This document shows, in pieces, positions 1-38,720 of a stretch of DNA of 38,720 nucleotides. Source of the stretch: Cumulibacter manganitolerans (GTDB lineage: Bacteria; Actinomycetota; Actinomycetes; Mycobacteriales; Antricoccaceae); contig NZ_WBKP01000037.1 of NCBI RefSeq assembly GCF_009602465.1, positions 1 through 38,720 on the forward strand, written 5' to 3'. Positions within the stretch are counted from its first letter, which is position 1. Each line of letters starts with the position of its first letter. Made by a program: the position numbers and the translations under genes. Below the pieces are notes generated by a model. The model saw only the letters and a program-made list of their open reading frames with translations, had not been told where the DNA came from and did not search any database.

Positions 1-1177
1 CCAACGCGAACAGGGCGTGATTCGAGAGCTCCTTACCGCGGTCCCACGTCAGGGTCTTGCGCAGTTGCTCGGGCAGCGTGGTCATCGACGCCGTGAGCGC
101 GGCGTTCATCGCGACGGCACCGTAGCCACCGAGCGAGGGCCCGTTCTTCACATAAGGCTTCTCGCCCCAGCCGTGGATGCGGGGCAGGTGCACCAGGAGC
201 GTCGAGCGGCTGCTGCGCTCGACGAGGGTGCCGATCGCGGACCTGCCCGCCCCGATGATAAAGTCGCCTTCCCAGTGCCCTGGGACGGCACGGTCCTCGG
301 CTTCGGCTGGACGCTCGCTGAGGACGACGTCGACGGTGACGTGCCCCTGCGCCTTGTTCCGTGAACGAGACCTCGGCGCACGCAGCGCCCGCCCCGTGCG
401 CAGACATGTGACTAGTTCACGCTTGAGCGCGCCACGTCCCTCGATGAACAGCGACTGATAGATGGCCTCGTGGCTGATGCGCATGGACTCATCCTCGGGG
501 AACTCGACCTTCAGGCGTTGCGCGATCTGTTCCGGGCTCCATGCCGTCGACCACCGTCGGTCTTGACGGTGGGGCTTGTTCAGCCCCTTCCACGGCGGCG
601 TCGTGGGGCCTGGCACGATCGTGCCGTCGGGCCGACGAATCGCACCGGCGAGCCGGTCTTGCACGTACGTGCGCAACCGCTCGTTGCCCGCCAGCTTCGC
701 CGTCTTGGGTCGCTTGGCGGCCTGCTGCGCCTTCCACTGCGCCACCACGGCCCGATAGACCAGCTTGCCGCTCCTGGTGGCTGCGTTGCGGCGCAGCTCG
801 CGCGAGACGGTCCCGGGATCGCGACCGATCTCCCGAGCGATCTCCCGCACGCCCTTGTCCCCTGCCTTGAGCAGCGCAATCTCCTCGCGTTCGGCGAACG
901 ACAAATACCGACCGGTGGGCTCGTTCAGACTCAGCGGTGTCATCCCGCCAGCGTGGCGGAACCATCGGATCCCGACCGGCGCCGACACGCCGACCCTCTC
1001 AGCGGCCTGGACCGTCGTGATCCCCGTCGCGACCAGCCGCCAGAACTCCCGCTGCACAGCGCGCGACGGCTCGGGCCGGCCCGGTGAGCGCATCGGCGCC
1101 CGCATCGCCCTGTCCGCGGCCCACTGCCGTCTCGCCCCAGCCGGCGCCTCCGGCATTGGTTTCCTCGGTCGTCCCAT
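1..1177 (-). CDS. IS30-family transposase, 3' end missing
   Basis: This is a DDE transposase of the IS30 family; 392 residues are visible before the window ends. The start is the ATG preceded by GGAGGT six bases upstream. The N-terminal region (residues about 38-80) contains VQREFWRLVATG and GVSAPVGIRWFRHAGGM, an extension I recall from actinobacterial IS30 transposases. The classical IS30 helix-turn-helix follows (FAEREEIALLKAGDKG, then REIAREIGRDPGTVSREL). The catalytic core shows the first aspartate in GHWEGDFIIGAG and the second in TLTWDRGKELSNHA. The third acidic residue lies beyond the edge. The frame is open throughout, so the gene may be intact outside the window. Confidence 0.93.
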   Translation of the reverse strand, partial: MGRPRKPMPEAPAGARRQWAADRAMRAPMRSPGRPEPSRAVQREFWRLVATGITTVQAAERVGVSAPVGIRWFRHAGGMTPLSLNEPTGRYLSFAEREEIALLKAGDKGVREIAREIGRDPGTVSRELRRNAATRSGKLVYRAVVAQWKAQQAAKRPKTAKLAGNERLRTYVQDRLAGAIRRPDGTIVPGPTTPPWKGLNKPHRQDRRWSTAWSPEQIAQRLKVEFPEDESMRISHEAIYQSLFIEGRGALKRELVTCLRTGRALRAPRSRSRNKAQGHVTVDVVLSERPAEAEDRAVPGHWEGDFIIGAGRSAIGTLVERSSRSTLLVHLPRIHGWGEKPYVKNGPSLGGYGAVAMNAALTASMTTLPEQLRKTLTWDRGKELSNHALFAL

Positions 1178-1224
1178 CGGACACCTCCGTGATCGAGGTG
1201 TTGCGACGACCAGTTGAATCCGCC
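1..1224 (-). mobile_element. IS30-family insertion sequence, partial (cut by window edge)
   Basis: The element holds one transposase gene reading leftward. Its right boundary is inferred from the point where the reading frame of the neighbouring IS3 orfB loses family similarity, just after its HHTDAGSQ motif. The terminal region (about 1193-1224) reads inward on the minus strand as GGATTCAACTGGTCGTCGCA, which I take to be the terminal inverted repeat. The other end lies outside the window, so the repeat pair and target duplication cannot be checked. The exact boundary could be off by a few bases. Confidence 0.8.
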
Positions 1225-1845
1225 TTGGCTACCGGCGTCGGTGTGGTGGACCAGCCCGCGCAGGTCGCTGATGCCGTCACGGTTGCGGGTCCAGATCGCG
1301 TGCTCGAGACAGTCCATCACAAGTTCGGTGTTCATGCGTGTCGCTGCGCGCCAACCGACGATGCGCCGGGAGAACACGTCGAACACGAACGCGACATAGA
1401 CCGTTCCGGACCAGGTTGCGACATAGGTGAAGTCGGCGACCCAGAGCCGGTTCGGTGCTGGTGCGGTGAAGTCTCGTTCGACCAGGTCAGCCGCGCGCAG
1501 CGCGCCAGGATCGCTGGTCGTGGTGCGCACTCGCCGGCCGCGTCGTGCGCCACTCCAGCCCTGAGCGCTCATGAGGCGCTCGATAGTGCACCGGGCCACC
1601 TCGTGACCGCAGGCCCGCAGATACAGCCACATCTTGCGGGCACCGAACCTGGCCCGAAACCGATGCTCGCGTGCCTCGCCGATCAGCTCAAGGACCCCCG
1701 CGTCCCGCAACGTGCGTCTGGAAGGCGCCCGGCTGCGGGCCTCGTAGTAGGTGGACGGAGCGATCGGGACCGCGTGCTCGGTGAGCACCCGGCAGATCGG
1801 CTCGACTCCGTAAAGGTCGCGATGCTGATCGATGAACTCGATCAA
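1225..1845 (-). pseudogene. IS3-family transposase orfB, truncated by IS30 insertion
   Basis: This is the catalytic half of an IS3-type transposase. Family landmarks are HRDLYGVEPICRVL, APSTYYEARSR, the rve-domain first aspartate in LWVADFTYVATW, and the second aspartate in LVHHTDAGSQ. After that motif the reading frame continues into the IS30 end and loses similarity, so the third catalytic residue (glutamate) and about 90 C-terminal residues are gone. Its frame is -1 relative to orfA and the two overlap, as expected for IS3 elements that make an OrfAB fusion by ribosomal slippage. I see no canonical A6G slippery heptamer in the overlap. The marked start is a TTG overlapping the orfA stop and is arbitrary if the protein is made by frameshifting. 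Confidence 0.85.
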
Positions 1846-2171
1846 TACCGATGTGGGCGGTCGAGCTCCGCCGCGAAGAAAGCCGATGCGCTCTTGAGAA
1901 TCTGGTTCGCTCGCTCGAGCTCGGAGACCTTCTTCTTCCGCTCGCGGATCTCTGCCAGCTCTTCGGTGGTTCTGCCCGGCCGAGTGCCCTGATCGATCTC
2001 CGCGCGCCGCACCCATTTGCGCAGCGTCTCCGGTGAACCGATCCCCAGCTGCCGGGCGATCGTGCGGATCGCTTCGAACTCCGAGGGGTACTCGCCCTGC
2101 GCGACCGACTCCATCACCACGCGTACAGCGCGCTCACGAAGCTCTCTGGGGTACTTGCTGGGACGTGCCAT
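1842..2171 (-). CDS. IS3-family transposase orfA (helix-turn-helix subunit)
   Basis: This 109-residue DNA-binding subunit belongs to an IS3 element. It opens with ARPSKYPRELRERAVRVV, carries a helix-turn-helix (AIRTIARQLGIGSPETLRKWVRRAE), and ends in a leucine-zipper-like helix (ELERANQILKSASAFFAAEL), all standard for IS3 OrfA. I chose the ATG that follows GAAGAGGA rather than an in-frame TTG six codons upstream, which would overlap that ribosome site. The gene looks intact, but the element is dead because its orfB partner is interrupted. Confidence 0.9.
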   Translation of the reverse strand: MARPSKYPRELRERAVRVVMESVAQGEYPSEFEAIRTIARQLGIGSPETLRKWVRRAEIDQGTRPGRTTEELAEIRERKKKVSELERANQILKSASAFFAAELDRPHRY

Positions 2172-2193
2172 GACTTCATCCTCTTCCAACTAA

Positions 2194-2223
2194 TGAAGTC
2201 TCCGGACATCCCGGGGCGGTTCA
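2194..2223 (-). repeat. IS3 terminal inverted repeat (orfA side)
   Basis: The minus strand begins TGAACCGCCCCGGG, followed by ATGTCCGGAGACTTC, directly ahead of the orfA ribosome site. The terminal TG and the position mark it as the element end. The matching repeat is not in the window. Confidence 0.6.
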
Positions 2224-2438
2224 AGTCGCAGTCGAGCCAGCCGCCCGTGGTGGCATTGTCGCAGTGGAGGCAGGGCGCGGGCGGGAGTCACCGGCCGGTG
2301 GCAGCGCGAAGACCGGCGGCCGAGCTCTCGCGGGTCTTCGCTCTGCGCAGTCCAGACGTACGAGAGGCAGATCATGTACCAAACGCTGACTCTGACCCAG
2401 GCGGCGCGGTGAGAGCCCAAAGGACACCGGAGGACGAC

Positions 2439-2900
2439 ATGGGCCAGGAGGACTTCCACGCCATCTTCGAGCACACCGCTCCGCAACTGCTCCAGCTGGC
2501 CTACGACTACGTCGACCATGACGAGCGGGTGGATGCGATATGGGTAGTCAGCACCCAGGAGCAGGGCGTGGGGGTTACCGCCGCCTTCTACCGGATCGAC
2601 GGGCGTCCGGTGCACCACGCCGAGGTGCCCCTGCTGTTACCGCAGGTCTCGAAGGACGACCACGCCACCTTCCTGGAGGAGCTCAGCGACCTGAGTTGGG
2701 CGTTCGCCGAGGTGGATGACGCCGACATGCCGACGCGGATGGTGATCCGTCTCGACGTGGCCGGGGACGCCATGGAGGCAGACTTCTCCTACGAACGGGT
2801 TGCACCTGTCGAGGACGAGATGGACGATGCCACCATCATGGATCAGTGGTTCAACCGGCTGCGAGATACCGGAAACGACTCCGCCACCACTCCTCTATAG
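2439..2900 (+). CDS. Hypothetical acidic protein, 153 aa
   Basis: I do not recognise this protein with confidence. The ATG follows GGAGGAC at good spacing. The product is strongly acidic, has no signal peptide or membrane segment, and looks like one mixed alpha/beta domain: a helical start (FHAIFEHTAPQLLQLAYDYVD), alternating strands (IWVVSTQEQG, VTAAFYRIDGRPV), then MVIRLDVAGDAMEADFSYER and a conserved-looking tail (DQWFNRLRDTG). Size, acidity and architecture recall DUF600/YezG-type immunity proteins, but that is a resemblance only. It lies between an IS element and a toxin-antitoxin pair, a typical accessory setting. No toxin partner for it is visible. Confidence 0.7.
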   Translation: MGQEDFHAIFEHTAPQLLQLAYDYVDHDERVDAIWVVSTQEQGVGVTAAFYRIDGRPVHHAEVPLLLPQVSKDDHATFLEELSDLSWAFAEVDDADMPTRMVIRLDVAGDAMEADFSYERVAPVEDEMDDATIMDQWFNRLRDTGNDSATTPL

Positions 2901-3167
2901 AGCACGTAGCCAACCGCCGAGACAACCGCTTGCTCTTCGAGTACAACGCGCCCGGGTGGTTTGGCAGAGACACGTTAGATGGACTCCGACAGCAGTGAAT
3001 CCTCGCTCGAGCCCGTGGGTGTGCGCCATCGCCACCGCAGGCGATGGCACCTGCGGCACCGTCGACGTCGAGGTGAGTTCCGATGGCACAACCCTCTGGA
3101 TCACCGGCCTGACGAACAGACCGCGGGTGGACGCCCACGGTGTCAACGGTGTTGCCGGACGTTGGGC

Positions 3168-3422
3168 TCAGTAGTGGTAGCGAGCCTGAAGGATCACCAG
3201 GTCTTCGTCGTCGACGAGGTAGACGAGCCTGTGTTCGTCGGTGATGCGCCGCGACCATGATCCCCGCGCCCCGTACTTGAGCTGCTCGGGCTTGCCGATG
3301 CCGGAGAACGGCTCGCGGAGGCATGCGTCGATCAGGGCGTTGATCCGCTTGAGGATTCTACGGTCGGCCGTCCGCCAGTGCTTGTAGTCCTCCCACGCGG
3401 ACTCGTCCCAGACCAGTCGCAC
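3168..3422 (-). CDS. yoeB: YoeB-family toxin (ribosome-dependent mRNA interferase)
   Basis: This 84-residue toxin is of the RelE/YoeB superfamily. YoeB cleaves mRNA in the ribosomal A site until it is bound by its antitoxin. Family marks are the start RLVWDESAWEDYKHW, the segment RRILKRINALIDACLREPF, the core SRRITDEHRLVYLVDD, and the C-terminal ARYHY, which carries the catalytic histidine-tyrosine end. The start is a GTG immediately after the antitoxin stop codon (TGAGTG), so the two are translationally coupled, with the toxin second as is usual for this family. Catalytic residues appear complete, so the toxin is probably active. Confidence 0.93.
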   Translation of the reverse strand: MRLVWDESAWEDYKHWRTADRRILKRINALIDACLREPFSGIGKPEQLKYGARGSWSRRITDEHRLVYLVDDEDLVILQARYHY

Positions 3423-3692
3423 TCAGGCGTCCTCGACGGGATCGTCGCTGCGGTCGAGCTCGTGAACCTCCGTCTTGCCCGCGGTGGCACGCTCGTAAGC
3501 GTCGAGCAGCCGGCGGGCGTTGGCCGGCGAGCGGAACAGGTAGGCGGTCTCCTGCCAGGCCGCATACTCATCGGCCGGCATCAGCACAGCGTTGCCCTTC
3601 CGCGAGACGATTTCGACGGCAGTGCGGTCGTTATTCACCCGCTCGATGAGCGGGAACAATGTCTTGCGGGCCTCGCTCGCGCTGATCGACAT
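3423..3692 (-). CDS. yefM: YefM-family antitoxin
   Basis: This 89-residue Phd/YefM antitoxin neutralises the adjacent YoeB toxin and, in the family, represses their shared promoter. The N-terminal DNA-binding and dimerisation part is clear (MSISASEARKTLFPLIERVN, then GNAVLMPADEYAAWQETAYL). The C-terminal tail, rich in acidic residues (EVHELDRSDDPVEDA), fits the flexible toxin-binding region. The ATG was chosen because AAGGGA lies eight bases upstream; an in-frame GTG five codons earlier overlaps that ribosome site. The pair follows the antitoxin-first order of the family. Confidence 0.93.
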   Translation of the reverse strand: MSISASEARKTLFPLIERVNNDRTAVEIVSRKGNAVLMPADEYAAWQETAYLFRSPANARRLLDAYERATAGKTEVHELDRSDDPVEDA

Positions 3693-3909
3693 AGCGGTTC
3701 CCTTCACTGCTTGATCGACTTGTACGCGATCATGGTACCACTAGGCGCCGGCCTGCCCCTGCTCGCCGAAGAGGTGCTGAAGACACGCGCCACCAGCGCT
3801 TGCGCCCTAGGGAGCGGCTCCTCCCCGGCCACCACGGCCAAGTTAGGAACCAGGCCCTCGACTTCACCCTCTCGGGCGGGGGTGCCGGGGCGCTACGCTG
3901 GGGCTCAGT

Positions 3910-3923
3910 CTTTCTATAGAAAG
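3910..3923. promoter_or_regulatory. Perfect 14-bp palindrome, likely operator of the GntR regulator
   Basis: CTTTCTATAGAAAG is a perfect inverted repeat ending directly at the ribosome site of the acyl-CoA synthetase gene. It is strikingly AT-rich for this genome. The second gene of the unit encodes a GntR/FCD regulator, and such regulators commonly bind short palindromes in their own operon promoter. That assignment is inference. Confidence 0.6.
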
Positions 3924-3932
3924 AGGAGCACC

Positions 3933-5594
3933 ATGACCGGCGAGCACTCCGCGGCGTACGCCGCCCGTCCCTGGCTCGCGCTGTACGACGAGGGCGTCAG
4001 CGCGGAGACCGCGATCGAGTTCACCAGCGGCCTGGACATGCTGCAGCAGGCGGTGCGCCGCTCCCCGGACCGCGCGGCGCTGTACTACCTCGACCGGCCG
4101 ATGACGTTCGCCGAGCTCGACCGGCACAGCGACGCGTTCGCGGTGGCGCTGCACAGCGAGCACGGCGTCACCCGCGGTGACCGGGTGATGCTGCAGCTGC
4201 AGAACATGCCGGCGTTCCTGATCGCGCAGTACGCCGCGTGGAAGCTCGGCGCCATCGTCGTCCCGGTCAACCCGATGTTCAAGACCGACGAGTTGCTGAA
4301 GCTCGCGAGTGATGCGCAGCCGAAGGTGCTGGTCCAGCTGGACTCGCTGTACGACGCGCTGCACGAGCCGATCGAGGCCCTGGGCACCGCCATCGTGACG
4401 GCATCGGGGCTCGACTACTGCAACGAGTGGCCGACCGACCGGCTGGGCGAGATGCCGCGGCTCGAGCCGGACTCCGCGGGCGACCTCGGGCAGCTGTGCA
4501 CGCAGTACGCCGGCCGTCAGCCGGAGCCGGTCACCCTGAGCCCGGACGACACCGCCTACCTCGTCTACACCTCCGGGACGACCGGGCCGCCGAAGGGCGC
4601 GATGAACCTTCATCGCGCGGTGGTGTTCAACTCCGAGAACTATCGCGCGTACTGCCACCTCGACGAGACCGACGTCTGCCTGGCCATCGCCCCGCTGTTC
4701 CACGTCACGGGGCTGATCGCGCACGTCGGCGTCTGCGCACTGCTGGGCATGCCGATGGCTCTCGGCTACCGGTTCGACCCGGTCGTGATGTGCCGGCTCA
4801 TCGAGCGGTACCGCTGCACCTGGGTGATGGGATCGATCACGGCGTACATCTCGATCCTCAACGAGCCGAGCACGGCGGACTTCGACCTGTCGACGCTGAG
4901 CAAGTTGTGGAGCGGCGGCCAGGCCGTGTCGCCCGCGACCGTCGACCAGCTCGAGGGCCGCCTCGGCGCCTACGTGCACAACCTCTACGGGCTGACCGAG
5001 ACCACGTCCGAGTCGCACGCCGTCCCCGCCGCGCGCAAGGCGCCGATCGACCCGAAGAGCGGCGCGCTGTCGGTGGGCCCGCCGGTCCCCGGATTCGAGT
5101 GCCGAGTGACCGACGAGGACGGCGTGGACGTCGCCGTCGGCGAAGTCGGCGAGATCGTGATGCGCTCCCCCGCGGTGGTCCCCGGCTACTGGAACAAGCC
5201 CGAGGAGTCGGCCAAGGCGATCCGCGACGGCTGGCTGCACACCGGGGACGTCGGCTTCATGGACGCCGACGGCTGGTTCTACATCGTCGACCGGATGAAG
5301 GACCTGATCGTCGCCTCCGGGTTCAAGATCTGGCCCCGCGAGGTCGAGGAGGTGCTCTACAAGCACCCCGCCGTCCGCGAGGCCGCGGTCATCGGCGTAC
5401 CGGACGACTACCGTGGCGAGACCGTCGCAGCGTTCGTCAGCCTCAAGCCGGGCACCAGCGCGACCCCGGAGGAGCTCCAGGCGTTCTGCAAGGAGCGGCT
5501 CGCGGCCTACAAGTACCCGCGCACCGTCGAGATCATCGACGAGGTGCCCAAGAACGCCAGCGGCAAGATCATGCGGCGCGAGCTGCGTCGATGA
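3933..5594 (+). CDS. AMP-dependent acyl-CoA synthetase/ligase (FadD-like), 553 aa
   Basis: It activates a carboxylic acid to its CoA thioester through an acyl-adenylate. The ANL-superfamily motifs are all present in order: the phosphate-binding loop YLVYTSGTTGPPKG (about residues 208-221), the A5 motif YGLTETT (about 352), WLHTGDVG (about 433), the hinge region DRMKDLIVASGFKIWP (about 453) and the C-terminal lysine in PKNASGKIMRREL (about 544). The ATG follows AGAGGAG. The last bases overlap the GntR gene (ATGA), so the two are coupled. The substrate cannot be read from sequence; a medium- or long-chain fatty acid or an aromatic or terpenoid acid is possible. The downstream redox genes suggest catabolism. 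The palindrome at its promoter probably mediates substrate-responsive control. Confidence 0.92.
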   Translation: MTGEHSAAYAARPWLALYDEGVSAETAIEFTSGLDMLQQAVRRSPDRAALYYLDRPMTFAELDRHSDAFAVALHSEHGVTRGDRVMLQLQNMPAFLIAQYAAWKLGAIVVPVNPMFKTDELLKLASDAQPKVLVQLDSLYDALHEPIEALGTAIVTASGLDYCNEWPTDRLGEMPRLEPDSAGDLGQLCTQYAGRQPEPVTLSPDDTAYLVYTSGTTGPPKGAMNLHRAVVFNSENYRAYCHLDETDVCLAIAPLFHVTGLIAHVGVCALLGMPMALGYRFDPVVMCRLIERYRCTWVMGSITAYISILNEPSTADFDLSTLSKLWSGGQAVSPATVDQLEGRLGAYVHNLYGLTETTSESHAVPAARKAPIDPKSGALSVGPPVPGFECRVTDEDGVDVAVGEVGEIVMRSPAVVPGYWNKPEESAKAIRDGWLHTGDVGFMDADGWFYIVDRMKDLIVASGFKIWPREVEEVLYKHPAVREAAVIGVPDDYRGETVAAFVSLKPGTSATPEELQAFCKERLAAYKYPRTVEIIDEVPKNASGKIMRRELRR

Positions 5595-6283
5595 CCGCAC
5601 CCGTCCCGCGCCCTCCGGCGTTCGTGCGCGAGGACGGGGCGCGGCTCAGCCCGCAGATCGGCCAGTGGCTGCGCGAGCGGATCCTCTCCGGGCACTTCGC
5701 GCCGCACGAGAAGCTCAAGCCCGAGCACCTCGCGGAGATCTTCGGGGCCAGCGCGACGCCGGTCCGTGAGGCGCTGATGACACTGCACGGCGAGGGTCTG
5801 GTGAGCCTCGCCCCCGGCCGCGGCTTCGCCGTCCAGCAGCTGACCCAGCAGGACATCGAGGACGTGCTGTCCGCGCACGCGCACTTCGCGGCGATGCTCG
5901 CCGAGCGCGCCGCGCGGACGCTCGAGGACGCAGACATCCACCGGCTGCGCGAGATCCAGGCGCGGATCGTCTCCTCCGGCGCCGCGGGCGACCTGCTCGG
6001 CCTCGAGCGGCTCGACGACGAGTTCCACCGCGTCATCAACCGGGCGGCCGGCTCGGCGCGCCTCAAGTGGCTCTACAGCACCACCTTCCGGTTCGTGCCG
6101 AACCGGCTGTTCGACGAGATCGACGGGTTCGCCGAGGCCGCGATCGAGGACCACGTGCTGGTCATCAAGGGCCTGGTCAACCGCAATCCCGAGGCCACCG
6201 CCGCGGCGATGCGCGCGCACTGGCTCAACGTCGGGACGATGCTCGTGCGGCACATGCGCGCGCACGGGACGCTCGCGGACTGA
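5591..6283 (+). CDS. GntR-family transcriptional regulator, FCD (FadR) subfamily
   Basis: This 230-residue regulator has an N-terminal winged helix-turn-helix (SPQIGQWLRERILSG, then KLKPEHLAEIFGASATPVRE) and a C-terminal all-helical FCD ligand domain (about residues 95-220). Candidate metal or ligand residues are visible in DDEFHRVINRAAG and in the two-histidine stretches EDHVLVIKG and RAHWLNVG. The start codon overlaps the stop of the acyl-CoA synthetase gene, which implies it senses the substrate or CoA product of that enzyme and represses the unit. The palindrome before the synthetase gene is the best operator candidate. No other regulator lies nearby. Confidence 0.92.
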   Translation: MTAPVPRPPAFVREDGARLSPQIGQWLRERILSGHFAPHEKLKPEHLAEIFGASATPVREALMTLHGEGLVSLAPGRGFAVQQLTQQDIEDVLSAHAHFAAMLAERAARTLEDADIHRLREIQARIVSSGAAGDLLGLERLDDEFHRVINRAAGSARLKWLYSTTFRFVPNRLFDEIDGFAEAAIEDHVLVIKGLVNRNPEATAAAMRAHWLNVGTMLVRHMRAHGTLAD

Positions 6284-6331
6284 CGGCGAACTGCACACCG
6301 GCCCTACAGTGCCCTGTGGTTGGCTAGCGGC

Positions 6332-7141
6332 ATGACCTCACAGCGCAAGCTCCGTATCGGTGTCCAGCTCCAGCCGCAGCACGCCGAGTACGCCCAGATC
6401 CGCGACGCCGTCCAGCGCGCGGAGGACCTCGGCGTCGACGTCGCCTTCAACTGGGACCACTTCTATCCGCTGTACGGCGAGCCCGAGGGCAAGCATTTCG
6501 AGTGCTGGACGATGCTGGCCGCGTGGGCCGAGCAGACGTCGCGCGTCGAGATCGGCGCGCTGGTCACCTGCAACTCCTACCGCAAGCCGCAGCTGCTGGC
6601 CGACATGGCGCGCACCGTCGACCACATCTCCGACGGCCGGCTGATCCTCGGCATGGGCTCGGGCTGGTTCGAGAAGGACTACGACGAGTACGGCTACGAC
6701 TTCAAGACCGCCGGCAAGCGCCTCGACGACCTGCGCGACTCGCTGCCGCTGGTCAAGGAGCGCCTCGGGAAGCTGAACCCGGCGCCGACCCGCGCCATCC
6801 CGGTACTGATCGGCGGCGGCGGCGAAAAGAAGACCCTCAAGCTCGTCGCGCAGTACGCCGACATCTGGCACACCTTCGTCGGCGGCAGCGAGCTCGACCA
6901 CAAGCTCGAGGTGCTGAAGAAGCACTGCGCAAACGTGGGCCGCGACTTCGCCGAGATCGAGATCTCGGCCGGCGTCGGCGGCCGCGGACGCGACGGCAAG
7001 CAGCCGCGGACCCCGGAGGACGAGGGCCAGGCGCTGGTCGACCAGGGTGTCACGCTGCTCACCGTCGGCGTCGGCGGACCGGACTACGACCTGTCGATGG
7101 TCGAGAAGTACGTCGCGTGGCGTGACCAGCTGAGCGCCTGA
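6332..7141 (+). CDS. Luciferase-like (LLM) F420/flavin-dependent oxidoreductase, 269 aa
   Basis: This is a TIM-barrel oxidoreductase of the bacterial luciferase superfamily, probably using coenzyme F420. Typical segments are IRDAVQRAEDLGVDVAFNWDHF near the N-terminus, SRVEIGALVTCNSYRKPQLLADMARTVD written in two parts around the barrel, GRLILGMGSGW (the glycine-rich strand), and PVLIGGGGEKKTLKLVAQYADIWH at the second half. It is somewhat short for the family. I chose the ATG; an in-frame TTG four codons upstream is possible, and neither has a strong ribosome site. It follows the synthetase-GntR pair by 48 bases and precedes a Ddn-like gene, so a shared oxidative pathway is plausible. F420 dependence is inferred from family and host type. 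Confidence 0.88.
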   Translation: MTSQRKLRIGVQLQPQHAEYAQIRDAVQRAEDLGVDVAFNWDHFYPLYGEPEGKHFECWTMLAAWAEQTSRVEIGALVTCNSYRKPQLLADMARTVDHISDGRLILGMGSGWFEKDYDEYGYDFKTAGKRLDDLRDSLPLVKERLGKLNPAPTRAIPVLIGGGGEKKTLKLVAQYADIWHTFVGGSELDHKLEVLKKHCANVGRDFAEIEISAGVGGRGRDGKQPRTPEDEGQALVDQGVTLLTVGVGGPDYDLSMVEKYVAWRDQLSA

Positions 7142-7246
7142 ACCACCACTTCCCGCCGGCACGCGGGCAGCCCGCCCGGCCACGCACTACGGGACCATCC
7201 AGGCAGCGCGCCCTGCTGCACACCGCACCGCTATCCAAGGAGAGAC

Positions 7247-7681
7247 ATGGCTGATACGACCGACTACCGCCCGAGCCCGACCGGCTGGGTCCGCGACCAG
7301 GTCGAGAAGATCGAGGCCGCCGGCACCACCGACGCCGCCGACATCCAGGGGATGTCCGTCGTCCTGCTCACGATGATCGGCCGCAAGTCGGGCGACACCC
7401 TCAAGGTGCCGCTGATGCGCGTCGAGCACGACGGCGTGTGGGCCGCCGTGGCCAGCAAGGGCGGCGCTCCGCAGCACCCGCAGTGGTACTACAACCTGAC
7501 CGCGCACCCGGACATCACGCTGCAGGACGGCACCGAAACGTACGACGTCCGGGCCCGCCTCATCGACGGCGACGAGCGCGCCGAGTGGTGGGAGCGGTGC
7601 GTCGCGGCGTTCCCGCCGTACGCCGAGTACCAGACGAAGACCGACCGGCAGATCCCGGTGTTCCTGCTCGAGAAGCGCTAG
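7247..7681 (+). CDS. Deazaflavin (F420)-dependent nitroreductase-family protein (Ddn/DUF385)
   Basis: This 144-residue split-beta-barrel protein belongs to the Ddn family, whose members bind deazaflavin F420 and reduce quinones or nitro compounds. The signature is VVLLTMIGRKSGDTLKVPL followed by WAAVASKGGAPQHPQWYYNL and TAHPDITLQ; the WYYNL-AHP pattern is the family hallmark. The ATG has AAGGAGAG upstream. The first 25 residues are polar and not a signal peptide. It sits 105 bases after the LLM oxidoreductase in the same direction, consistent with two F420-using enzymes in one unit. Transcription probably stops at the 58-bp palindrome just downstream. Confidence 0.92.
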   Translation: MADTTDYRPSPTGWVRDQVEKIEAAGTTDAADIQGMSVVLLTMIGRKSGDTLKVPLMRVEHDGVWAAVASKGGAPQHPQWYYNLTAHPDITLQDGTETYDVRARLIDGDERAEWWERCVAAFPPYAEYQTKTDRQIPVFLLEKR

Positions 7682-7690
7682 CAGCCGACC

Positions 7691-7748
7691 TTCTGCGGGG
7701 CAGCCAGTGACGGTATCGGGCCGATAGCGTCGCCGGCTGCCCCGCAGA
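7691..7748. repeat. 58-bp palindromic element, copy 1 (convergent terminator position)
   Basis: A near-complete inverted repeat: arms TCTGCGGGGCAGCC and GGCTGCCCCGCAGA, and an inner palindrome around GGTATCGGGCCGATAGC. It lies between the convergent Ddn-like and Nramp genes, where it could stop transcription from both sides. Two more elements of exactly this length with the same ends and TATCGGGC core occur in the window. Confidence 0.85.
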
Positions 7749-7762
7749 TCCGGCGGCCAGGC

Positions 7763-8950
7763 TCAGACGATCAGCAGCGCGAGGTTGATCCCGGTGATCA
7801 GCACCGCGCAGATCGCCGCGAGCACCAGCACGACGGGGTGGTTGCGCATCGCGCCCATCACGCGCGTGCTGCTGGTCAGGTGGATCAGCGGGATGAGCGC
7901 GAACGGCAGGCACAGCGACAGCCCGACCTGGCTCAGCACGAGCGCCTGCGTCGGGTTCGAGGCGAGCGCGATGATGACCAGGGACGGCGCGATGGTCACC
8001 GCGCGCCGCAGCCAGACGTTGAGCCGCCGCCCGAGGAAGTCGGCCATCACGGTCTGTCCGCTGTAGACGCCGGTGCAGGCCGAGGCGAGCGCCGCCGCGA
8101 GCAGCGCGACACCGAACACGACGTCCAGGCCGCCGAGCGTGCCGAGGTGCGCGGCGGCGGTGTCCAGCGCCTGGCCGGCGGCGGTCGGGATCGTCGCCGC
8201 GGTCAGCAGGATCGCCACGTTCACGAACCCGGCGACGGTCATCGCGGCGCCGATGTCGCGCCGGACGCCGGCCAGCGTCTTGGGCACGTTCATCCGCGCC
8301 TCGTCGGCGTCGGCGTGCTCCTTCGACAGGGTGGAGTGCAGGAACAGCGCGTGCGGCATGACGGTCGCGCCGATGATGCCGGCCGCCAGCAGCACGCTTC
8401 CCGCGCCGTCGAGCCGCGGCACCAGCCCGTCCACGGCGTCCGCGCCGACACCGACGCGCGCCAGCATCACGACGTACGCGACGACGACGGCGAACAGCAG
8501 CCCGATGGTGAACGCGGTGAACACCTGCTTGCCGCGCATCCGCAGGGCGATGATGCCGACGGAGCTCAGCGCCACGATCAGCGCGCCGACCAGCAGCGGT
8601 ACGCCGAACAGCAGGTTCAGCGCGATCGCCCCGCCGATGAACTCTGCCAGGTCGGTCAGCACCACGATGATCTCGGCGATCGCCCAGAGCGCCCAGGAGA
8701 CCGGCCGCGGGTATCGGCGGCGTACCTCGGCGGCCAGCGAGTGACCGGTGGCGAGGCCGAGCTTGGCGGCCAGGTACTGCACGAACGCGCCGACGATGCA
8801 GGCGCCGACGACCACCCACAGCAGGAGGTAGCCGTGCGTGGAGCCGGCCACCATGTTGGTGGCCACGTTGCCGGGGTCGATGAACGCGGTCGCCACGACG
8901 AAGGCCGGGCCGAGCACGAACAGCTGGCGGACGCGAGAGCGCTGCAGCAT
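7763..8950 (-). CDS. mntH: Nramp-family Mn2+/Fe2+ transporter
   Basis: This 395-residue polytopic membrane protein imports divalent metal (Mn2+, Fe2+) with protons. The diagnostic helix-1 motif is FIDPGNVATN and the helix-6 motif is GATVMPHALFLHS; both carry the metal-binding residues (Asp, Asn; Met, His). About eleven hydrophobic segments fill the rest, as in other Nramp proteins. The ATG was preferred over a GTG three codons upstream because AGGAGG lies eight bases before it. It is divergent from the dioxygenase gene, and the 136-bp spacer holds an AT-rich palindrome. I see no obvious MntR or DtxR box, so regulation by metal is not shown. Confidence 0.93.
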   Translation of the reverse strand: MLQRSRVRQLFVLGPAFVVATAFIDPGNVATNMVAGSTHGYLLLWVVVGACIVGAFVQYLAAKLGLATGHSLAAEVRRRYPRPVSWALWAIAEIIVVLTDLAEFIGGAIALNLLFGVPLLVGALIVALSSVGIIALRMRGKQVFTAFTIGLLFAVVVAYVVMLARVGVGADAVDGLVPRLDGAGSVLLAAGIIGATVMPHALFLHSTLSKEHADADEARMNVPKTLAGVRRDIGAAMTVAGFVNVAILLTAATIPTAAGQALDTAAAHLGTLGGLDVVFGVALLAAALASACTGVYSGQTVMADFLGRRLNVWLRRAVTIAPSLVIIALASNPTQALVLSQVGLSLCLPFALIPLIHLTSSTRVMGAMRNHPVVLVLAAICAVLITGINLALLIV

Positions 8951-9042
8951 GCCGCTCACCTCCTGCCGCCGCGAGTATGTGTCGAAAGACTAGTGCCCAC
9001 CCACGGCGCGCTTCACGTCAGTGTGGTGACCCCAACTCGGCC

Positions 9043-9067
9043 TTTTTAGTTGATGCTTCAATAAAAA
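9043..9067. promoter_or_regulatory. AT-rich imperfect palindrome, candidate operator
   Basis: The stretch TTTTTAGTTGA-TGC-TTCAATAAAAA forms an imperfect inverted repeat with a TTGA-N4-TCAA centre, in a region otherwise about 70 percent GC. It lies 20 bases before the dioxygenase start and in the spacer shared with the divergent mntH. MarR-type regulators bind sites of this sort, but no MarR gene is present in the window. Confidence 0.5.
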
Positions 9068-9086
9068 TGGGGGTACTCTGGGAGGC

Positions 9087-9875
9087 ATGAACACCAGCCC
9101 GCTCATGCCTGTCGTCTACCTCGGCCACGGAGCCCCGCCGCTGGCCGACGACGCCGTCTGGACCTCCGAGCTCGCCTCGTGGTCCAAGGACCTCCCCCAC
9201 CCCAAGGCGATCCTCGTCGTCTCGGCGCACTGGGAGGCCGCCCCCGTCACCCTCGGGGCCACCCGCACCGTCCCGCTCACCTACGACTTCTGGGGCTTCC
9301 CGCAGAAGTACTACGAGGTGCAGTACAACGCACCCGGCGCGCCGGCGCTGGCCGCCGAGGTCACCAAGCTGCTCGGCGAGGTCGCGCACGACGAGGCCCG
9401 CGGTCTCGATCACGGTGCGTACGTCCCGCTGGTCGAGATGTACCCCGACGCGGACATCCCGGTGCTGCAGCTGTCGATGCCGACGCTCGCCCCCGCCCAG
9501 CTGTTCGAGCTCGGCCGCAAGCTGGCGCCGCTGCGCGAGCAGGGCGTGCTGATCATGGGCAGTGGCTTCGTCACGCACAACCTGCGGCTGATCCAGTTCG
9601 GGCACGGCGGTCCCGCCGACCAGCGCCCTTCCTGGTCGCTGGACTTCGACGAGTGGACGACGCGCGCGATGGCCTCCGGGGACGTCGACAGCCTGCTCGA
9701 CTTCATGCACAAGGCCCCGGCCGCCCAGCTGGCGCACCCGCGCACCGAGCACTTCGCGCCGATCTTCGTCTCCATGGGCGCGGCGTACGGCGCGGAAGGG
9801 CGCACCTTCCAGGCCGACTCGGTGATCGACGGCTACTGGTACGGCCTGGCGAAGCGGTCCTTCCAGATCGCCTAG
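9087..9875 (+). CDS. Class III extradiol dioxygenase, LigB/DODA family
   Basis: This is a 262-residue member of the LigB superfamily (4,5-DOPA dioxygenase/YgiD-like), non-haem metal enzymes that open catechol-type rings. The metal and catalytic histidines are all recognisable: His14 in YLGHGAPP, His48 in VSAHWEA, His109 in LDHGAYVPL and His222 in TEHFAP. The family segment GSGFVTHNLR is intact. The ATG follows GGGAGG. Length is normal for the family. The true substrate is unknown, since many DODA-like bacterial proteins act on catechols or have unknown roles. No aromatic-pathway partner flanks it, but an AT-rich palindrome in its promoter suggests induction by a small molecule. Confidence 0.92.
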   Translation: MNTSPLMPVVYLGHGAPPLADDAVWTSELASWSKDLPHPKAILVVSAHWEAAPVTLGATRTVPLTYDFWGFPQKYYEVQYNAPGAPALAAEVTKLLGEVAHDEARGLDHGAYVPLVEMYPDADIPVLQLSMPTLAPAQLFELGRKLAPLREQGVLIMGSGFVTHNLRLIQFGHGGPADQRPSWSLDFDEWTTRAMASGDVDSLLDFMHKAPAAQLAHPRTEHFAPIFVSMGAAYGAEGRTFQADSVIDGYWYGLAKRSFQIA

Positions 9876-9888
9876 TCGCGCGGACGGG

Positions 9889-9894
9889 CATAGT
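9889..9894 (+). promoter_or_regulatory. -10 hexamer of a leaderless promoter (SWIM gene)
   Basis: CATAGT ends six bases before the GTG start, and there is no Shine-Dalgarno sequence between. This geometry puts the transcription start at the start codon. Confidence 0.5.
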
Positions 9895-9900
9895 GGACCC

Positions 9901-11595
9901 GTGCAGCAGCTCACCGAGACGGTCATTCGGCTCGCTGCGGACGACGGACGGTTCGCGCGCGGCGAGGACTACGTGCGCTATGTCCGGGGACTGCAGACCT
10001 CGGAGCGCACGGCGAGCGCCACGATCCAGGCCAAGCGGGTGTACGTCGTGCACCTCGACTGGACCGGGTCGAGGCTGACCGGCACGTGTACTTGCTGGGA
10101 CGAGCCCGACGGGCTGTGCAAGCACCAAGTCGCCGTCGCGCTGGCCGTCGTGGAGAACGCGCCGCCGGACAACCATGGGCAGCCCGCCGAGTTGGCCGAC
10201 TTCGTGCGGCGGTTGCCCGCCGACGAGCTCGCCACCCTGCTGCTCGACATCGCGGGTGACCACGAGGACGTGCACCGTCGGCTGACCATCCGGATGGCCA
10301 CCGCGACCGGCAACCCGAACGATGCCGCAAAGGAGCTCGAGTCGAGTGCCTCGCGGGCTCTCTCGATCCGAGGATTCATCGACTACCGCCGATCCTTCGA
10401 GGTGGCCGCGGCCGCGGCGACGCTGCTCCGCGAGCTCGAGACGACATTCCGCGCGGCCGGATCGGCCGTCGTCCAACCCGCTCTGCTGCGCACATTGGGA
10501 CGGCTGCGATCGATCGTCCAGCGCGCGGACGACTCCGGCGGTGCGATCGGAGATGCCGAGCAGCACGCCTACGATCTGTACGTCCGGGCCTGCCGGCAGG
10601 GCCCCGTCGACGCGAAGAAGCTGGCCCGATGGCTGGTCAAGTACCAGATCGAGTCGCCCGGCTGGCCGGATGCTCGGTTGGCGCACTTCAGCGAGGCGCT
10701 CGGTGAACCCGGGCTGGCGACCTACCGCGCAGAGCTGCGCAAGCGGTCGGCATCCACCGCGCGTCGGCCGGCCCATCCCGATCGTCCGTGGCAGCGCGAC
10801 CACGACCGCGACACGCTCGACGACCTGCTGATCGACCTGGCGCGACACGACGGTGACGTGGAAGAGCTGCTGCGGCTGCTGGACGACCCGGAGAGCCCAC
10901 GGCCGGCGGAGGCGATCCGCGTGTTGTTCGCAGCGGGGCGCGCCGCGGACGCAGAGACACGCCTGGACGGCTGGCTCGGCGCGTCACCGAAGCCCCGCGA
11001 CCGGCCGATGTCGTTCGGCCGCGACCGCGCGCTAAATGCTGGCGAGATCATTGCGATGCTCGAGTCGTTCGGGCGGCACGACGACGCGCTCGAGCACGCC
11101 CGGCAGGTCTTCCGGTTCAGCCCGGGTGCGGACACGTTCGCGGCGCTGCTGGACGTCGCACGTCCCGAGGAGCGGGAGGAGCAGCGAGCGTGGGCGCTCG
11201 CCGCAGCGACCGAGAAGTGTCGCGCACTCGGTGATGCGCGACCGCTGGTGCTCGTTCATCTCGCGGACGGCGACGGCGACGCGGCCTGGACGGCCGCGCA
11301 CGAGTTCGGGTCGACGCAATGCTGGCCGGAATTGGTGAGCGGGACGTCGGAAACCCATCCGGCGCAGTGTGCGATGGCGCTGACCATCGCCACGGAGCCC
11401 CTGCTTCAGGTCGCCGGCAGTGCGCAGTACCAGGAGATCGCCGCACTGCTCACCCGCGCCAGACCGTTGTACGCGGCGGCCGGGCGGACCGAGGAGCTTC
11501 GCGAGTACCTGCGGCAGATCCGCACCGAGCATGCGCGCCGTCCCTTGTTCATCTCGGAGCTGAACCGCGCGGCTCTCGACCCGGACACCCTCTGA
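9901..11595 (+). CDS. SWIM zinc-finger protein, 564 aa
   Basis: An N-terminal SWIM zinc finger is clear: Cys63 and Cys65 (TCTCW), then Cys73 and His75 (GLCKHQ), a CxC-x7-CxH pattern. SWIM domains bind nucleic acid or protein. The remaining 480 residues are helical and look like repeated helical hairpins (for example LDDLLIDLARHDGDVEELLRLL and RVLFAAGRAADAETRLDGWL), resembling a TPR-like scaffold. The molecular role is unknown. It begins with GTG without a ribosome site and is probably leaderless. It has no evident operon partners; the next gene is convergent paaK. Confidence 0.85.
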   Translation: MQQLTETVIRLAADDGRFARGEDYVRYVRGLQTSERTASATIQAKRVYVVHLDWTGSRLTGTCTCWDEPDGLCKHQVAVALAVVENAPPDNHGQPAELADFVRRLPADELATLLLDIAGDHEDVHRRLTIRMATATGNPNDAAKELESSASRALSIRGFIDYRRSFEVAAAAATLLRELETTFRAAGSAVVQPALLRTLGRLRSIVQRADDSGGAIGDAEQHAYDLYVRACRQGPVDAKKLARWLVKYQIESPGWPDARLAHFSEALGEPGLATYRAELRKRSASTARRPAHPDRPWQRDHDRDTLDDLLIDLARHDGDVEELLRLLDDPESPRPAEAIRVLFAAGRAADAETRLDGWLGASPKPRDRPMSFGRDRALNAGEIIAMLESFGRHDDALEHARQVFRFSPGADTFAALLDVARPEEREEQRAWALAAATEKCRALGDARPLVLVHLADGDGDAAWTAAHEFGSTQCWPELVSGTSETHPAQCAMALTIATEPLLQVAGSAQYQEIAALLTRARPLYAAAGRTEELREYLRQIRTEHARRPLFISELNRAALDPDTL

Positions 11596-11609
11596 CGGCG
11601 GCTCCCGGC

Positions 11610-11797
11610 GTCTCGACGTCGCTACGCCTATCGGCTCCGCTCGCTCGACGACCGTTGCATGCGCTCGACGACCGTGTGGGAGGCCGACACCATCCATACC
11701 CGGACGCACATGGGCGCGGGGCGACCTTTCCACGGTCGCGGGGTGACCTTCCCACGGTCGTCGAGCGAGGGCGAGGAACGAGCCCGACGTCGAGACG
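11610..11797. repeat. Inverted pair of the CTCGACGACCGT repeat family
   Basis: A block beginning GTCTCGACGTCGCT and ending CTCGCTCGACGACCGT (about 11610-11655, with a second CTCGACGACCGT just after) faces an inverted copy (about 11751-11797: CCCACGGTCGTCGAGCGAGG ending GACGTCGAGACG). They lie in the non-coding gap between the convergent SWIM and paaK genes. The same words recur in larger number at 15.65-16.03 kb. Confidence 0.75.
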
Positions 11798-11846
11798 CCG
11801 CAACCACGCCGGCTCACCGACGGTGGTCTCCGGCGGGCGTGGAAGG

Positions 11847-13181
11847 CTAGGTGAGCAGGCCGGGGAACGGGGAGTCGGCGCCGGCCTTCCAGTGCTGCAC
11901 GCGGACCGCCTTGCCGACCTCGGTGCGCGGCAACCCGCCCGGCTCGGCGAGCACCACCTTGCACGACACGCCGAGGCGGTCCTTCAGCTCGTGCTGCAGC
12001 CGCGCCAGCAGCTCGGGGACCTGGCCGCTGGGCACGTCCTGCGTCGGCTCGGTGACCGCGATCATCGACGGCATCGTGCCACGCTCGTCGATGACCAGGG
12101 TGTACGCCGTGGACACCCGGTCGTCGGCCAGCAGGACCGCCTCGATCTCGCTCGGGAACACGTTCACGCCGCGGATGATCAGCATGTCGTCGGCGCGGCC
12201 GACGATGCGGGACATCGTGGTGAAGGTGCGGCCGTTCGGGTCCTCCACGCGCTGCAGCGAGGCCAGGTCGCCGGTGCGGTAGCGCACCACCGGCGTCGCC
12301 TCCTTCGTCAGCGTCGTGAAGACCAGCTCGCCGACCTCGCCCTCGGCGACCGGCTTGCCGGTGGCCGGGTCGATGCACTCGGGCAGGAAGTGGTCCTCGT
12401 TGATGAAGAGGTAGCCGGGGCTCTCGGGGGTCTCGAAGGCGACGCCGGGCCCGCCGAGCTCGCACATCCCGTAGATGTCCATCGCCTTGATGCCCAGCCC
12501 CTTCTCCAGGGACGCCCGCATGCCCTCGCTCCACGGCTCGGCGCCGAACACGCCGGCCTTCAGCGAGTTGTCCGCGGGATCGATGCCGTGCTTGGCCATC
12601 GCGTCGGCGATCGCGGCGGCGTACGACGGCGTGCACAGCAGGACCTCGGGCCGCAGGTCCTCGATGAGGGTCACCTGCCGCTGGGTCATGCCGCCCGAGA
12701 TCGGGACGGTGCACGCCCCGAGGTGCTCGATCCCCTGGTGCAGGCCGAGGCCGCCGGTGAACAGGCCGTAGCCGTAGGCGTTGTGCACGAACGTGCCGGC
12801 GCGAGCGCCCGCCGCGTCGAGCACCCGGGCGTTCGCGCGGCCGAGGATGTCGAGGTCGGTCGCGGTGTACGCGACGATGGTCGGGCGACCCGACGTACCG
12901 GACGTCGCGTGGATGCGCCGCACCTCGCTGCGGTCGACGCACAGCATGCCGAGCGGGTAGTACTCGCGCATCTGGGCCTTCGCGACGGTCGGCAGCTCGT
13001 TGAGGTTCTCGAGCGTGACCTCCTGCGGATCGACCCCGGCGAGCTGCTCGCGGTGCTGCGGCGACGCGTCGCGCACCCGCGCCAGCAGGGCGCGCAGCCT
13101 GTCCTGCTGCAGCTGCCGCAGCTGCTCGACGGGCATCGTCTGGGCGTCGCGGTCGAACATCTCGGTGGTGGGCTCGGCCAT
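11847..13181 (-). CDS. paaK: Phenylacetate-CoA ligase
   Basis: It converts phenylacetate, ATP and CoA to phenylacetyl-CoA, the first step of the aerobic phenylacetate pathway. The 444-residue protein carries the PaaK-type adenylation motifs: HATSGTSGRPTIVAYT (phosphate loop), VFGAEPWSEGMR, IYGMCELGGPGVAFE (A5), RYRTGDLASL, RIVGRADDMLIIRGVNVFP (hinge) and the C-terminal lysine in GLPRTEVGKAVRVQ. The GGPGV form after the A5 motif is typical of PaaK rather than of FadD enzymes. The ATG has AAGAAGGA upstream. It lies downstream of, and probably with, the TetR regulator gene, whose upstream region holds a palindrome also found before paaA. The gap before it is 29 bases, which suits one transcript. 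Confidence 0.95.
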   Translation of the reverse strand: MAEPTTEMFDRDAQTMPVEQLRQLQQDRLRALLARVRDASPQHREQLAGVDPQEVTLENLNELPTVAKAQMREYYPLGMLCVDRSEVRRIHATSGTSGRPTIVAYTATDLDILGRANARVLDAAGARAGTFVHNAYGYGLFTGGLGLHQGIEHLGACTVPISGGMTQRQVTLIEDLRPEVLLCTPSYAAAIADAMAKHGIDPADNSLKAGVFGAEPWSEGMRASLEKGLGIKAMDIYGMCELGGPGVAFETPESPGYLFINEDHFLPECIDPATGKPVAEGEVGELVFTTLTKEATPVVRYRTGDLASLQRVEDPNGRTFTTMSRIVGRADDMLIIRGVNVFPSEIEAVLLADDRVSTAYTLVIDERGTMPSMIAVTEPTQDVPSGQVPELLARLQHELKDRLGVSCKVVLAEPGGLPRTEVGKAVRVQHWKAGADSPFPGLLT

Positions 13182-13210
13182 GCTGGTTCCTTCTTGCCGG
13201 TGGAGAGTCG

Positions 13211-13831
13211 TTACTGGCGGCTGTCGCCGTCGGTGCGGCGTCGCAGCCCGTCGAGGACCAGCGCGACGACGTGGTCCTCGATGACCTGAGGGGTGAGGGC
13301 GCCGCCGGGGCGGTACCACTCGACGAGGGAGTTGACGGTGCCGAAGACCAGCCGGGTCATCAGCGCCGGGTCGATGCCGTCGGAGAGCTCGCCGGCGTCC
13401 GCCGCGGCCTGCAGCAGGACGGCGACCCGCCCGTCGAAGGCGCGGCGCGCCTCGATCGCGCGCCGCTCGGTCGCGGAGTTGCCGCGCACCCGCAGGAACA
13501 AGGTGATGGTCTCGACGTCCTTCAGCAGCGCCGCCGTCGTGCGCCGGACGACGGTCTCGACCGCGTCGATCGGGCGGGCGTGGGTCGCGAGCGCCTCCTC
13601 GGCGGGCAGCAGCGCGTCGTCGAGCGCCCGCGCCGCATGATCGAGCGCCTGCCCGAGCAACGCCTCCTTGCCGGAGACGTGGTGGTAGATCGAGGACTTC
13701 GTGATACCGGCGGCGGCGGCGATCGCATCCATCGACGTGCCGTCGTACCCGCGGTCGTTGAAGGTGCGGATGGCGACCCGCAGCAACGACTTGGCGTCGT
13801 GCTGGCGGCGGCGGGTGGCTGGCTTCGTCAC
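13211..13831 (-). CDS. paaR: TetR-family regulator, PaaR-like
   Basis: This 206-residue TetR protein has an N-terminal helix-turn-helix (LLRVAIRTFNDRGYDGTSMD, then AIAAAAGITKSSIYHHVSGKE), and a C-terminal ligand domain resembling TetR_C (VFGTVNSLVEWYRPGG). It is upstream of and apparently co-transcribed with paaK. The palindrome 20 bases before its start recurs before paaA, so it is best read as the repressor of both, released by phenylacetyl-CoA as known for PaaR proteins. The GTG was chosen because GAGGA lies upstream; an in-frame GTG seven codons earlier would overlap that ribosome site. The PaaR name rests on context and operator, not on residues. Confidence 0.85.
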   Translation of the reverse strand: MTKPATRRRQHDAKSLLRVAIRTFNDRGYDGTSMDAIAAAAGITKSSIYHHVSGKEALLGQALDHAARALDDALLPAEEALATHARPIDAVETVVRRTTAALLKDVETITLFLRVRGNSATERRAIEARRAFDGRVAVLLQAAADAGELSDGIDPALMTRLVFGTVNSLVEWYRPGGALTPQVIEDHVVALVLDGLRRRTDGDSRQ

Positions 13832-13850
13832 GAGTCCTCTTCGGCAATCC

Positions 13851-13868
13851 ACCGACCGTTCGGTCGGT
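13851..13868. promoter_or_regulatory. PaaR-type operator, site 1
   Basis: ACCGACCG-TT-CGGTCGGT is an inverted repeat of two perfect 8-bp arms, 20 bases before the GTG start of the TetR gene. A near-identical site lies before paaA. It agrees with the ACCG/CGGT half-sites known for actinobacterial PaaR. Confidence 0.8.
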
Positions 13869-13972
13869 TAACGTTGCAGTCTGCCCTACCGGGCCGCAAA
13901 GATCCAGACTGTCTCGGGAGGTAATCCGTCGCTACGCTCGGGTCATTCGACCAGCACCCGATAGGAGCCACC

Positions 13973-14278
13973 GTGAGCAATTCCTTCTTCGCCGTGTACA
14001 AGATGCCCGATGACCCTGCCGCGTTCGACGAGGCCTACAAGGGCCACACCGCCATCGTCGAGAAGCTGCCGGGAATGACCGAGCTGCGGGTCAACAAGGT
14101 CGTCAACCAGGTGGCCGGCGAGCCGAAGCTGTACCTCATCACCGAGATGGCCTTCGGCTCGGTCGAGGATCTGCAGGCGGCGCTCGCGTCCGACCCGGGC
14201 AAGGAGTCCGCGGCGGACCTGCAGAGCTGGGGCGGCGACAAGCTGATCTCGATGCTCGTCACCGAGCGCCTGCAGTAG
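13973..14278 (+). CDS. EthD-family protein, 101 aa
   Basis: This is a small ferredoxin-like alpha/beta-barrel dimer protein of the EthD family. The start FFAVYKMPDDPAAFDEAYKGHT and the central LPGMTELRVNKVVNQV, followed by YLITEMAFGSVEDLQAAL, match the usual EthD pattern, including the histidine of the YxxxH element. EthD was named from ether degradation with a P450 system, but most members act in unknown oxidative or detoxifying roles. The GTG follows AGGAG at five bases. It is divergent from the TetR-paaK pair, across about 140 bases containing the PaaR site, so PaaR might also affect it. Confidence 0.9.
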   Translation: MSNSFFAVYKMPDDPAAFDEAYKGHTAIVEKLPGMTELRVNKVVNQVAGEPKLYLITEMAFGSVEDLQAALASDPGKESAADLQSWGGDKLISMLVTERLQ

Positions 14279-14292
14279 ACCCGATACGTCTC

Positions 14293-14330
14293 GACGGCCG
14301 AGGACGCCCCACGGGGTGTCCTCGGCCGTC
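14293..14330. terminator. Bidirectional hairpin terminator
   Basis: The arms GACGGCCGAGGAC and GTCCTCGGCCGTC, extended by CCCC/GGGG around an ACG loop, form a near-perfect stem. It lies between the convergent EthD and DUF1059 genes. No T-run follows, as is common in actinobacteria. Confidence 0.85.
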
Positions 14331-14351
14331 ATCGTGGCGGAGCGGTCGCCG

Positions 14352-14588
14352 TCAGCCCTGGGGCAGCGCGTCGAAGGACTTCTTGGTCTCCTCGTACCAG
14401 GCCATGCCGCCGGCCGGGTCGGCCCAGCGGGCCGACATCGCGTCGGCCGCCTCCTGGTGCGCGGCGTCGCCACCGCCGACCGCCTCCTTCAGGTGCGCGT
14501 CCTGCGCCTTGATGACGTCGTCCGCAGTCTCGCCGCGGTGCTCGAGGTCGCACGGTCCGCCGAGCTGATTGCAGGTCATGGTCTTCAT
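14352..14588 (-). CDS. DUF1059-like small protein, 78 aa
   Basis: The N-terminus MKTMTCNQLGGPCDLEHRGE is typical of DUF1059 proteins, with two cysteines spaced as in the family. The second half (AMSARWADPAGGMAWYEETKK) is a helical segment. Function is unknown for the family. The ATG follows AGAGGAAA. It ends at a hairpin shared with the convergent EthD gene. Nothing nearby suggests a partner. Confidence 0.85.
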   Translation of the reverse strand: MKTMTCNQLGGPCDLEHRGETADDVIKAQDAHLKEAVGGGDAAHQEAADAMSARWADPAGGMAWYEETKKSFDALPQG

Positions 14589-14717
14589 GGTGGTTTCCTC
14601 TCTTGGCTGCTTTTCCTGGTTGACGATTCCCGGGGCACGAGTGTGACAGCCTGGCGCGCGTGATGTGGCACAGGTAACTTCTACAAGGATCCGCACGGCA
14701 GGCGACGGGGAGGCGTG

Positions 14718-15209
14718 ATGAGTGACGGCGTGGTGCTCACCGACGAGATGAGGGCCCTGATCGGGCAGACCCACGAGTGGACGTACGAGGTCACGACGAC
14801 CGGCGTCCGGGGGTTCGCCCGCGGCGTCGGATACGCCGATCGCACCTACTACGACGAAGCCGCGGCCGACTCGGCCGGTTACCAGGCGCTGCCCGCGCCG
14901 CCCTGCTACCTGGGCACTCCGGTCTACCTCCCCGGGGAGGTCGACGAGACGTTCTCGGTGCCGGCGGTCGTCAGCCCCGCCCCGCAGCAGTTCGGGCTGC
15001 AGAACGTCCTCGACGGCGGCACCGAGACGGTGTACGACCGTCCGCTGCTGGCCGGTGACGTGCTGACCGCGACCCACCAGATCGCCGACGCCACGCCGAA
15101 GCAGAGCAAGGCACTCGGGCCGATGCTGGTCGTGTCGACGCAGTCGGACTACCGGGACGCCGACGGCCGGCACGTCGCGACCCAGCGGTCGCAGGTCATC
15201 TTCTACTGA
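14718..15209 (+). CDS. Hot-dog (MaoC-like N-terminal/FAS1-type) dehydratase subunit A
   Basis: This 163-residue protein has the hot-dog fold of the MaoC dehydratase N-terminal family. It shows IGQTHEWTYEVTTTGVRGFA at the start and APPCYLGTPVYLPG in the centre, and the segment FGLQNVLDGGTETVYDRPL, in which such proteins carry the helix that in its partner holds the active site. It lacks the catalytic D-x4-H pair, as non-catalytic HadA/HadC-type partners do. The next gene encodes the catalytic half 17 bases downstream, so the two probably form a (3R)-hydroxyacyl-thioester dehydratase. The ATG follows GGGGAGG. The substrate (fatty acyl, bile-acid or steroid side chain) is not evident. Confidence 0.85.
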   Translation: MSDGVVLTDEMRALIGQTHEWTYEVTTTGVRGFARGVGYADRTYYDEAAADSAGYQALPAPPCYLGTPVYLPGEVDETFSVPAVVSPAPQQFGLQNVLDGGTETVYDRPLLAGDVLTATHQIADATPKQSKALGPMLVVSTQSDYRDADGRHVATQRSQVIFY

Positions 15210-15226
15210 TCCGGGAGGACGAACCG

Positions 15227-15637
15227 ATGAGCTTCGAGATCGCGGTCGGCGACCGCCTGCCCACGCTGACCAAGAGCCCCGACCGCGAGGCGCTGGTGAA
15301 GTACGCCGCCGGCGGCGGCGACTTCAACCCCCTGCACTTCGACGCGGACTTCCCGCAGACGAAGCTGACCGGCGGCAACATCGTGCACGGCCGGCTGAAG
15401 TACGCGGCGATGGGCCAGTGCGTGTCGGACTGGCTCGCGCACCGCGGCTGGATCCGCTCGATCAGCGCGCAATACCGCGGGATGGATCTCGTCTCGACCA
15501 CCTTCACCTGCGAGGGCGAGGTCACCGACGTCCGCGAGGAGGACGGGTCGCAGGTCGCGACCGTGCGGCTGTGGACCGCCGACGCGAACGGCAACCAGAC
15601 CACGGTCGGCCAGGCCGAGGTCGTCGTCCCCACCTGA
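15227..15637 (+). CDS. MaoC-like (hydratase 2) dehydratase, catalytic subunit B
   Basis: This 136-residue hot-dog protein carries the hydratase-2 motif GGGDFNPLHFDADFP, with the catalytic aspartate and histidine, followed by GGNIVHGRLKYAAMG. It is the size of HadB-like subunits. Together with the preceding gene it should make a heterodimer that hydrates or dehydrates 2-enoyl/3-hydroxyacyl thioesters. A ribosome site GGGAGGA lies eight bases before the ATG. Downstream there is no gene for 338 bases, only repeat DNA. Its role with the neighbouring acyl-CoA genes in catabolism rather than synthesis is possible but not shown. Confidence 0.9.
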   Translation: MSFEIAVGDRLPTLTKSPDREALVKYAAGGGDFNPLHFDADFPQTKLTGGNIVHGRLKYAAMGQCVSDWLAHRGWIRSISAQYRGMDLVSTTFTCEGEVTDVREEDGSQVATVRLWTADANGNQTTVGQAEVVVPT

Positions 15638-15648
15638 GCCGAGCGCTA

Positions 15649-16034
15649 CCCCACGGTCGTCGAGCGAACCCCCCCCCGGTCGTCGTCCCCCACGGTCGAG
15701 CGACCACGGTCGTCGCCCCCCCCACACGGTCGTCGAGCCCCCCACGGTCGTCGAGCGAGCGAGGAACGAGCGACGTCGAGACGACGCAAGTCGACAGCGC
15801 ATCGCACCGCGTCTCGACGTCGCCTCCGCTAACGCTCCGGCTCGCTCGACGACCGTGGAAGGCGGTCCGGCTCGCTCGACGACCGTGGAAGGCGGTCCGG
15901 CTCGCTCGACGACCGTGGAAGGCGGTCCGGCTCGCTCGACCACCCGATGGTCACCGCGTCTCGACGTCGCCTCCGCTAGCGCTCCGGCTCGCTCGACGAC
16001 CGTGGAAGGCGCTCCGGCTCGCTCGACGACCGTG
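15649..16034. repeat. CTCGACGACCGTGG repeat field, direct and inverted copies
   Basis: The 338-base gap after the dehydratase pair holds no gene. It contains inverted copies reading CACGGTCGTCGAG (about 15652, 15725, 15742), then GACGTCGAGACG, and facing them two blocks of the form CGTCTCGACGTCGCCTCCGC followed by CTCGCTCGACGACCGTGG units. The field continues past the gap into the 3' end of the sigma factor gene. Homopolymer C runs (15669-15677, 15716-15722) are present. The same family appears at 11.61-11.80 kb. Confidence 0.85.
15841..15940. repeat. Perfect 30-bp tandem triplicate
   Basis: CTCGCTCGACGACCGTGG followed by AAGGCGGTCCGG occurs three times head to tail without a mismatch, plus ten bases of a fourth unit. 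One further unit with a single change lies at 15988-16017. Because the units abut with no unique spacers, it is not a CRISPR array. Identity of the three suggests recent expansion. Confidence 0.95.
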
Positions 16035-16892
16035 CAGCCGCGCCGGTGCGGCGTTCCAGGCCGGTCAGCACCTCGGGCTCTGCCCGGAACCGGATCCCGG
16101 CGACGCGGCCGCGCGCGACCGTGAAGTCGAAGGCGACCCTCGGCTCGCCGCGGTAGAACCATGCGGCGCCCGGGCGTCCCTCGATCAGCACCGGAAGCGC
16201 GGACTGCGCGGCGCCGTCGAACATCGCGGCGACGGCATCGCGGCCGGCGAGCCGCTGCGGCGTCCCGGCAGCGACCGCATCCGGGTCCGCGCTGATCACG
16301 ACGTCCGGCGCCAGCAGGTGCAGCAGCTGCGCGAAGTTGCCGGCGCGGCTGGCCGCGAGGAAGGCGTCGACGACCTCCCAGTCCGCCGGTGACTCCGCCG
16401 GTGCCTGGCGAACCACCTTCGCTCGCGCCCGCGACGCGAGCTTGCGGGCAGCGGGGGGTGTCGTGCCGAGCACTGCCGCGACGGTCGGGAACTCGACGCC
16501 GAAGGTGTCGTGCAGGACGAACGCGACCCGTTCGGCGGGCGTCAGGTGATCGAGGACGACCTGCAGCGCGACACCGACGGAGTCAGCCAGCGCGACCTCG
16601 TCCGCCGGGTCGGCCTCGCTCGCCTCGCGATCGCGCGCGTCGAGATCATCCGTCGGCTCGGGCACGCGCGCACGCAGCCGGTCGAGGCACAGCCGCGTGG
16701 TCACGGTCGTGAGCCACGCGGGCAGCGACGCTATGTCGGTCGTGGACTGCTCCAGCCGCAACCACGCCTGCTGGACGACGTCCTGCGCCTCGTGCGCGTC
16801 GCTGAGGATCCCGGCAGCGATCCGGGCGGCCGGGGCCGCTCGGCCTCGAAGCGGGCCGCCAGGTCCATCGCGCGCTCGTCGGGCGTCGCCAT
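15976..16892 (-). CDS. ECF sigma factor, SigJ/ECF41-like with SnoaL-type tail; apparent frameshift
   Basis: A sigma-70-family factor with region 2 (ILSDAHEAQDVVQQAWLRLE, then LPAWLTTVTTRLCLDRLRA), region 4 (LDHLTPAERVAFVLHDTFGV, then FPTVAAVLGTTPPAARKLASRA) and a C-terminal SnoaL-like domain (VVDAFLAASRAGNFAQLLHLL, then FDGAAQSALPVL). ECF41 factors control their own activity through such a tail. The natural N-terminus (ATPDERAMDLAARFEAERPR) is in another frame from the rest; one base appears missing near 16824-16832, and no alternative start exists in the main frame. The end is also odd: the last ~20 codons (RSSSEPERLPRSSSEPER) are made of the intergenic repeat, so the original stop was probably overwritten. 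It may be inactive, or the frameshift may be a sequence error. It lies eight bases after the small membrane protein gene. Confidence 0.8.
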
Positions 16893-16900
16893 CGCGCTGA

Positions 16901-17308
16901 TCAGCCTCGGCGCCGGGCGGGCAGGTCGTCGTCGCGCACGGCGCAGTCGTCGTCGAGCAGGGAGTCGTAGTTGAGCACCGCGCCATCACCGCCATGCAGC
17001 CGACCCTCGTCTCGCAGTGCGCCATCACCGTCGCGCGGCCGGTCGTCGTCGCGCACGGCGCCGTTGTCCAGCAGGGAGTCGTAGTCGAGCAGCGCGGCAT
17101 CCTCACCGAGCAGCCCGCCGTCCTCGTCCAGCGCGAAGACGCCGTCCGCGATCACCGGCGACTGCTCACTCCCTGCTCCGGCGCCGCGCTTCTTCTCGCG
17201 AGCCCGGAAGCAGGCGACCAGCGCCCACGCGAGGACCGCCATGACCGCGCCCGCGGCGATCAGGAACCCGAGCACGAGCGCGACGGTGAGCAGCACTTCT
17301 GGAGGCAT
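16901..17308 (-). CDS. Single-helix membrane protein with duplicated acidic tail, 135 aa
   Basis: I do not recognise a family. One or two hydrophobic stretches at the N-terminus (LLTVALVLGFLIAAGAVMAVL, followed by AWALVACF) are ended by the basic FRAREKKRG, which by the positive-inside rule leaves the C-terminal part in the cytoplasm. That part is highly acidic and contains an internal duplication: LLDYDSLLDNGAVRDDD and VLNYDSLLDDDCAVRDDD, visible also as a DNA repeat (about 16925-16975 and 17045-17095). The stop lies eight bases before the sigma factor start in the same direction, so they are probably co-transcribed. A link to sigma factor control is a guess. The frame is GC-typical, but low-complexity sequence lowers certainty. 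Confidence 0.65.
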   Translation of the reverse strand: MPPEVLLTVALVLGFLIAAGAVMAVLAWALVACFRAREKKRGAGAGSEQSPVIADGVFALDEDGGLLGEDAALLDYDSLLDNGAVRDDDRPRDGDGALRDEGRLHGGDGAVLNYDSLLDDDCAVRDDDLPARRRG

Positions 17309-17377
17309 CGCCCCATTGTTGCCGATGCCCGGCGCTCGCGCGATCATCGTCCCGGGTCCGCGGCGCGAGCCACGCAG

Positions 17378-17383
17378 TACATT
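17378..17383 (+). promoter_or_regulatory. -10 hexamer of a leaderless promoter (acyl-CoA dehydrogenase)
   Basis: TACATT stands exactly six bases before the ATG, and no Shine-Dalgarno sequence is present. Confidence 0.55.
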
Positions 17384-17389
17384 CCAGTC

Positions 17390-19000
17390 ATGCCCGCGAC
17401 CCATGACGTCCTCAACCAGGCCGAGCCGCTCGTCGAGTACGACGCGGCGGCGATCGACACGCCGCTGCAGGACGCCGTGCGCCGGCTCGCCGACGACGCG
17501 ACCGCCGATTCGCTGTCGTCGATCGGGCGGCGGCTCGGCGACCCGCACGTCCAGCAGTGGGGCATCGACGCCAACGCCTACCCGCCCGTACTGCGGACCC
17601 ACGACCGGTACGGCAACCGGATCAACGAGGTCGACTTCCACCCGGCCTGGCACCACCTGATGGACGTCGCCGTCACCGAGGGCCTGCACGGCGCACCGTG
17701 GGTCAGCGACGGCCCGGCGCCGCACCTGCGGCGCGCGGCCGGCTTCTACGTGTGGAGCCAGAACGAGGCGGGGCACGGCTGCCCCATCTCGATGACCTAC
17801 GCGATCGTGCCGGCGCTGCGGGCGAACGACGAGCTGGCGCGTCAGTACGAGCCGGGACTCACGTCATCGGTCTACGAGCCCGGCCTGCGCGACCCCGCCC
17901 TGAAGCAGGGCCTGCTGGCCGGCATGGGGATGACCGAGAAGCAAGGCGGCTCGGACGTGCGCGCGAACACCACCCGCGCCGTCGCCGCCGAGGACGGCAG
18001 CTGGCGGATCACCGGCCACAAGTGGTTCACGAGCGCGCCGATGTGCGACCTGTTCCTGATCCTCGCGCAGGTGGACGGCGCCGGGGTGTCGTGCTTCCTC
18101 GTGCCGCGGGTGCTGCCCGGCGGCGAGCGCAACGTCTTCAACCTGCAGCGCCTGAAGGACAAGCTCGGCAACAAGAGCAACGCCTCCAGCGAGGTGGAGT
18201 TCGACCAGACCGTCGGCTGGCTGGTCGGGGACGCCGGCCGCGGCGTGCAGACGATCATCGAGATGGTCTCGATGACCCGCCTCGACTGCGTCATCGGATC
18301 CACCGCCTGCCAGCGCGCGGCCCTCGTGCAGGCCGTGCACCACGCCCGGCATCGCAAGGCCTTCGGCGCCACGCTGTCCCAGCAGCCGCTGATGCAGGAG
18401 GTGCTGGCCGACGTCGCCCTCGAGGTCGAGGCGGCCACCGCGCTGATGACGCGCCTCGCCGCGGCGGTCGACCGCGGCGAGCACGAGTTCTCCCGGCTGG
18501 CGGTCGCCGCCGGCAAGTTCTGGGTGTGCAAACGGGCGCCGCACGTCGTGGCCGAGGCGCTGGAGTGCCTGGGCGGCAACGGCTACGTCGAGGAGTCCGG
18601 GATGCCCCGGCTGTTCCGCGAGTCGCCGCTGAACTCCATCTGGGAGGGCTCGGGCAACGTCATCTCGCTGGACGTCCTGCGGGCGATGGGCCGCGAGCCG
18701 GAGTCGGTCTCGGCGGTCACCAAGGAACTGGCGCTGGCCGCCGGCGCCGACCGTCGGCTCGATGCCCACCTGGAGCGCTTGCAGCTCTCGCTGCAGGAGG
18801 CGACGCCGCGCACCGCGCGGCGGGTGGCGCAGGACCTCGCGCTCGGCCTGCAGGGCGCGCTGCTGGTGCAGCATGCCCCGGCGTACGTCGCGGACGCGTT
18901 CTGCGCGACGCGGCTGGACGGCGACTGGGGACACGTCTTCGGCACCCTGCCGGCGTCCGTCGACGCGGCCGCGATCATCGAGCGCGCCTTCCCGTCCTGA
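17390..19000 (+). CDS. AidB-like acyl-CoA dehydrogenase, 536 aa
   Basis: This flavoprotein belongs to the AidB branch of the acyl-CoA dehydrogenases, with the branch-specific long N-terminus (residues about 1-180) rather than the usual 380-residue form. Diagnostic segments are GLLAGMGMTEKQGGSDVRAN (FAD and substrate strand), GHKWFTSAPMCDLFLILAQ, NKSNASSEVEFD, and ECLGGNGYVEESGMPRLFRE followed by SPLNSIWEGSGNV. Length matches E. coli AidB (541). AidB is linked to the alkylation response and binds DNA in E. coli; other members may simply oxidise acyl-CoAs. It is divergent from the sigma factor unit across 81 bases. The C-terminal 100 residues are helical, as in AidB. No DNA-repair partner is nearby. 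Confidence 0.92.
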   Translation: MPATHDVLNQAEPLVEYDAAAIDTPLQDAVRRLADDATADSLSSIGRRLGDPHVQQWGIDANAYPPVLRTHDRYGNRINEVDFHPAWHHLMDVAVTEGLHGAPWVSDGPAPHLRRAAGFYVWSQNEAGHGCPISMTYAIVPALRANDELARQYEPGLTSSVYEPGLRDPALKQGLLAGMGMTEKQGGSDVRANTTRAVAAEDGSWRITGHKWFTSAPMCDLFLILAQVDGAGVSCFLVPRVLPGGERNVFNLQRLKDKLGNKSNASSEVEFDQTVGWLVGDAGRGVQTIIEMVSMTRLDCVIGSTACQRAALVQAVHHARHRKAFGATLSQQPLMQEVLADVALEVEAATALMTRLAAAVDRGEHEFSRLAVAAGKFWVCKRAPHVVAEALECLGGNGYVEESGMPRLFRESPLNSIWEGSGNVISLDVLRAMGREPESVSAVTKELALAAGADRRLDAHLERLQLSLQEATPRTARRVAQDLALGLQGALLVQHAPAYVADAFCATRLDGDWGHVFGTLPASVDAAAIIERAFPS

Positions 19001-19026
19001 CCACCGCCGCAACGCTCAGCTGTCCG

Positions 19027-19386
19027 GCGGCGGCTCCGGCTTTCCGAGCGAGGTGGGGGCTGGGCGGAAGCGAAGCGACGTAAAGGCCCGCCGCCGGTAC
19101 CAATGACGCGAGCCGACCACCCCGGCGCCGGGCCCAGTCGCGGAGCGCGCGCAGCCACCGCCGAACGGTCGAGGAGAGGTGGCTGATCGGCGGCGGTCCG
19201 GGCTTTCTGAGTGAGGTGGGGGCTGGGCGGAAGCGAAGCGACGTAAAGGCCCGCCGCCGGAACCAACGGCGCGAGCCGACCACCCCGGCGCCGGGCCCAG
19301 TCGCGGAGCCCGCGCAGCCACCGCCGAACGGTCGAGGTTCCGGACTGGGCGGCGAAGCGACGTGAAGGTCCACCGCCGAACGGTCC
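19027..19386. repeat. 163-bp tandem direct repeat, two copies plus a short third
   Basis: The 456-base gap between the acyl-CoA dehydrogenase and DedA genes has no convincing gene. It holds two long direct copies with period 163 (compare GCTTTC at 19039 and 19202): each has GAGGTGGGGGCTGGGCGG, then AAGCGAAGCGACGTAAAGGC, CGAGCCGACCACCCCGGCGC, and ends GCAGCCACCGCCGAACGGTC. A compressed third copy (about 19340-19386) retains only the first and last parts. Open frames across it are repeated low-complexity reading and not genes. Confidence 0.9.
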
Positions 19387-19444
19387 GCGCCCCGACCAGC
19401 CTGAGGCCTTGGCCGCTTCTCAGGGCGCTCGCGCTGATCGCCAT

Positions 19445-19450
19445 TACCCT
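19445..19450 (+). promoter_or_regulatory. -10 hexamer of a leaderless promoter (DedA)
   Basis: TACCCT stands six bases before the GTG start. The spacer GGTGGG is G-rich but too close to act as a ribosome site. Confidence 0.5.
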
Positions 19451-19456
19451 GGTGGG

Positions 19457-20233
19457 GTGATCACGACGTACGCCGCATCATCCTTTCTGCCCGACTGGCT
19501 CAATCCCGAGGTGCTCATCCCGGCGATGGGCCCCTGGGTGGTGCTCGGCCTCTGCGCGATCCTGTTCGCCGAGTGCGGGCTGCTGCTCGGCTTCTTCCTG
19601 CCCGGTGACACGTTGCTGTTCTTCGCCGGCATCTTCCACGCCAGCGGCGCGATCAAGACCCCGCTGTGGCTGCTGATGGTCTACATGATCGCCGCGGCGT
19701 TCGTCGGCAACCTCGTCGGCTACTGGATCGGGCACAAGGCCGGCCCGGCGGTGTTCAGCAAGCCGAGCGCCAAGTACCTCAAGCCGGAGTACCTGGAGAA
19801 GTCGCACGCGATGTTCGAGCGCTGGGGCAAGCCGGCCGTCGTGCTCAGCCGGTTCGTGCCGGTGGTCCGCACCGTCGCGCCGCCGATGGCCGGCGCGTCC
19901 CGGATGAACGCCAAGATCTACACGCTGTACTCGTTCGTCGGCGGCGTCCTGTGGATCGTCCTCGTCACCATGCTCGGCATCTGGCTCGGTGACGTCCCGC
20001 TGATCCGCGACCACCTCGACCTGGTCATCGTCGCCGCGGTCGTCGTCGTGGTGCTGTTCAGCGCCGGGCCGGCGATCTGGCACATGATCGAGCGCCGTCG
20101 CGCCCGCGCGTCGATGACGCCGGAGCAGCTGGCCGCCGAGGACGCTGCCCGCCGCGATGCGGCCACCGTCGAGGCGCCCGACGAGCTCGACGGGTACGAC
20201 CCCGAGAAGCGACAGCCGCCCACGGCGCGATAG
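19457..20233 (+). CDS. DedA-family membrane protein (SNARE-associated/VTT domain), 258 aa
   Basis: This is an integral membrane protein of the DedA family, which in bacteria act as lipid flippases or scramblases and affect membrane charge and proton homeostasis. Family signs are the re-entrant region ILFAECGLLLGFFLPGDTLL with its acidic residue, NLVGYWIGHKAGPAVF, the amphipathic segment with LSRFVPVVRTVAPPMAGAS, and four to five hydrophobic helices. The C-terminal 45 residues are charged and cytoplasmic (ERRRARASMTPEQLAAEDAA). Start is a GTG with a leaderless-type promoter. It is convergent with the SGNH hydrolase, with only 10 bases between stops. Confidence 0.92.
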   Translation: MITTYAASSFLPDWLNPEVLIPAMGPWVVLGLCAILFAECGLLLGFFLPGDTLLFFAGIFHASGAIKTPLWLLMVYMIAAAFVGNLVGYWIGHKAGPAVFSKPSAKYLKPEYLEKSHAMFERWGKPAVVLSRFVPVVRTVAPPMAGASRMNAKIYTLYSFVGGVLWIVLVTMLGIWLGDVPLIRDHLDLVIVAAVVVVVLFSAGPAIWHMIERRRARASMTPEQLAAEDAARRDAATVEAPDELDGYDPEKRQPPTAR

Positions 20234-20243
20234 CGCGAGGCGC

Positions 20244-21002
20244 TTAGCCGGCGTCCACCGGCGTCCAGGTCGCGTGCTTCGGCTGGACGCCGTCCCCCGA
20301 CGATCGGCCCCGCAGGTGGCGCCACACCCACGGCGCGACGTGCTGCCGGTAGTACGCCGCCTGCTCGCGGGCCCCGCGGCGGGTCTCGACCTGCGGGTGC
20401 GGACGTAGCCAGTCCGCCGGCGGCTCGTACCCGAGATGGGCGAGCAGCCGTGCGGCGACGCGCCGGTGCCCGTCGGCGTTCAGGTGCAGCCGGTCCGCCG
20501 ACCAGTACGGGCCTCGGGCGAGCTCGGCATCCCCGAAGTTGTCGACCATCTCCACGCCGTGCCGGTCGGTCAGCTCGCGCACGATGCGGGTGAGCTCGAC
20601 GCCGGCGGCGTTGACCCGGCTCCCGAACGGCAGGTGCCGGCTGGGGTCGGCCCCGCTGAGCACCACGAGCCGCACGCCGGCCGCCTGCGCGCGGGTGATG
20701 ACCCGCTCCGTCAACGCGGTGAGCCGCTGCGGGTCGTACGACGGCCGCAGCAGATCGTTGCCGCCACCGTTGAAGGTCAGCAGGTCCGGGCCGAGCGCGA
20801 GGGCCGCGTCGAGCTGCACGGTCGCGATCGGCTCGAGCAGCCGCCCCCGGATGGCCAGGTTGACGTATTCCACGGGGCGCCGCGCCGCTATCTGCTGCGC
20901 CGTCAGGTCGGCCCACCCTCGTGGACGCCCGTCGGCGAGCTCGTCGCCGATTCCTTCGGTGAAGCTGTCGCCGATCGCGGCGAAGCGCAGTACCCCAGAC
21001 AC
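20244..21002 (-). CDS. SGNH/GDSL-type hydrolase
   Basis: This 252-residue esterase or lipase of the SGNH superfamily starts with the GDS block containing the nucleophile serine (LRFAAIGDSFTEGIGD), has the glycine block (YVNLAIRGRLLEP), the asparagine block (LLTFNGGGNDLLRPS), and the Asp-His block (WSADRLHLNADGHRRVA). There is no signal peptide, so it acts in the cytoplasm. The last 55 residues (PPADWLRPHPQVETRRGARE onward) are an extra tail. The start GTG was chosen because a TACTGT hexamer precedes it by eight bases; an upstream extension has no ribosome site. It is divergent from a membrane protein gene across 61 bases. Natural substrate unknown. Confidence 0.9.
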   Translation of the reverse strand: MSGVLRFAAIGDSFTEGIGDELADGRPRGWADLTAQQIAARRPVEYVNLAIRGRLLEPIATVQLDAALALGPDLLTFNGGGNDLLRPSYDPQRLTALTERVITRAQAAGVRLVVLSGADPSRHLPFGSRVNAAGVELTRIVRELTDRHGVEMVDNFGDAELARGPYWSADRLHLNADGHRRVAARLLAHLGYEPPADWLRPHPQVETRRGAREQAAYYRQHVAPWVWRHLRGRSSGDGVQPKHATWTPVDAG

Positions 21003-21063
21003 AACCCGGCACAGTACGCCCGGCTCGAGGACGAAGCGCACCGCGGTGCGGCAGACTTGGCGC

Positions 21064-21936
21064 ATGACCGCCCCGCGCGAACACCGCCGCATGCGCTTCG
21101 GCTGGCTGCTCGAAGCAGGGGTGCTGCTGGTCTTCGCGAGCCCGATCCTGTGGGCGCTCTCTGCCGCCGCCGGCCTGCCGCCGGCGATCACCGCGACGTT
21201 CATGTGGCTCACCGTGGCGCTCGTCGTCGTGGTGCTGGCGTCGATGACCGCGCTGCCGTTCCTCACCCGCTCCCATCGTCGGGGCTGGGGCGCCTACGCC
21301 ACGGGCGCGGGGCGATCCGGGGACGCGGTGTACCTCGGCTCCGACCCGGGGCTCGCGACCGACCTCCACCGGTTCCCGACGTACCCCTTCGATGCCGGAG
21401 AGGGCGGCGAGGTGACCGACGTGCTGCGGACGACGTCCGGCGACGTGTCGATCGCGACCTTCACCTACCGCCGAGCCGGCGCGCGTGGCTGGCGGTCGCT
21501 CGCCGGGGCCGCCGACACCTTCCAGATCGTGCTCGCCGAGCTCCCGGTGGCGCTGCCGTACCTGGCGGTGCGGGCGGCTGCGGAGCTGGGCAACGCACTG
21601 CCGGCCGGCACCGGCGTCCGGCTCGAGTACGGCGAGTTCAACCGGCGCTACCGCATCGCGACGTACGACGGCTCGAGCGTGGCCCGCAAGTACGCCGTCG
21701 ACGTGCTCACCCCGAGGACCGCGCAGCGGCTGCTCTCCGTCGAGCCGAAGGACATCACCATCTACGGGCGGTATGTCGTGTGCACCGGCCACTTCCCCGG
21801 TCCGCCGCGCACCGCCGTCCGGCTGCTCGAGTCGTACGGCGCGGTGCTGGCCGAGCTGGTCGACCGGATCCCGGGACACGTCTACGCGACCTACGGCGGG
21901 ATGGTCGAGCGGCCTCGCGGCCTGCTCGACCTCTAG
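21064..21936 (+). CDS. Two-helix membrane protein with DUF3137-like domain, 290 aa
   Basis: Two hydrophobic helices open the protein (FGWLLEAGVLLVFASPILWA, then ATFMWLTVALVVVVLAS), followed by a soluble domain. Its C-terminal half carries the pattern EFNRRYRIATYDGSSVARKY, then LTPRTAQRLLSVEP, then a strand and the helix LLESYGAVLAELVDRIP. The FNRRY-x-D-x-L-x-PR arrangement recalls DUF3137 proteins. The next gene encodes a protein of the same layout. The function is unknown. No ribosome site; CAGACT six bases before the ATG may be a -10 of a leaderless transcript. The two membrane helices place the domain at the cytoplasmic face if the loop is external. Confidence 0.8.
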   Translation: MTAPREHRRMRFGWLLEAGVLLVFASPILWALSAAAGLPPAITATFMWLTVALVVVVLASMTALPFLTRSHRRGWGAYATGAGRSGDAVYLGSDPGLATDLHRFPTYPFDAGEGGEVTDVLRTTSGDVSIATFTYRRAGARGWRSLAGAADTFQIVLAELPVALPYLAVRAAAELGNALPAGTGVRLEYGEFNRRYRIATYDGSSVARKYAVDVLTPRTAQRLLSVEPKDITIYGRYVVCTGHFPGPPRTAVRLLESYGAVLAELVDRIPGHVYATYGGMVERPRGLLDL

Positions 21937-22122
21937 CCGACGCTGCACTGACGCGGCGCCGGCGAGGCCCGGGCCGCCGGCGGCGGGTGCGCTCCAGCGG
22001 CGGTCGCGGCGGGAGGCTCCCGTGACGGTCGCGACAGCGGGCCGACCTACCATCTCGGTGCCGCCCTCGTGCGCGCGTTCTCTGGTAGACCAGAGCGGGA
22101 ACCAACGGGAGGACCCTCGTAC

Positions 22123-22878
22123 ATGACCACGCAGCGCGGGCAGCGGCGCACGATCTCCGGCGGCGACGTGGCGGCCCTGGTGGCGGCCTTCGCCGGCGCC
22201 TTCCTGATCAGCGCGGGCCTCTCCGGCGACCGCACGGGCCTGACGACCCTGCTGATCGTGCTCGGCATCGCGTTGCTGCTGGGCACCGCCGTCCTGGCGG
22301 TCCGCTCGCTGCGCGACCGCACGGCCGAGCTGGCCGACCGCCAGCGGTGGGAGTCGTTCGAGGAGTCCCTCGAGGACGGCGTGCGCTTCGACGTCCCAGA
22401 AGGAATGGGCTACGCCCCCGAGCTGCCGGCGTTGCTCGACGACATGAGCGACATCGGCGAGCCGTCGGACGGCCGGGCGCGGCGGGCGATCGTCGGCGAG
22501 CTCGGCGAGATCCACTGGTGCGCGTTCCAGCACGAGCGCCCCGACGGCACGTCGACCGTCGGCATGGTGGGGCTGCGTCCCGATCGGCACGCCGACCGCT
22601 ACCCGCGGCTGCGCGTGATCGTCAAGGACGCCGACGCGGCGCAGTTCGACGAGCGGTACGACGTCCTGGCCGACGACGACGCCTTCGCCGGGCAGGCCCT
22701 CAACGACGAGGCGCGCGCCGAGCTGATGCGCGCCGCCGCCTTCGACTGGCGGCTCGAGGGCAACCAGATGATCACCACCCTGCAGCGGCCGAGCACGCCG
22801 GAAGAGCAGATCGCGTTCATCGAGGACCGCGTCGAGCCCCTGGCCCGCGTCGCGGCGCTCATCCCGCTGGACGCCTGA
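22123..22878 (+). CDS. Two-helix membrane protein, paralogue-like partner of the preceding gene, 251 aa
   Basis: It has two hydrophobic segments (VAALVAAFAGAFLISAGL, then LLIVLGIALLLGTAVLAV), then a charged linker (RDRTAELADRQRWESFEE), and a soluble domain. The end aligns in pattern with the previous protein: QFDERYDVLADDDAFAGQAL, LNDEARAELMRAAAFDWRLE, GNQMITTLQRP, and FIEDRVEPLARVAALIP. I conclude both belong to one DUF3137-like family; the similarity is weak but spans the domain. The ATG follows GGGAGGA at ten bases. The function is unknown. Confidence 0.8.
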   Translation: MTTQRGQRRTISGGDVAALVAAFAGAFLISAGLSGDRTGLTTLLIVLGIALLLGTAVLAVRSLRDRTAELADRQRWESFEESLEDGVRFDVPEGMGYAPELPALLDDMSDIGEPSDGRARRAIVGELGEIHWCAFQHERPDGTSTVGMVGLRPDRHADRYPRLRVIVKDADAAQFDERYDVLADDDAFAGQALNDEARAELMRAAAFDWRLEGNQMITTLQRPSTPEEQIAFIEDRVEPLARVAALIPLDA

Positions 22879-22921
22879 CCCGCGCCTGACCTCGGCCGGC
22901 GCCACGGCACGAGGTCCCCGT

Positions 22922-22979
22922 CCCGTTGTCTTGTGACGACTTCGGGCGACGTCGCCCGGAGTCGCCACAACTCAACGGG
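22922..22979. repeat. 58-bp palindrome, separate sequence type
   Basis: A near-perfect inverted repeat running from CCCGTTGTCTTGTG to CACAACTCAACGGG with centre CGGGCGACGTCGCCCG. Only a few positions do not pair. It lies between the membrane protein and the amidase genes (same strand), where it could end upstream transcription. Its arms differ from those of the TTCTGCGG elements although the length is the same. Confidence 0.85.
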
Positions 22980-23095
22980 GAGTGGCCGCCTTCGTGGGTC
23001 ACGACCTGGCCGGACGCCGCATCGGTCATGACCCGCCCGTACGCCGCGTCGACCCCCACCTCGCCGCCGACCTTCCCGCTGCGGTTACTCGCAGG

Positions 23096-23101
23096 TAGCC
23101 T
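23096..23101 (+). promoter_or_regulatory. -10 hexamer of a leaderless promoter (amidase)
   Basis: TAGCCT stands six bases before the ATG. The identical hexamer at the identical distance occurs before the P450 gene and the alpha/beta hydrolase gene. Confidence 0.6.
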
Positions 23102-23107
23102 CTCGGC

Positions 23108-24532
23108 ATGGTTCCTCAGGTGTCGGCCTTCGCCGACGACGCGCTCGGCACCTCCGACGCCGTCGGTCTCGCAGCCCGGCTGGCCGCCGGCGAGGTGGCG
23201 CCCACGGAGGTGATCGAGGCCGCGATCGCCCGCGCCGAGGTCGTCGGCCCGCGCCTCAACGGGCTCGCGCACGCGGCCTTCGACACCGCCCGGCTGAACG
23301 CGGCACTGCCGCGGGCCGGCTTCTTCGCCGGCGTCCCGACGCTGGTGAAGGACAACGCCGACCTGAAAGGCCAACCGACCAACCAGGGCAGCGCGGCGTA
23401 CACCGCGGGACCGGCCCGGCGGCACGGCGCCTTCGTGCGGCGCTTCCTGCAGACCGGCGTCGTCCCGCTCGGCAAGAGCCGGCTGCCGGAGTTCGGCTTC
23501 AACGCCTCCACGGAGTACGCCGACGCCGACCCGGTGCCCAACCCGTGGCACACGGCGTACTCGGCGGGCGCGTCGTCCGGCGGTTCCGCGGCGTACGTCG
23601 CCGCCGGGGTGGTGCCGATCGCGCACGCCAACGACGGCGGCGGATCGATCCGGATCCCCGCCGCGGCCTGCGGCCTGGTCGGGCTCAAGCCGACCCGCGG
23701 CCGCACGCCGAGCGAGACGGCGATGCAGGCGCTGCCGGTACGGATCATCTACGACGGCATCCTCAGCCGCACCGTGCGCGACACGGCCGCGTTCTATCGC
23801 GAGCTCGAGAAGGTCTACCGGCCGCGCCGCCTCGCACCGATCGGGGACGTCACGGGCCCCGAGCGGCGGCGGCTCAGGATCGGCTACACCGTCGACTCGG
23901 TCGTCGAGCGGACCGACGCCGAGACGGCGGCGGTGCTGATGAGCACCGTCGAGCTGCTCGAATCGCTGGGGCACCGCGTCGAGGAGGTGCCGCTCGCGGT
24001 CGGCCCGCAGTTCATCGACGACTTCTCGCTGTACTGGGCGATGCTGTCGTTCCTCATCGTGTCGACCGGCACGCGGTCCCTGGACCGCTCCTTCGACCGG
24101 GCGAAGGTCGACAACCTGACGCGCGGGCTGTACGACGACTTCGCCCGGCAACGCGGCCGGCTGCCCGGGGCGATCCGTCGGCTGCGGCGGATGTCGACGT
24201 TGTGGGTCGACTCGTACGCGTCGTACGACGCGCTGCTCAGCCCGACGCTGTCGCACACCACGCCCCGCCTCGGGTACATCGCCCCGAGCGAGCCGTTCGA
24301 CGTCCACTTCGAGCGGCTGCGGCGGTACGTCGGGTTCACGCCGCTGCAGAACGTCACCGGTGACCCGGCGATCTCGCTGCCGCTCGGGCGGACGACGTCC
24401 GGCCTGCCGGTCGGGATGCAGATCGCGGCCGCGCCCGGTGACGAGCGCACCCTCCTGTCGCTCGCCTTCGAGATCGAGCAGGCGCGCCCGTGGCCGCTGC
24501 TGTCCGGCGAGGCGGAGCGGGCGGCGCGCTAG
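23108..24532 (+). CDS. Amidase-signature family hydrolase, 474 aa
   Basis: This is an amidase with the Ser-cisSer-Lys triad: Lys81 in TLVKDNADLKG, Ser156 in SAGASSGGSAAYV and Ser180 in NDGGGSIRIPAAACG, 24 residues apart as in the family. The flanking GLVGLKPTRGRTPSE and the C-terminal LPVGMQIAAAPGDERTLL are also standard. It hydrolyses a carboxylic amide, possibly an aromatic or aliphatic one; the substrate cannot be told. The start has no Shine-Dalgarno but a leaderless promoter. Its stop overlaps the convergent alpha/beta hydrolase stop by sharing CTAG. No GatB or GatC is adjacent, so it is not the tRNA amidotransferase subunit. Confidence 0.93.
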   Translation: MVPQVSAFADDALGTSDAVGLAARLAAGEVAPTEVIEAAIARAEVVGPRLNGLAHAAFDTARLNAALPRAGFFAGVPTLVKDNADLKGQPTNQGSAAYTAGPARRHGAFVRRFLQTGVVPLGKSRLPEFGFNASTEYADADPVPNPWHTAYSAGASSGGSAAYVAAGVVPIAHANDGGGSIRIPAAACGLVGLKPTRGRTPSETAMQALPVRIIYDGILSRTVRDTAAFYRELEKVYRPRRLAPIGDVTGPERRRLRIGYTVDSVVERTDAETAAVLMSTVELLESLGHRVEEVPLAVGPQFIDDFSLYWAMLSFLIVSTGTRSLDRSFDRAKVDNLTRGLYDDFARQRGRLPGAIRRLRRMSTLWVDSYASYDALLSPTLSHTTPRLGYIAPSEPFDVHFERLRRYVGFTPLQNVTGDPAISLPLGRTTSGLPVGMQIAAAPGDERTLLSLAFEIEQARPWPLLSGEAERAAR

Positions 24533-25620
24533 GCGATGTGCTCCAGGAGCGCGGAGCGCACGGCGTCCGGCTGCTCGAGATGCGGCGAGTGGCCGGTATC
24601 GGGAAGGACCAGCTCGCGGTAGCGGCCGCCGGCCGCGGCGTACTTCGCCAGCACGGCGCGGGTCTGGGCGAGCATCGGCTGCGGCGGGACGACGTCCGCC
24701 CCCGGGTACCCGGGGATCAGCCCGGCCTGGCCGAGGACAGCCAGGTCCAGACCTGCGGCGTCGCCGACGATCAGGTCGTTGGCGCCGCGGATCCACAGCA
24801 CCGGCGGCTTCGGCGCGACGTCGACGATGTCGTCCCACCGGCAGTACGTCGGCGCCATCGAGTTGAGGATCCCGCGGGTGCCCGGGGCGAAGCCGGGCCA
24901 GTTGGGGGACGTCGTCGCGTCGCCCGGATAGTGGTCCGGACCGGTGCGGGTGGTGAGCATCGACGCGACCCAGATGTCCTCGTCCGGCCACGGCGTCATA
25001 CGCGGATACACGTACAGCCCGCGCAGCGTCGCGCGCGGCGACGTCATCTCCGGCAGGCCGCCGGTCACCCGGCCGTCCGGGTCCTTCGCGGCCAGCAGCT
25101 CGACGAGCCTCGGGTTCGCGCCACCCCCGCCGGTCCCGGCAGCGTCGGCGAACACCAGCTCGCCGTCCACGCCCTTCGTGCAGCCGTAGCCGTATGGCGA
25201 GACGGGCGCCTGCAGGGTGAGGGTGCGCAGCAGCCCCGGATGGTCGATGGCCAGCCGGGTGACGACCCCGCCGCCCATCGACCAGCCGAAGGCATCCACG
25301 TCGGCCAGCCCGAGGGCCTCGAGCAGGGCGGCGAGGTCGTCGGAGTGGTCGCGCAGCCCGCGCGTCGCGTCGATCGGCGCGGCCTCGGTCTCGCCGTACC
25401 CCCGCAGGTCTGGGGCGATCGGCAGGACGTCGTCCGGCAGGGCCAGCATGAGCCGTTGGAAGAACAGCGACGAGGAGACGTTGCCGTGCACGAGCAGCAG
25501 CGGCCGTCCGCCGCGCTGGCCGGCGCGGGTGAGCACCCGCATCCGTAGCCGGCCGGTGTCGACGTCCGAGGCCTGGATCCCGTCGATGAGGTGGTCGGCC
25601 GCCGCAGGTGTGAGCTCCAT
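24529..25620 (-). CDS. Alpha/beta-hydrolase, 363 aa
   Basis: A hydrolase of the alpha/beta fold with the oxyanion strand LLLVHGNVSSS, the nucleophile elbow FGWSMGGGVV (serine near residue 117), an acid in VLWIRGANDLIVGD and the histidine in LPDTGHSPHLEQP. A long insertion or cap of about 120 residues (YGYGCTKGVDGELVFADAAG onward) separates the elbow from the acid. It lies 52 bases after paaE in the same direction and may extend that transcript, but a TAGCCT hexamer six bases before its ATG suggests its own leaderless promoter. The reaction is unknown; a thioesterase or ring-product hydrolase could fit the phenylacetate setting, which is inference. Confidence 0.88.
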   Translation of the reverse strand: MELTPAAADHLIDGIQASDVDTGRLRMRVLTRAGQRGGRPLLLVHGNVSSSLFFQRLMLALPDDVLPIAPDLRGYGETEAAPIDATRGLRDHSDDLAALLEALGLADVDAFGWSMGGGVVTRLAIDHPGLLRTLTLQAPVSPYGYGCTKGVDGELVFADAAGTGGGGANPRLVELLAAKDPDGRVTGGLPEMTSPRATLRGLYVYPRMTPWPDEDIWVASMLTTRTGPDHYPGDATTSPNWPGFAPGTRGILNSMAPTYCRWDDIVDVAPKPPVLWIRGANDLIVGDAAGLDLAVLGQAGLIPGYPGADVVPPQPMLAQTRAVLAKYAAAGGRYRELVLPDTGHSPHLEQPDAVRSALLEHIA

Positions 25621-25626
25621 GCTCAG

Positions 25627-25632
25627 AGGCTA
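25627..25632 (-). promoter_or_regulatory. -10 hexamer of a leaderless promoter (alpha/beta hydrolase)
   Basis: On the minus strand TAGCCT stands six bases before the ATG, with no ribosome site between. Confidence 0.55.
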
Positions 25633-25672
25633 ACCGGCCGGCCCCGGTCCGTCGATCGAGGCGGCCGGCGGC

Positions 25673-26776
25673 TCAGATGTCGAAGTCGACGGTCACCCGC
25701 TCGGTGATCGGCCGCGACTGGCAGGCGAGCCGGATGCCGCGCTCGACCTCCTCCGGCTCCAGCGCCCAGTTGACCTCCATCTCGACCTCGCCCTCGGTGA
25801 CCTTGCAGCGGCAAGTGCCGCACACGCCGCCGGTGCAGGCGAACGGCACGTCCCCGCGCACCTCCAAGGCGGCATCCAGGATCGAGACGGTGTCCTTCTC
25901 GAGGTCGAACGACGCCTCCCGTCCGCTCAGGATCATGGTGATGTGGCTGAGGTCCTCCGGCGCCACGGTGCTGCCGGTGGCCCGCTGCTTGCGCTCCCGC
26001 GGCTTGTCCTCGACGTGGAACAGCTCGAAGTGCACCTTCTTGGCCTCGACCCCTTGGGCGGTGAGGAAGTCGCGGGCGCCGATCACCATCTCGAAGGGCC
26101 CGCAGACGAACCACTCGTCGACGTCGTCCAGCGGGATCAGCCGCTCGGTGAGCAGGCCGAGCTTCTCGGCGTCGATCCGGCCGTTGAGCAGGTCGACGGC
26201 CTGCGCCTCGCGGCTCAGGACGTTGATGAGCTGGAAGCGGTCGGGGTAGAGGTCCTTCAGATCGGCGAGCTCCTCCAGGAACATCACCGTCGACGTCTTC
26301 TGGTTGCCGTAGACGAGGGTCACCTGCGAGCGCGGCTCGGTCTGCAGGATCGAGGTGACCAGCGACAGGATCGGCGTGATCCCCGAGCCCGCCGCCAGCA
26401 TGACGTAGTTGCGGGCCCGCGTGGGGTCCAGCCGGGTGGTGAAGGTGCCGGCCGGCGGCAGGACGTCGAGCACGTCTCCGACCTGCAGGCGACTGATCGC
26501 GTACGTGGAGAACGCGCCGTCCTCCACGGCCTTGATCGCGACCCGCAGTCGTTTCGAGGCCGGCGAGGCAAAGATCGAGTACGAGCGCCGCACCTCGACG
26601 CCGTCCTCCGATCGGCGCAGCGTGAGGTGCTGCCCAGGCACGAACGCGAACTCGTCGGCCAGCTCCTCGGGCACCGCGAAGGTCACTGCGACGCTGTCGT
26701 CGGTCGGCCGGTCGACGGCGGCGACCGAGAGCTGCCGGAACGTCGTGTGGCCGGGTGTCTGGGTGGGTGCGGTCAT
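25673..26776 (-). CDS. paaE: Phenylacetyl-CoA epoxidase reductase subunit PaaE
   Basis: This 367-residue reductase passes electrons from NAD(P)H to the PaaABC epoxidase. It has a flavin domain (RRSYSIFASPASKRL, an RxYS motif), an NAD domain (MLAAGSGITPILSLV, and VCGPFEMVIGARDFL), and a C-terminal plant-type 2Fe-2S domain with the cysteines in FACTGGVCGTCRCKV and the last in LACQSRP. The domain order is that of PaaE. The ATG has GAGGGA upstream; ten bases separate it from the paaD stop. It is the last gene of the paaABCDE run. Confidence 0.95.
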   Translation of the reverse strand: MTAPTQTPGHTTFRQLSVAAVDRPTDDSVAVTFAVPEELADEFAFVPGQHLTLRRSEDGVEVRRSYSIFASPASKRLRVAIKAVEDGAFSTYAISRLQVGDVLDVLPPAGTFTTRLDPTRARNYVMLAAGSGITPILSLVTSILQTEPRSQVTLVYGNQKTSTVMFLEELADLKDLYPDRFQLINVLSREAQAVDLLNGRIDAEKLGLLTERLIPLDDVDEWFVCGPFEMVIGARDFLTAQGVEAKKVHFELFHVEDKPRERKQRATGSTVAPEDLSHITMILSGREASFDLEKDTVSILDAALEVRGDVPFACTGGVCGTCRCKVTEGEVEMEVNWALEPEEVERGIRLACQSRPITERVTVDFDI

Positions 26777-26786
26777 CGGTGATCCC

Positions 26787-27437
26787 TCATAGCGGTTTGA
26801 ACCAGTCGAACGGCTCACGGCAGGAGTTGCAGCGGTAGAGCGCCTTGCAGGACGTCGATCCGAAGCGCGAGATGACCTCGGTGTCGAACGAGTCGCAGTA
26901 GGGGCAGCGCACGGACAGGCCGACGCTCACGGGTCCCGACGCCGCGGGACGGGTGCCGGTCGGCGGCGTGATGCCCGATCGCTGCAGGGCATTGAGTCCT
27001 CGCGGGGTGATCCAGTCCGTCGTCCACGGCGGATCGAGGACCACGTCGACGGTCACGCTTCCGTATCCCGCGGCCGTGAAGACGCGACGCAGATCCTCCT
27101 CGATCGCTTTCATGGCAGGGCATCCGGAGTATGTCGGGGTGATCGTCACGGTCACCGCGACGCCGTCTACCGACACGTCGCGCAGGATGCCGAGGTCGGC
27201 GATCGACAGCAGCGGGATCTCCGGATCGTTGACGTCGGCGGCGATCTGCCACGGCGTCGCGCCGGCCGGCAGGTCGCGCGGGTGCTTCGGCCGGCTCCGG
27301 TCGAAGTCGGCCGTTGCGGGCCGATCGCCGTACCCGAAGGGATTGCGAGCCTCGACGCCCTCCGCGTCGGGCCGTGCGCCCGCCGTCGGTCGCTCGGGGG
27401 CGGTCCGCTCGCGCTGCTTCGCTGCCACGGCTACCAC
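26787..27437 (-). CDS. paaD: PaaD, Fe-S maturation protein of the phenylacetyl-CoA epoxidase, N-terminally extended
   Basis: PaaD is a DUF59/MIP18-type protein required for epoxidase function, probably for metal or Fe-S assembly. The core begins WQIAADVNDPEIPLLSIADL and has TPTYSGCPAMKAIEEDL, and a C-terminal four-cysteine zinc ribbon (VRCPYCDSFDTEV, then LYRCNSCREPFDWF). The start is unusual: no ATG or GTG lies near the usual beginning of the domain, so the GTG overlapping the paaC stop (after GAGGCGCG) is chosen, adding about 60 basic or proline-rich residues. A GTG three codons later is possible. Overlap with paaC implies translational coupling. Confidence 0.9.
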   Translation of the reverse strand: MVAVAAKQRERTAPERPTAGARPDAEGVEARNPFGYGDRPATADFDRSRPKHPRDLPAGATPWQIAADVNDPEIPLLSIADLGILRDVSVDGVAVTVTITPTYSGCPAMKAIEEDLRRVFTAAGYGSVTVDVVLDPPWTTDWITPRGLNALQRSGITPPTGTRPAASGPVSVGLSVRCPYCDSFDTEVISRFGSTSCKALYRCNSCREPFDWFKPL

Positions 27438-28306
27438 CGCGCCTCGGGGTGCGCCCGGGGGATCGACTGCATCTCGGCGAGCATCCGGTCGAGGCTCGCG
27501 GTGTGCTGCCCCCGGCGTCCGCCGCGGGCGTGCCACTTGGTCTCCGGGACGGTGCAGGTCGCCGTCTCGATGGTCGCCGTCATCTGCTCCAGCCAGGGCG
27601 CGTACAGCGCCTTGGTGTCGACGAAGGTGCCGTCGGCGACCAGCTCGTCGAAGAGCGCGTCCGTCGGGCCGGTCGCGGGCGTGACGCCGGCGTCCGCGTC
27701 GAACAGCTCGGCGACGTACGGCCAGATCCGGTCGAAGCCGGCCTGCATGCGGCGATGCGACTCGTCGGTGCCGTCACCGAGCCGCAGGGCCCACTGCGAG
27801 AAGTGGTCGACGTGGTACGCGACCTCCTTGCTCGACTTCTTCGCGATGGCGGCGATCTGCGGGTCGGTCGACGTCTGCAGCGCGCCGTACAGCAGCTGCT
27901 GGTAGAGCGCGAACGCGAGGTTGCGGGCGACCGTCTCGGCGAAGTCGCCGTTCTCGATCTGCACGATGTGCGCGCACCGGAACTCCGAGCCGCTGCGCCA
28001 GTAGGCCAGGTCGTCCTCGGTCTTCGCCGGCTCCATCAGCGAGCCGGCGTACGCGTAGATCATCCGCGCCTGGCCCAGCAGGTCGAGGCCGGTGTTGGAG
28101 AGGGCGATGTCCTCCTCGAGGACCGGCGCCTTGAAGCTCCACTCGAGGAGCCGCTGCATGAGGATGAGCGCGTCGTCGCCCATCCGCAGCAGGCCGTCGA
28201 TCTTGGCGGGGTACAGCGGCTGGTAGCTCTGCCGCCCGGCCACGCGCGCGGCGATCTCCGCGGGCTTGTCGCCGACGACCACCTGCTGCTCGGGAAGGTC
28301 ACTCAC
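27431..28306 (-). CDS. paaC: Phenylacetyl-CoA epoxidase subunit PaaC
   Basis: This 291-residue subunit is the ferritin-like, non-catalytic structural partner of PaaA. It shows GDDALILMQRLLEWSFKAPV, IALSNTGLDLLGQARMIYAY, ARNLAFALYQQLLYGAL and KSSKEVAYHVDHFSQWALRL, all standard for PaaC. I prefer the GTG eight bases after AAGGAG to an in-frame GTG three codons upstream that would touch this ribosome site. It is separated from paaB by 83 bases that hold a 58-bp palindrome, the one gap in an otherwise tightly packed operon. Confidence 0.95.
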   Translation of the reverse strand: MSDLPEQQVVVGDKPAEIAARVAGRQSYQPLYPAKIDGLLRMGDDALILMQRLLEWSFKAPVLEEDIALSNTGLDLLGQARMIYAYAGSLMEPAKTEDDLAYWRSGSEFRCAHIVQIENGDFAETVARNLAFALYQQLLYGALQTSTDPQIAAIAKKSSKEVAYHVDHFSQWALRLGDGTDESHRRMQAGFDRIWPYVAELFDADAGVTPATGPTDALFDELVADGTFVDTKALYAPWLEQMTATIETATCTVPETKWHARGGRRGQHTASLDRMLAEMQSIPRAHPEARW

Positions 28307-28326
28307 CTTCGTCACTCCTTCTCGCG

Positions 28327-28384
28327 TTCTGCGGTGGAGTAGTGCTCGCTATCGGGCGATTACCGTGCGCTACTCCACCGCAGA
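28327..28384. repeat. 58-bp palindromic element, copy 2, inside the paa operon
   Basis: It has arms TTCTGCGGTGGAGTAG and CTACTCCACCGCAGA and the TATCGGGC core of copies 1 and 3. It almost fills the paaB-paaC gap, leaving the paaC ribosome site free. Compensated arm changes relative to copies 1 and 3 show that base-pairing is kept while sequence varies. Confidence 0.9.
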
Positions 28385-28389
28385 TCGGG

Positions 28390-28710
28390 TTACATGTGGT
28401 CGACTTCAGCGGGGAGCTTGAAGAACGTCGGGTAGCGGAAGATCTTGTCGGCCGCCGGCTCGAAGAACTCGTCCTTCTCCTCCGGCGAGCTGGCCGTGAT
28501 CTGCGCCGAGGGCACGACCCAGATGCTCACGCCCTCCTGGCGGCGGGTGTAGAGGTCGCGCGCCGACTGCAGCGCGAGCGTCGCGTCGGCCGCGTGCAGC
28601 GATCCGACGTGGTTGTGCGACAGGCCGCGACGGCTGCGCACGAAGACCTCCCACAGCGGCCAGCGCTGCGGCGAGTCGTACCCGCCCTCGGGATTGGGCT
28701 GCTCGGTCAT
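28390..28710 (-). CDS. paaB: Phenylacetyl-CoA epoxidase subunit PaaB
   Basis: This 106-residue small subunit bridges PaaAC heterodimers. The pattern [20 protein letters not shown] and [20 protein letters not shown], followed by [19 protein letters not shown], is that of PaaB. Its start overlaps the paaA stop (ATGA), so the two are coupled. A palindromic element follows its stop within six bases, which could weaken transcription of paaC onward. Confidence 0.95.
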
Positions 28711-29702
28711 GCTCGGTCCTTCCGTGAATCAGAGGTCTGCTCGGCGCCGCGCCGGGCGGCCTGCTTCGCGGCGTACGCCGTGGCGGCCTCGCGGACCCAG
28801 CGGCCCTCGTCGTGCGCGCCCTTGCGCACCCGGATGCGTTCGGCGTTGCACGGCCCGTCGCCGGCGAGGATGCGCTTGAACTCGGTCCAGTCGATCTCGC
28901 CGTGGTCGTAGTGCCCGGTCTCGGGGTTCCACCGCAGCTCGGGGTCGGGCAGCGTGACGCCGAGGACGTCGGCTTGCGGGACGGTCATGTCGATGAACTT
29001 CTGCCGCAGCTCGTCGTTCGAGGCGACCTTCACGCCCCAGGCCATGTTCTGCTTGCTGTTGGGGGACTCGTCGTCCGACGGGCCGAACATCATCAGCGCC
29101 GGCCACCACCAGCGGTTGATCGACTCCTGCGCCATCTCCTTCTGCTCCGGGGTGCCGTTGCACAGCGCCAGCAGGATGGAGAACCCCTGCCGCTGGTGGA
29201 ACGACTCCTCCTTGCAGATCCGGATCATCGCGCGGGCGTACGGGCCGTACGACGTCCGGCACAGCGACACCTGGTTGACGATCGCGGCGCCGTCCACCAG
29301 CCAGCCGATGGTGCCGTTGTCGGCCCAGGTCAGCGTCGGGTAGTTGAAGATCGACGAGTACTTCTGCCGGCCGGCGTGCAGCAGGTCGAGCATCTCGTCG
29401 CGGCTCATGCCGAGGGTCTCGGCGGCCGCGTACAGGTACAGGCCGTGCCCGTCCTCGTCCTGCACCTTGGCCAGCAGGATCGCCTTGCGCTCCAGGCTGG
29501 GTGCGCGGGTCAGCCAGTTGCCCTCGGGCTGCATGCCGATGATCTCCGAGTGCGCGTGCTGCGCGATCTGCCGGATCAGCGTCTTGCGGTAGCCCTCCGG
29601 CATCCAGTCCCGCGGCTCGATCTTCTCGCCGGCAGCGATCGTGGCGTCGAAGTGGGCCTGCTGCTCCTCGGTGAGGTGCATGGGTTCGTGGACGGCTGTC
29701 AT
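28707..29702 (-). CDS. paaA: Phenylacetyl-CoA epoxidase catalytic subunit PaaA
   Basis: This 331-residue di-iron monooxygenase subunit epoxidises the ring of phenylacetyl-CoA. The ferritin-like core has the expected segments: [35 protein letters not shown] (an acid-histidine iron ligand pair), and [16 protein letters not shown] (the second), as well as [15 protein letters not shown]. The ATG has AAGGAGA eight bases upstream. The PaaR-type palindrome lies 19-34 bases before the start, so it is the first gene of the operon and is probably repressed without phenylacetyl-CoA. Confidence 0.96.
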
Positions 29703-29720
29703 GGTCGTCTCCTTAACCGC

Positions 29721-29736
29721 CCGACCGTTCGGTCGG
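29721..29736. promoter_or_regulatory. PaaR-type operator, site 2
   Basis: CCGACCG-TT-CGGTCGG lies immediately upstream of the paaA ribosome site. It is identical at all 16 positions to the inner part of the site before the TetR gene near paaK. Confidence 0.85.
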
Positions 29737-29819
29737 TTTGGACCAGCGTAGGTAGCCGACACCGAGTTGTCCAGGGGTAGCGCGGATTCTCCGAAAACCC
29801 GCGCGTGAGCCCGCCCGCT

Positions 29820-29890
29820 CCGGAGAACGACGCGCAGGAGGCCCGCTGTCCACTCGGGGTGGACAGCGGGCCTCCTGGGTGACGTTATGG
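29820..29890. repeat. 71-bp palindromic element, copy A
   Basis: CCGGAGAACG at one end and CGTTATGG at the other enclose perfect arms AGGAGGCCCGCTGTCCAC and GTGGACAGCGGGCCTCCT. A related 73-bp element lies near 37.3 kb. Just upstream (about 29787) the words TTCTCCGAAAAC and CGCGCGTG repeat its outer end. It sits between the cupin gene and the paa promoter, so it may also act as terminator for the cupin gene. The rest of the 276-base gap holds the PaaR operator and nothing else I can name. Confidence 0.85.
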
Positions 29891-29978
29891 CGAGCAGCCC
29901 CGGCGAGCTCGCCCGCCGCCGGGCGGTGCGCCGCGGCCGCCGGGCGGTGCGCCCGCTGCCGGGCGGCCGGGTGCCGGG

Positions 29979-30374
29979 CTACTGGGCGGCGGCGGGACCG
30001 TCGACGTTGATCGTCGGGGTGCCGGTGCCGCAACGCACGAGGACGGCGCGGGATGTCGAGTCGCCCGGGTTGGACTCGCGGTGGATCGCGCCGGCCGGCA
30101 CGCGGATGAAGTCGCCGGGACCGGCTTCGACGACGGTCTCGCCGCCGGGGCCCGACTCGAGGCGCATGTGGCCGGAGACTACGTAGATGGTGGTGTCGTG
30201 GTCGCCGTGGTGGTGCCAGCCCGAGACGGCGCCGCCCTCGGTGTCGACGGTGCCCGACCACATCGTCTCGGTGCTCAGCGCCATCTGGCGGCTCATGCCG
30301 GGGGTGGGGTCGCTGGCCTGCAGCTGGTCGGCGGGCACCATGGAGCAGGGCAGGGCTGGGTCGTGCTCGGCCAT
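29979..30374 (-). CDS. Cupin-domain protein, 131 aa
   Basis: This single-cupin beta-barrel protein has the motif-1 histidines and acid in SGWHHHGDHDTTIYVVSGHM and the second motif in GPGDFIRVPAGAIHRESNP, so it probably binds a divalent metal. The ATG follows GAGG with spacing of eight. Candidates range from a dioxygenase to a sugar or hormone-binding protein; small cupins of this type are functionally unassigned. It is the same strand as paa but separated by 276 bases with a palindrome and the PaaR operator, so it is probably a separate unit. Confidence 0.9.
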   Translation of the reverse strand: MAEHDPALPCSMVPADQLQASDPTPGMSRQMALSTETMWSGTVDTEGGAVSGWHHHGDHDTTIYVVSGHMRLESGPGGETVVEAGPGDFIRVPAGAIHRESNPGDSTSRAVLVRCGTGTPTINVDGPAAAQ

Positions 30375-30444
30375 CGGAGGACCTCGATTCGCTGGCTGAT
30401 CGGCGGACGGCTGCTTGTCAGCCTACGGTCCCCGATCCCGGCCC

Positions 30445-30504
30445 GCGAGCGCCCGGTCGATCCACGCCACTCGCGCGAGCGCCCGGTCGATTCACGCCGC
30501 TCGC
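30445..30504. repeat. 30-bp direct repeat, two units
   Basis: GCGAGCGCCCGGTCGAT followed by CACGCC and CTCGC occurs twice with a 30-bp period and few differences, and a degenerate third trace follows (about 30505-30550). It lies in the 267-base gap between the divergent cupin and OPT genes. Confidence 0.7.
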
Positions 30505-30641
30505 CCGATCGCCGGTCAAGCGCCGGCCGCCCGGGATCCACGCCGCTGCGCCGGATCGTCGGCGTCGATCGGCGGGCGGCGCAGGGCCTAGGGTTGAACG
30601 GTTGGCACGGCCGTGCCGGCACCGCGTGATGAGGAGAATGC

Positions 30642-32660
30642 ATGTCCACCCCGAGCAGGACGGCGACCGCGACCAAGACGACCGGGATTCGCGAGCTGAC
30701 GATCCGCGGCATCGTCATCGGCGGCCTGATCACGCTGGTGTTCACCGCCGCCAACGTGTACCTCGGCCTGAAGGTGGGTCTGACGTTCGCGACGTCCATC
30801 CCGGCCGCCGTCATCTCCATGGCGGTCCTGCGCTACTTCGCCAACCACTCCGTCAAGGAGAACAACATCGTCCAGACGATCGCGTCGGCGGCGGGGACGC
30901 TGTCCGCGATCATCTTCGTGCTTCCGGGCCTGGTGATGGTCGGCTGGTGGGCCGGGTTCCCGTACTGGGTGACCCTCGCCGTGTGCTTCCTCGGCGGCAC
31001 ACTCGGCGTCATGTACTCGATCCCGCTACGCCGCGCACTCGTGACCGGTTCGGATCTGCCCTACCCCGAGGGTGTGGCCGGCGCCGAGGTGCTCAAGGTC
31101 GGTGACAGCAGCGAGGGGGCCGAGCAGAACCGCCGCGGGCTGCGCGTGATCCTGGCCGGCGGCCTCGGCGCGGCCGGGTTCTCCCTGCTGTCGTCGATGA
31201 AGGTGCTCGGGAACGAGCTGTCCACCGTCTTCCGGGTCGGCAGCGGCGGGACGATGGTCGGCACCAGCCTGTCGCTGGCGCTGATCGGCGTCGGGCATCT
31301 CGTGGGGCTCACGGTCGGCATCGCGATGATCGTCGGTGTCGTCATCTCCTTTGGGATCCTGCTGCCGATCCGCACTGCGGGCGCGGGCGGCCCGCTCGAG
31401 GAGACCGTCGCGTCGATCTTCTCCAGCGACGTCCGCTTCGTCGGCGCCGGCGCCATCGCCGTCGCCGCCGTGTGGACCCTGGTCAAGATCGGGCGGCCGA
31501 TCGTGCGCGGCATCAAGGAGGCCGCGGTGTCCGCGCGGGCCCGGCGTACCGGTACGACGGTCGAGGTGACCGAGCGCGACATCCCGATCCACATCGTCGG
31601 CGTCGTCATCGTCGCCTCGATGCTGCCGATCGGCCTGCTGCTGTGGTGGTTCATGCGCGGGACGGCGCTCGGCGGGAACACCACCACCGTTGTGCTCATC
31701 AGCCTGCTGTTCGTGCTGCTGGTCGGCCTCGTCGTCGCATCGGTCTGCGGCTACATGGCCGGCCTCATCGGTGCGTCGAACAGCCCGATCTCCGGCGTCG
31801 GCATCCTGGTGGTCATCCTCGCCGCCCTGCTGATCCGGCTGGTCTACGGCCCGGCGAGCGGCACCGAGCTCGCCGGCCTCGTCGCGTTCACGCTGTTCAC
31901 CACGGCGGTGGTGTTCAGCATCGGCACGATCTCCAACGACAACCTGCAGGACCTCAAGACCGGCCAGCTCGTCGGGTCCACCCCGTGGAAGCAGCAGGTC
32001 GCGCTGATCATCGGCGTCCTGTTCGGCTCGGCGATCATCCCGCCGATCCTCGAGCTCATGCACACGGCCTTCGGCTTCCAGGGGGCACCGGGCGCCGGCC
32101 CGGACGCCCTCGCCGCACCGCAGGCGGCCCTCATCTCCTCGCTCGCCAAGGGCGTGTTCGGCGGCTCGCTGAACTGGAGCCTGATCGGCCTCGGCGCGCT
32201 GATCGGCATCGTGGTGATCGTTGTCGACGAGCTGCTCGGCAAGCGGACCGGCAAGCTGCGGCTGCCGCCGCTCGCCGTCGGCATGGGCATGTACCTGCCG
32301 ATCACGCTCACCGTGATGATCCCCATCGGCGCGCTCATCGGCCGGTTCTACGACCGCTGGGCTGAGCGCGACGGCGCGCGCGTCGAGGGCCGCAAGCGGC
32401 TCGGCGTCCTGCTCGCCACCGGTCTCATCGTCGGGGAGAGCCTGTTCGGCGTGGTGTTCGCCGGCATCGTCGCGGCGACCGGGAACGACTCGCCGTTGGC
32501 CGTGGTCGGCGACGGATTCGCGACCTGGGGCCGGGTGCTCGGCGTCGTCGTGTTCGCCGCGCTCGTCGCCTTCCTCTATCGCCGGACCCGCCGAGAGGCG
32601 GCCACGGTCCCGGCAGCGGGCGCCGGAACGGAGCACGCGACGACCGCGACGCCGCAGTAG
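30642..32660 (+). CDS. OPT-family transporter (oligopeptide or metal-chelate), 672 aa
   Basis: This large integral membrane protein has about sixteen hydrophobic helices and the OPT family's first-helix pattern (LTIRGIVIGGLITLVFTAAN, then VYLGLKVGLTFATSIPAAVI). PYPEGVAGAEVLKVGD is the conserved loop of bacterial OPT proteins, and IGASNSPISGVGILVVI lies in the middle. Members move oligopeptides or metal complexes with protons. The ATG follows GAGGAGAA. It is a single-gene unit, followed by P450. Whether the transported substrate relates to the neighbouring enzymes is not evident. Confidence 0.92.
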   Translation: MSTPSRTATATKTTGIRELTIRGIVIGGLITLVFTAANVYLGLKVGLTFATSIPAAVISMAVLRYFANHSVKENNIVQTIASAAGTLSAIIFVLPGLVMVGWWAGFPYWVTLAVCFLGGTLGVMYSIPLRRALVTGSDLPYPEGVAGAEVLKVGDSSEGAEQNRRGLRVILAGGLGAAGFSLLSSMKVLGNELSTVFRVGSGGTMVGTSLSLALIGVGHLVGLTVGIAMIVGVVISFGILLPIRTAGAGGPLEETVASIFSSDVRFVGAGAIAVAAVWTLVKIGRPIVRGIKEAAVSARARRTGTTVEVTERDIPIHIVGVVIVASMLPIGLLLWWFMRGTALGGNTTTVVLISLLFVLLVGLVVASVCGYMAGLIGASNSPISGVGILVVILAALLIRLVYGPASGTELAGLVAFTLFTTAVVFSIGTISNDNLQDLKTGQLVGSTPWKQQVALIIGVLFGSAIIPPILELMHTAFGFQGAPGAGPDALAAPQAALISSLAKGVFGGSLNWSLIGLGALIGIVVIVVDELLGKRTGKLRLPPLAVGMGMYLPITLTVMIPIGALIGRFYDRWAERDGARVEGRKRLGVLLATGLIVGESLFGVVFAGIVAATGNDSPLAVVGDGFATWGRVLGVVVFAALVAFLYRRTRREAATVPAAGAGTEHATTATPQ

Positions 32661-32706
32661 CCCTGGGCGGCCGACCAGGTCCGCTGGACAGCCGCTGCGC
32701 CGCGGG

Positions 32707-32712
32707 TAGCCT
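32707..32712 (+). promoter_or_regulatory. -10 hexamer of a leaderless promoter (P450)
   Basis: TAGCCT stands six bases before the ATG, as before the amidase gene. No ribosome site is present. Confidence 0.6.
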
Positions 32713-32718
32713 GTCGCC

Positions 32719-33987
32719 ATGGCACCACCGCCCCACCGGCGCGCGCGGGCGCTGCTCACGACGGCCGGCTTCCTCCGCGAGCTGTACGCCGGGAAGGCGC
32801 GGGTGCGTTGGGCCGCCTACGTCAAGCGAGCGCCGCTCGCCCGCGCGACGCTCGCGCCGTGGCGTGACGACCCCTACGCGCAGTACGAGCTGATCCGGCA
32901 GCGGGGCGTCCTGGTGCCCGGTATCGACCGCGACGCCGTGGCGACGGTGAACCACGCGATGTGCAAGGCGGTCCTGCGGCACCGCTCCTTCGGGACGCAC
33001 GGGCGAGAGAGCGTCGGACGCGACCCGGAGCAGTTCAACCTGTCGCTGCTGGAGATGGACCCGCCGGATCACACCCGGGTGCGCCGGGTCGCCGCACCGG
33101 CGTTCACCCCGCGCCGCATGGCGGCGTACGGCGAGAGCATCACCGCCCTGGTCGACCGGCTCGTCGACGAGGCGCGGACCCGCGGCACCTTCGACCTGCA
33201 GAAGGAGATCGCGGCGCCGTTGCCGATCTCGGTGATCAGCGAGCTGCTCGGCGTGCCGGACGCCGACTACGACGTGTTCATCCGGTACGGCGCCGCCCTC
33301 GGCACGGCCCTCGACGGCATCCAGTCGCTGCGGCACGCCCGCGAGGCACTCCAGGCCCGCGGCTATCTCGAGAGGATGTTCACCCGGCTGATCGAGCAAC
33401 GGCGTACCGACCCCCGCGAGGACCTGCTGACCGTCCTGGCGCAGAACGAGGGCGGCGCCATCCGTCCCGAGGAGATGCTGCCGCTGTGCAGCCTCCTGCT
33501 GGTCGCCGGCTTCGAGACGACGGTCAACCTCATCGGCAACGCCGTCCACCAGCTCCTGCGGCACCGCGACCAGTGGGCGCTGCTGACCGCCGACCCCTCG
33601 CTGGCCGGCCGGGCGATCGAGGAGACGCTTCGCTTCGACCCGCCGGTGCAGCTGACCTCCCGCGTGTGCAAGGAGCCGACCGAGATCGACGGCCGTTCCT
33701 TCCGCCGCGGCCAGTGGGTGGTGACCGTCATCGGCGGCGCCAACCGCGACCCGGCGGTGTTCGACGACCCGGGACGGTTCGACATCATGCGCACCGACAA
33801 CGCCGACCACCTGGCCTTCTCCAGCGGCATCCACTACTGCATCGGCGCACCGCTGGCCCGGCTGGAGGCCGTCTCGGCGTTGCGGGCGATCGCCGAGCGG
33901 ATGCCGAACCTCCGGCTGGCGGGGCCGGTGCCGATGCGCGGCTCGACGGTGATCCACGGCGTCCGCGAGCTGCCCGTCACCGCCTGA
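32719..33987 (+). CDS. Cytochrome P450, 422 aa
   Basis: This is a haem-thiolate monooxygenase. The I-helix oxygen-binding segment is LLLVAGFETTVNLIGN, the ExxR motif is AIEETLRFDP, and the haem loop is AFSSGIHYCIGAPLARLE with Cys374 as ligand. The family's MDPPDHTRVRRV is in the C-helix. Soluble, no membrane anchor; normal length. It lacks a nearby ferredoxin or reductase gene, so electrons must come from elsewhere. Substrate unknown. It probably starts from a leaderless transcript and ends at the third 58-bp palindrome, seven bases after its stop. Confidence 0.95.
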   Translation: MAPPPHRRARALLTTAGFLRELYAGKARVRWAAYVKRAPLARATLAPWRDDPYAQYELIRQRGVLVPGIDRDAVATVNHAMCKAVLRHRSFGTHGRESVGRDPEQFNLSLLEMDPPDHTRVRRVAAPAFTPRRMAAYGESITALVDRLVDEARTRGTFDLQKEIAAPLPISVISELLGVPDADYDVFIRYGAALGTALDGIQSLRHAREALQARGYLERMFTRLIEQRRTDPREDLLTVLAQNEGGAIRPEEMLPLCSLLLVAGFETTVNLIGNAVHQLLRHRDQWALLTADPSLAGRAIEETLRFDPPVQLTSRVCKEPTEIDGRSFRRGQWVVTVIGGANRDPAVFDDPGRFDIMRTDNADHLAFSSGIHYCIGAPLARLEAVSALRAIAERMPNLRLAGPVPMRGSTVIHGVRELPVTA

Positions 33988-33993
33988 GCCGCG

Positions 33994-34051
33994 TTCTGCG
34001 GGGCAGCCAGGCACGCTATCGGGCGGTGAGCGTGTCCCGCAGCCCCGCAGA
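33994..34051. repeat. 58-bp palindromic element, copy 3 (convergent terminator position)
   Basis: It opens TTCTGCGGGGCAGCC and closes GCAGCCCCGCAGA, with the shared core TATCGGGC. It lies between the convergent P450 and metallo-beta-lactamase-like genes and fits a shared terminator. The outer arm bases match copy 1 but the inner stem is less perfect. Confidence 0.85.
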
Positions 34052-34061
34052 ACGTCCCGCC

Positions 34062-34880
34062 TCACCAGGTGAGGTCGTCGTGCTCCCCGCGGCACCACGC
34101 GGCGTGCCGCTCGGCCGACTCGCGCACCACCTGCTTGGCGTTGCTGGGCACCACCGAGCCGAAGTTGTTGTACAGCCGGTCGAAGCGCAGCGCCTCGACG
34201 GTGTCGGCGATCCGCAGCACCACGGCGCCGGACAACGGCAACCGGTTGGGATACGAGCGCAGGAAGCTGACGGTACGTCGGTCGGGGTTGGGGAAGATCG
34301 CGTCGCCGGCAAGCAGCACCCCCTGGTCCTCCGCGCCGTCGGCCCACTCGAGGACGGCGCTGCCGGCGAAGTGGCCGCCGACCCGATGCAGCACCAGACC
34401 GTCGGCGATCCGGTAGCGGTCGTCGTACCACTCGATCCGGTCGGTACGCCGCGGCCACGCACGGTCGGCGCGCGGCACCAGGACGGGGACGTCGAGGACC
34501 TCCGACCACGACGACATCACGCCGTACATGTGCGGGTGGCTGACGGCGATCGCCAGCGGGGTGCCGAACCCGCGGACCGCGGCGATCGACTCGTCGTCCA
34601 GGAATCCCGGCGGGTCGAACAGCACGGTGCCCTCGGCGACCCGCGCCACCATGGCCTGCTGCCCGATGCCCAGCCGCGGCTCGATGCGCAGCCCCAGCAG
34701 CCCGGGCTCGACCTCCTCGATCGTCATGCCCTGACCGGCGTCCCACAGCGCGTCCAGCGTCGTCCACCGCTGGCCGTCGGCCGGTACCCACTGCCGCTCG
34801 TCCTCGCAGATCTCGCAGCGCGGTGGCGGTTCGGCGTCGGCGGCGGTCTCGACGGCGCAGGTCGCACAGATCCAGGTCAT
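34062..34880 (-). CDS. Rubredoxin-like/metallo-beta-lactamase-fold protein, 272 aa
   Basis: An N-terminal zinc or iron finger (Cys5, Cys8 and Cys22, Cys25: WICATCAV and PRCEICEDE) precedes a metallo-beta-lactamase-like fold. The usual HxHxDH is replaced by SHPHMYGVMSSW, while GGHFAGSAVL and LAGDAIFPNPDRR remain, so part of the metal site differs from classical enzymes. I recall related proteins with SHPHYY at this place, so this is probably a family trait rather than damage. The reaction is unknown. The ATG follows AAGGAGCC. It is convergent with P450, with the palindrome between. Confidence 0.85.
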   Translation of the reverse strand: MTWICATCAVETAADAEPPPRCEICEDERQWVPADGQRWTTLDALWDAGQGMTIEEVEPGLLGLRIEPRLGIGQQAMVARVAEGTVLFDPPGFLDDESIAAVRGFGTPLAIAVSHPHMYGVMSSWSEVLDVPVLVPRADRAWPRRTDRIEWYDDRYRIADGLVLHRVGGHFAGSAVLEWADGAEDQGVLLAGDAIFPNPDRRTVSFLRSYPNRLPLSGAVVLRIADTVEALRFDRLYNNFGSVVPSNAKQVVRESAERHAAWCRGEHDDLTW

Positions 34881-35043
34881 GACGGCTCCTTCGGCGGACT
34901 CATGCCCGAGCGTAAACCTGCCGGACGCCGGCGCAGAGCGTTCGATGGTTGCCGCTGGGGACCGGCGCGACATGCCCGTCGCGCGGAGATGAAGCCGGGG
35001 GCGAACCGCGCCGGACGGGCTGCGACGGGCACCGCAGACGTCG

Positions 35044-35049
35044 TACGAT
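35044..35049 (+). promoter_or_regulatory. -10 hexamer of a leaderless promoter (nadE)
   Basis: TACGAT stands seven bases before the ATG. No Shine-Dalgarno sequence is present. Confidence 0.55.
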
Positions 35050-35056
35050 CTGGCCC

Positions 35057-35902
35057 ATGACCGACCGTGCCACGCAGCAGCAGATCATCGAAGAGCTCGA
35101 GGTCGTCCAGGATTTCGACGCCGAGCGGGAGACCGAACGCCGCATCGGCTTCCTCGCCGGCTATCTGGCGAAGACCGGGCTGAAGGGGTACGTGCTCGGG
35201 ATCTCCGGGGGCGTCGACTCGTCGACCGCCGGACGTCTCGCGCAGCTGGCCTGCGAGCGGGCCCGCGAGAACGGTCACGATGCGCGGTTCATCGCGATCC
35301 GGTTGCCGTACCGGGTGCAGAAGGACGAGGACGACGCGCAGCGTGCGCTGCAGTTCATCCAGCCGGACGAGTCGACGACGGTGAACATCGGCCCGGCCAC
35401 CGACGCGATGTGGGACGAGGTGATGAGCAGCGACTCGACGCCCGACGAGACGTCGTTGACCGACTTCGTGAAGGGCAACGTGAAGGCGCGCGAGCGAATG
35501 ATCGCCCAATACACGGTCGCCGGTGCGCGGGGGATGCTGGTCATCGGCACCGATCAGGCCGCCGAGGCAGTCGTCGGCTTCTACACCAAGTACGGCGACG
35601 GGGCCGCCGACGTCCTGCCGCTGGCCGGGCTGCCGAAGCGGCGGGTGCGCGAGATCGCGACCTACCTCGGCGCGCACGACGACATCGTCAGCAAGGTGCC
35701 CACGGCCGACCTGGAGTCGGACAAGCCGATGCTGCCCGACGAGCAGGCGCTCGGCGTCGCCTACCACGACGTCGACGACTACCTCGAGGGCAAGGAGGTC
35801 TCCCCGGAGGCCGAGCAGACGATCGTCGGCTGGTACCGGCGTACGGCGCACAAGCGCGCGCTGCCGCTCACGCCCGCGGGCTTCGAGCAGTCCGCCGAAT
35901 AG
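35057..35902 (+). CDS. nadE: Ammonia-dependent NAD+ synthetase
   Basis: NadE amidates deamido-NAD+ to NAD+ with ATP and ammonia, in the cytoplasm. The 281-residue protein has the PP-loop VLGISGGVDSSTAGRLA (about residues 47-63), FIAIRLPYRVQKDEDDAQ, GTDQAAEAVVGFYTKYGDGA (ammonia and NaAD binding) and PTADLESDKPMLPDE near the end, the full short-form set. It lacks the nitrilase domain of glutamine-dependent NadE. No NAD-pathway partner is adjacent. Most actinobacteria carry the long form, so this may be an additional or substitute copy; that cannot be decided here. Confidence 0.95.
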   Translation: MTDRATQQQIIEELEVVQDFDAERETERRIGFLAGYLAKTGLKGYVLGISGGVDSSTAGRLAQLACERARENGHDARFIAIRLPYRVQKDEDDAQRALQFIQPDESTTVNIGPATDAMWDEVMSSDSTPDETSLTDFVKGNVKARERMIAQYTVAGARGMLVIGTDQAAEAVVGFYTKYGDGAADVLPLAGLPKRRVREIATYLGAHDDIVSKVPTADLESDKPMLPDEQALGVAYHDVDDYLEGKEVSPEAEQTIVGWYRRTAHKRALPLTPAGFEQSAE

Positions 35903-36018
35903 CGCGCCCGGCCGGCTGCGGTGGCGCGCCGGCAGTGACTCGAAATCGGACACCGCGAGACGGCCGTCACACCTGACGATCAGGACACCACCCAGTCGTC
36001 TGGCGGAAGGACCGCAGC

Positions 36019-37182
36019 ATGTCCCGTTTGAAGTTCGGCATCTTCATGGCCCCGTTCCACCCCTTGGCCGGCCAAGATCCCGTGAGCGCCTACCAGCGCG
36101 ACCTCGAGGTGATCCAGCACCTCGACCGGCTCGGCTTCGAGGAGGCGTGGATCGGTGAGCACCACTCCGCCGGCACCGAGATCATCCCCGACCCGATGAT
36201 CTTCATCGCGCACTGCGCGCCGCAGACCCGCTACATCAAGCTCGGCACCGGCGTGCTGTCGCTGCCGTACCACAACCCGCTCTGGGTCGCCGACCGCGCG
36301 ATCTTCCTCGACAACCTGACCCGCGGCAGGTTCATGCTCGGACTCGGTCCGGGCGCGCTACCCGGCGACGCGCAGATGATCGGCATCGAGATCGAGGAGC
36401 AGCGGACCGCGCTCGAGGAGGACACCGACGTCCTCATGCACCTGCTGCGCAACGACGAGCCGCTGACCGTCGAGACCCCGCGGTATCGGCTGCGCAACGC
36501 CAAGACGCAGTACTCGCCGTACACCGACTTCGAGATCGGCGTCGCGGCGATCGCCTCGCCGACCGGCCCGCGGATCGCCGGCAAGCACGGCGTGGGCCTG
36601 CTGTCCATCGGCGCCACCGCCCAGGGCGGGTTCGACGTCCTCGCACAGCACTGGGACGTCATGGAGGAGCGCGCCAAGGAGTTCAACGTGACCGCCGACC
36701 GCTCGCAGTGGCGGCTCGTCGGTCCCATGCATGTCGCCGAGACCAAGGAGCAGGCCATCGAGGACGTCAAGTACGGCCTCGACGACTGGGCGCACTACAC
36801 GCAGAAGATCCTCGCCGTGCCGCACTTCCGGGCGGCCGGCGAGACCTTCGAGGAGCGCGTCGCCTGGGTCAACGAGACCGGCCTCGGCGTGATCGGTACG
36901 CCGGAGGACGCCATCCGGCAGATCGAGCGGCTGGACGCGCAGTCCAACGGCGGCTTCGGCAGCTACCTCATCATGCACAACGAGTGGGCCCGTCCCGATG
37001 CGATGAAGCGCAGCTACGAGCTGATCGCGAACTACGTGAAGCCGCACTTCCAGGGCACCGCGAAGCGGCTGAAGCAGGCCGAGCAGATCGCGATCGGCGA
37101 GTGGGACGCCCTCGGCGATCGCGTCGAGAAGGCCGTGCAGGCGGCCACCGACCGGCACTTCGCCGGCAAACCCTCCTCCTAG
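36019..37182 (+). CDS. Luciferase-like flavin-dependent monooxygenase, 387 aa
   Basis: This is an LLM-superfamily TIM-barrel oxygenase of the alkanal monooxygenase type, with FGIFMAPFHPLAGQDPVSAY, HLDRLGFEEAWIGEHHSAGT (the WxGEHH pattern), LGTGVLSLPYHNPLWVADR, and GRFMLGLGPGALPGDAQMIG. It probably uses reduced FMN, since the full-length form and GEHHS motif suit that group. The C-terminal part (QSNGGFGSYLIMHNEWARPD) is typical of family members acting on cyclic ketones, terpenes or hydrocarbons. The ATG follows GGAAGGA. A strong hairpin follows. No flavin reductase is adjacent. Confidence 0.92.
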   Translation: MSRLKFGIFMAPFHPLAGQDPVSAYQRDLEVIQHLDRLGFEEAWIGEHHSAGTEIIPDPMIFIAHCAPQTRYIKLGTGVLSLPYHNPLWVADRAIFLDNLTRGRFMLGLGPGALPGDAQMIGIEIEEQRTALEEDTDVLMHLLRNDEPLTVETPRYRLRNAKTQYSPYTDFEIGVAAIASPTGPRIAGKHGVGLLSIGATAQGGFDVLAQHWDVMEERAKEFNVTADRSQWRLVGPMHVAETKEQAIEDVKYGLDDWAHYTQKILAVPHFRAAGETFEERVAWVNETGLGVIGTPEDAIRQIERLDAQSNGGFGSYLIMHNEWARPDAMKRSYELIANYVKPHFQGTAKRLKQAEQIAIGEWDALGDRVEKAVQAATDRHFAGKPSS

Positions 37183-37194
37183 AGACCCCCACCC

Positions 37195-37232
37195 CCGACC
37201 GGGCTCGCGCCGTACGGTGCGAGCCCGGTCGG
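37195..37232. terminator. Hairpin terminator after the LLM monooxygenase gene
   Basis: CCGACCGGGCTCGC and GCGAGCCCGGTCGG form a perfect 14-bp stem around a 10-base loop, twelve bases after the stop codon. Confidence 0.85.
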
Positions 37233-37249
37233 CCGACTGAGCCGGTTCT

Positions 37250-37322
37250 CCGGAAAACGCCGCGCTGGGGGCCGGCTGTCCATCCGCAGTGGACAGCGGA
37301 CCTCCAGCGTGACGATTTCCGG
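37250..37322. repeat. 73-bp palindromic element, copy B
   Basis: It runs from CCGGAAAACG to CGATTTCCGG, with inner arms GGCTGTCCA and TGGACAGC. It is clearly the same type as the 71-bp element upstream of paaA, including the shared GCTGTCCA/TGGACAGCGG stem and outer CCGGA ends, but with many compensated changes. Confidence 0.85.
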
Positions 37323-37416
37323 CGCGCTGCGGGCGAGGCGCTCGTCGGGCGTCGCAAGCGGACCGGCCGCTCTGTCGGAGAACGCGGCCGCAGACCGGAG
37401 GTATGATCCGGCTCAC

Positions 37417-38720
37417 ATGCCCGCGGGCGATTCCGCCCGGACGTCGATCGGAGCGCGGGTGAGCACCAGTCCCGACCGCCAGAGCGCCACGCGGATCTCG
37501 CGCGAGCGGTTCCTGTCCGACCCCGGCGCGGAGGATCCGCGGCTGGTGCCCGGTCCGCGGCCCGACATCGTCACCTCGTGGCGGCGATCGCAGCTCGTCG
37601 GCGTCAGCCCGGACGGCGTCGATCTGCCGTACTCGCCCCCGCCGCAGATGCCGCGACGGCTGCTGGCGGCGGCGGGGCCGATCATCGACGCGCTCGAGCA
37701 GGAGCTCCGCGACACCTCCGGGACGGTACTGCTGGCCGACCGCGAGGTCCGCATCCTCGACCGCCGCACCGGGTCGCGGTCCTGGCTACGCAGCCTGGAC
37801 CGATCGAACATCGCGCCGGGATTCCTGTTCGCCGAGGAGTACGCCGGGACCAACGGGCTCGGCTGCGCGATGGAGGAGCGCCGGTTGTTCGAGGTCCGCG
37901 GCGCCGAGCACTTCCGCGAAAGGTTCCAGTCCCTGGTCTGCATCGCGGCGCCGATCCGGCATCCGGCCCGCAACGCGGTGGTGGGCGCGCTGAACCTGAC
38001 CTGCAGCGTCGACGACTTCAGCCCGTTGGCCCGCACCGTCCTGCGGCGCGCGGTCAGCGACATCGAGCGGCGGCTGCTGGACGCCTCGTCGCCGCACGAG
38101 CAGGAGCTGCTGGCCCAGTACACCGCCCGCTCCCGCCGCGTCGGGCGGCCGCTGATCGCGGTGAGCGCGGACATGCTGGTCTGCAACCCGGCGGCGTCCG
38201 CCGTGCTGGAGCGCACCGACCGCGAGCTGCTGTGGCACTGGGCGGGCGCGGCGCTGGGTGCCGCCGAGTCGGCCACCGAGCACCTGGTGCTGGCCTCCGG
38301 CCAGACCGTGGTCGCGCACGCCACGCCGGTGGCGGCGGGACACCGCCTGGTCGGCGCGCTCATCGAGCTGTACGCAGTCGAGCAGCCCGGCGCGCAGCGG
38401 CCCGCCGTCGTGCCCGACACGCCGCGGACGCCGTTGGCGACGGCCGTGCCCGCTCAGCCGGGGGCGGTGCCCCGACCGGCTGCCCATGCGGCGGGACCAC
38501 GGAATCCCGGGCCCGGTTCGCGGGGCGCCGGCGCCGGATCTCGAGACACCACGCCCGGCGCACCCAGCGCCAGGCTCGACGGGCCGGAAGCAGCTCATGG
38601 GTCGGGGGACACCGCGCCGGGGTGGCGGGACACCGCGCCGGGGTCACGGGACACCGCGCCGGGGCCGCGGGACTCCGCGCCGGGGCCGCGGGACTCCGCG
38701 CCGGGGTGGCGGGACTCCGC
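37417..38720 (+). CDS. GAF-domain transcriptional activator (AcoR-like), partial, with heptapeptide repeat tail
   Basis: The first 310 residues match the N-terminal half of AcoR-type regulators: DIVTSWRRSQLVGVSPDGVD, then a GAF domain (LFAEEYAGTNGLGCAMEERR, EVRGAEHFRERFQSLVCIAA, NAVVGALNLTC), and a PAS-like stretch (VGRPLIAVSADMLVCNPAAS). Family members usually end in a Fis-type helix-turn-helix, sometimes with an AAA+ domain; this part is beyond the edge. From about residue 325 it becomes proline/alanine/glycine-rich, and ends in tandem heptads (DTAPGWR, DTAPGSR, DTAPGPR, DSAPGPR). The ATG is nine bases after TATGAT, suggesting a near-leaderless start; an in-frame GTG at 37459 after GGAGCGCGG is an alternative. 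The ligand is unknown. Confidence 0.85.
   Translation, partial: MPAGDSARTSIGARVSTSPDRQSATRISRERFLSDPGAEDPRLVPGPRPDIVTSWRRSQLVGVSPDGVDLPYSPPPQMPRRLLAAAGPIIDALEQELRDTSGTVLLADREVRILDRRTGSRSWLRSLDRSNIAPGFLFAEEYAGTNGLGCAMEERRLFEVRGAEHFRERFQSLVCIAAPIRHPARNAVVGALNLTCSVDDFSPLARTVLRRAVSDIERRLLDASSPHEQELLAQYTARSRRVGRPLIAVSADMLVCNPAASAVLERTDRELLWHWAGAALGAAESATEHLVLASGQTVVAHATPVAAGHRLVGALIELYAVEQPGAQRPAVVPDTPRTPLATAVPAQPGAVPRPAAHAAGPRNPGPGSRGAGAGSRDTTPGAPSARLDGPEAAHGSGDTAPGWRDTAPGSRDTAPGPRDSAPGPRDSAPGWRDS
38608..38720 (+). repeat. 21-bp coding tandem repeat (heptapeptide D[TS]APGxR)
   Basis: Five complete units and the start of a sixth run in frame to the window edge: GACACCGCGCCGGGGTGGCG and variants. 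The unit is exactly seven codons, so changes in copy number would keep the reading frame. Variation is concentrated at position 6 (W, S, P) and position 2 (T, S). Confidence 0.9.

Follow-up and report, generated by a model that had tools for sequence, protein, structure and literature searches.

The closest described counterparts of the repeat considered here are the REPs, short intergenic palindromes present in many copies, which measure 20-40 bp (PMC3733652) and carry a GTAG foot in the REP/RAYT systems. Their dedicated enzyme, the RAYT, is a Y1/HUH tyrosine transposase, and PMC2817692 describes repeats and enzyme as mutually specific. A second group, the CGTC-tagged REPs, appears in PMC3733652 as dispersed palindromes without a known mobilising enzyme. 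Single features are also shared with classical MITEs, with the Vsr-like homing endonuclease I-Bth0305I, which has one homing site, and with the AbiEi antitoxins of type IV toxin-antitoxin systems. AbiEi antitoxins bind inverted repeats at their own promoter.

The window, i.e., the whole stretch of 38,720 nucleotides of Cumulibacter manganitolerans analysed here, contains a palindromic element between paaB and paaC which is probably a solitary member of a family of scattered palindromes of fixed length, one that belongs to an AbiEi-Vsr nuclease system of REP/RAYT-like organisation. A spreading repeat rather than a switch built for the operon is indicated by the scattered copies, by the nearest relatives of the element, which flank a nuclease gene, and by the matched palindromes around nucleases elsewhere. 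No description of AbiEi or DUF559 nucleases with palindromes was found in the open-access literature (PubMed Central, preprints excluded).

The element in the paaB-paaC joint

The features of the locus, together with two further copies of the repeat in the window, are as follows.

7692..7748, no strand assigned: second 57-bp copy, lying 10 and 14 bp from the called ends of two convergent genes
25673..26776, minus strand: paaE (TIGR02160, 463.8 bits, cut-off 420.8)
26787..27437, minus strand: paaD (TIGR02159, 191.6 bits, cut-off 108.15)
27431..28315, likely start GTG 28306, minus strand: paaC, downstream operon neighbour of the element (TIGR02158, 251.8 bits, cut-off 133.35)
28328..28384, no strand assigned: 57-bp palindromic element in the paaB-paaC joint, C65-nuclease subfamily (folding, repeat matches)
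28390..28710, minus strand: paaB, upstream operon neighbour of the element (TIGR02157, 139.5 bits, cut-off 85.45)
28707..29702, minus strand: paaA (TIGR02156, by the same NCBIfam test, 510.5 bits, cut-off 280)
33995..34051, no strand assigned: third 57-bp copy, lying 7 and 10 bp from the called ends of two convergent genes

The five genes are those of PaaA-E, each scoring above the cut-off of its NCBIfam model. As called by codon score, paaA and paaB overlap by 4 bp, paaC and paaD overlap by 7 bp, and paaD and paaE are 10 bp apart, in agreement with the sequence-only reading, which had described all joints other than paaB-paaC as overlapping or about 10 bases long. The gene caller leaves 74 bp between paaB and paaC; the likely start of paaC is the GTG at 28306, with AAGGAG (28320-28315) 8 bases upstream, and the 83-base gap claimed earlier, mostly filled by the element, holds if paaC starts there.

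The palindrome itself is real: it begins with TCTGCGG, ends with CCGCAGA and is nearly perfect over 57 bp, its left end lying one base inside the 28327 first assigned to it and its right end being identical. The folding energy of the transcribed (minus) strand is -36.5 kcal/mol, and its shuffles average -15.7 (z -8.0; 0 of 200 shuffles); in a 121-nt context on the plus strand the folding z is -4.9. The stem is very stable, and its distance from the paaB stop codon is 5 bases, close to the six that had been given. A terminator scan of 25600-30400 returned 0 intrinsic terminators (shuffles average 1.1), no T run or U-tract follows the stem on the paa strand, and an Rfam scan of the whole window at gathering thresholds detected only an ALIL pseudoknot (1756-1884), with no family for the paa element.

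The joint was compared among relatives, namely the window's own genome (G000, a draft of 3.9 Mb in 136 contigs), two further genomes of the same genus (G001 and G002) and two other members of the family (G003 and G004). In G003 and G004 the paaB stop and the paaC start overlap by one base and the element is absent, so that the element looks like an addition, the possibility that the sequence-only reading had raised. The congener G002 carries an element in this joint with different arms and at 43 bases past the paaB stop instead of 5, and G001 gave no paaC match. Conservation of the element at this joint in distant relatives, as would befit a part of the ancestral operon, was not found in the relatives compared. 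The paa copy is most simply a tolerated insertion, an added element which would have landed in a formerly overlapping joint, and it may have a side effect on operon mRNA stability or on the coupling of PaaB and PaaC.

The sequence-only reading had proposed an attenuator or mRNA protector that sets the ratio of PaaAB to PaaCDE. A very stable stem 5 bases after paaB and the presence of an element in the same joint of G002 would suit such a dedicated device; copies of the repeat, however, also surround nuclease genes and stand at tens of unrelated gene ends, a U-tract is missing, the offset and arms differ in G002, and G003 and G004 lack the element altogether, so that this explanation is now extremely improbable. 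As a paa-specific attenuator or intrinsic terminator the element was rejected, with 0 terminator-like sites in 25600-30400 and no T run at the paa copy.

A dispersed palindromic repeat of fixed length

A BLAST search of the window's own genome with the paa element returned many relatives, three copies lying in the window itself. The pattern TCTGCGG-N43-CCGCAGA occurs at 41 places in G000, 13 in G001, 10 in G002, 14 in G004 and 0 in G003, and the reversed-pattern control at 0 in all five. With two mismatches allowed, G000 gave 115 places against 59 for the reversed control, and such loose matches are thus mixed with chance. When the gap was left free from 25 to 55 bases (31 lengths), 41 of the 42 matches in G000 were 57 bp long, the remaining one of 42 bp not being element-like; the reversed control matched 3 times in G000 and 2 times in G004, and G001 showed more indel variants. 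A length spectrum from 35 to 79 bp over 81 loci (1.35 Mb, overlapping loci counted twice) comprised 96 elements at 57 bp, 4 at 58 bp and no more than 2 at each remaining length. When TA was also required at positions 23-24 and 34-35, this stricter pattern was found in 4 of 397 genomes of the order, all four within the family of the window, and a covariance model found members in those four genomes and none in G003 (both strands counted; best 150 candidates or fewer per genome). A scan of genome contigs with the TA-refined pattern yielded a single AT-rich chance match.

The two arms of the repeat pair with each other. In an alignment of 74 of the 78 exact-end copies, from which one G002 copy and three G004 copies were left out, 88.3% of the cells over 25 pairs form standard pairs, compared with 34-46% for slid partners, and double-changed cells number 297 against 119 in shuffles; the seven outer pairs are invariant because the copies were selected by them. 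As far as the letters go, the pairing arms are equally compatible with a hairpin and with a two-fold-symmetric protein site. Within the subfamily of the C65 nuclease (24 rows) covariation is mixed: the pairs 8/50, 10/48 and 17/41 switch, and 16/42 is unpaired in 12 of 24 rows. Some of these rows appear to combine arms from two subfamilies, and in G000 C19:50204, C31:26390 and C17:35446 an arm of one subfamily seems, by eye, to be joined to that of another. A subfamily B of G000 (L055:13874, L063:14383, L081:6247 and L135:2561) has the same 57-bp geometry with different ends (nnnGCGGTGGGTT...), its copies being nearest to the C48 nuclease palindromes.

The bases outside the element were analysed for class A elements with 13 or 14 matching end bases. 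Position -1 is A or T in 96%, position -2 is G in 58% and position -3 is C in 53%, so that the feet tend to CGW, and the two sides at -1 pair in 53%, no more than expected by A/T chance. For the same class, target-site duplications of 2 to 8 bp numbered 0 (n=93; the chance expectation is only 1.7 even at 2 bp). This bears directly on a classical MITE, a miniature DDE-type insertion-sequence derivative with terminal inverted repeats and without relation to a nuclease: like MITEs, the element is small, non-autonomous, non-coding and dispersed, has inverted-repeat ends and is polymorphic for presence or absence, but it is palindromic almost throughout, and the gene between paired copies is a nuclease at 7 loci, without a match to a transposase family in Pfam or NCBIfam. 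A MITE with target-site duplication was accordingly rejected (0/93 at 2-8 bp), and descent from a DDE-type insertion sequence is very unlikely overall. The missing target-site duplications also count against mobilisation by the nuclease described below, as does the fact that no precise empty site was resolved.

Presence and absence differ between relatives at other joints too. Among 91 pairs of orthologous joints in the fetched loci, which are not independent, since some joints enter several pairs, and which come from loci that are not random, an element is present in 15, on both sides of the comparison in 4 and in a single genome in 11, which is a sign of mobility.

Position relative to genes

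Most elements lie outside genes (102 of the 112 in the fetched loci, which were chosen for holding elements and annotated with the codon-score caller). The distance from a stop codon to the element has a median of 18.5 bp, with 65 of 90 at 30 bp or less, and that from the element to a start codon has a median of 55.5 bp, with 16 of 56 at 30 bp or less. The 102 non-overlapping elements are distributed over 45 convergent, 45 codirectional and 11 divergent joints, one being undecided; the background of all 1131 joints comprises 209 convergent, 717 codirectional and 205 divergent ones, and that of the 726 joints of at least 40 bp comprises 148, 381 and 197, respectively. At least six T among the next 10 bases follow 3 of 224 element sides (1.3%), compared with 0.14% of background stretches.

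This position raises the question whether the repeat is a 3'-end hairpin owned by the host and kept by selection at gene ends, either as a clade-specific terminator or as a stem that stabilises mRNA. Such a hairpin would account for the short distances from stop codons, the enrichment in convergent joints, the T-rich tails that are rare yet above background, the four pairs of orthologous joints that are occupied in both genomes, and the 57-bp elements that follow the tmRNA gene of G000 and that of G001. The latter lie at 9 and 123 bp from it, with differing arms (L058:9106-9162, tmRNA 9172-9542, minus strand; L099:9103-9159, tmRNA 9283-9653, minus strand). Against it stand the U-tract absent at the paa copy and almost never seen elsewhere, the two relatives without an element at the paa joint, and the matched pairs around one nuclease family, which it leaves unexplained; the same placement would, moreover, be expected from insertion tolerated mainly after stop codons. 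We therefore regard a host-owned hairpin as unlikely, and prefer a spreading repeat.

A nuclease gene between matched palindromes

Two copies of the repeat stand 1112 bp apart with equal spacing in G000 and G001, beside what we take to be the same CoA-transferase gene, and a gene for a protein of about 335 amino acids lies between them. The family contains 7 close homologues of this nuclease (one in G001, two in G000 and four in G004), and 7 of 7 have palindromes in the 57-bp register on both sides. One of the 14 copies, the left one at L135 (G000 C48), is degenerate; this copy and the right copy at L136 were detected only in the 59-bp window of the screen.

The two copies of a locus resemble each other, differing at 3, 3, 7, 8, 15, 3 and 5 of 57 positions, and copies of different loci differ at 13 or more of 57 (median 26). 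L135 is the sole locus whose pair is not mutually closest, since its copies differ at 15 positions and one of them is nearer to the palindrome of another locus (13). Each nuclease thus has largely its own palindrome arms. Across the 7 loci, nuclease distance and palindrome distance are weakly correlated (Mantel r 0.41, p 0.043).

Between the paa element and the palindromes of the C65 nuclease of G000 only 3 of 57 positions differ, the next nearest palindrome being 18 of 57 away, and the two best BLAST matches of the element in the genome after itself are these two C65 palindromes. The C65 nuclease was aligned over 290 of 337 residues and its reading frame continues into the palindrome; this copy of the gene may for these reasons be broken. 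For the other copies, nearest palindromes were counted without the nuclease-linked palindromes and one class-B match inside a gene (G000 C17:40056), and the same-genome count also omits G002. For 25 of the 58 solitary copies of G000 the nearest nuclease palindrome is one from a different genome, and in G000, G001 and G004 together it belongs to the same genome for 47 of 86 copies (permuted mean 37.9, maximum 51), so that many solitary copies are orphans without a cognate nuclease in their genome.

At L138, whose gene is an eighth but weak homologue (E 3e-7), there is no element. Several observations in the family count against the proposed explanation, among them the orphan copies, the pair at L135 and the weak Mantel correlation. 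G002 gave no nuclease match, though elements are present, and at the corresponding locus a different gene is enclosed by elements, one of which is degenerate; in G003 a single distant homologue (E 5e-12) was detected, with 0 exact-end elements in that genome.

The AbiEi-Vsr protein

An AlphaFold2 model of the nuclease (7-row alignment; pLDDT 84.9, pTM 0.82) was compared with known structures by VIA-align. Residues 54-197 resemble the AbiEi antitoxin 6y8q (Z 11.0, 3.3 A, 127 residues), residues 200-309 resemble Vsr 1cw0 (Z 10.4, 2.3 A, 101 residues), and residues 203-308 resemble I-Bth0305I 3r3p (Z 10.4, 2.5 A, 95 residues), RAP-type and mitoribosomal chains being next best for the nuclease domain (Z 9.6-9.8). 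A Foldseek search with the model gave no PDB match at E 1e-3 or better. Among the Pfam families, searched at E up to 1, DUF2726 matched 7 of 7 proteins, DUF559 matched 6 of 7, and AbiEi_1, AbiEi_4 and MTES_1575 matched 2 of 7 each; the AbiEi models of PADLOC matched 6 of 7, and NCBIfam at E up to 0.01 gave no match. At these thresholds neither Pfam nor NCBIfam matched a transposase family, and no Y1 (HUH) transposase was among the matches of Pfam and PADLOC, the fold being AbiEi plus Vsr instead. By its predicted structure the protein is an AbiEi-like part fused to a Vsr-like PD-(D/E)XK endonuclease domain. The residues E238, D240, D243, E251, D253, H256, H257, D266 and K269 are invariant in 7 of 7 proteins, and the acidic and histidine residues among them presumably have the catalytic roles of the Vsr-like domain.

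The AbiEi-like fold, together with the binding of AbiEi antitoxins to inverted repeats at their promoter, would allow the palindromes to be operators for AbiEi-type autoregulation which were copied along with the gene. Such sites do not fit palindromes that border the gene on either side and also stand at tens of unrelated gene ends, nor do they fit the divergent joints, where promoters meet and which hold only 11 of 102 elements; a purely regulatory origin therefore has only a slim chance of being correct.

Homologues in other actinobacteria

A profile of the nuclease detected a homologue at E 1e-10 or better in 119 of 200 genomes of the order, and some genomes have at least 10 (all 10 scored candidates match). 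The best-scoring locus of each of 27 genomes outside the family was compared with 198 control genes from 20 of those genomes, homologue flanks being measured from the ends of the homology match and control flanks from called gene ends. A flank similarity of at least 20 was reached by 17 of 27 homologue loci against 3 of 198 controls (Fisher p 6e-16), and one of at least 25 by 13 of 27 against 0 of 198, so that the nuclease-palindrome association extends beyond the family of the window. In an extra control, 4 of 621 genes scored at least 20, one being a nuclease and one the gene between two G002 elements, and another nuclease scored 17, its called end running into its own palindrome. The matched flanks are mostly palindromes, of 24 to 64 bp in a single scan of the upstream side. 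Three results weigh against the proposed explanation: 10 of the 27 loci stay below the threshold for a matched flank, the long inverted repeats at L144 and L145 are not palindromic, and palindrome length varies from 24 to 66 bp overall and is not always 57.

A second line of evidence started from a palindrome pattern alone. In another family (12 genomes), the pattern CGAGTGGCCA-N{25,50}-TGGCCACTCG occurs at 11 places in 4 genomes, all 57 bp long, with 0 for the reversed control. Five of the 10 opened places adjoin AbiEi-Vsr homologues (three nuclease genes), and the pair in G035 flanks a nuclease that was absent from the building of the pattern. A second palindrome type of the same family, 62-66 bp long with variable arms (CGCCGAGCGTG...CACRCTCGGCG; L189-L195 in G010, G043, G094, G035 and G101), lies beside AbiEi-Vsr homologues at 2 of 7 opened places.

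In Tsukamurella tyrosinosolvens NCTC13231 the DUF559 protein WP_170181047.1 is encoded between two 64-bp palindromes, a sequence found at 20 places in 8 records (both strands can count; query included), and the three solitary copies opened all lie between convergent genes. In Arthrobacter sp. StoSoilB13 a perfect 57-bp palindrome lies upstream of the nuclease gene, and the downstream side shows only a partial match. The family nuclease P0001 has no homologue in plasmid records at E 1e-8 or in phage records at E 1e-3. The other-family nuclease of L152 matched 3 records of the plasmid collection and 0 phage records; one of these matches, from Nonomuraea (L207), has no matched flank, and another is the Arthrobacter locus just described.

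Proposed mechanism and comparison with known systems

The matched pairs and the fold of the enzyme, read together, suggest that the nuclease mobilises its palindrome. By analogy with REP/RAYT, and judging from fold and anatomy, the AbiEi-like part would read the cognate palindrome, the nuclease binding as a symmetric complex, and the Vsr-like part would cut DNA. Repair or copying could then spread the palindrome, alone or with the nuclease gene, insertion presumably being tolerated mainly just after stop codons; one copy would have landed between paaB and paaC, where it split an overlapping joint.

The system is like REP/RAYT in its short intergenic palindromes in many copies (41 with exact ends in G000; 102 of 112 outside genes), in a dedicated gene enclosed by a matched pair (7 of 7 close homologues of the nuclease) and in the specificity of repeats and enzyme for each other, a parallel that draws for the RAYT side on PMC2817692. 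Unlike the RAYT, a Y1/HUH tyrosine transposase, the enzyme here is an AbiEi-Vsr-like nuclease, the palindrome is nearly perfect over 57 bp compared with the 20-40 bp given for REPs in PMC3733652, GTAG or CTAC lies within 8 nt in only 6 of 224 feet, and the present repeats were found in Actinomycetota. Since neither of two defining features, the enzyme class and the GTAG foot, is shared, the system is set apart from REP/RAYT; if any dispersed palindrome with a dedicated enzyme counts as one kind, it is a variant thereof. From the CGTC-tagged REPs, as PMC3733652 presents them, it differs in the linked enzyme family and the longer palindrome; CGTC or GACG lies within 8 nt in 28 of 224 feet here, a raw count that leaves room for a CGTC tag. 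The nuclease domain shares its fold with I-Bth0305I, from which the protein is distinguished by its N-terminal AbiEi-like part and the system by palindromes scattered over many sites in place of a single homing site. The likeness to the AbiEi antitoxin is likewise that of a part, which is fused here to a nuclease domain.

For Actinomycetota at large, we consider the chances about evenly balanced that these bacteria carry mobile palindromes which form a class unrelated to REP/RAYT and depend on an AbiEi-Vsr fusion nuclease, the enzyme recognising a cognate symmetric palindrome, often of exactly 57 bp, and driving its copying. If this were true, many DUF559/MTES_1575 proteins would be enzymes of selfish repeats, each with species-specific palindromes at gene ends, and through the link to palindromes a large protein group of so far unassigned function gains a role that can be tested. 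Short repeats would then be spread by an endonuclease as well as by the tyrosine transposase (RAYT), and scattered hairpins at actinobacterial gene ends, the paa copy included, would be accounted for.

Other elements in the window and its relatives

A different palindrome family, GGAGGCCCGCTGTCCAC...GTGGACAGCGGGCCTCC, is present in the window at 29828-29884 and 37258-37314, as well as at L051:5682 and L052:5579. Some of its copies are bordered by ccggaaaa and tttccgg and resemble bidirectional terminators, and one copy lies upstream of paaA, between paaA and the next gene. The ALIL frameshift pseudoknot at 1756-1884 (Rfam RF01497, 79.5 bits) coincides with two overlapping open reading frames on the minus strand (940-2016 and 1842-2189), which together probably represent an IS3-type insertion sequence. 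In G001, the stretch C6:76930-76996 holds an element enclosed by a smaller palindrome of identical ends (TCTGCGGTGAT ... ATCACCGCAGA), an arrangement that resembles insertion at the centre of another copy.
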